Of a stretch of 37,494 nucleotides of DNA, positions 1-37,494 are shown piece by piece; within the stretch, counting starts at the first letter, position 1; the number at the start of each line of letters is the position of its first letter. The notes beneath the pieces are model-generated. The model worked only from the letters and a program-made list of their open reading frames with translations. It was not told where the DNA came from and searched no databases. Source of the stretch: Bacteroidota bacterium (GTDB lineage Bacteria > Bacteroidota > Bacteroidia > 2-12-FULL-35-15); contig JANYDQ010000128.1 of the NCBI GenBank assembly GCA_025363555.1, positions 1 to 37,494 on the forward strand, given 5' to 3'. The translations under genes and the position numbers were made by a program.

Positions 1-108
1 AATAATGCCCCAAAATAAATTACCTATACTTTCTTATTTTTATACCCAACAATTTTATTAGTTCCTCGATATTTTTTAATTACGCAGCCTTCTTGCAAAT
101 TTTTAAAT

Positions 109-633
109 TTACTCCTGCTGTAACAGGTATATAGTTACCACTTTATTTTGGTTGCTATTATTATTATTGAAATGCAGCGATTTTGTCATTTCCAAATCAA
201 TTACATCCATGAAAAGCATTATTCTTGCCATGAATACAGCATCACCTCCTAATACAGGATTTTGATATGCAACGTTTTCAAGTTGGGAAATTTCCGTGCT
301 ATCGTATTTGTACCAATATTCTATTGCCCTTGTGGTATCAGTATTATATGCTAATTCATTCAGATAAATGGTATTTACAATTTTTTGATTTGCTTCATCA
401 ATAACATACAGCAAGGCAGCAGCATGGTCTGTGGTCATTAAGCTATGCTCCAGAGACTTTCCTTTGGGAGTTAAGCCTTCGTCAAGCAATAAATTGGTTT
501 CAATTTCGGTAAGTGTGGAACCTTCTATGCTGGTGGAATGATGGGTAACAGAATAGAGGTTGAACTTATCAAAATGAATGCTTTCTGATAAATTTAACCG
601 TTGGTATTCTTCTATTAGTTCGGTAATTTGCAT
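109..633 (-). CDS. Chimeric ORF: Fic-family N-terminus joined to a T9SS-protein tail
   Basis: The 174-aa product is two unrelated parts. Residues 1 to about 80 read like the N-terminal region of Fic-domain AMP-transferases, including a HHSTSIEGS stretch that fits the [S/T]xxxE[G/N] inhibitory-helix motif and the LLLDEGLTPKG segment common in that family. The catalytic Fic core (HPFx[D/E]GNGR) is absent. From about residue 84 (IYLNELAYNTDTT, then LENVAYQNPVLGGDAVFMAR) it instead resembles the segment just upstream of the sorting domain in large Bacteroidota surface proteins, which usually reads like LxxIAxQCPxxGGxAVYxARAL. No sorting domain follows; the ORF ends in an Asn-rich tail. A catalytic AMP-transfer role is therefore not expected. 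It is probably a recombination remnant rather than a working gene. Family assignments are from memory of motifs, not from a search. Confidence 0.5.
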   Translation of the reverse strand: MQITELIEEYQRLNLSESIHFDKFNLYSVTHHSTSIEGSTLTEIETNLLLDEGLTPKGKSLEHSLMTTDHAAALLYVIDEANQKIVNTIYLNELAYNTDTTRAIEYWYKYDSTEISQLENVAYQNPVLGGDAVFMARIMLFMDVIDLEMTKSLHFNNNNSNQNKVVTIYLLQQE

Positions 634-730
634 ACAGCAAAAGTAAGTTATTTTGAATTACAATAAAATAAACTGAAACCATCTACTTTTTATTTTTGGA
701 TTATTTGCCTTGCAGCCCTTATTTTTAATC

Positions 731-768
731 AAAAAAAGCCCCCCTTTGTGTAGGCAAAGGAAGGCTTT
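731..768 (-). terminator. Rho-independent terminator of the 204-aa FN3-like gene
   Basis: An interrupted hairpin lies 50 bp past the stop of the gene ending at 818. AAAGCC (735-740) pairs with GGCTTT (763-768), and CCTTTG (743-748) pairs with CAAAGG (755-760), with a 2-nt internal mismatch and a 6-nt loop. On the minus strand the stem is followed by a run of seven T (complement of 731-737). Confidence 0.75.
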
Positions 769-817
769 ATTCAATTTTCAGTTTCGTATAGTTGCCCCGA
801 AACCGAAGGTACGCTAA

Positions 818-1432
818 CTACGGAACAATGATGTTCAAAATCACGCTCCAGGGATGAGTCCCGATTTTGTCGATATACGTTACCCTGAAATAGTAACGCT
901 TACCGCTTATCAAACCGGAAGCCATGCAGCTGGCTTTAGTGCCAGCATACAAGCTCTCCCAGCTTGCCTCATCAGCAGGAGTAAGTGAGAACTCAAACTG
1001 AAAAGTCGCTCTTTTCAAGCCTTTTGTTCTTAACTTCACTTCTCCCGGAACAGCTCCGTTGACTTTAATTCTAAAGTCGTTCGGGGGCTTCACCGAAACC
1101 CTTTTTACTTTCATCGCAGCACTTAAAATCGTTTCCGAAGCAGTGCTTGCGTCTAAGTTCGCGATGGTTTCTACATAGCCACCCAAACTAATGGTTGAAA
1201 GTTCCAAAATGTTGCGGAACACTTTAACCGTTGCTGTTTTCAACGGTCCACCCGCAGTAGCTGCCATTGCATTTTCCATATTCACTATGTCTGCAAGATA
1301 GCTCACCAAACTTGGACTTGGTGTAATAAACCGTAAGTTACCGGTCATCGCAACTAAAATGGCGCGGGCTAACGTAATCATTTGGGAGTTACTCAATTTC
1401 TTCATTCCCAATACTACAATAAAACGTATCAT
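818..1432 (-). CDS. FN3-like Bacteroidota protein (about 200 aa family)
   Basis: The 204-aa protein has two parts. Residues 10-105 are a predicted helical region with LSxxxMITLARAILVAMTGN, FITPSPSL and a long helix rich in A/T. Residues 110-204 form a fibronectin type III-like beta domain ending in SGLISGKRYYFRVTYIDKIGTHPWS, a typical FN3 F-G strand pattern. Proteins with this architecture are common in Bacteroidota but have no known role. No signal peptide is obvious. The start may be Met10 (1405) rather than Met1, since MKKLSNSQM resembles the usual family start; neither has a convincing ribosome-binding site. A related protein is encoded at 33754-34425. A terminator follows it, so it looks monocistronic. 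Confidence 0.65.
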   Translation of the reverse strand: MIRFIVVLGMKKLSNSQMITLARAILVAMTGNLRFITPSPSLVSYLADIVNMENAMAATAGGPLKTATVKVFRNILELSTISLGGYVETIANLDASTASETILSAAMKVKRVSVKPPNDFRIKVNGAVPGEVKLRTKGLKRATFQFEFSLTPADEASWESLYAGTKASCMASGLISGKRYYFRVTYIDKIGTHPWSVILNIIVP

Positions 1433-1545
1433 AGCTTTTTGATTTATTTTGTCTCCTCTCGCCCGCTCCGGCTGCGCGAAACGAAATTCAACGTTATTTA
1501 TTTTATTTAATTATGTGCCGGACTATCTTTTACTGTCTTTTCACT

Positions 1546-1944
1546 GTTTTTTGTACTTTGTCTGTCGTATCGTCCACCTTTCCTATCGTTTCTTCCACCT
1601 TTATGGTCGTATCGCCCACCTTTCCTGTCGTTTCTTCCACCTCTACGATGGTTTCTTCCACCTCTAGGATGGTTTCTTCCACCTTTCCTGTTGTATCGTC
1701 CATCTTTCCTGTCGTTTCTTCCACCTTGTCTGTCGTATCCTCCACCTTGTCGTTAGTATCGTCCGCTTTTACGATGGTATCGTCCACTTTTCCTGTCGTA
1801 TCGTCCACCTTTACGATAGTAGTTTCCGAATTGTCTGTCGTCTCGTCCACCTTTCCTGTTGTTTTTTCCGTTTAATTTGTTGTTAAATTCTATTTTACTG
1901 TTGTTTTGTCCGAATGGTCTGTAGTATTTGCGGCAATGTCTGTC
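1546..1944. repeat. 21-bp minisatellite (about 19 units)
   Basis: Units of exactly 21 bp are registered on the plus strand at 1546, 1567, 1588 and so on through 1861, with a consensus near GTATCGTCCACCTTTCCTGT(C). Degenerate units (starts at 1882, 1903, 1924) extend the same period into the gene body. Because 21 bp is seven codons the array stays open in several frames. In the frame of the 2217-1753 gene it encodes an Arg/Gly/Lys heptad close to (D/N)RKGGR(Y/N); in another minus frame it encodes an acidic heptad TTGKVEE. The sixth unit from the left among the less divergent central copies shows that substitutions, not indels, separate the copies. Confidence 0.9.
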
Positions 1945-2217
1945 GTAAATGCCGCTTATTTCTTCCATTAATTCGTTTATTCTCTTCAATTCCCTTTGTT
2001 TAATTTCATTGCTTTGAGCTGGCGTTGTCGTCTTTTCGCTTTCCAAATAAAAATGATTGGAGTTCAAAAAGTAAAACAACTCTTTTTCAAATTCATAATA
2101 TTCTTTCACAAACTGTTCAAGAGAATGTTTCGGCTCGGGCAGGGCATCCCATGTGTTTTTTACAACGAGAATAAAATCATCGTCAAACGGAGGTTGTATA
2201 TCATCAGGATTTTTCAT
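1753..2217 (-). CDS. Unknown protein with Arg/Gly-rich heptad tail, cut by a stop codon
   Basis: The 154-aa product starts MKNPDDIQPPFDDDF and has an acidic, helix-rich N-terminal region (about residues 1-95). From about residue 90 it becomes a heptad repeat rich in Arg, Lys, Gly and Tyr (RKGGRYD, RKSGRYH). Translation stops at TAA (1755-1753) inside the array. In the same frame the array then continues without any further stop to TAA at 1509-1507, which would give about 236 residues. The stop codon replaces a GAC/AAC/CAT codon of the consensus unit, so the gene looks nonsense-truncated, or the tail length is naturally variable. RG-rich tails often bind nucleic acid, but here that is only an inference. 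The N-terminal family is not recognised. It lies 71 bp downstream of the 193-aa gene on the same strand. Confidence 0.6.
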   Translation of the reverse strand: MKNPDDIQPPFDDDFILVVKNTWDALPEPKHSLEQFVKEYYEFEKELFYFLNSNHFYLESEKTTTPAQSNEIKQRELKRINELMEEISGIYDRHCRKYYRPFGQNNSKIEFNNKLNGKNNRKGGRDDRQFGNYYRKGGRYDRKSGRYHRKSGRY

Positions 2218-2288
2218 TTTTAAAAGTTTTTATTTTTATTCAGAAAGCAATTGTTGGTTTTTTTTAGCACTGCTCTCTACTAATCGGT

Positions 2289-2870
2289 TTACTGTCCCGC
2301 CTTTTTTATGCTTTTGGCGTGTTTAATCGGGAAACACATCCCATCTTCCAGCAGGAATTTATGCGGCAACGGGCAGGTGGTTCCGGGGTGAGTATGATTT
2401 TTATGCGACAGGCGAATACATTTGCCTTTGTGGAGGGGGCAGCGTTGAGGTTTTTTACTTTTCCGTATTTTATTATAAACCGCTCTAATTATTTTTTTGG
2501 CTGCATTTCTCATCCTGCTCCAAACCGATTTCTTTTTATATTCATTTTTTTGCCAGGTATTGTTCCTGTTCCTGCATTTTTGAATGTAGCCGGGGTTTTC
2601 CGCTTTTTCTTTTGCAATCCAGTGTTTGCTGAATTGCTTTTTGCTATGGAGAGAAGTGTCATCCAGGTTGGCTGTTCGCTCCTTGTTCTTAGCAATTTTT
2701 ACGTATTCTGGAATATAACTGATCAGATCGTCAACAGGGGCATCCTCATGCTCGGATATAATATTATGAGCAATATCAATTGAGGTAAGCCAGCTTTTGA
2801 ATTTTATTCTTTTTAAATATAATTCAATCGCTGCAAGAAATTTTGCATACTTAGAATTTGAGAATTCCAT
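2289..2870 (-). CDS. Unknown basic protein with Cys/His-rich C-terminus
   Basis: The 193-aa protein is not recognised. Residues 1-60 are mixed helical. Residues 65-140 are strongly basic (KKKSVWSRMRNAAKKIIRAVYNKIRKSKK). The last 55 residues hold four Cys and many His (CPLHKGKC, HKNHTHPGTTCPLPHKF, GMCFPIKH), an arrangement that could bind zinc. There is no signal peptide or membrane span. The basic centre and Cys/His cluster would suit a nucleic-acid-binding protein, but this is inference from composition only. The gene lies upstream of the minisatellite gene on the same strand and may be co-transcribed with it. Confidence 0.5.
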   Translation of the reverse strand: MEFSNSKYAKFLAAIELYLKRIKFKSWLTSIDIAHNIISEHEDAPVDDLISYIPEYVKIAKNKERTANLDDTSLHSKKQFSKHWIAKEKAENPGYIQKCRNRNNTWQKNEYKKKSVWSRMRNAAKKIIRAVYNKIRKSKKPQRCPLHKGKCIRLSHKNHTHPGTTCPLPHKFLLEDGMCFPIKHAKSIKKAGQ

Positions 2871-3103
2871 AACTACTACTTTATCAATTTACACACAACT
2901 ATATTATGTGCAGGGTGTCGCTATTTGATAAGTTTGCCTTTAGTAATTATTTCTTCATGCTTTATTTTTTGTGGGGTTATACACAGGTTATACGAAAAGC
3001 AATAAAAAAGGTTACAGTAAAATGAAAATAATTTTTCATCCCTTTTTATTCCCGTTTTCCCTCCTTAAAGACAATTCGTTTTAATTCGTTTATCTGTAAC
3101 CAT

Positions 3104-3111
3104 TATCTTTG
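3104..3111 (+). promoter_or_regulatory. Bacteroidota -7 box (TATCTTTG)
   Basis: TATCTTTG matches the Bacteroidota primary-sigma -7 consensus TAnnTTTG exactly and lies 14 bp before the ATG at 3126, implying a very short leader. No clear TTTG -33 box is present at the ideal spacing. Confidence 0.5.
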
Positions 3112-3125
3112 CAGAAAATTAAATA

Positions 3126-4136
3126 ATGGATTCATTAACTCATATCGTATTAGGGGCAGCTATCGGGGAAGCATTGTTGGGGAAAAAAATCGGGCGCAAA
3201 GCAATGCTCTGGGGAGCACTGGCAGATACTATTCCCGATTTTGATGTGTTGGCATCCCCATGCTTTACCAACGCACAGCAGCTTTTAGTACATCGCGGAA
3301 TCACTCATTCGTTTTTTTTCATCATCCTGGCATCAGTGCTGCTCGGTTTTTTATTTTATAAATATAACCGCAAAACAGCTGTGAGCCAAAAAGAATGGAC
3401 CACTTTGTTTTTTCTCGGAATGTTCACTCATATTCTTATTGATTCGTTTACCGGCTATGGCACCGGCTGGTTCGAGCCTTTCAGCAGTTACCGGGTTTCG
3501 TTCAATGCCATTTTTGTTGCTGATTTGTTTTATACCGTTCCGTTTCTCATCTGTGTAATCGTTGCCATTTGTGCAAAAAGCGGCTCTGTTACCAGGACGC
3601 GATGGAACAAAGCAGGGTTAATTATTTCTACCGGTTACCTGATTTTTACACTCGTAAATAAACAATACATCAATCACCAGATGAGGGCAGGATTAAATAA
3701 AAAAAATATTATTGTTTCCGATTTTGTAACCACTCCTACCCCTTTAAATAATATTTTGTGGACCGCTTACGCTGCTGATAACAAAGGTTTCTGGTTCGGA
3801 TACTATTCATTGCTCGATAAAACAAATGACATTAATTATTATCACGTAAATAAAAAAGAAGAGTTATTAAAACCTTTTGAAAACGATAAGGAAGTAAAAA
3901 TATTAAAGCAATTTTCGAAAGGTTATTATTGCATGTCCACCCACGACAGCGCCATTTATTTTAATGACATTCGTTTCGGACAAATGGGCGGATGGGATAA
4001 ACCTGATTCGACTTTTGTATTTTCTTTTAAACTGAATAAGAATGCAGATAATACCATGGCATTGAACCGCAGCAGGTTTAAAACTTCTTTTGGAGATGCT
4101 TTTTCTTCTTTAGTAAACAGAATAAAAGGCAGATAA
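3126..4136 (+). CDS. Membrane-bound metal-dependent hydrolase (YdjM/DUF457-like)
   Basis: The 336-aa protein opens with MDSLTHIVLGAAIGEALLG and continues with DTIPDFDV (Asp34, Asp38, Asp40) and HRGITHS (His56, His61). This is the conserved His/Asp pattern of the inner-membrane metal-dependent hydrolase family that includes E. coli YdjM. Further hydrophobic segments follow at about 62-80, 95-112, 135-155 and 165-180, with HILIDSFTGYGTGW between them. The C-terminal half (200-336) is soluble and probably faces outside. Family members are often called hydrolases, but their substrate is unknown. The gene converges on the DUF983 gene, with only 5 bp between the stop codons. Confidence 0.8.
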   Translation: MDSLTHIVLGAAIGEALLGKKIGRKAMLWGALADTIPDFDVLASPCFTNAQQLLVHRGITHSFFFIILASVLLGFLFYKYNRKTAVSQKEWTTLFFLGMFTHILIDSFTGYGTGWFEPFSSYRVSFNAIFVADLFYTVPFLICVIVAICAKSGSVTRTRWNKAGLIISTGYLIFTLVNKQYINHQMRAGLNKKNIIVSDFVTTPTPLNNILWTAYAADNKGFWFGYYSLLDKTNDINYYHVNKKEELLKPFENDKEVKILKQFSKGYYCMSTHDSAIYFNDIRFGQMGGWDKPDSTFVFSFKLNKNADNTMALNRSRFKTSFGDAFSSLVNRIKGR

Positions 4137-4141
4137 AGCAG

Positions 4142-4522
4142 TTATTGTTTTTTCATTTCCTTATACCTCACAAAAATATTAATCCAAACCAGGCGGGATG
4201 CGCGATAAAATATGGGCATTAATAGTATTTGAAGAATGGCGAATACCACAAGAAAAGTAATGGCATCAAAATTAAGCACCACGCACATGATAAGAAATAC
4301 AGAAACTCCAAATGCCACTGTTAATCCATAACTGACAAACATAGCCCCGTAATAATATCCCGTTTCGCGTTCGAAATCTTCATTACATACCGGGCAACGT
4401 TTATTCATTTTATCAAATTTCTTTAACCAGTATGGGTTTTTAGATTCAAAAAAATTACCTTGGTGGCAGCGGGGGCATTTGTTATTTAAAACGCTGTAAA
4501 GTGCAGATTGTTTGTACGACAT
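4142..4522 (-). CDS. DUF983 family membrane protein
   Basis: The 126-aa protein has two Cys pairs typical of DUF983: CPRC (Cys16, Cys19) and CPVC (Cys43, Cys46), probably a zinc ribbon. After these come ETGYYYGAMFVSYG and two transmembrane segments (about 60-82 and 88-108). The length and the Cys-rich cytoplasmic head followed by two spans fit the family well. DUF983 has no established function; it is widespread in Bacteroidota and Alphaproteobacteria. The gene is monocistronic here, converging on the hydrolase gene. Confidence 0.88.
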   Translation of the reverse strand: MSYKQSALYSVLNNKCPRCHQGNFFESKNPYWLKKFDKMNKRCPVCNEDFERETGYYYGAMFVSYGLTVAFGVSVFLIMCVVLNFDAITFLVVFAILQILLMPIFYRASRLVWINIFVRYKEMKKQ

Positions 4523-4586
4523 AAAATAAATGTATAGTACAAAGATACCGTTAATGATGGCAGTAACTCAATTAATACAATAAAGT

Positions 4587-7500
4587 TTATTGTACTAAGG
4601 TAACACTTCCAATGTATTTACGTGCGTTTTTTAAATTATCAACGATATTAAACACATATACATAAACATCAGCCGGCATTGATTCTGTTCCGTTATTTAC
4701 TCTTCCATTCCAATGCCTGTTGATATCGTTCGAAAAGAAAATCAATTCGCCCCAGCGATTATAAATACTCATTTCATACGATTTAATATTGGTTCCTTTT
4801 CCATAAAACTCATCGTTTTTGCCATCTTCGCCAGGGGTAAATGCATTAGGAACATAAAAGGTAAATTCGGGGGTAATGTCTATACACAAGGTAGTGGAAT
4901 CAGCGCATGCCCCATTGGTAACTTTTAATTTTACGCAGTACGTACCTGTATCAGCATACCGGTGCGAAGGATTTGTTTCAGTGCTGGTATTGGTTGCGGG
5001 GTCTGCAAAATCTCCAAAGTTCCAGTAATACTGCAACGAATTAACCGATTGATTAGTGAAGTGAACATCCGGGGTAAATTCCGATGTGGCAAGCGGAGCA
5101 TAAAAAACAGCAACAGGTGTTGGATTAACAATAACCGAAGCAGTGGCAGTACCGCTGCATCCGCCCGTAGTTCCGGTAACTGTATAAGTAGTACTCGTTA
5201 ATGGAGAAGCATCTGCAGTATTTATTCCTGTTGACGTTGCCCCCGAACTCCATACATAAGTAGTACCACCGTTGGCACTTAAATGTGCAACATCTCCCGA
5301 ACAAATAGCAGCTCCCGTGGCAGTAATAGTTATGGATGCACCCACCGTAACTGTAGATACGGCAGTACCAGAACAGCCTGCCATGGTGCCGGTTACTGTA
5401 TAAGTAGTGGTAGTAATAGGAGATGCCGTAGCCATGCCAACCCCGGTAGCTGTTGCGCCTGCACTCCAGGTATAAGTAGCAGCCCCTGTGGCTGTTAAGG
5501 TTGCTGTCATTCCCTGGCAAATGAATGGTGAATTCACGAGAACAACAGGCACCGGATTTATAGTAACAGTGGCAACAGCAGTTCCCGAGCAGCTTCCCGT
5601 GTTGCCGGTTACCGTATAGGTGGTAGTAGTTGCCGGTGATGCCGTGGCAGAATTTCCACCCAAAGTGGTTGCAGTTGCCCCTGCACTCCATGCGTAGGTA
5701 GTTGCCCCGCTGGCAGCAAGCAGCGCTGTTTGCCCGAGACAGATGCCCTGTGAGTTAACAAGCAGGGTTAAACCTGCAGAAACGGTAACAGTGGCTACAG
5801 CACTGCCGGTGCAGCTTCCCGTAGTCCCGGTAACGGTGTAGGTAGTCGTTGCTGCCGGAGATACATTCGCAGTATCTGCTCCTGCATTGGCAACCCCTCC
5901 GCTCCAGGTATAGGTCGTGCCCCCGGTGGCGGTTAGTGTAGCCGTTTGTCCCGAACAAATGCTGGGCGAGTTCACTCCAATGTTTAATCCCGCAGCAATG
6001 ATAACGGTAGTTTGTGCAGTATCGCTGCAACCAAACGAATTGGTGGCGGTAAGTGTATAAGTGGTAGTAACCGTTGGCGATACCGTTGGGGTAAGCGTGG
6101 TCGAACCCGTCATACCAGTAGTTGGCGCCCACACATAAGTGGGCGAAGCAGGGTTATTGAAGTTCAATGTCCAGTTATTTATCGTTCCTAAATCACCGCC
6201 AGCATCATCTCCGGCTTCCAGCGTCCAGTTACCGTTCGCACCTGCGCACCCCTGCGAAGCAGTAATAAATGCCGACCATGCAGCAGCACCTCCGGCAGGT
6301 ACAAAAGTTCCGTTAAACGGAGCAACCCCCGAACCAATAGCAGTAGAAGCCGATGGAGTAAAAGTGGTATTAGTAAAATTATCTCCAGCGCCCCCGTTAT
6401 TATTAATTAACTGTATGCTGTTTCCGCAAGGGTCAAACAGGTACACGATTAAATCCGCATCAAACGTATGGCTCATGTTTAATGTAATTCCTGTAAACGT
6501 CCACCCGGGGTTTAAACCTGTTACCGAAAGCGTGGAAGTAGCAAACGACCCTCCGGTTCCTGTCCATCCGAAAGGAACTCCCGAGTCTGGCACTGCCACA
6601 TTATTATTTGCACCGCTACTGTTAAAAGTAGCCGGAATGTTAGACGGACCTCCAACCACTGCGCTAAGCATAGCACTTTGCCCTGAACACACCGTCATTC
6701 CGCCCGAAGCAGTTACAGTCGGGGCTGCCAGCACCGTTACCTGGTGAGAAACCGTACTCGTTCCCGCACCGCTGTTGGTAATAGTTTCTTGCACCGTATA
6801 TATTCCCGCAGCAGCATACACATGTGAAGGGTTTTGATAGGTACCTGCCGTACTTCCCGAAAGCAGCGCTGTTCCGTCACCAAAATCCCATGTCCAGCTC
6901 GTAATTGGTGTTCCGCTGGTGGATAAATCAGTAAATTGTGTAGCCACTCCCTGGCAAACAGTAGTAGCAGAAAAATTAGCAACAATAACAATACAAAAGC
7001 TCTGCGCATTATAATACAAACCCGAGCCCCCTGTAAATCCCCAATAAACATTAGGATTTCCGCCAAATACATTCGCAATAATATTGCCAGTATACGTCAG
7101 TCGTATCACCCCGTCAAACCACACCTGCATCGTTTGTGTGCCCGGGTTCCACGCTATCCGCAGGGTATGGTTAATACAATCTTCCACATTAAACTGCGAA
7201 GAACTTGCCGGCACCGGACCCGCCAGGTTATTAGCAGTACTATGGTTTACATCGCCATTCGAATTAATAGAAATATGGTCATACCAGGGGTCGAAATCAG
7301 GTATGGAGTTTTGATAAGTATCAATATATATACCCAGCGAAGGACTCACTCCCCCCAGCCCCATGCCGTTTCCGCTCACCCCCACATTGGTGCTTTGTGC
7401 CTGCAGCCCGAAACAAATACCATCCGCACCTGCTGTGTCACACCCCAAATTAACAAAAAAAGTAAAATCGAAAGCATTCGAAAGGTCTATCAGGCTGGTG

Positions 7501-7658
7501 TTCCATATAGAACCTACCTGCCCCCCTGTATTAGGGGTTATCTGGTAGCAATTACCTCCCAGCGCTGCCCCGTTCCCGTTTATTTGATATTGTGCTTCTC
7601 CCTGTTTAAAGGCAAACAGTAAGGTAAAAAGTAAGAGGTAAATAATTTCTTTTTTCAT
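4587..7658 (-). CDS. Secreted lectin/PKD/P-domain/Ig-repeat adhesin with T9SS type B signal
   Basis: I start translation at 7658, giving MKKEIIYLLLFTLLFAFKQGEAQ, a clear signal peptide; the frame is open 36 codons further upstream but that extension is not signal-like. The 1023-aa product reads, in order: L-type lectin-like domain (about 24-222, with DGICFGLQAQ, GIYIDTYQN and HTLRIAWNP); PKD domain (226-308, WTWDFGDGT and YTVQETITN); a proprotein-convertase P-like domain (346-496, FDADLIVYLFDPCGN and GNWTLEAGDDAGGDLGTINN); one degenerate and four clear Ig-like repeats of about 72-75 residues (505-843, each with ICxGQTATLTATG and TTTTYTVTGTTGSC); a second PKD (about 845-925); and a C-terminal type B gliding-associated sorting domain (about 933-1023, VPNAFTPGEDGKNDEF, IYNRWGELIF, WNGR). 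It should be exported by Sec and T9SS and held on or released from the cell surface. Binding of glycans is likely, target unknown. Confidence 0.9.
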   Translation of the reverse strand: MKKEIIYLLLFTLLFAFKQGEAQYQINGNGAALGGNCYQITPNTGGQVGSIWNTSLIDLSNAFDFTFFVNLGCDTAGADGICFGLQAQSTNVGVSGNGMGLGGVSPSLGIYIDTYQNSIPDFDPWYDHISINSNGDVNHSTANNLAGPVPASSSQFNVEDCINHTLRIAWNPGTQTMQVWFDGVIRLTYTGNIIANVFGGNPNVYWGFTGGSGLYYNAQSFCIVIVANFSATTVCQGVATQFTDLSTSGTPITSWTWDFGDGTALLSGSTAGTYQNPSHVYAAAGIYTVQETITNSGAGTSTVSHQVTVLAAPTVTASGGMTVCSGQSAMLSAVVGGPSNIPATFNSSGANNNVAVPDSGVPFGWTGTGGSFATSTLSVTGLNPGWTFTGITLNMSHTFDADLIVYLFDPCGNSIQLINNNGGAGDNFTNTTFTPSASTAIGSGVAPFNGTFVPAGGAAAWSAFITASQGCAGANGNWTLEAGDDAGGDLGTINNWTLNFNNPASPTYVWAPTTGMTGSTTLTPTVSPTVTTTYTLTATNSFGCSDTAQTTVIIAAGLNIGVNSPSICSGQTATLTATGGTTYTWSGGVANAGADTANVSPAATTTYTVTGTTGSCTGSAVATVTVSAGLTLLVNSQGICLGQTALLAASGATTYAWSAGATATTLGGNSATASPATTTTYTVTGNTGSCSGTAVATVTINPVPVVLVNSPFICQGMTATLTATGAATYTWSAGATATGVGMATASPITTTTYTVTGTMAGCSGTAVSTVTVGASITITATGAAICSGDVAHLSANGGTTYVWSSGATSTGINTADASPLTSTTYTVTGTTGGCSGTATASVIVNPTPVAVFYAPLATSEFTPDVHFTNQSVNSLQYYWNFGDFADPATNTSTETNPSHRYADTGTYCVKLKVTNGACADSTTLCIDITPEFTFYVPNAFTPGEDGKNDEFYGKGTNIKSYEMSIYNRWGELIFFSNDINRHWNGRVNNGTESMPADVYVYVFNIVDNLKNARKYIGSVTLVQ

Positions 7659-8115
7659 AATAGAATAAAAATTAACTGAATAAAAGTACCAAATTAATTT
7701 AACCGCGCGCCTAAATAGTTTTGCTTCCTGCTTTAAAGGACTATGAAAACAGCCGAAAGGGTGCACCTGTTTTCAAACAAAAATTTTTTGGTTTGCATAA
7801 ATTTTTTCAGACCCTCCGCTTTAGGATAGTCAGCGTGTTAAGTATCTCGTTTGCCTCCGGCAGTCGCTGTATTGTTCGCTCGTTTTTTTCTTCCCTCCTG
7901 CCTGTTTTTTTATTTGTCTCATTTCTTTTGTATGCCTCCCATTTCTCTGTAATCTAGTAGCAGGATTATTAATTTTACACCAAATTTATTTCGAAAGACA
8001 CATTACCTCTTTCATCATTCTCATCGTCATCTTAATTTATTATCTATCTTTATTCGCTTTTTAAAAAATAACAGGTACAGGTGACCTCTGGGGAGGTGGT
8101 TAAATAAAAATTTAA
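7659..8115. other. Divergent intergenic region between adhesin and phosphatase genes
   Basis: This 457-bp stretch separates the adhesin (minus) and the TPR-SpoIIE gene (plus). Short ORFs here show no coding character. Visible signals are an 8-bp inverted repeat GAAAACAG (7745-7752)/CTGTTTTC (7767-7774), a -7-like TATCTTTA at 8045-8052 and a small 5-bp stem ACCTC/GAGGT (8084-8097) 18 nt before the ATG at 8116. No gene or RNA is recognised. Confidence 0.4.
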
Positions 8116-10398
8116 ATGAAAAAAACGATTGTCTTCTTTTTACTGTTTACTATTTACTGTTCGCTCTGCCGTTTTTCCGCGCAAAGCAGAACGATTGATT
8201 CTCTGCTTAGAATAGTGAACCCCGAAAATGGGCAAGTGTATGCAGATACCATGAAGGTAAATGTATATAACAAGTTATGCGGTGAGTATGACAACAGGAG
8301 CGATTTTGAAAACGGGCTGAAATACGGAAACATGGGATTGGAACTTGCTAAAAAGATAGGTTTTAGAAAAGGGGAAGCCAAGTGCTATACTAACCTGGGA
8401 AATATACTGGACGACCAGTCGGATTATTCGAAAGCGATAGATTATTACATGAAAAGTATAAAAATAGGAACTGAAATTAACGATACATACGTTACTGCGG
8501 TGGCATATAATGATATGGGACTTATTTATATGTACCAGTCGGACTATCCGAAGGCGCTGGATTGTTATTTAAAAAGTTTGAATCTGAACGAATTGCGAAA
8601 GGATAAGAAAGGGATGTCCACGAATTTCAATAATATTGGTATTATTTATATGAATCAGAATGATTATAAGAAAGCACTGGAGTATGGATTAAAAAGTTTG
8701 AAAACGGATGAAGAACTGGGTGATAAAAAAGGGGTGGCGGATTCGTACAGCAATATTGGAATTATATATGAACGACAAAAAGAGTATGAGCAGGCATTGA
8801 ATTACTTTTTGAAAAGTAAAAAAATACGCGAACAGTTGGGACTGCGCGAAGCCTTGGCGAATAGTTACAGCAATATAGCAGATATTTATACTAATATATT
8901 TATTACCGATACTGCGGGAGCAGGGCTTACTACTTCGGATAATGAGCACATCGCTCATTCGCACCTGCTCGACTCTTCGCTGGCTTTGGAAAACAAAGCC
9001 CTGGCGGTGAATAAAGAAATAGGGAATAAATATATTGTAACGTACATTATGCTGGGTATTGGCAATGTTTATTTCAACCAGAAAAAATATAAAGAAGCGC
9101 TGGAGTATTATAAAAAAGATTATGTGTTAGCAGATAGTCTGGGAGCATTAAATGAAGAAACCAATATCGCAAAGGCCCTTTCGGGTTGTTACTTTAAAAT
9201 GCACGATTACGAAAAGGCACTGGAGTGGTACCAGAAGTTTGTTCAGATAGGAGATTCTGTTTTTAACGGAGCAAAAAATAAAGAAATAACCAATAAAACA
9301 TTAAAGTTTGAGTTTGATAAAAAAGCAATAGCAGACAGTGTTAAAACAGATGAAGAAAAAAAGGTAATTTCTGCTGAACTGAAACAGGAGCAAACCAAAA
9401 GTTATGCGCTGTATGGCGGATTGGCATTGCTGCTTGCTTTTGCAGGACTGATGTACAATCGGTTTAAAATAACACACAAACAAAAAAACATAATTGAACT
9501 GAAAGAAAAAGAAACGGAGAAACAAAAAAATGTGGTGGAAGAAAAAAACAAACAAATAACCAAAAGCATTGAATATGCCCTTCGAATACAAACTGCTATA
9601 CTGCCTCCTCCAAAAACAGTAAAACAGTATTTGCAAAACTCTTTTATACTTTACAAACCAAAAGACATTGTAGCGGGAGACTTTTACTGGATGGAAACGG
9701 TTCTACGTACCGATGAAGGTCACCCCCACATTGGAGCCCCGGGAAATCAAATCATTTTATTTGCTGCCTGCGATTGCACCGGTCATGGAGTTCCGGGGGC
9801 AATGGTTTCGGTAGTATGTCATAATGCACTGAACAGGGCTGTGCGGGAATTCGGATTAACCAAACCAGCCGACATATTAGATAAAACAACAGAGATAATA
9901 ATGGAAAACTTTGCGAAAAGCGAAGAAGAAATTACAGATGGGATGGATATTTCGTTGTGCAGTCTCACACCTCATCCTTCTGCAAAAGACAGCAAGCAAC
10001 CTGCAACCTATACCCTGCAATGGGCAGGAGCAAACAACCCCTTATGGATAGTGCGTGGGAACTCTTCGGTTGTGGAGAAGGACAGCGTTGAGGTGTTTGA
10101 AACCAAAGCCGACAAACAGCCGGTAGGCAGAAACGAAAACCATCACCCGTTTACCAACCATAGCTTCGAATTATATGCGGGCGATACTATTTATCTTTTT
10201 ACAGACGGGTTTGCTGACCAGTTTGGCGGGGTTCAAGGCGAAAAAAAATTAACAAGGAAACGATTTAAAGAAATTTTAGTGTCTGTTCAACATCTTTCCA
10301 TGAAAGAACAAGGAAGGGAATTAGATAAATTTATATTAGATTATAGAAAAAGTGTGGAGCAGATAGATGATATACTGGTGATGGGAATCCGTGTATAG
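8116..10398 (+). CDS. TPR-repeat sensor with SpoIIE/PP2C-type phosphatase domain
   Basis: The 760-aa protein has an N-terminal signal peptide (MKKTIVFFLLFTIYCSLCRFSAQ). At least six tetratricopeptide repeats follow at about 85-400 (for example YTNLGNILDDQSDYSKAIDYY, YNDMGLIYMYQSDYPKAL). One transmembrane span (YALYGGLALLLAFAGLMY, about 433-452) and a charged coiled coil (460-490) lead to a cytoplasmic SpoIIE phosphatase (about 495-760). That domain keeps the metal-binding acids: GDFYW, CDCTGHGVPGAM, DGMD and TDGFADQFGG. In this family the domain dephosphorylates serine/threonine on anti-anti-sigma-like partners. The layout suggests a periplasmic TPR region sensing a ligand or protein and controlling phosphatase output across the membrane. 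No partner-switch genes lie nearby. Confidence 0.9.
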   Translation: MKKTIVFFLLFTIYCSLCRFSAQSRTIDSLLRIVNPENGQVYADTMKVNVYNKLCGEYDNRSDFENGLKYGNMGLELAKKIGFRKGEAKCYTNLGNILDDQSDYSKAIDYYMKSIKIGTEINDTYVTAVAYNDMGLIYMYQSDYPKALDCYLKSLNLNELRKDKKGMSTNFNNIGIIYMNQNDYKKALEYGLKSLKTDEELGDKKGVADSYSNIGIIYERQKEYEQALNYFLKSKKIREQLGLREALANSYSNIADIYTNIFITDTAGAGLTTSDNEHIAHSHLLDSSLALENKALAVNKEIGNKYIVTYIMLGIGNVYFNQKKYKEALEYYKKDYVLADSLGALNEETNIAKALSGCYFKMHDYEKALEWYQKFVQIGDSVFNGAKNKEITNKTLKFEFDKKAIADSVKTDEEKKVISAELKQEQTKSYALYGGLALLLAFAGLMYNRFKITHKQKNIIELKEKETEKQKNVVEEKNKQITKSIEYALRIQTAILPPPKTVKQYLQNSFILYKPKDIVAGDFYWMETVLRTDEGHPHIGAPGNQIILFAACDCTGHGVPGAMVSVVCHNALNRAVREFGLTKPADILDKTTEIIMENFAKSEEEITDGMDISLCSLTPHPSAKDSKQPATYTLQWAGANNPLWIVRGNSSVVEKDSVEVFETKADKQPVGRNENHHPFTNHSFELYAGDTIYLFTDGFADQFGGVQGEKKLTRKRFKEILVSVQHLSMKEQGRELDKFILDYRKSVEQIDDILVMGIRV

Positions 10399-10454
10399 GA
10401 ACTGGGTGTTATACCTATCTGCCGGTTGCTTACTACTACCTATAGAATTAAAAC

Positions 10455-10491
10455 AAAAAAGCTTCCCCGGTTTCCCGGGGAAGCTTTTTTT
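10455..10491. terminator. Bidirectional Rho-independent terminator
   Basis: GCTTCCCCGG (10461-10470) pairs perfectly with CCGGGGAAGC (10475-10484) around a TTTC loop. The stem is flanked by A6 on the left and T7 on the right, so it can end both the phosphatase gene (ending 10398, plus) and the small gene ending at 10508 (minus). Confidence 0.93.
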
Positions 10492-10507
10492 CATCAAAAA
10501 GAATTAA

Positions 10508-10777
10508 TTACTTTTTATCAGCTTTCATTTCTTCTTTTTTCTCTTCTTTTTTAATTTCTGCTTTTTTAGTAGCATTTTTATCTACTGCTTTTTTAACTTC
10601 TTTCTTCTCTTCTTTGTTTGCCTGTTTAATTTCACCTTTTGCCTCTTTCTTAGCCTCTTTTTTCTCTTCTTTTTTCTCCGTTTTCATCGGTTCCTGTTTT
10701 TTATCAGGAGTTTGTTTTGCGAACGTTACAGTTGACATTAATAATGCCGCTGCAACTAATAAACTTAATTTTTTCAT
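10508..10777 (-). CDS. Small exported Lys/Glu-rich protein
   Basis: The 89-aa product has a clear signal peptide (MKKLSLLVAAALLMSTVTFA, cleavage after about residue 20). The remaining 69 residues are almost wholly Lys, Glu and Ala (KKEEKKEAKKEAKGEIKQANKEEKK), predicted as a highly charged helix or disordered chain. Similar Lys/Glu-rich exported peptides occur near envelope genes of Bacteroidota, but no function is known. The gene has its own terminator (10455-10491) and a sigma-54-like promoter 53-68 bp upstream. Because low-complexity sequence can look coding by chance, the signal peptide and flanking signals are the main evidence that it is real. Confidence 0.75.
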   Translation of the reverse strand: MKKLSLLVAAALLMSTVTFAKQTPDKKQEPMKTEKKEEKKEAKKEAKGEIKQANKEEKKEVKKAVDKNATKKAEIKKEEKKEEMKADKK

Positions 10778-10829
10778 TTTGTTTTTTGTTTTTAAATTAT
10801 TATTAATACTATATTTATATTAAGGGTTA

Positions 10830-10845
10830 TGCCAATGCTGTGCCA
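10830..10845 (-). promoter_or_regulatory. Sigma-54-like promoter (-24/-12)
   Basis: On the minus strand this reads TGGCACAGCATTGGCA, matching TGGCACGNNNNTTGCW except at two positions and keeping the essential GG and GC exactly 10 bp apart. The predicted start of transcription is near 10819, about 42 nt before the ATG at 10777. Confidence 0.5.
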
Positions 10846-10956
10846 AGAATTTATTATCCTCTTCAATTGTGAAAAATTAACAAATCAACCTTTTATAAGT
10901 TGATTGAATAATAAGGCATCAAATGGAACTAGAAAGTCGCATTCATTAAAAAGAAT

Positions 10957-10964
10957 TATATTTG
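10957..10964 (+). promoter_or_regulatory. Bacteroidota -7 box (TATATTTG) before the GT-C pair
   Basis: TATATTTG fits TAnnTTTG and lies 72 bp before the preferred ATG at 11037. No good -33 element is seen, so this is tentative. Confidence 0.35.
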
Positions 10965-11036
10965 AAAAAAATCAATCTCAACAGGTAGTATGAAAATCGC
11001 AAACAACTATTGCATTTATCATTCATTTTTAAAAAA

Positions 11037-12527
11037 ATGAAAATAAAACATAGCGATACCTTTATTAACGTTTCCGCTTGGTTTATTTATGCGATGGTTA
11101 CTCTGCTGGCAGTAATCAATCACGAACCTAACAGGGATGAAGCGCAGGTTTGGCTTATCGCCAGAGATTTGAACCTGCCCGGTATATTTTATCAAATCAA
11201 TACCGAAGGGCATCCTTGTTTGTGGTATTTAATAGTATTGCCTTTTGCTAAACTTGGTTTTCCGTATTTTACTATGCAAATTGTCCATTGGATAATAGCT
11301 GTAACCACTACCGGCATCTTTCTGTTCAAAGCCCCAATCCACAAATTAATTAAAATACTATTTGTATTTTCTTACCTCATGTTGTTTCAATATGCTGTTG
11401 TAGCGCGAAATTATTGCATTGTTATCCTGTTCTTGTTTCTAATTGCAACTTATTATCAATCGCGGTTTACAAAACCGTACCTGTATTCATTATTATTATT
11501 AGGATTATACAATTGCCATGTACTGGCTTTCGGTGGGGCACTGGCTTTAACGGCAATATATTTCATGGAAGCAAAAAATGCGGGCGAATTAAAAAAAGTA
11601 AAATATGCAATGCTGATTATGCTTACCGGAGCAATTTCAGTAATAGTCCAGTTATTTCCTTATTCCAACTCTAATGGAAATGCTTTAATTCATACCAACT
11701 ACATCCCACATCTGAATATAAATACATACTGGATTATATTAACGAGTATTCAAAATGCTTTTATTCCTATCGATTCTCAATACGAAGAAATGAAAGTTGC
11801 ATTGTTTTTCGGGTTGGTATTAATTTTAGTTGTTGTTTCAACTATCCGCAAAGCAACTGTTTTTATCTTTCTGCTCATTTCTTTCGCATGGATATTCTAT
11901 GTGTTTTCCACTATTCATTCAGGTTCGTTAAAACACCAGGGACTAATTTTAATATTTATACTTTTCTCCGTGTGGATTTCCAATTATTATGAAGCCAAAG
12001 AAAATATGACAAGTAAATTCTTTTCTAAGTTCATTAATGTAATTCTACTTGAAAAAACAGTTTTAATGATCATAGCAGTTTGTTTATTTGTAAATGTAAT
12101 ATATGGCGTAAGTACAATCCGGAAAGAATATAAGTATGAATATTCAGGAGCAAAATCAATTGCAAATTATATTATCAAAAACCATTTGCAGTCAACTGAA
12201 ATAGCCTGTTACCGTTCGTGGAGAGCAACTGCTTTGGCTCCTTATTTACCATTAGCTAAATTTTGGTTTATAGACAGAAAGGAATATGGTAGTTATTTTA
12301 AACTCGATTCCGTATTTACCAACTACGGAGATTCGTTTTCAGAAAAAGAAGTAATAGAAAAAACAAAAGAGAAGTATCATCAAAAGGCATTATTGCTTCT
12401 TAACTATCCTTTATCCATGCCTGCAGACAGTACTTATGATTCTCATTTATTATTTCAAAACAATAGACTGACGTGGGGTACTGACGATGAAAACTATTTT
12501 CTTTACGAAATGTCATTTAAAAGATAA
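11037..12527 (+). CDS. GT-C type membrane glycosyltransferase, paralogue 1
   Basis: I choose the ATG at 11037 (MKIKHSDTF): it gives 496 residues, exactly the length of the tandem paralogue; the frame is open from 11010. The protein has about 10-11 hydrophobic spans. The first extracytoplasmic loop holds HEPNRDEAQVWL (Asp34-Glu35), and the second EGHPCLWYLIV (His59), the Asp-Glu and GHPxLxY pattern of PMT/ArnT-like GT39/GT83 enzymes that transfer sugars from polyprenyl-phosphate donors. A soluble C-terminal domain (about 360-496) follows. The donor and acceptor are unknown; it may glycosylate lipids, surface glycans or proteins. It is 27 bp upstream of paralogue 2, so both are likely in one transcript. 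Confidence 0.8.
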   Translation: MKIKHSDTFINVSAWFIYAMVTLLAVINHEPNRDEAQVWLIARDLNLPGIFYQINTEGHPCLWYLIVLPFAKLGFPYFTMQIVHWIIAVTTTGIFLFKAPIHKLIKILFVFSYLMLFQYAVVARNYCIVILFLFLIATYYQSRFTKPYLYSLLLLGLYNCHVLAFGGALALTAIYFMEAKNAGELKKVKYAMLIMLTGAISVIVQLFPYSNSNGNALIHTNYIPHLNINTYWIILTSIQNAFIPIDSQYEEMKVALFFGLVLILVVVSTIRKATVFIFLLISFAWIFYVFSTIHSGSLKHQGLILIFILFSVWISNYYEAKENMTSKFFSKFINVILLEKTVLMIIAVCLFVNVIYGVSTIRKEYKYEYSGAKSIANYIIKNHLQSTEIACYRSWRATALAPYLPLAKFWFIDRKEYGSYFKLDSVFTNYGDSFSEKEVIEKTKEKYHQKALLLLNYPLSMPADSTYDSHLLFQNNRLTWGTDDENYFLYEMSFKR

Positions 12528-12554
12528 TCGCATCTAATTATATAATTAAACCTG

Positions 12555-14045
12555 TTGAATAAAAAATCAATATTTACTCGCAATACTATTTTATGGGTCA
12601 GTATAACCTTTGTATATTCATTAGTTACTTTAACAGGAGTTTTATATCATGAGCCCTGGCGTGATGAAGCGCAGGTGTGGCTTATTGTCCGCGATTTAAG
12701 TATTCCCGATATTTTTTCTCATTTAAGTGCATATGGTAATTTAGGGGTATGGTATGTTATACTTTTTCCATTTGCAAAACTTGGTTTTCCGTATTTCACC
12801 ATGCAAATTATTCATTGGTTAATCTCCATCACTACGTGTACCCTATTTCTGTTTAAAGCTCCGATAAATAAATTTATTAAAGTGTTTTTCGTTTTTTCAT
12901 ATTACATGGTTTTTGAATATGGAGTAGTTGCACGGGATTATATGCTTACAGTTTTGTTTTTATTTTTAATTGCAACCTTTTATAAATCCAGGTTTACCAA
13001 ACCGGTTCGGTTTGCGGTTTTTATTTTTTTATTATTCAATTGCCATGTACTTGGTTTTGGTGCAGCATTCGCACTGTTAATAATTTATTTTGCGGAAGTA
13101 AAAAGCCGGAAACGAATGGACAGCTTCAAAACTGCTCTAATTATTATGACCGCCGGATTTGCAGTAGCCATCCTTACTCTTATTCCTTTCTCTACTGCAA
13201 TAGTGGATGCTACTATACCAGTAACATATATTCCCATTTTGAATTACAATGCGGTGTGGACCATTTTAACAAGTATTCAAAATGCCTTCATTCCAACAGT
13301 TTATAATTTTGAAGAAATAAAAATGCCCTTGTTTTTTTTATTAGTCTTAATCGTTTACATTTTATCAGCATTTCGCACACCCACAGTATTCGTATTTTTA
13401 ATAATCTCTTTATGCTGGCTGTTCTATGTATTTATTACCAAACAATACTATGCCCGATACGATGGATTAATAGTGGTATTCGTGATTTTTACCTTATGGA
13501 TAAAAGAATATTACACGGAAACAAACAACAGGTTAAGTAAAAAGTTGAAGTTTATCAACTATTCAAAGATAGAAGCATCATTTAAAACAATTTTCATATT
13601 AAGTTTAATGGTCAATTCCATTTTTGGAATGAGCAGTATCAGGAAAGAATATTTGTACAATCATTCGGGCGCAAAAGAAATGGCAGAATATATAATCCAT
13701 CATCATCTTCAAAATAATGAAATAGCGTGCTTCAATTGTTGGTCAGCGTCAGTTTCCCCCTATTTACCGACCACAAAATTATGGTCAATTAACAGCAAAC
13801 GCTATGAAACCTTTTTTATTTTAGACTCGGTATATATTAAGTCTTCAGGAATATCTTCAGAAGAAATGCTGAAAAGAGTAAAAGAAAAGTATAATAAAGA
13901 AGCTATTTTGCTCACTGGCGAACCTCAACATATAGTTAACGGGAGCGGAGTTGAAGTAAAATTAATTGCTAAAAACGAAAAGTATAATTGGAAGGACAAT
14001 GGCGAAAATTACTTTCTGTATAAAATAATTTATTTACCTCATTAA
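12555..14045 (+). CDS. GT-C type membrane glycosyltransferase, paralogue 2
   Basis: This 496-aa protein starts with TTG (MNKKSIFTRN) and aligns end to end with the preceding gene, for example FPFAKLGFPYFTMQIIHW and FLFLIATFYKSRFTKP in both. Asp37-Glu38 of the first loop (EPWRDEAQVW) are kept. The second-loop GHP of paralogue 1 is replaced by YGNLGVWY, so the conserved His is missing; the acceptor or donor specificity may have changed, or the activity may be reduced. Like its neighbour it has about 10 membrane spans and a C-terminal extracytoplasmic domain with NEIACFNCWSASVSPYLP. Its last 12 bp overlap the convergent end of the porU2-like gene. Confidence 0.8.
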   Translation: MNKKSIFTRNTILWVSITFVYSLVTLTGVLYHEPWRDEAQVWLIVRDLSIPDIFSHLSAYGNLGVWYVILFPFAKLGFPYFTMQIIHWLISITTCTLFLFKAPINKFIKVFFVFSYYMVFEYGVVARDYMLTVLFLFLIATFYKSRFTKPVRFAVFIFLLFNCHVLGFGAAFALLIIYFAEVKSRKRMDSFKTALIIMTAGFAVAILTLIPFSTAIVDATIPVTYIPILNYNAVWTILTSIQNAFIPTVYNFEEIKMPLFFLLVLIVYILSAFRTPTVFVFLIISLCWLFYVFITKQYYARYDGLIVVFVIFTLWIKEYYTETNNRLSKKLKFINYSKIEASFKTIFILSLMVNSIFGMSSIRKEYLYNHSGAKEMAEYIIHHHLQNNEIACFNCWSASVSPYLPTTKLWSINSKRYETFFILDSVYIKSSGISSEEMLKRVKEKYNKEAILLTGEPQHIVNGSGVEVKLIAKNEKYNWKDNGENYFLYKIIYLPH

Positions 14046-17000
14046 ATACATTTTACCCCATCCCTTTTTAAAGTACTGATCGGCTTCGGTTTCGCGCCTT
14101 TCTATGTCTTCACCATGCAGTTTGGTAATCACCCGGTATAAATAAACACCGTTTGCCAATCTGTCTCCGAACTCATCTCTGCCATCCCAGGCATAATCCG
14201 TAATGTTTCTTCCCACATGTATAAATCCTAATTCTTCTTCAAATATTTCTCTCACCACTTTTCCGGTAATGGTCATTATCTGAATTTTGAAATTACTTGG
14301 CAACTGCGAGCCAGTTAAAGTAAATACAAAATGAGTGGCAGTTGAAAACGGATTCGGATAATTCATCACCTCTGTTATAGTTGCTTTATTAATTACCTCA
14401 AAATTAATTTTATAATCTACCGCACCGGACTGGTTGCTGGAAATGTCCTTTGCCTGAACGATTAATTGATATGTTCCGTCCAATGGAAACACAGGAGTAT
14501 AATTTATTTTACAACTGTTGTTTGGCAAAACAGCCGGAACGAACGACATGGTGGAGCCAAACCAGATTCGCTTGGCTGTAGTGGATGCAGGGGATTGTAA
14601 AAACACTTTAAAGTCGTTGGTATCGTTCAAAGCCAGGAATTGATTTTCATCTTTTAGTTTCATTAAAATGTTTGGCTTGGCAGAAACAATATCTGCATTT
14701 AAAATATGAACCCCATCGAAAGTTACATCCAGCAAAGGATTAGTTCTGTCTCCGGAAACACGGAAAGGAATCCGAATGATATTATTAAAATGATATTGTT
14801 CCAGTTGTGAATGCGTTTTATGGAGCGGATTTACTTCTACCCACAACGCATTGTTACCTCTGAAACGAACCGAATCATAAGTGCGAATACTTATGGTATC
14901 AATAATTACCTGGTTAGGTACAAATGGTTCTTTTTTTAATTTATCTGGGAAATGATGAGTAACACCATTAGCGTCCACCACCCATTGTGTAATCAATAAA
15001 CTATCAAGCGGGTTGACACCAGTAAAAGGAACGCTCCCAATATTTTGAACAGGAATCTGAACAACAAAATTATCTCCTTCCTGCACGGTATCTTTTGAGA
15101 TAAAATGAACTCCCCCAACAGCAGGATTAATGGCGCATTCAGGAACAGGATCAAAAACAACATGCCAGCGTTTTAGTTGTGGAGGCGAATGCATGGAATC
15201 GTCTTTCATATCTGCTTCCAGTCGAATGTACGGAAACTGAGTAGCATTTACATACGTTGATAAATCAAGCACATCCAATGAATCTTTAGGAAAATGTGCA
15301 AGTACTGTTTCCACTCCACTTGTGTTTATACCAATTACTTTTACTACAATACTGTCTTTGGTAGAAGCACCATCCAATGTTTTCCATCGCCAATGTAACG
15401 AATGCCATGCAGAAGATGAGTTAGCGGCAGGACCGATAATGGGAGATTTAATATACCCGTCATTCCAATTGGTAATAATTGGGTTGTTGGAATGTATTAT
15501 AGCGTTTGCCGAATCGCCAATTATTTCAGAAGCTGTACCAATAGCACTTCCTTTTCTGCCAAACATAATATAAGGGCGGTTTCCACGAAGAGTATCAATC
15601 CGACTTGCTCCAAGAGAATTAAACGCGGCTCTAACAAGTGGGTCGAATGAAAAAGTGGGACTAAAAGGAGTAAGGTTAGAAGGACTGAAAGCTAAAACAT
15701 AATCTCCGTTGGGTATGATATTATTAATTAAATTAGTGATAAGAGCAGCTGAATCATGTATTTGCCAATAATCAAACCCAACTTCATGAACTCCATTACC
15801 ACCCCAGGTGTAATTACCCAAGGCATAATTACCCCAATTACTACTTCCATTACCATTGTCGATACTCTGTATTGGATTGCCACTGATAGGGTCAAAAAAA
15901 GCAAAAGTAAGAGATGGAACCATCCATGGCTCATGATATACAGCTGCGCTATTAATGGTATATTCCGCATTATACCAATCACTAATACTTCCCCCTGTGG
16001 TGCAACCGATAACTTTTATATCATTAAAAAAATTAAACTTCCGTTGAGGACGATTAAAATGAACATATTGAAACTCGTCTTTTTTGAATTGAAAAAAATG
16101 TGCCTGCTCCCAGCCTTTTTTATTGTTTATATATTGAAAAGAACTTTCCCGCCATTTATATCCGCTTGTTGGCGAAAGCGAGTCGGGACTTACCCTCCAG
16201 TAATAAACGGTACTATCAGTATATAAGGGAAAGTTGGAAGGAGACAAATGCGGGTTCCATTTTACAACACCTCCAACAGAATTAATAGTAGTGGAGTGAA
16301 GAAACGGACTATTAAAAGTATCTGTTGTGTCTATCTGAAAAACGTATCGCCTGGAAGGAGCCAAAAGATTGGAAGTAGTTGCCTTTAAGGTTACCGTATC
16401 TGTTGGAACAATAGCAAACTCATAAGGGTAAACAGGTAGAATATCTCCTCCTGTAATAATAAGGTCCACCTCTCCGGTAGCATTATTATTTTCATTGGCT
16501 TCATCAACGGTATTATTTCTGTCAAGGGTAACATAAAATTTATTTAATCCTGCGCCACTTGTATTTCCTGTATCCACTTTAAAAGTAAATTTTAATGTGT
16601 CTTTATAATGAGGCTCTCTGTTCACTATTGATTTTGTAATTGATGTTCCGTCAGGAAATGTACGAATGAGTTGGGTAATACTCGAATCGTTAGTTGCCTT
16701 GCCTACGTTCGTTCTTACAATTTTTACTATCACATGATCAGGATTGGAAAGAACATCAAAGGTTACATCGTTTCCGGTAATTTTATAATCGGGTTTCAAG
16801 CCCGGATTAATTTTCACAGCAGGATCTCCATGCAAGGTCATTTCCCAACAAGTATTTGTATCTTGTTGAATTTGTGATGATGAACCAATTGTTTTCTGAA
16901 TAATATATCCAATCCCTTTACCATAATTTTTTTTGGAAAGCTGGGAATAAAATTCACGTGAATAATTATTCAAATAGCTTGAAATGCCTAAAGATACTGA

Positions 17001-19175
17001 ACCCAAATACCCAATCATTCCTTTTCGCGCAGTGAGTACAAATATTTCGCTCGAACTTCCGTCAGCGTGTATATCTCCAGCGTAACAGGAATTAGCCAGT
17101 AGAAAGGGATAATGCCCCGCAATGGGATTGTATGAATTTATATTGTCGAGGCTCTGGTCAAAACTGCTACCCGATGCGTGTCCGAAAAAGGTCATTAACG
17201 ACACACCATTATTAATTAAATCCCGCAAAGTATCCGAAGTATTTATCTGAATTGGGGCAGAACTTGATTTAAAAAAACTTTTTACATTGCCGCCATACTT
17301 TATATTTTGTATGGTATCTCTATATCCATTTAAGTAATACTTAAAGGCATTTTGTTCGCCCGAAGTGGAACCGCCTCCAAAATGCAATACTTGTTTTTTC
17401 CAATCTCCTGTGTCATTTACAGGAGATTCAAATAGTTGCACTTTTGTTAAATAATCATTCACCTCTGTGATTGATGTTGCAGCAAGTCTGCCTGTGGGAA
17501 TGGCAGGAGCAATAGTTCCTGGAGTTAATCCGGCGGTTAATAAAATATCGCTCGAAGGGTTTCCAAAAGAAGGAACAAGGCAATTTGCATAATAAGTTCC
17601 ATTCTGACGAGTCCAGGAAACATGAAAAGATTTCCCCATTAAAAACAGATAATGTGGTGGAAAAGCAGAATTGGTATGAATCATAAAATCGCAAAAACCC
17701 CTAATGGCTAACGGGCTTTTTACAATTCCATAAGCAAACTGGTCGTACAAATCATCTATATCAACCACCATAGCATTTTGAGAACCACCTGTAATACCGC
17801 TTCGATATACTTTATAGGCATTGGCTGACGCCATTAACGATTTATTGGTTACAATGATGTATGCAGAATCGATAGGTGTAGAATAATTTGTGAATTGAGC
17901 AGTGGGAGTAACCGGGAGCAGAGTGGTAATGTTTATTATGTTTCCATCGGAGTTGATGAAGCATTTTGTTTGATTGCCTCCCGGGCTATTAGGAACTAAT
18001 GCTGCGAAATTACTACCATTCTGAATAACACTAATTCTCTTGGCGTTTGATAAATCATAAATATGTGTCGTACCGGTTGCAACTAAATTAGTAAAAATAT
18101 AATGTGATTTTAACTGCCCTCCTGGTGCATTAGGAACGTACATTAAAAAACTACTGTTCCCTTCTAAATCTGACGTATGAGGATACTTCACTTCTATATA
18201 TGATATAGCGGTTCGGTTATCCGTAACATTAGCACTAATATTATTACTATTACTCGTATATCTGAAGTTCGTGATGGGATTGGATCCGGAGTGCGCCAAA
18301 AGACCTGGGTTAAGATTATAATTAAGAATCCGTTGAGGTTGATATCCTAAAAAAGAAATCCCTGACCCTGACATTGACAAAAACTGATTGCTGTTTCCCT
18401 GGTATTCTATTAAAACATTATGGTCGTATGAACCTGGTTGTACGCTGGCTTCCCTGGATTCTCCAACAATAACTGTTGTTAATAGCGCATTGGGTCCTGA
18501 AGTGTAAACATTTTTAGTGTTCACAGGATAAATTACATTATTGCCAAAATAAAGCGGGTCGCCATTTCCATCTACTCCAAACCATCCTTCAGCTCGTGTA
18601 TAACGCACATCGGTACCTCCACTGGCACGAGTTTCCCCATCATAATAAGCGCTGTGAAATTCCTGAACTTCATCTTTGAAAAAATAAGGTGACTGGGTGG
18701 GAAAACCAGCAAAATTCACATCTGTTTCAGGTAACAAACGATTATTAAAATTAGAATTATTCCAGGTTAAAAAATATACTGCGGTATCGTTTATTAAACT
18801 ATAATAAGGATTTGGAATAAAAGGGGTGTTTACATATAATAAGGAATCTAAAGCACCATTATTTTTTTCAGCATAAAACTCTATAAAATCTGAACCATTA
18901 AATACCCCGTCACTTTCGCCTTGTATATATATGTATTGCTGAACGCCTTTATTAAATATCTGAATATTTTGCGGGTTAATACTACTTAACTGAATTCCGT
19001 TAGCGGCTAAAGCGACACCAAGCGTGGCTGAATCTATCCGGTAAATACCATTTTGAACAACTTTAATCTTGTAATAGTTTTGCGAATAGTTTATCCATCC
19101 GTTGGAAAAAGGTTGTGCCTTTATTCCGACAAACAGAAACATGAACAAACATATTACAAGGAGTTTTTTAATCAT
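14034..19175 (-). CDS. porU2: PorU2-like type IX secretion C25 peptidase
   Basis: The 1713-aa protein has a signal peptide (MIKKLLVICLFMFLFVGIKAQ), a long beta-rich N-terminal region, and a gingipain-type peptidase C25 domain at about 430-790. The catalytic dyad is visible as FFGHASGSS (His666) and LANSCYAGD (Cys697). Several beta domains follow, including a CARDB-like segment around 850-900 (VDEANENNNATGEVDL). It ends with a FlgD-type/T9SS Ig-like module (about 1610-1700: YPNPFSTATHFVFTLTG, GKVVREIFEEELG, WDGRDEFGDRLANGVYLYRV). Canonical PorU, the T9SS sortase that cleaves the sorting domain and attaches A-LPS, is about 1100-1300 aa; the extra length and the C-terminal module fit the PorU2 group instead. 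The 4-bp ATGA overlap with the PorV-like gene shows translational coupling, matching the known PorU-PorV attachment partnership. Confidence 0.85.
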   Translation of the reverse strand: MIKKLLVICLFMFLFVGIKAQPFSNGWINYSQNYYKIKVVQNGIYRIDSATLGVALAANGIQLSSINPQNIQIFNKGVQQYIYIQGESDGVFNGSDFIEFYAEKNNGALDSLLYVNTPFIPNPYYSLINDTAVYFLTWNNSNFNNRLLPETDVNFAGFPTQSPYFFKDEVQEFHSAYYDGETRASGGTDVRYTRAEGWFGVDGNGDPLYFGNNVIYPVNTKNVYTSGPNALLTTVIVGESREASVQPGSYDHNVLIEYQGNSNQFLSMSGSGISFLGYQPQRILNYNLNPGLLAHSGSNPITNFRYTSNSNNISANVTDNRTAISYIEVKYPHTSDLEGNSSFLMYVPNAPGGQLKSHYIFTNLVATGTTHIYDLSNAKRISVIQNGSNFAALVPNSPGGNQTKCFINSDGNIINITTLLPVTPTAQFTNYSTPIDSAYIIVTNKSLMASANAYKVYRSGITGGSQNAMVVDIDDLYDQFAYGIVKSPLAIRGFCDFMIHTNSAFPPHYLFLMGKSFHVSWTRQNGTYYANCLVPSFGNPSSDILLTAGLTPGTIAPAIPTGRLAATSITEVNDYLTKVQLFESPVNDTGDWKKQVLHFGGGSTSGEQNAFKYYLNGYRDTIQNIKYGGNVKSFFKSSSAPIQINTSDTLRDLINNGVSLMTFFGHASGSSFDQSLDNINSYNPIAGHYPFLLANSCYAGDIHADGSSSEIFVLTARKGMIGYLGSVSLGISSYLNNYSREFYSQLSKKNYGKGIGYIIQKTIGSSSQIQQDTNTCWEMTLHGDPAVKINPGLKPDYKITGNDVTFDVLSNPDHVIVKIVRTNVGKATNDSSITQLIRTFPDGTSITKSIVNREPHYKDTLKFTFKVDTGNTSGAGLNKFYVTLDRNNTVDEANENNNATGEVDLIITGGDILPVYPYEFAIVPTDTVTLKATTSNLLAPSRRYVFQIDTTDTFNSPFLHSTTINSVGGVVKWNPHLSPSNFPLYTDSTVYYWRVSPDSLSPTSGYKWRESSFQYINNKKGWEQAHFFQFKKDEFQYVHFNRPQRKFNFFNDIKVIGCTTGGSISDWYNAEYTINSAAVYHEPWMVPSLTFAFFDPISGNPIQSIDNGNGSSNWGNYALGNYTWGGNGVHEVGFDYWQIHDSAALITNLINNIIPNGDYVLAFSPSNLTPFSPTFSFDPLVRAAFNSLGASRIDTLRGNRPYIMFGRKGSAIGTASEIIGDSANAIIHSNNPIITNWNDGYIKSPIIGPAANSSSAWHSLHWRWKTLDGASTKDSIVVKVIGINTSGVETVLAHFPKDSLDVLDLSTYVNATQFPYIRLEADMKDDSMHSPPQLKRWHVVFDPVPECAINPAVGGVHFISKDTVQEGDNFVVQIPVQNIGSVPFTGVNPLDSLLITQWVVDANGVTHHFPDKLKKEPFVPNQVIIDTISIRTYDSVRFRGNNALWVEVNPLHKTHSQLEQYHFNNIIRIPFRVSGDRTNPLLDVTFDGVHILNADIVSAKPNILMKLKDENQFLALNDTNDFKVFLQSPASTTAKRIWFGSTMSFVPAVLPNNSCKINYTPVFPLDGTYQLIVQAKDISSNQSGAVDYKINFEVINKATITEVMNYPNPFSTATHFVFTLTGSQLPSNFKIQIMTITGKVVREIFEEELGFIHVGRNITDYAWDGRDEFGDRLANGVYLYRVITKLHGEDIERRETEADQYFKKGWGKMYLMR

Positions 19176-20251
19176 TTATGTTTTTTAGCAATATCCACTT
19201 TTAAAGAAAAGATATGAGAATAAAGTGCCACCGATTTGTTGCCGATATTAGTGTAAGCATAATCGATATACACCGATTTAATACGAACCCCAACACCGAT
19301 ATTCGGTTGAAATGTTTGTATTGATTTTCCGTACGCATCCGTATAGGTTTGATAATTGCAAACGCCAGCTCTTAAAAAAACAATATTCATATAACCCGCT
19401 TCGATCCCTATATGAGGGTCAACACAAACTGCTTTACTCTTAATCAATACATTTCGTTTTCCATCGAACGTTAAATCAGCATCAACTTCGGCAAGCAGAG
19501 ATATTTTTTTGGTAAAATCAAATTTTCGTGCAACAGCTATTAACAACTTGGGTAAAGTTATTTCTACAGAATTACTTGGAATGGTATTGCCGGTGGTAAT
19601 AAAAGTTTGTTTCATCTGGTCGGACAAATTAAAAGTCCAGGCATTAAAAGTTGACGACAGGTCGCGCGCCATAGCAGCAAATTTCCATTTTTTATAATCA
19701 TATTGCAATCCTGCATCAATCCCAAAACCCCATGCTCCTGCAAAATCTCCTACCCGCCTGCGAATTATCTTTGCACTCCCGCCCAATCTCAATCCGGGGA
19801 TTTTCATTGTTTTGGCATAAGAAAGGAGAAAGGCAAAATCAACCGCTGAAAATGTGGTAATGCGGTTATAATCCACTTCTCCGTTTGCATTTATTAAATC
19901 GGTTGTGTTCGGAATTCCATCCACACCAAATCTCACAATGCTAGCCCCTAACACCGAAGAGGAATCTAAGCGGGTGGCTATTGCTCCATAGTCATATTTA
20001 GCTATACCTGCAAAATATTCGCTGTGCATCAGCGCTACCTGGTGCTGATTACCAATAGTGGCTAACCCTGCCGGGTTCCAATACCCGGAAGTAACGTCAT
20101 TTACGGAACCGACATATGAATTTGCCATACCCAAAGCGCGAGCACCTACCCCAATACTTAAAAACTCGTTGCTGTATTTTGGTGCCTGCGCAAAGAGGAT
20201 AGAACACGAAAATAAACTAACAATTCCTGAAACTAAAATTCTTTTTTTCAT
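19172..20251 (-). CDS. PorV/PorQ-family outer-membrane protein
   Basis: The 359-aa product has a signal peptide (MKKRILVSGIVSLFSCSILFAQ) and the conserved N-terminal block of the PorV/PorQ family: FLSIGVGARALGMANSYVGSVNDVTSGYWNPAGLA. The rest is a series of amphipathic strands ending in a barrel-like VGVRIKSVYIDYAYTNIG. In type IX secretion PorV carries cargo from the SprA translocon to the PorU sortase in the outer membrane. The gene overlaps the start of the PorU2-like gene by 4 bp, so it probably serves as that enzyme's barrel partner. I do not call it porV itself, because the PorU2 pairing suggests a specialised paralogue. It is divergent from the methyltransferase gene, with 121 bp between them. 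Confidence 0.85.
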   Translation of the reverse strand: MKKRILVSGIVSLFSCSILFAQAPKYSNEFLSIGVGARALGMANSYVGSVNDVTSGYWNPAGLATIGNQHQVALMHSEYFAGIAKYDYGAIATRLDSSSVLGASIVRFGVDGIPNTTDLINANGEVDYNRITTFSAVDFAFLLSYAKTMKIPGLRLGGSAKIIRRRVGDFAGAWGFGIDAGLQYDYKKWKFAAMARDLSSTFNAWTFNLSDQMKQTFITTGNTIPSNSVEITLPKLLIAVARKFDFTKKISLLAEVDADLTFDGKRNVLIKSKAVCVDPHIGIEAGYMNIVFLRAGVCNYQTYTDAYGKSIQTFQPNIGVGVRIKSVYIDYAYTNIGNKSVALYSHIFSLKVDIAKKHK

Positions 20252-20349
20252 AATTACGGTTTAAAATTAAACTTTTTTAAATTAATATGCAACAATACAT
20301 TAACGCAAAAAGTTTACTTTTATTGTGCAGAAGACAAAATTTTCTTTGT

Positions 20350-20357
20350 TATATTTG
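20350..20357 (+). promoter_or_regulatory. Bacteroidota -7 box (TATATTTG) before the 20373 cassette
   Basis: TATATTTG matches TAnnTTTG and lies 15 bp before the GTG start at 20373. It would drive the methyltransferase-GT2-GT-C cassette with almost no leader. Confidence 0.4.
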
Positions 20358-20372
20358 TAAAAATAAGTAATT

Positions 20373-20969
20373 GTGAGCAAAAACAGCCTGATTTACAGCA
20401 ACATTTTTTTCTACCGTTCAGTAATGAATATTCTATACAAAGGCAATTACAGAAGGCGTTTTGACGGAATTTTTAAATTGATTTCCGGCAAAAGTGTCAC
20501 CGAGTTATGTTTTGGAGACACCCTTGTTGCAGATTATTGCAAACAGCACAAAATAGACTGGAAAGGGATAGATAGTAATGAAACATTTATTTCTCGGGCA
20601 AACAAAAAAGGGTACAAAACCGAGTTAAATGATATAAATGCGCTAATATACTTCCCCAAAGCAGACACCTGCATAATCAGTGGTTCGTTATATCACTTTC
20701 ATAAAAATATCGAAAACCTTTTTTCTAAATTACTGGAATGTGCCCCCGTGATTATTATTTCAGAACCGATAAGTAATCTTTCTAATCACAAGGGGATAAT
20801 AGGAAAAACAGCCGCAATTTCGGCAACTGTGAATGGACAAAAACAAAATTTTAGGTTCACTAAGGAATCCTTGTTAGAAACATTAAGTAATTTAAGCGCC
20901 AAATTAAATTTCAATTTCAAAGTAGTGGAGCAATTCGAAAAAGATTGGATAATTTTAATTAACAGATGA
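20373..20969 (+). CDS. Putative SAM-dependent methyltransferase
   Basis: The 198-aa product starts at GTG (MSKNSLIYSNIFFYRSV); Met18 (MNILYKGNY, 20424) is an alternative. SVTELCFGDTLVADYCKQH matches motif I of class I methyltransferases in an unusual form (ELCFGD rather than ExGxGxG), WKGIDSNETFISRANKKGY is the acidic strand-2 region, and ADTCIISGSLYHF corresponds to motif IV. The reaction and acceptor are unknown. It overlaps the glycosyltransferase by 4 bp and so belongs to a three-gene cassette, suggesting a glycolipid or glycan precursor as substrate. It could also have lost activity, since the glycine-rich loop is weak. Confidence 0.55.
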   Translation: MSKNSLIYSNIFFYRSVMNILYKGNYRRRFDGIFKLISGKSVTELCFGDTLVADYCKQHKIDWKGIDSNETFISRANKKGYKTELNDINALIYFPKADTCIISGSLYHFHKNIENLFSKLLECAPVIIISEPISNLSNHKGIIGKTAAISATVNGQKQNFRFTKESLLETLSNLSAKLNFNFKVVEQFEKDWIILINR

Positions 20970-21907
20970 ACCAACCCGAAATTTCTATCGTAATACCTGT
21001 TTTTAATAGTTCGCAAATTATGGACGAATTATATAATCGTATTTCCGTTTCCTTAAATACAAAGTGTGAGTACGAACTTATTTTCGTGAATGACGGCAGT
21101 ACCGACACAAGTTGGGAAAAAATAACCCGCCTCACTCAACAGTTTCCTTCCATTACCGGAATAAATTTAAGAAAAAACAGCGGGCAGGACAATGCCTTGC
21201 TTGCCGGATTGCGGATTGCACAAGGAAATTATGTGGCAATTATGGATGACGATTTACAGCACAACCCTACTGATATTTTAAAATTATATGCTCAATGTAA
21301 AAAAGGTTATGATGTTTGTTATGCGAATTTTTCTGAACTCAAACAAAACAAAATTAAGAATGCAGGAAGCAATGTAAATGGAAAAATGGCGGAATTTTTG
21401 ATTTCAAAACCGAAAGAAATTTATTTGTCCCCTTTCAAAATCATTAACAAATCAACCGTTTCCGATATTGCAAAGTTTGCTGGACCCTATCCTTATATTG
21501 ACGGAATAATTTTAACCATCACCAAAAATCTCACCCAAATAACGGCAGAACATCAGCCCCGGTTTTCCGGAAAAAGCAATTACACTTTTTCAAAATCTCT
21601 TTCCGTTTTTATGAAATTGTTTACTGGTTTTTCTGTTGTCCCCCTCCGGATAGCCACAGTAACGGGAGTTGCAGCCACGCTCATTGGCTTTTGTTTGTCC
21701 CTCAAATATCTCTACGACTATTTTATTGCAAGAAACACGGTAGAAGGCTGGACAACAACTGTTGTATTAATTATTTTTTTCGGAGGCTCCATATTAACCA
21801 CTCTCGGCATCATCGGTGAATACATCGGGCGAATGTATCTTACCTTAAACAACAAACCCCAGTATAGTATTTCAGAAATTGTAAGAAGCAATTCGGATGC
21901 AAAATAA
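20966..21907 (+). CDS. Glycosyltransferase family 2, polyprenyl-phosphate type (GtrB/ArnC-like)
   Basis: The 313-aa protein opens with a GT-A fold: ISIVIPVFNSSQ, FVNDGSTDTSW and the metal-binding MDDDLQHNP. It then has AEHQPRFSGKSNYTFSK, characteristic of dolichol/undecaprenyl-phosphate sugar transferases, and two C-terminal membrane helices (about 228-250 and 268-290) with GEYIGRMYL. Members move a sugar from a nucleotide donor to undecaprenyl phosphate on the cytoplasmic face; the lipid-linked sugar is flipped and used by GT-C enzymes. The next gene (11-bp overlap) is such a GT-C candidate, and the two may work in sequence. Which sugar is used cannot be read from the sequence. Confidence 0.88.
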   Translation: MNQPEISIVIPVFNSSQIMDELYNRISVSLNTKCEYELIFVNDGSTDTSWEKITRLTQQFPSITGINLRKNSGQDNALLAGLRIAQGNYVAIMDDDLQHNPTDILKLYAQCKKGYDVCYANFSELKQNKIKNAGSNVNGKMAEFLISKPKEIYLSPFKIINKSTVSDIAKFAGPYPYIDGIILTITKNLTQITAEHQPRFSGKSNYTFSKSLSVFMKLFTGFSVVPLRIATVTGVAATLIGFCLSLKYLYDYFIARNTVEGWTTTVVLIIFFGGSILTTLGIIGEYIGRMYLTLNNKPQYSISEIVRSNSDAK

Positions 21908-23360
21908 AATTGTTCTTTCGTTTACCTTTTTATTTTTTATTCTCGTAACCATTTTCAGTTTACCTATTCCTTTTTTTTGGGACGGCACTTTTTTTTCAGA
22001 AGCTGCACTATATTTTTTCGAAAATAATAGTTCCAATTTTATTCCATCTCAACAGGTGGACACAGGCGGATTCCCTTTATATTCAACCTATCTGGCACTT
22101 GCCTGGAAAGTGTTTAATAAATCTCTCTTCGTTTCGCATCTGGCATTACTTCCTTTCTTAATCGGCATCGTTATCGAATATTTCAAACTCGCCAAGCGAT
22201 TTTTAAACCCCCGCGCACTTTTATTTGCAATGATGCTTTTAATTTTTGAACCAACATTCATTACCCAAAGTATATTAATGGGATACGATTTGCTTATGAT
22301 TTATTTTTTCCTTTTATCCCTCAATGCATTGATAAAAAAAACATTTCACACAAAGGCTCCCCTCGCCTTTTTTCAAAAGGAGGGGCGGGGAGTGAGTTCA
22401 ATAAAAATTATTTTCCAACATAAAATTTACACACTTGCTTTAATTTTTCTTTGCCTAAGCAGCGTTCGTGGCAGTATACTGGGCGTTTCTTTATTTATCT
22501 TGGATGTCGTTTTAAATTATTCTTCTTCAAAAAAAATAAAAACCCTCCTCCTCTCTTACGCAGTTCCGTTCACCATCTTGCTTCTCTGGGCATTCTATCA
22601 CTATTACAAAACAGGCTGGTATCTTTTTTCTCCGCTCCGCGAAAACAGCCACGAAACAACAGTTTCAGTCACCATGATGTTCCGCCAATTATTTTTTATC
22701 ACCTGGAAAATAATCGACTTCGGGCGAATTACTTTATGGCTGTTTTTAATTTCAGCGGCTCTTTATTTTCATAAAAAACAAACCAACCACCAATTAAAAA
22801 CAATTTTAAAAGTTATTTTCATCCCCCTCCTCACCCTTTCCCTGTTCATGATTCCTCTCGCCAACCCCATCGGGCACAAATATTTTATTACCATATTTCT
22901 ATGTTTAAACATCGGAGTATGTTTTTTAATTCAGCAACTTCCCGCTCCAAAAACACAACTCATTTTTATCCTGATTTTCTTCCTTTCTCTTCTTTCCGGA
23001 AATTTCTGGCTCTATCCCGAAAAGTACGGAAACGGCTGGGACTCTTCCTTAAAAGTGCTACCTTATTTTCAACTCAAAAACCAAATGGACGAATTTATTA
23101 AAACCCAAAAAATAAATCCCGAACAAATCGGCACCCAATTTCCACTCATTGCCGACAAAAAATTCTCCCATCTTTCCGACACTTCTTTCCATTACAAAAA
23201 TGTTTGGCGCGGACCCATTTCCACCTACCCGTATTTTTTATTTTCCAACGTCATCAATTCCGACATTCCCAATCAAATTGAAAACACAAAAAACACGTGG
23301 CAATTAATTAAAAGTATAAAATCGGGAGAAATTTATATTCATCTTTACAAAGAAAAATAA
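21897..23360 (+). CDS. GT-C-like polytopic membrane protein with in-frame palindromic insert
   Basis: The 487-aa protein has about 10 hydrophobic spans and an N-terminal FFWDGTFFSEAALYFF (Asp28 near the first span end) and QVDTGGFPLYSTYL, a weak match to the Asp loop and GHPPLYY loop of ArnT-like GT-C enzymes. The C-terminus (about 390-487) is soluble. It overlaps the GT2 gene by 11 bp and probably uses the lipid-linked sugar that gene makes. Around residues 152-168 (KAPLAFFQKEGRGVSS) the DNA contains a REP-like palindrome (22357-22392), so this segment looks inserted rather than part of the family. The gene converges on 23593-25062 with 232 bp between. Confidence 0.65.
   Translation: MQNKIVLSFTFLFFILVTIFSLPIPFFWDGTFFSEAALYFFENNSSNFIPSQQVDTGGFPLYSTYLALAWKVFNKSLFVSHLALLPFLIGIVIEYFKLAKRFLNPRALLFAMMLLIFEPTFITQSILMGYDLLMIYFFLLSLNALIKKTFHTKAPLAFFQKEGRGVSSIKIIFQHKIYTLALIFLCLSSVRGSILGVSLFILDVVLNYSSSKKIKTLLLSYAVPFTILLLWAFYHYYKTGWYLFSPLRENSHETTVSVTMMFRQLFFITWKIIDFGRITLWLFLISAALYFHKKQTNHQLKTILKVIFIPLLTLSLFMIPLANPIGHKYFITIFLCLNIGVCFLIQQLPAPKTQLIFILIFFLSLLSGNFWLYPEKYGNGWDSSLKVLPYFQLKNQMDEFIKTQKINPEQIGTQFPLIADKKFSHLSDTSFHYKNVWRGPISTYPYFLFSNVINSDIPNQIENTKNTWQLIKSIKSGEIYIHLYKEK
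22357..22392. repeat. REP-like palindrome inside a coding sequence
   Basis: CTCCCC (22357-22362) pairs with GGGGAG (22387-22392), and CCTTTT (22366-22371) pairs with AAAAGG (22375-22380), leaving a TTC loop. It sits in frame in the GT-C-like gene. A related CCTCTC/GAGAGG palindrome is at 33687-33714. Confidence 0.7.
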
Positions 23361-23592
23361 TTAGGGTAACTATTTTTGAAAATCACCCTTCTGCCTCCTC
23401 GAAAGTTTCCACCCGCTTAGCTGAAATCCTTTTTTGCGCGTTGGGTTTTGGGGAGGGAAAAAAAATTGCATCGCATGAGCAGTAGAAAACTTGCAATCTA
23501 AACCCGATAGTATAAATTAAAGTATAGATAGTAAATGGAGAAAATTGAAGAAATTGCCAAATCAGCTAAAGTGGAAACAACGGCTTCCCCAC

Positions 23593-25062
23593 CTATAAAT
23601 CAATTTTATTTTTCAGGTTTCCTTTTCTATTTTTAACACCAAACCTCCTTTTCATTTTTTTTACCTCTATCATCATCAAAAAAACAGGAATAAAAAATAA
23701 TAACCCAACAGTCCGATACCTAACCATCGAACCAATTACAGGGGTGGTGATTCCGATAACAGTAAAAAGCAACAGCGCAAAAATCAAACAACACAAAAAA
23801 ATCTCTTTCTGTTCAATAATGTTTTTGTCATAAAAAACAAGTGCCAAAATCAGGAGCACAACAATACCCATATTTTCAATGGCAACAATAAGCTGCAACC
23901 ACGATTTAAAAGTAAAAATGTTCGGCTCCATCAATACATTAAAAATAGCGGAAGGTGTATATCGAATAAAATCAACCCATCCTGGAGTTAGTTTTCTTAA
24001 TTTCAAAACCGTCTTTGCCGGCACCACCGCAGAGTATATCCAATAAGCAGCCGTATCTTTAGCATTGGTTACAAAAGTAGTGTCAGCCATATTGTCCAGT
24101 TTCCAGCTCAAATAGTTACTGCCATGTTTAATTTTATAACTGCTGTCGGGCTGCATCATCAAACTATTTTCTTTCTGATAATAATCCACACAAATAAAAT
24201 TTTTATCATTCACCAAGAACACTCCGCCCTTTGCCTCACTTATTGCTTTCGACTGTCTGTCGGCAATCAGTTGCAAAACATTATAATCAGGATGAATAAT
24301 TTTTACAACTAATGAAATAAAAACAGCAGCCGCAAAAACCAGGACATAGTAAACTATTGTTTTTTTTGAAGCAACTTTTGTAACCAGCCAGTTGGCAAAC
24401 AAAACAGGTAACAAGGCAAGAGCAACATAAATTTTTGTAAACAATAATAAAACTATTACAATCAGCAACCCCGTTTTTTGCTTTAAGTCATAACTCCGCT
24501 TCAACCCGAAATCGCTGTAATAAATTATTAACCCTACCCACGTTATCACTAACGACTCTTTTAATGCAGCCGAACTCCAGAACAAAATACTCGGAACCCC
24601 AAAAATAGAAATAATAATTTGAATTTTTTTTGCCGGAAAATGAAAAACAAATGCTTTGTAAAGCGCAACCAGCCCCAAGAAAGAAAAGAAACAGAAAAAA
24701 ATAAGATGAACAAATAAGTTGCCAAAGGAGAAGAATTGAAGAATAGCATTCACAGCTATCATCGTCCTCGAATTGTTAAACAAAACACTTTCAAACTCCG
24801 AATTCCAATGCTGCATGGGCACATGGGAAGTTTTCCCGAACCATTGTTCAACCAATAGCTTGCTGTCGGAAAAATAAATATGAAAATCGGAAAGCGAATA
24901 ATAGTGGGTGTAAACTAAATAAACAATACATCCTGCAAAGAGTTTCAGCACAAACAAACCTGCTAAACCTGTTGGCGAAATAGTTTCCAGGGCAAAAAAT
25001 TTTACTTTGTAAATCAACAAAATAAATACAAGGGAATAAAACAGGGGCAGAATAAATTGCAT
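23593..25062 (-). CDS. Polytopic membrane protein, possibly polysaccharide polymerase (EpsG/Wzy-like)
   Basis: I prefer the ATG at 25062 (MQFILPLFYSLVFILL; about 489 aa) because it starts the first membrane helix; the frame is open to 25152, where it would abut the pssA start. There are about 10-11 predicted spans and an internal periplasmic region (about 265-350, with ICVDYYQKENSL and SWKLDNM). The motif WSSAALKESLVITWVGLIIYY resembles the central block of EpsG/Wzy-type membrane proteins of Bacteroidota polysaccharide loci. That family link is from pattern memory only, and it could be another GT-C or unknown transporter. It is divergent from pssA. Confidence 0.5.
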   Translation of the reverse strand: MQFILPLFYSLVFILLIYKVKFFALETISPTGLAGLFVLKLFAGCIVYLVYTHYYSLSDFHIYFSDSKLLVEQWFGKTSHVPMQHWNSEFESVLFNNSRTMIAVNAILQFFSFGNLFVHLIFFCFFSFLGLVALYKAFVFHFPAKKIQIIISIFGVPSILFWSSAALKESLVITWVGLIIYYSDFGLKRSYDLKQKTGLLIVIVLLLFTKIYVALALLPVLFANWLVTKVASKKTIVYYVLVFAAAVFISLVVKIIHPDYNVLQLIADRQSKAISEAKGGVFLVNDKNFICVDYYQKENSLMMQPDSSYKIKHGSNYLSWKLDNMADTTFVTNAKDTAAYWIYSAVVPAKTVLKLRKLTPGWVDFIRYTPSAIFNVLMEPNIFTFKSWLQLIVAIENMGIVVLLILALVFYDKNIIEQKEIFLCCLIFALLLFTVIGITTPVIGSMVRYRTVGLLFFIPVFLMMIEVKKMKRRFGVKNRKGNLKNKIDL

Positions 25063-25137
25063 GGGGATAAAGATAGAAATTGTCTTTTTAATCACACACA
25101 TTATTTTTTGTTTGTTAACCAGTAAGCAGAAAAACAC

Positions 25138-25145
25138 TAATTTCG
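25138..25145 (+). promoter_or_regulatory. Possible -7 box (TAATTTCG) of pssA
   Basis: TAATTTCG is one base off TAnnTTTG and lies 7 bp before the ATG at 25153; two TTTG copies at 25107-25114 could form the -33 region, although spacing is longer than ideal. Confidence 0.25.
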
Positions 25146-25152
25146 CCAGCAA

Positions 25153-25896
25153 ATGAATATCAAAAAAAATATACCTAATGCAATTACCTGCGGCAATTTG
25201 TTATGCGGTTGCCTGGCTATTGTTTTTGCCTTTCATAATAACTTAGTGTGGAGTGCATACCTAGTTGGCATAGCAGCCGTGCTCGATTTCTTTGATGGAT
25301 TTGCAGCACGTCTTTTAAAAGTAGGTGGTGAAATGGGTAAACAACTGGACTCGTTGGCGGATATGGTTACATTTGGTGTTGTTCCGGGAGTGGTAATGTT
25401 TCAACTTATAAACTTTTCTATTTATCATGGCATTTCTGATAATTCAAATTATATTCCATATGCAGCATTTTTAATTCCCATATTCTCCGCTCTGCGTTTG
25501 GCAAAATTCAATATTGATACTAGGCAAACTTCTTCCTTTATAGGAGTTCCCACACCGGCAAATGCAATTTTAATTTGTTCATTTCCTCTTATCAATTCTT
25601 TCCAGCCTTCTTTCTTTAATTATGGAGTTATAACTATTTCTGAAAATGTTTATTTTTTAATTGGACTAACGCTAAGTATGTCTTTCTTAATGGTAGCCGA
25701 ACTTCCTTTATTTGCGCTCAAATTCAAAACCTTTAAATGGGCCGATAATCAAATGCGTTATATGTTCTTAATAATTTCAGTGCTTTTGTTAATATTATTT
25801 CAATTCATCGCTATTCCTTTTATCATATTTTTGTACATCCTTTTATCAATCATAAATAACAAAACAAATAAGAATGAAATACAGAGCAGAAATTGA
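25153..25896 (+). CDS. pssA: CDP-diacylglycerol--serine O-phosphatidyltransferase
   Basis: The 247-aa membrane protein carries the CDP-alcohol phosphatidyltransferase signature DG-x2-AR-x8-G-x3-D-x3-D in full: Asp48, Gly49, Ala52-Arg53, Gly62, Asp66, Asp70. It makes phosphatidylserine from CDP-diacylglycerol and serine, the first step to phosphatidylethanolamine, the main Bacteroidota phospholipid head group. Six or more hydrophobic spans and the start MNIKKNIPNAITCGNLLCGC fit bacterial type II PssA. Related enzymes in this family use other alcohols, but this N-terminus is typical for PssA. Its final 23 bp overlap the start of purS. Confidence 0.9.
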   Translation: MNIKKNIPNAITCGNLLCGCLAIVFAFHNNLVWSAYLVGIAAVLDFFDGFAARLLKVGGEMGKQLDSLADMVTFGVVPGVVMFQLINFSIYHGISDNSNYIPYAAFLIPIFSALRLAKFNIDTRQTSSFIGVPTPANAILICSFPLINSFQPSFFNYGVITISENVYFLIGLTLSMSFLMVAELPLFALKFKTFKWADNQMRYMFLIISVLLLILFQFIAIPFIIFLYILLSIINNKTNKNEIQSRN

Positions 25897-26125
25897 CGTG
25901 ATGCCATTGAAAGCATTATTAGACCCGCAAGGCAAAGCAGTAACCGGGAGCATGAAAAATCTTGGATTACCGGAAATTGAAAATGTAAGAATAGGAAAAC
26001 ACATTACCCTTGAAATTGAAGCGGCTTCTAAAGATGCCGCAACCACTAAGGTAGATGAAGCATGTAAGAAATTACTGGCGAACCAGATTATGGAGTTTTA
26101 CGAATTCGAGTTATTCGAAAATTAA
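25874..26125 (+). CDS. purS: Phosphoribosylformylglycinamidine synthase subunit PurS
   Basis: The 83-aa protein matches PurS in length and pattern: MKYRAEIDVMPLKALLDPQGKAV, then LGLPEIENVRIGKHITLEIE, and EACKKLLANQIMEFYEFE at the end. PurS forms a complex with PurL and PurQ, which together convert FGAR to FGAM with glutamine in de novo purine synthesis. PurQ and PurL are not in the window. The gene begins inside pssA (23 bp overlap) and is probably translated from the same transcript. It is followed by a palindrome (26137-26162), then the convergent lptB. Confidence 0.93.
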   Translation: MKYRAEIDVMPLKALLDPQGKAVTGSMKNLGLPEIENVRIGKHITLEIEAASKDAATTKVDEACKKLLANQIMEFYEFELFEN

Positions 26126-26136
26126 ATACGATCGTT

Positions 26137-26162
26137 ATTGCGAGGGCTTTTCGCCCGGCAAT
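26137..26162. repeat. Intergenic palindrome between purS and lptB
   Basis: ATTGC-GA-GGGC pairs with GCCC-GG-CAAT around a short loop, a typical scattered palindromic repeat. It lies between two convergent genes and has no long T-run, so it may reduce readthrough but is not a standard terminator. Confidence 0.65.
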
Positions 26163-26168
26163 CTCTCT

Positions 26169-26930
26169 TTATTGAACGATTGGTGATTTAGTTCCCGTTT
26201 TCTTTTTATCGCGCAAAACAAAGTTTTGACCAAGATATACTCTTCTTACCTGTTCATCGTTGGCTAAAACTTCGGCAGTGCCGGCTTTCATTATGCTTCC
26301 TTCAAAAAGAAGATACGCTCTGTCAGTTATTTGCAGTGTTTCCTGCACATTATGGTCGGTGATTAATATTCCAATATTTCTTTGTTTTAGTTTCTCCACA
26401 ATAAATTGAATATCTTCAACAGCAATAGGGTCAACACCGGCAAAGGGTTCATCAAGCAAAATAAATTTCGGGTCTGCTGCCAGGCACCGCGCTATTTCCG
26501 TTCTTCTTCGCTCTCCGCCCGAAAGCCTATCGCCCATGTTTTTACGAATATGGGTTAAATGAAATTCATTTAATAATCCTTCCAGGTTAGTTGATTGTTC
26601 CTGTTTAGTAAGTTTTGTCATTTCAAGTATAGAACGAATATTATCTTCCACACTCAATTTTCTGAAAACAGAGGCTTCCTGTGCCAAATATCCAATTCCG
26701 AGTTGAGCGCGTTTATACATTGGTTCATCTGTAATATCTATATTATCCAGAAATATTTTACCCGAATTGGGTTTTATCATTCCCACTATCATGTAAAACG
26801 AAGTAGTTTTACCGGCACCGTTTGGTCCCAGGAGCCCTACAATTTCACCCTGGTTTACCTCTACGGTAACATCTTTTGCCACCGTACGGTTTTTATATTT
26901 CTTAACTAAATTATCGGTTCTTAATATCAT
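26169..26930 (-). CDS. lptB: LPS export ABC transporter ATP-binding protein LptB
   Basis: I place the start at 26930 ([15 protein letters not shown]), the usual LptB N-terminus, giving 253 aa; a 14-codon upstream extension is less likely. Walker A is GPNGAGKTT (residues 35-43), the Q-loop [19 protein letters not shown], the ABC signature [13 protein letters not shown], Walker [14 protein letters not shown], and the H-loop ITDHNVQE. LptB powers the LptFG complex to lift lipopolysaccharide from the inner membrane towards the outer membrane. The rest of the Lpt machinery is not in the window. The gene is monocistronic and convergent with purS. Confidence 0.95.
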
Positions 26931-27027
26931 TATGGTTTGATTATAGTTACAAATGTAAAACAGTTTGTCCACACTGTGAAATAAATTTTTTTATATCCAT
27001 ACTTCTTCCAAAAGAAATAATTAATAA

Positions 27028-27061
27028 TTTGTCAGCAGGTAGCTGGTTTTTCTTACTTTTG
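27028..27061 (+). promoter_or_regulatory. Bacteroidota promoter (TTTG-N22-TACTTTTG)
   Basis: TTTG (27028-27031) and TACTTTTG (27054-27061, fitting TAnnTTTG) are separated by 22 bp, a little more than the usual 19. They lie about 48 bp before the ATG at 27109. Confidence 0.5.
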
Positions 27062-27108
27062 CTTTCCGTAAAAAAAAAGAAAATTGTTTATTAATAAAAA
27101 AACCGAGC

Positions 27109-28401
27109 ATGAGTGCAACAACAATTAATAAAAGTATTGAATTGAAGGTTTCAAAACTTGCTGACAATATTATTGGATCGGAAATAATAAAACTGGCTGC
27201 CGAAGTAAACGAAAAAATAAAAAAAGGAGAGAAGGTATATAATCTTACTATCGGGGATTTTAATCCGAAAGTATTTCCTATACCTGCGGAGTTAAAAGAA
27301 AATATTATTAAGGCATACGAAGACGACCAGACCAACTACCCAGCTGCAGACGGAATGCTGGAATTGCGTGAAGCCGTTTCGCATTTATTAAAAGAACGCG
27401 GAAACCTGGATTATAAAACGGATGAAATTGTTATTGCAGGTGGTGCCCGACCGGTTATCTATGCTATTTTCAGAGCACTGGTTGATGATGGCGACACGGT
27501 GGTATTTCCTGTGCCATCCTGGAACAACAACCATTATACTTATTTGAATAATGCCAAACAAGTATTAATTGAAACCTCGGTTGAGAACGAATTTATGCCC
27601 ACCGCTGCTGATATTAAACCCCACATAAGTTCTGCTAATCTTATTGCTTTGTGTTCTCCTTTAAATCCAACGGGGACGACCTTTAAGAAAAAAGACCTGG
27701 AAGAAATTTGCGATTTGATTTTGGCTGAAAATGTAATACGTATTGCGGAAAACAAAAAACCTGTTTATTTAATGTACGACCAAATATATTGGGCACTTAC
27801 ATTTGGAGATACACATCATTACAATCCTGTAACCCTTCGCCCGGAAATGAAAAACTATACTTTGTTTGTGGATGGTATTTCCAAATCATTAGCCGCAACA
27901 GGCATAAGGGTAGGATGGAGTATGGGACCAAAAAAGATTATTGAGAAAATAAAAATGTTATTGACTCACGTGGGTGCGTGGGCTCCCAAAGCAGAGCAGG
28001 TAGCCACTGCTGCCTACTTAAAAGACTTAACTAATTACGATAAATTTTTAGCTGAGATAAAATCAAAGATAAATGACAGGTTGGAAGGTTTCTATAAAGG
28101 CATTCAACGTTTAAAATCAGAAGGATATAAAGTGGATGCTATTGCTCCCGAAGCTGCTATTTATTTAACAGTTCAGTTTTCTTTGCACGGACAATCTACC
28201 GAAGACGGAAGAATTTTGCACGATACAAAAGAAGTAACAAAGTATCTTTTAGACGAGGCAAAAGTAGCATTAGTTCCGTTTTATGCTTTTGGTGCCTCTC
28301 ATGATTCAAGCTGGTATCGCTTATCTGTCGGAACTTGTAAGCTGGAAGATGTGGATGCGGTAATAAATAATTTAAGAAACGCATTAAAAAAATTATCTTA
28401 A
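27109..28401 (+). CDS. PLP-dependent aminotransferase, class I/II
   Basis: The 430-aa protein has the fold-type I aminotransferase layout. Lys259 in ISKSLAATGIRVGW is the lysine that binds pyridoxal phosphate, and LCSPLNPTGTTFKKKDLE, YDQIYWALTF and a C-terminal WYRLSVGTC carry the other cofactor and substrate residues (Asn, Asp, Tyr and the final Arg). It is closest in pattern to aspartate/aromatic-type aminotransferases, moving an amino group between amino acids and keto acids. The precise substrate cannot be told from sequence, so no gene symbol is given. The gene is 70 bp upstream of the mannose-1-phosphate guanylyltransferase gene, possibly the same transcript. Confidence 0.85.
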   Translation: MSATTINKSIELKVSKLADNIIGSEIIKLAAEVNEKIKKGEKVYNLTIGDFNPKVFPIPAELKENIIKAYEDDQTNYPAADGMLELREAVSHLLKERGNLDYKTDEIVIAGGARPVIYAIFRALVDDGDTVVFPVPSWNNNHYTYLNNAKQVLIETSVENEFMPTAADIKPHISSANLIALCSPLNPTGTTFKKKDLEEICDLILAENVIRIAENKKPVYLMYDQIYWALTFGDTHHYNPVTLRPEMKNYTLFVDGISKSLAATGIRVGWSMGPKKIIEKIKMLLTHVGAWAPKAEQVATAAYLKDLTNYDKFLAEIKSKINDRLEGFYKGIQRLKSEGYKVDAIAPEAAIYLTVQFSLHGQSTEDGRILHDTKEVTKYLLDEAKVALVPFYAFGASHDSSWYRLSVGTCKLEDVDAVINNLRNALKKLS

Positions 28402-28471
28402 AATCAAGGAGATAACGAATCGTAAATATGTTCGTTATTGAGTTATTAATTCGAAATTCGTTGAAAAAGAA

Positions 28472-29560
28472 ATGAAAAATAATTATTGTGTAATAATGGC
28501 AGGCGGAATTGGCAGCCGCTTTTGGCCCATGAGCAGAACTGCACACCCAAAGCAGTTCATGGATATATTAGGAACCGGACAAACATTGTTACAACAAACG
28601 TATCATCGCTTTTTGCGGCTTTGCCCTAAAGAGAATATTTACATAGTTACCAACGATTCGTATGATGACTTAGTAAAAAAACAAATAAAAGGAATAGATG
28701 TAAAAAATATATTGAGTGAACCGGCCCGCAAAAACACCGCGCCTTGTGTAGCTTATGCCTGTTATAAAATAGCACAACTCAATCCTGATGCAGTAATAGT
28801 TATTGCCCCTTCCGACCATTTAATTTCTAAAGAAGATACTTTTGTAAAAGCAATCAATTCCAGTTTTAAAAAAGCTGCAAAGGAAAATTGCCTGGTTACT
28901 CTTGGCATTCGCCCTACCAGACCCGATACCGGTTATGGTTACATTCAGTTTATAGAGTCGGATAAAAAGGAAAAGGATAAACGCATCAAAAAAGTAAAAA
29001 CATTTACAGAAAAACCGGATTTGGAAATGGCAAAATTCTTTTTAAAGAGTGGCGATTTCCTTTGGAATTCGGGTATATTTATATGGAGTGTAAAAAGCAT
29101 TATCACAGCATTTGAAAAACATTCGCCCGAACTGGATACTATTTTTAAAGAAGGAAATGAAGCATATAACACTTCTAAAGAAATGGATTTTATTACCAAA
29201 GCTTATAGTAATTGTAAAAACATTTCCATTGATTATGCCATTATGGAAAAAGCAGACAACGTGTATGTAAGGGCTTCCGTAATTGGCTGGAGCGATTTAG
29301 GAACATGGGGTTCACTCTATGACCACATTAAACGGGATAAAGACAACAATGCGGTAGTAGGTAAAAATGTGATGCTTTATGATTCTAAAAATTGTATTGT
29401 TAATGTTGGCAAAGAAAAATTAGTGATTTTACAGGGGCTGGAAGATTATATTGTTGTGGAGTCGGACGGTATATTATTGATTTGCAAAAAAGAAGACGAA
29501 CAACAAATACGCACTTTTGTGAATGATGTGAAAGTAGCAAAAGGTGAAAAATTTGTTTAA
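28472..29560 (+). CDS. manC: Mannose-1-phosphate guanylyltransferase
   Basis: The 362-aa protein has the nucleotidyltransferase signature GGIGSRFWPMSRTAHPKQF near the N-terminus (residues 11-29), FTEKPDLEMAKFFLKSG, and a C-terminal NCIVNVGKEKLVILQGLEDYIVVESD typical of the beta-helix part. It joins mannose-1-phosphate and GTP to form GDP-mannose, the donor for mannose and, through further steps, GDP-fucose in surface polysaccharides. It lacks the C-terminal phosphomannose isomerase domain of bifunctional ManC/AlgA enzymes, as is usual for the 350-360 aa Bacteroidota type. This fits the glycan theme of the neighbouring glycosyltransferases. Confidence 0.92.
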   Translation: MKNNYCVIMAGGIGSRFWPMSRTAHPKQFMDILGTGQTLLQQTYHRFLRLCPKENIYIVTNDSYDDLVKKQIKGIDVKNILSEPARKNTAPCVAYACYKIAQLNPDAVIVIAPSDHLISKEDTFVKAINSSFKKAAKENCLVTLGIRPTRPDTGYGYIQFIESDKKEKDKRIKKVKTFTEKPDLEMAKFFLKSGDFLWNSGIFIWSVKSIITAFEKHSPELDTIFKEGNEAYNTSKEMDFITKAYSNCKNISIDYAIMEKADNVYVRASVIGWSDLGTWGSLYDHIKRDKDNNAVVGKNVMLYDSKNCIVNVGKEKLVILQGLEDYIVVESDGILLICKKEDEQQIRTFVNDVKVAKGEKFV

Positions 29561-29719
29561 GTTTTAATATATTAACAGGTGTTTACTTTATAGTGTTACC
29601 ATCATTTTGATAAGAAAAAAGTAATACATGTCCTTTCCAAATTAAACCTTCCCCCGTTTCCTTCGTCAAATAAAATCCAAACAGATTTTAATTTTTATTC
29701 GTTTTTGTTTTAGCTGCTA

Positions 29720-30457
29720 ATGAATTTGAAACACGCTTTATTTATTTTTATTTTCGTGATAGGGTGTTATCCTTCTTTTTCACAAGTTAACCAGTATGTT
29801 AAGGATGCAAATGACTCCTTAGTGGTTAAAAAAAATACCTCCATTAATAAAAAACGAATACGCACCATAAAACCTACTACCGATTTCGACCAGCGCTTTT
29901 CTTTTTTCAAGAACAGCCAGGTAAATATATGGGGACAAAAGATAGGCGTACTTATTAATGATGAATGGAAAGTAGGCATGGGAGGTTATTTTTTGAAAGA
30001 TAAATTTCAGGGAGTAAAACTTAACACCACCTCCCCTACCCCATCCAATGTTTATATAAACAGGGATTTGTATTTCGGAACTGTTTATTTAGAACCATTT
30101 TTATTCCGAAAACCGTGGTGGGAATTAAGCATTCCTTTTGAAGTGGGGGTTGGAAAAACCACGTTAACCTATTACTATGCAAGCGACAATGCACAATACG
30201 ATACCAAAATAAAATACTTTTTTCCAACCGGGCTCGGACTTTCACTTTCCCTTAAATTACCTCCGGGAGAAACGTTCAAACCTTTCAGATGGATTGGAAT
30301 TAATTTTCTTGCCGGCTATCGGTATGATTTGTATCAACATTTGTATAACACAGATTACGATGGTGCATTTTGGTCAGTAAGCGGGGCTATTTTCTTAGAT
30401 AGAATATTTGATGACTACAAAGGATGGAAGAAAAAAAGAGGCGAGGTTAAGAAATAA
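29720..30457 (+). CDS. Exported outer-membrane barrel-like protein (unknown)
   Basis: The 245-aa product has a signal peptide (MNLKHALFIFIFVIGCYPSFSQ). The mature protein has a short disordered segment and then alternating amphipathic strands (VGMGGYFLKDKF, WWELSIPFEVGVGKTTLTYYYAS, FFPTGLGLSLSLKLPPGE, WIGINFLAGYRYDLYQ), as in small outer-membrane beta-barrels of Bacteroidota. The C-terminus (DDYKGWKKKRGEVKK) is very basic, so it lacks the usual terminal aromatic. No family is recognised. It converges on the next gene, with 5 bp between the stop codons. Confidence 0.7.
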   Translation: MNLKHALFIFIFVIGCYPSFSQVNQYVKDANDSLVVKKNTSINKKRIRTIKPTTDFDQRFSFFKNSQVNIWGQKIGVLINDEWKVGMGGYFLKDKFQGVKLNTTSPTPSNVYINRDLYFGTVYLEPFLFRKPWWELSIPFEVGVGKTTLTYYYASDNAQYDTKIKYFFPTGLGLSLSLKLPPGETFKPFRWIGINFLAGYRYDLYQHLYNTDYDGAFWSVSGAIFLDRIFDDYKGWKKKRGEVKK

Positions 30458-30462
30458 GAATA

Positions 30463-31143
30463 TTATTCTTCATTATATTGTTGTCGTTTTTTGCCCCGGT
30501 AGGAGCCGGAAAAATAAATAATGCCCCTTAAACCAATTATGGTTTGTTCCTGGTTCCAGTCTCCAAATAATGCCGCTCCAATTCCTACATCATAAGCTAT
30601 TTTTTTTACTATTTCTACCTGCGAATACAATCCAAATTCACTATATTTTCGGGTGTAGGCAGAAAGGGTGTCATTAATTTGCACCTTACCATAGCCCGTG
30701 GAATACGAAGGACCGACAAAAGCTGAAAAGTGTACATCCTTATCTTCGTATCTCCATCCATAGCCCAGGTGCAATTCATAATTAGTGTAAGCACGGATGT
30801 CTTCCCCTGTTATTTCCAAGCCTGCCTGGTAATAATTTCTTTTGATATGAAAATTCAAATCGGCACCACCTGTAAACCCCAACTTTCTTTCATAAGTAAC
30901 GTTTTGCTGCACCCCTGCTCCTATTGTAAACCATTTACTATAGTACCTGAATTTTTTATTGTCCATCACAAACTCACTGTCGAGCGGAATTAAGCGTTTA
31001 TGATTTTTTGTAAATTCTGCGTTCTTATTTTTATCCAATTTGTAATGGACTCCGTTTATCACAGTATCTTTTTGTGAATACCCGTTTGTTGAAATAAGAA
31101 TACTTACTACAACAATACTTAAAAAAGAAAAAAGATTTTTCAA
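30463..31143 (-). CDS. Exported outer-membrane barrel-like protein (unknown)
   Basis: The 226-aa product has a signal peptide (MKNLFSFLSIVVVSILISTNGYSQ). The mature part runs as alternating strands: WFTIGAGVQQNVTYERKLGFTGGADLNFHIKR, YYQAGLEITGEDI, YELHLGYGWRYE, VHFSAFVGPSYSTGYG, SQVEIVKKIAYDVGIGAALFG and TIIGLRGIIYFSG. This is typical of a small porin-like or OmpW/OmpA-type barrel, but no family name can be given. It ends 5 bp from the convergent barrel-like gene and lies downstream of fumC on the same strand. Confidence 0.7.
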   Translation of the reverse strand: MKNLFSFLSIVVVSILISTNGYSQKDTVINGVHYKLDKNKNAEFTKNHKRLIPLDSEFVMDNKKFRYYSKWFTIGAGVQQNVTYERKLGFTGGADLNFHIKRNYYQAGLEITGEDIRAYTNYELHLGYGWRYEDKDVHFSAFVGPSYSTGYGKVQINDTLSAYTRKYSEFGLYSQVEIVKKIAYDVGIGAALFGDWNQEQTIIGLRGIIYFSGSYRGKKRQQYNEE

Positions 31144-31173
31144 AATGAATATTCTAAATTATTTATAATGGCA

Positions 31174-31240
31174 CGCAAAGACGCAAAGCACGCAAAGGAA
31201 AAAGTTGATTGTTAAACTCTGCGCTCTTTGCGTCTTTGCG
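31174..31240. repeat. Inverted repeat downstream of fumC
   Basis: CGCAAAGACGCAAAG (31174-31188) and CTTTGCGTCTTTGCG (31226-31240) are a perfect 15-bp inverted repeat 37 bp apart. Copies of this CGCAAAGACGC-type palindrome are scattered in many Bacteroidota genomes. It could act as a weak terminator for fumC, ending 11 bp beyond its stop, but has no T-tract. Confidence 0.85.
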
Positions 31241-31250
31241 AGACAAACTA

Positions 31251-32648
31251 TTATTTCATAGAACCACACATATCTTCCGGTTTTACCCACAAGTCAAATT
31301 GCTCGTTGGTTACTAACCCCAATTCTATTGCCGCTTCGCGCAATGTTTTGTTTTCCTTATGTGCTTTCTTTGCAATCTTAGCAGCGTTTTCATAACCAAT
31401 GTGTGTGTTTAATGCTGTAACCAACATCAGTGAATTTTCTAAATGCTGTTTTAATATTGGAAGATTTGGTTCTATTCCAACTGCACAATTGTCGTTAAAC
31501 GAAACACAGGCATCACCTATTAAACGGGCAGACTGCAACACATTAGCAGCTATCAGGGGTTTAAAAACGTTCAACTCAAAATGTCCGCTCATTCCTCCAA
31601 TAGAAACAGCTACATCATTACCCATCACCTGTGCGCATACCATAGTGAGTGCTTCGGGCTGTGTAGGGTTTACTTTGCCCGGCATAATGGAAGAGCCGGG
31701 CTCGTTATCCGGAATAATTAATTCGCCTATTCCGCTTCTTGGTCCTGAACTTAACATTCTCACATCATTTGCAATTTTCATTAGCGACACTGCCGAACGT
31801 TTTAAAGCACCTGATAATTCAACCATTGCATCGTGTGCTGCCAGTGCTTCAAATTTATTGGGTGCTGTTACAAATGGCAATCCTGTAAGTTCTGCTATTT
31901 TTTTTGCAACCAGTACATCGTATCCTTTTGGTGTGTTCAGCCCTGTGCCCACTGCTGTTCCGCCTAATGCCAGTTCGCGAACCATTACTAACGCATTTTT
32001 TACTGCACGAATACTGTTGGTAATTTGTTGTGCATAGCCCGAAAACTCCTGCCCAAGTGTTAATGGAGTTGCATCCATAAAGTGGGTACGTCCCGTTTTT
32101 ACTATGCTTTTAAAGTCTTCCGATTTTTTTACCAACGTGTTTCTAAGCTTCTCCATTCCCGGAAGAGTAATATCCACCACTGGTTTGGATGCCGCAATGT
32201 GCATAGCGGTTGGGTAAGTATCGTTAGATGATTGCGATTTATTTACATCATCATTAGGATGAACAATTATTTTTCCTTCGCCTAATTTATTTCCCTGCAA
32301 AACATGTATGCGGTTCGAAATTACTTCGTTCACATTCATGTTCGATTGTGTGCCCGAACCTGTTTGCCATATAACCAATGGAAATTCACTATCCAGTTTC
32401 CCGGCAATTATTTCATCGCAAGCCTTTGCAATCAGGTCTTTTTTATCAGCCGGCAATACTCCTAATTCTGCATTTGCCATAGCTGCCGCCTTTTTTAAAT
32501 AACCAAAAGCATAAATTATTTCCTTTGGCATGGAGGCTTCGGGTCCTATCCTGAAATTATTTCGCGAACGCTCCGTTTGTGCGCCCCAGTATTTATCGGC
32601 AGGCACTTTTACCTCGCCCATGGTATCTTTTTCTATCCTGTATTCCAT
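31251..32648 (-). CDS. fumC: Class II fumarate hydratase
   Basis: The 465-aa protein has all class II fumarase landmarks: [28 protein letters not shown] at the start, [38 protein letters not shown], and the family signature [11 protein letters not shown] with its catalytic Ser. It hydrates fumarate to L-malate in the TCA cycle as a homotetramer. The length is the usual 460-467. Aspartase is related, but this sequence pattern fits fumarase better. The gene is preceded by a -7-like TACTTTTG at 32684-32691 (minus) and followed by the 15-bp inverted repeat. Confidence 0.95.
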
Positions 32649-32683
32649 TTATTTTTATATTATTGATAAGTTAAATGTGATGG

Positions 32684-32691
32684 CAAAAGTA
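32684..32691 (-). promoter_or_regulatory. Bacteroidota -7 box (TACTTTTG) of fumC
   Basis: On the minus strand TACTTTTG matches TAnnTTTG and lies 35 bp upstream of the fumC ATG (32648). No TTTG at the ideal -33 position. Confidence 0.4.
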
Positions 32692-32802
32692 CTGTTTAAA
32701 TAAATAATTCTATTAATTTTGACACATCATTTTAAACCTTTGTAAATTATTTACGTCCTAAGTATTCAAACAACTTAATTAATTATAAAAAAAATAAAAA
32801 TT

Positions 32803-33587
32803 ATGAAAAAAATTTATCTCTTTAGCTTAATGGCACTGGTAATGGCATCATTAACTAATTGCAAAAAAACTGCTGATGCTGACCTGCCGGAGCAACCGGT
32901 ACACAGGGACCTCCGGGACCTTTATTAACGGGAACCCTGGAAGGGTACATTTCCCTCTGGGACCAGTATGGCTCGCGCATTTTAACCGGGCAAGCAGGAG
33001 ACAGCGTATCGCTTATCGGAACGCCTGTGCGGGTGGTTACAGATAGTACAGGCAAATATGTTATTCCAAATCTTACCACCGGAACCTATTCTCTTGCTGT
33101 AAACAAATCGGGATTTGGAAACACAATGATTCAGAACATCCAGTTTGCAGGTGGCGGCAATGATATAGTAAGTGCTCGCATATCTCAACCTTCCACTACC
33201 CCTGTTCCGCCATTATTAGATTCTATAGGCGCTATCACAGGCAATGTTACCATCTATACTACTTTGCCTTCGGCAAGTTTTCAATCGCGCACTTTTATTA
33301 TTTATCTTGGAAATATGCCCGGTGTTTCTGCCAATCCGGCTACTTACCTTACTTTTTATACCAAAGTAGTGAACCCCGGAAACAATGCAACCAAATTAGC
33401 ATTTGTAATTCCAAAAACAGATTTATACAACCAGGGCTTTACTACAGGTCAAACCCTTTACGTAGCCTCTTATGGTGTGGGTGCGCAATTAACAGCCTCC
33501 TCATTTATAGATTATAATAATGAAGGGCGAACTGTTTTTACTGCCCTAAGTATGCCGCCTGCCACTACCAGTTTAATAGTGCCTTAA
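32803..33587 (+). pseudogene. Frameshifted lipoprotein with collagen-like and regulatory-like domains
   Basis: Translation from the ATG at 32803 gives MKKIYLFSLMALVMASLTNCKK, a lipoprotein signal with Cys20, and then runs out of frame to a stop after 41 codons. A second frame picks up at 32883 with PAGATGTQGPPGPLLTG, a collagen-like G-X-Y run, and continues as a carboxypeptidase-regulatory-like domain (STGKYVIPNLTTGTYSLAVNKSGFG) to the TAA at 33587. Merging frames at 32883 gives a normal lipoprotein of about 260 aa. The break falls in GC-rich, repetitive collagen-like code, where deletions are frequent. Many Bacteroidota lipoproteins share this layout (CKK, GPxG repeats, domain). It may be a true pseudogene or a sequencing indel. 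Confidence 0.7.
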
Positions 33588-33611
33588 TAATTGTTTGTTG
33601 ATTGTGTGAAT

Positions 33612-33647
33612 AAAAAAAGGAGGAAATTAATTTCCTCCTTTTTTTTT
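33612..33647. terminator. Bidirectional Rho-independent terminator
   Basis: AAGGAGGAAATT (33618-33629) and AATTTCCTCCTT (33630-33641) form a perfect palindrome flanked by A-runs and a T-run, able to end the lipoprotein gene (33587, plus) and the 33754 gene (minus). Confidence 0.88.
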
Positions 33648-33686
33648 GTTTTAAAAAATTTTACAACTATTTTCTTAAACTCGCTT

Positions 33687-33714
33687 CACCCCTGCCCCTC
33701 TCCAAAAGAGAGGT
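33687..33714. repeat. REP-like palindrome (CCTCTC-CAAAA-GAGAGG)
   Basis: CACC (33687-33690) and CCTCTC (33697-33702) pair with GAGAGG (33707-33712) and GGTG (33711-33714). It resembles the coding palindrome at 22357-22392 and belongs to the C/G-rich repeats common in Bacteroidota intergenic DNA. Confidence 0.65.
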
Positions 33715-33753
33715 GTAACGGAACCTGAAGTACCATGTTAATTGGAAATCTTT

Positions 33754-34425
33754 TTACCCGCAAATGGTGCTCTGCACATTGCTCAACTGGCTTACACCTG
33801 CTGTATTGCCTGCAAAAAAATAGGTATAATATTCAGTTCCTTTGATTAAAGCATTAAACTGTTTTTTGCGTTTTTTGTTTACATCAATTCTTACTATAGA
33901 TGCTGTATCTACAAGAGCAATAACAAGCTGACCTTCTACAATTGCAGTATTAGTAAGTTCTTTAGTGGTAAGTACGGCACCGTAAAATTCGGCACCGGGC
34001 ACCACTTTGCAATCTGCTACAAGTATGCGCGATGCCTCTCCCCTTCCAAAGATTACTGTTGGAATACCAGGCAAAGTAGATGCTGAACGGGTTACCTTTG
34101 TAGGAATAAAACCGCCAAGCGTAATGATGTTCTCATCACCATTTGCCCGTGTATCCACAGCTGTGTTAAACAAATCCATGTCTCCCAATACATCTGCTTT
34201 TGCAAGCAGAAAAGCACCTTTCTGGTCGTCACCTCCCCGCTTATAGGCATTATACTTAATAACGTAAGTTCCAATATGACCTTCAAAAGCTGCCTGCGAT
34301 ACAGGGGCAGTGGCTGTAAAAATGGTGGTGTTGCTAAACCAGCCCGTTTTTACTCCCGTTGCGGTTTCTGCTAAGGTATCAAACGACTCGGTGTGATACT
34401 CCAAACTACATGTTGATTTTGCCAT
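33754..34425 (-). CDS. FN3-like family protein, divergent relative of the 818-1432 gene
   Basis: The 223-aa product (MAKSTCSLEYHTESFD) has the same layout as the 204-aa protein at 818-1432. A helical first half holds WFSNTTIFTATAPVSQAAFEGHIGTY, then a Lys-rich span and a central GDENIITLGGFIPTKV. A beta-rich second half ends in YYTYFFAGNTAGVSQLSNVQS. The pattern FxTxxPxxxxFxxxIxxY and ANGDExIIxxxGF is typical of a Bacteroidota family whose members have one degenerate FN3 domain. No signal peptide is evident and its function is unknown. The terminator at 33612-33647 follows it. Confidence 0.6.
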   Translation of the reverse strand: MAKSTCSLEYHTESFDTLAETATGVKTGWFSNTTIFTATAPVSQAAFEGHIGTYVIKYNAYKRGGDDQKGAFLLAKADVLGDMDLFNTAVDTRANGDENIITLGGFIPTKVTRSASTLPGIPTVIFGRGEASRILVADCKVVPGAEFYGAVLTTKELTNTAIVEGQLVIALVDTASIVRIDVNKKRKKQFNALIKGTEYYTYFFAGNTAGVSQLSNVQSTICG

Positions 34426-34601
34426 TTTTTTACTTGTTTTTAGTTTTTAACTTATTTGTTGTTTTACTTAACTTATTGACTTTTAATAATTTTATAGAGT
34501 AGGGAGTTCTAAAAAGGCACTTCCTATTTTTTCCGAAAAGAAAGCTATGTTTTGCAAATATTTCCCTTTTTTCTCTAAAAATAAGGGAAATGCAACTTAA
34601 A

Positions 34602-34679
34602 CTTCCCTATTTTTTTCCAAAAATTTCCCAAATTTTTCCAAAATTTCCCAAATTTATTCCGAAACTTCCCAAATTTTGC
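34602..34679. repeat. Helically phased (C/T)TTCCC-A-tract repeats
   Basis: Four (C/T)TTCCC cores start at 34602, 34624, 34644 and 34665, spaced 22, 20 and 21 bp, each followed by AAATTT-like A/T tracts. Spacing close to two helical turns would put the A-tracts on one face and bend the DNA, and could also be protein-binding iterons. Confidence 0.6.
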
Positions 34680-34873
34680 TACAATGTTCCTTTCTTTTGC
34701 TCTTCATTTGCTTTCTTTTTCAAATAGTAAGGAACAAAAAGGAAAAAAGTTCCTTAGTCTGTAAAAACACTTTTCTGACGCCCCGTTTTTTTGCCCGGCT
34801 AATCGGTTTTTATCCTGCTTTCTGCCCCTTAGTCCCCCATAAAAAGGTAAAAGGTTACCCTAAGAAATTAAAT

Positions 34874-34881
34874 TATATTTG
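34874..34881 (+). promoter_or_regulatory. Bacteroidota -7 box (TATATTTG)
   Basis: TATATTTG matches TAnnTTTG and lies 23 bp before the ATG at 34905. No obvious -33 box. Confidence 0.45.
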
Positions 34882-34904
34882 TGCTAACTATAAATAAGTA
34901 AGTT

Positions 34905-35471
34905 ATGACTAAAAAAAAGCATGCAATAGTAGCAGATATAAAAAATAACCGGACAAAAAAAATAAAACACTACCGGAAACAGGTCGAACCCCGGTTCATA
35001 CGCTGGGCAAAGCGAAGATTTAAAGCCACCGATGCCGAAGTAAAGGCAGCATTCCACAAAGCTTTTGAAATATTTTGCCGGAAAATAACAGCAGACCAAT
35101 TCCGCTCCGCAACAGCACAACCCGAAACTTTTCTTTTCGGAATTGGAAGAAACTGTATGCTAAAAATAAAATATCCCGCCAAAAGAAAAAAAGAAAAGCC
35201 AATGCTTATGGTTGACAGCATTGCCGACAGCACAAACTCTATTGACGAAAAAACGGAAGACGACCATACAAAAAAGCGACTTGAATATTATTTACAAAAA
35301 CTCACACCCCATTGTGCGTCCCTTATTCGTGCCAAAAAAATAGAAGGACAAAGCATAGCCCAGATAACAAAAGAAAAAAAATACAAGAATAGCAACACCG
35401 CCAAAGTAGCCATCAGTAAATGTTTCAACTGCCTTAAAAAAATTGCAAAAGAAAGCAGGAGAAAAGGGTAA
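34905..35471 (+). CDS. Divergent sigma-70-like (ECF type) protein
   Basis: The 188-aa product looks like a highly diverged ECF sigma factor. Residues about 25-95 (EPRFIRWAKRRFKATDAEVKAAFHKAFEIFCRK, then TFLFGIGRNCMLKIK) match the region 2 layout, in which FLFGIGRNxxLK is the usual end of region 2.4 in Bacteroidota ECF factors. Residues about 120-188 (LEYYLQKLTPHCASLIRAKKIEGQSIAQITKEKKYKNSNTAKVAISKCFNCLKKI) match region 4 with its helix-turn-helix. The overall charge is very basic, as expected for DNA binding. No anti-sigma factor is beside it. A promoter-like -7 box and the phased repeats lie just upstream. Its target promoters are unknown. Confidence 0.65.
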   Translation: MTKKKHAIVADIKNNRTKKIKHYRKQVEPRFIRWAKRRFKATDAEVKAAFHKAFEIFCRKITADQFRSATAQPETFLFGIGRNCMLKIKYPAKRKKEKPMLMVDSIADSTNSIDEKTEDDHTKKRLEYYLQKLTPHCASLIRAKKIEGQSIAQITKEKKYKNSNTAKVAISKCFNCLKKIAKESRRKG

Positions 35472-36026
35472 GGTGTTTTTAGGGTTCATGTTTAGAAATT
35501 AAAAAGAGTTAAGAAATGGTTTTGAAAGAAAAGGTAGGATATAATTGATACATTTGTGGGGCGGTGCTTAGGTTGAAAATAATCTTGTATGTTTTACTTA
35601 CACTTACAAAAAGAAAAAAGAAATGAAAATACTTTTCATAAAACAATAAAAAAATCACTACTAAACGACTAATAAATTAATTAATAAAAAGAGATTCCTC
35701 ACTTCGTTCGGAATGACAAGCATTGTATGAGATTTAGTGGGAGAGGTCGGAGCGAAGCCCCGATTTCCCCCACGCCTCTCCAACTGGAAACACCTGTCAT
35801 TCGGAACCAAGTGAGGAATCTCAAAAAATTAGTCGGTTTGTAGTGCTTTTTTATTTAATATGACAATACAAAATTGCACAGACATTTTAAGCTTTTGCAA
35901 AATTTTAAACTTTGGAAAAGTGTTCACAAGGAACCAACATCCCATTGTGAATATATACTCAACATTTTTAATTTCTAAAAATAAAAAAAAATTATCTTTA
36001 CAAAAAATAGTTTAATTAAAATCCTT
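35472..36026. other. Intergenic region holding inverted-repeat element copy 1
   Basis: This 555-bp region contains the 190-bp element at 35656-35845 and otherwise AT-rich sequence without a gene. A -7-like TATCTTTA (35993-36000) precedes the 36027 gene. Confidence 0.5.
35656..35845. mobile_element. Inverted-repeat element, copy 1 (MITE-like)
   Basis: The outer ends are CACTACTAAACGACTAA (35656-35672) and TTAGTCGGTTTGTAGTG (35829-35845), imperfect inverted repeats (15 of 17 match). Nested inside is a 28-bp inverted repeat of another type: the left arm GAGATTCCTCACTTCG begins at 35691 and the right arm ends AAGTGAGGAATCTC at 35822 (26 of 28 match). The centre folds further with GGGAGAGG/CCTCTCC. 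It encodes no protein. No exact target-site duplication flanks it; the flanks are A- and T-runs. Confidence 0.75.
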
Positions 36027-36416
36027 ATGAAAAGACCTGAACTGAACACTCAACAAGATGCTTTAAAATATTTTTTTGAAACAATGGATGCAGAAATGAT
36101 TGATGCTTTCCTGGATGGAGATAAAAGTGAGAGTGCGGAACACAGGGCAAAATCGTTCAGGGAACTTCAGGAACTGTTCGATAAATTTGCCGCCTCCGGA
36201 GATACACATTTGATAGCGGTGCAGGGGAAATGCAGCAATTGTTTTATAGGTGGACAGGGTTTTACTTTTATGGGAAACAATAGCAGGAATTATATAAGCA
36301 TCCTGTTTCTTAAAAAAGGAAAAAGAATAAAAACGCTGCACGAATGCTTTAGTATGAGAAACAGCAAATATAAGCTGAATTTAAAAAACCAGTTTACAAT
36401 TGGCAACGATGAATAA
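36027..36416 (+). CDS. Unknown protein with Cys pair
   Basis: The 129-aa protein is not recognised. Residues 1-60 are helical and acidic (AEMIDAFLDGDKSESAEHRAKSFRELQELFDKFAASGDTHL). Residues 62-110 are beta-rich with GKCSNCFIGGQGFTFMGNNSRNYISILFLKKG, a Cys-x2-Cys motif that could bind a metal. There is no signal peptide. Its stop overlaps a possible ATG (36409) of the next gene by 8 bp, so the two are probably translated together. The Cys pair and the FxFxGNxS context recall small regulatory or stress proteins, but nothing firm can be said. Confidence 0.55.
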   Translation: MKRPELNTQQDALKYFFETMDAEMIDAFLDGDKSESAEHRAKSFRELQELFDKFAASGDTHLIAVQGKCSNCFIGGQGFTFMGNNSRNYISILFLKKGKRIKTLHECFSMRNSKYKLNLKNQFTIGNDE

Positions 36417-36437
36417 GAACGGAGTCTTTGTTTTTTT

Positions 36438-37058
36438 GTGGTCACACATTTGTTGATTTCCATCATTTGCCGGGCACAGCTAAATGAAAAAACATATCCC
36501 ATAAAACAGTTTAAAGTAGGCAATTACTGGCTGTCGCTAAAAAATACATTTGATTTTTCTGCTCTTAAAAAACAAACCGATGATACGCTATGGCTCGAAG
36601 TGTGTTCGGATAATTTGTTTTCTCCCTTTGGTGTTTTTGGTGATACCAACCAGTTGAAGAAAGCGCAATTGAAAAATTATGAAATGAAAAACAGGGTAGG
36701 AGTGGGCGATGAGGCGAATGTGGTTCAGGCTACCCTGTGGCATGATATGAGTAACATTACGCTATATTTTTTTCATAGCTCGGAAAGCTCGCCTCATTCC
36801 TATATTATCCAGGGCAATGTGTTCGACAGGGAGCTGGTGTTGTTTAAAACCGTGCAAATAGGGATGAACAGGAGTGATTTTTATAAAACGTTTTTTAATT
36901 CTTTTCCAAAAGAGCTGGAAAAAAATTTCAGGTTTGTGATTTTTGAGACTTGTGTTTTTGGTATCCAGGAAATTTATCGCCTGGAAGATAGCGGGCTGGC
37001 ATCTGTGCGGTTTCGTTGTCCGAATTGCGTAGGAGTAAAGCGGATTGATAAATATTAA
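36438..37058 (+). CDS. Unknown exported protein; N-terminus broken at a T7 tract
   Basis: The open frame starts at GTG 36438 (MVTHLLISIICRAQLNEK) and runs to TAA 37056-37058, 206 aa. The first 14 residues resemble only the end of a signal peptide. An ATG at 36409 in another frame encodes MNKNGVFVFL; adding one T to the T7 run (36431-36437) would join it to give MNKNGVFVFFVVTHLLISIICRAQ, a full signal peptide. The mature protein has VCSDNLFSPFGVFGDTNQ and a C-terminal CPNC pair; no family recognised. It ends directly against element copy 2, whose left target repeat supplies its stop codon. Confidence 0.6.
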   Translation: MVTHLLISIICRAQLNEKTYPIKQFKVGNYWLSLKNTFDFSALKKQTDDTLWLEVCSDNLFSPFGVFGDTNQLKKAQLKNYEMKNRVGVGDEANVVQATLWHDMSNITLYFFHSSESSPHSYIIQGNVFDRELVLFKTVQIGMNRSDFYKTFFNSFPKELEKNFRFVIFETCVFGIQEIYRLEDSGLASVRFRCPNCVGVKRIDKY

Positions 37059-37200
37059 CACTACTAAACGACTAATAAATGACTTATGGGCTAAAGCCCT
37101 TATCTGGTGAGGTTTCATTAACCCCAGCCTTAAGGCTGGGGGTTACAAAACAGAACTACTTGTATTTAGGGACTTTATTCCCATTAGTCGGTTTGTAGTG
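37059..37200. mobile_element. Inverted-repeat element, copy 2, with 9-bp target repeat
   Basis: The outer ends CACTACTAAACGACTAA (37059-37075) and TTAGTCGGTTTGTAGTG (37184-37200) are identical to those of copy 1. The core is different: GGGCTAAAGCCC and CCCCAGCCTTAAGGCTGGGG palindromes. The element is directly flanked by AAATATTAA on both sides (37050-37058 and 37201-37209), a likely 9-bp target-site duplication. The left copy contains the stop codon of the preceding gene. No protein is encoded. Confidence 0.85.
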
Positions 37201-37211
37201 AAATATTAATT

Positions 37212-37494
37212 TTATTTTTCTAAAATTTTGATGGCGTCTTTTACAGAAATTAATTGATCTTTGTTGTAAGCCACTAAAAATGCATCTTTGATGCCGTAGG
37301 TTTTCCTGATTTCCTCTTTGAACTCTTTTGCCTGTTTGTAATCGGTAAACTGCCCTGCTGTGTAGCGAATGTTACCATCGGCATCTTTCTGTGTTTTCAC
37401 ATTTTTAATTTTTGCAAACAACGCCAGTATATCTCCCGGGGCTACTGTTTTAAATTTGCCTAACTGAACGCTTATAACTACCTCGTTTTTATTT
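37212..37494 (-). CDS. C-terminal end of a SPOR-like domain protein (partial)
   Basis: The gene enters from beyond the right edge and ends at 37212. The visible 93 residues read NKNEVVISVQLGKFKTV at the edge, then GDILALFAKIKNVKTQKDADGNIRYTAGQFTDYKQAKEFKEEIRKTYGIKDAFLVAYNKDQLISV. This is the SPOR-like C-terminal module of Bacteroidota envelope proteins (pattern YxAGxFxxYxxAxxFKxEhxxxGhxDAFhVAY). SPOR domains bind glycan strands stripped of peptide stems. The rest of the protein, often with PD40 or OmpA parts, is outside the window, so its identity cannot be given. There is no Met at the edge because the start lies further right. Confidence 0.75.
   Translation of the reverse strand, partial: NKNEVVISVQLGKFKTVAPGDILALFAKIKNVKTQKDADGNIRYTAGQFTDYKQAKEFKEEIRKTYGIKDAFLVAYNKDQLISVKDAIKILEK

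Follow-up and report, generated by a model that had tools for sequence, protein, structure and literature searches.

How does a single open reading frame (ORF) come to join the N-terminus of a Fic protein to a segment that normally precedes the sorting domain of type IX secretion system (T9SS) cargo, and does the combination have a function? The ORF in question lies in a stretch of 37,494 bases (hereafter the window) that is the entire contig C148. The original prediction saw in it the two protein halves, and offered as explanations either a deletion scar between two former genes or a stand-alone inhibitor-like peptide. We found the ORF to consist of three parts: a Fic N-terminus, a pre-sorting-domain T9SS segment and the tip of a transposon. 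The prediction had overlooked that the last nine residues and the stop are transposon-coded (the tip starts at window 139), as well as the position at a contig edge. The features are as follows.

109-633, minus strand: composite ORF, 174 aa (open reading frame list)
382-633, minus strand: Fic piece, residues 1-84, class II-type, with STSIEG (identity to six intact relatives and motif scan)
366-399, minus strand: A-rich Fic/T9SS junction zone, imperfectly like both parents (DNA matches, column view, codons)
142-381, minus strand: T9SS piece, residues 85-164 (start approximate), which normally precedes a sorting domain (identity to G000:C377 and G026:C6)
140-147, plus strand: candidate target-duplication bases ACTTTATT adjoining the transposon tip (flank comparison)
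1-139, plus strand: right end of a 3.4-kb IS1595-family element, with the tip at 115-139 as terminal inverted repeat (100% identity to the right end of the C362 element)
109-139, minus strand: transposon-coded end of the ORF, comprising the last base of codon 165, nine codons (VTIYLLQQE) and the stop (codon table)
1-141, no strand: overlap between contig ends, exactly 141 bases long and shared with C362 and C149 (sequence identity)

The chimera itself matches nothing in Pfam (E up to 1) or NCBIfam (E up to 0.1), and we found no tRNAs in the window.

The Fic assignment of the N-terminal half held. In pairwise comparison, residues 1-84 are identical at 59-71 of 84 positions to intact Fic proteins from six same-genus genomes, with 71/84 at L035. 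These relatives are 264-265 aa long, and the open frames at the matches measure 264-321 aa. Five of the six alignments cover exactly residues 1-84 (63-71/84 identical); the sixth relative, L039 (on a contig of genome G015), gives a weak, gapped alignment that runs to residue 134, into its own catalytic domain, with DNA identity at background level beyond the joint. Strong Fic matches in the protein search that start at residue 1 end at residues 85-96 in five of the six genomes and at 130 in G015, and additional genomes gave less strong matches to this half, which resemble other Fic proteins in the part of them that was inspected. The motif [S/T]xxxE[G/N] is intact from residue 33 (STSIEG). The catalytic motif HPFx[D/E]GN[G/K]R was absent from the ORF in a motif scan, as the original prediction had stated, and Pfam gave no match there to the Fic core domain (PF02661); the motif definitions follow a passage in PMC5651007 and the abstract of PMC7479194. 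Set against class II Fic proteins, in which the inhibitory helix lies N-terminal to the PF02661 core, residues 1-84 share the inhibitory motif and same-genus homology, but the composite ORF lacks the whole catalytic core. By motif and homology, this stretch would be assigned to the class II inhibitory type.

A search of the same genome's bin did not recover the missing Fic half, and the window contig has no match to the Fic core. Only one Fic-domain match in the assembly exceeds the Pfam cut-off, a different 185-aa protein on contig C3. We considered this ORF as the missing half and rejected it, as it is a different Fic protein with 28% identity over part of the core. It is encoded at L001:1417-1974, between ORFs that resemble, by eye, type I restriction methylase and specificity subunits.

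Searched as a single protein, the ORF recovered two distinct sets of relatives, Fic proteins for one half and T9SS-type proteins for the other. Residues 80 to 166 or 170 are 66-67% identical to proteins on C377 of the same genome (67%) and on C6 of genome G026, and in the C377 protein the matched stretch directly precedes a Por_Secre_tail/TIGR04183 sorting domain, in agreement with the segment type proposed originally. T9SS-type matches extend from about residue 72-80 to 146-170, and the same genome supplies four of them. When 14 of these were read on, an xPNP sorting-domain-type motif followed downstream in 13, L034 being the exception. Relative to T9SS type A cargo (TIGR04183/PF18962), the composite ORF shares the stretch immediately before the sorting domain, LENVAYQNPVLGGDAVFMAR, but lacks the cargo's N-terminal and middle parts as well as the sorting domain, for which neither Pfam nor NCBIfam gave a match in the ORF (TIGR04183/PF18962); its absence, too, had been noted originally. 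In the aligned T9SS relatives L003, L013, L014 and L028, a YPNPN motif stands about six residues past the point at which the transposon starts. The sorting domain is thus missing from the composite ORF because the element sits just ahead of it. One strict DNA pattern for the severed domain gave no matches in the same genome.

A complete copy of the transposon is present elsewhere in the assembly.

C362:39774-43173 (L049:3775-7174): complete element, 3400 bp, with two inverted 25-bp tips and an IS1595 transposase

Its transposase matches NF033547 (E=1.5e-63), PF12762 (E=7e-46) and, above cut-off, PF12760, and its inverted tips differ between left and right by one base. On the strength of the transposase and the terminal inverted repeats, the element whose right end occupies window 1-139 would belong to the IS1595 family. 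With IS1595-family (ISXO2-like) insertion sequences and transposons with passenger genes it shares a DDE_Tnp_IS1595 and zinc-ribbon transposase, 25-bp inverted tips and, at one insertion, an 8-bp target duplication, whereas it differs in having its transposase flanked on either side by small unrecognised ORFs. In the C362 element these encode 118, 97 and 104 aa, the latter two overlapping by 4 bases. None of the three matches Pfam or NCBIfam; by eye, we take them to resemble HicB/HicA-type pairs. Searched as DNA, the element was not matched in any of 24 other same-genus genomes, and among 16 same-class genomes it had a single partial match (70%, over query bases 1145-2136, which contain the transposase).

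Five tips were found in the assembly: both ends of the C362 element, one of left type on C344 and one each of right type on C148 and C149. C344 ends inside the left end of another copy of the element (99% identical over about 310 bases), and its left flank ends in ACAAATTT, the same bases with which the C149 flank starts. This sister insertion therefore carries a perfect 8-bp target duplication, which fixes the tip position and shows that the element has moved. A duplication of 8 bp is the usual size for the IS1595 family according to a passage in PMC8101967. Beside the composite ORF, by comparison, no matching target duplication was found in the assembly, and neither left tip carries a ACTTTATT flank; the only other left flank, that of C362, has ATCATAAA at its end, which differs from ACTTTATT in the C148 flank. 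Either two copies of the element recombined, or the true partner contig is absent from the bin. At the sister insertion, an ORF of 177 aa (L050:6587-7120, on C149) draws its last 19 residues from the transposon end, so that this tip gives rise to artificial C-termini both in the window and on C149.

The transposon end also marks the limit of the contig. The first 141 bases of the window are the last 141 of C362 (length 43,175) and, reversed, of C149 (length 31,198), and its other end has exactly 141 bases in common with the end of C394 (length 6221). A de Bruijn graph assembler leaves contigs with shared ends of fixed length where its graph branches, and 141 is the largest default k of MEGAHIT. 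The composite ORF sits at a repeat-induced assembly break, and the branch is the transposon end.

The joint between the two protein halves can be placed narrowly. The best DNA matches of the nearest Fic relatives reach window 366, that of L010 reaches 344, and those of L038 and L039 only 381; most T9SS relatives begin to match at window 396. The joint therefore lies in an A-rich stretch of about 20-30 bases, which is imperfectly alike in both parents. Past the junction, from about window 361, identity to the Fic relatives falls to 2-5 of every 10 bases in all five compared. Residues 80-84 (EANQK) could stem from either parent, because the corresponding residues of T9SS tails are EENQK, TEANKK or EANEK. 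The reading frame is kept across the joint, and the ORF is open over both halves.

We regard recombination at this short similar stretch as the most likely origin of the joint. A different account is that the joint is an assembly misjoin or a chimeric read, with the Fic gene whole and the T9SS piece located elsewhere beside a transposon. Such an error would fit a joint lying about 400 bases or less from a contig end that stops in a transposon repeat, in a bin of 400 contigs where a strain mixture is possible; it would also fit the failure to find the remainder of the Fic gene in the bin and, by one strict pattern, the severed sorting domain. A wrong path through the assembly would nevertheless call for a long repeat, and none long enough was seen: there is no close second copy in the assembly of either the joint region (best 77% over 66 bases) or the T9SS piece (best 84% over 82 bases), and the stretch common to the parents is short, imperfect and far under the 141-base overlap of the assembly. 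We consider a misjoin possible, though not probable. It leads to the same verdict of a remnant without function as our preferred reading by recombination, and differs from it only on the joint.

Were the ORF the scar of a deletion between neighbours, relatives might keep the two genes side by side, as the original prediction proposed to check. They do not. Across seven Fic loci of 2.8 to 8.4 kb each (L010, L016 and L035-L039), no T9SS tail or sorting domain was found near the Fic gene at E <= 1e-3 (0/7; best 0.008, at L016), and we rejected a simple deletion between adjacent Fic and T9SS genes. The more general idea of a scar fared better, with two unrelated pieces meeting within about 20-30 bases and no full-length relative in 58 genomes. 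Besides the Fic piece, the window has only weak protein matches (27-35% identity) in common with the relatives' Fic loci. Further into the window, positions 1530-1875 and 1753-2217 are repeat-rich and open on both strands, the minus strand coding a GRYDRKSGRYHRK-like repeated tail.

A scar reading would have been in difficulty had the 174-aa chimera turned out to be one conserved family with a role of its own, which an open frame running through both halves might suggest. Of 58 other genomes searched (35 same-genus and 23 same-class ones, the former a second time at a stricter threshold), none had a match with both halves in this architecture. A short-pattern scan of contigs in a wider collection gave five loci, by length the same contigs as in five of the six Fic-matching genomes; all were whole Fic genes and none had both halves. 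A few weak alignments do cross the joint, namely those of L039 in G015 (to residue ~134), L016 (to ~137) and L027 in G043 (residues 46-142; E=8e-4, 33% identity over 97 columns overall). The first two, however, are normal Fic proteins that each possess a catalytic core, L039 having only background DNA identity beyond the joint, and the L027 match, to a T9SS-type tail, extends into the Fic half poorly and with gaps. A conserved chimeric family is thus scarcely credible.

Rates of substitution were also compared. For the Fic half, dN/dS is 0.08-0.18 in the six pairs with the query and 0.05-0.22 in the 13 calculable of 15 other pairs, slightly lower (0.05-0.10) among the three relatives closest to the query; these values make a weak test, because they mostly measure the time before any breakage. 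The low ratio implies that the damage is either recent or an artefact, and while it fits recent breakage, a functional fusion would show the same. For the T9SS half, dN is 0.23-0.33 with the query and 0.22-0.35 among the others, with dS saturated in half of the pairs.

The proposal of a stand-alone inhibitor-like peptide deserves separate consideration. Such a peptide would be a VbhA-like antitoxin, one that binds and inhibits a Fic enzyme in trans. In the present case, the Fic N-terminal helix with STSIEG would be expressed and would block a Fic enzyme in trans, an idea in keeping with the intact motif and with the partners that give class I Fic enzymes their inhibitory motif in trans, as described in a passage of PMC5651007. 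The same source, in the part that concerns class II, places the helix in the same chain as the core, which speaks against the idea. Moreover, the assembly yielded no Fic enzyme of matching type, the matches in the 58 genomes included no conserved stand-alone version, and the C-terminus of the ORF is coded by a transposon tip. With the whole not conserved, we judge an inhibitor role very improbable, and the proposal was not upheld. More improbable still is a real, expressed fusion, produced by transposon-assisted gene shuffling, that has retained the inhibitory helix and targets other Fic proteins in trans.

We therefore return to a scar, and propose the following history. An IS1595-family transposon with small extra ORFs would have inserted in a T9SS cargo gene, just before its sorting domain, and its tip, which is directly visible in the window, would now provide the last codons and the stop. 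In a separate event, most likely illegitimate recombination at the short A-rich stretch similar in both genes, the T9SS piece would have been fused in frame with the opening ~84 codons of a class II-type Fic gene. The repeat made by the transposon copies would then have broken the assembly at this place, a break to which the 141-base shared contig ends attest. Several points count against this explanation: the insertion without a matching duplication, the sorting domain that was not found, the in-frame joint, the constrained-looking Fic half, and same-genus loci without the two genes side by side. Even so, we hold with considerable confidence that the composite ORF is a non-functional set of gene remnants, which most likely arose via transposon insertion and illegitimate recombination. 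In all likelihood we are dealing with an ordinary scar where an assembled contig ends, and a selected function for the whole is not expected.

In conclusion, a striking domain combination at a contig edge has been traced to gene fragments and a transposon tip, which is a reason for caution with similar cases. If translated, the composite ORF would yield the N-terminal stretch of a Fic protein but not the catalytic core that belongs to it. For the lineage itself, the 3.4-kb IS1595-family copies with their small extra ORFs constitute a minor record of recent mobility.
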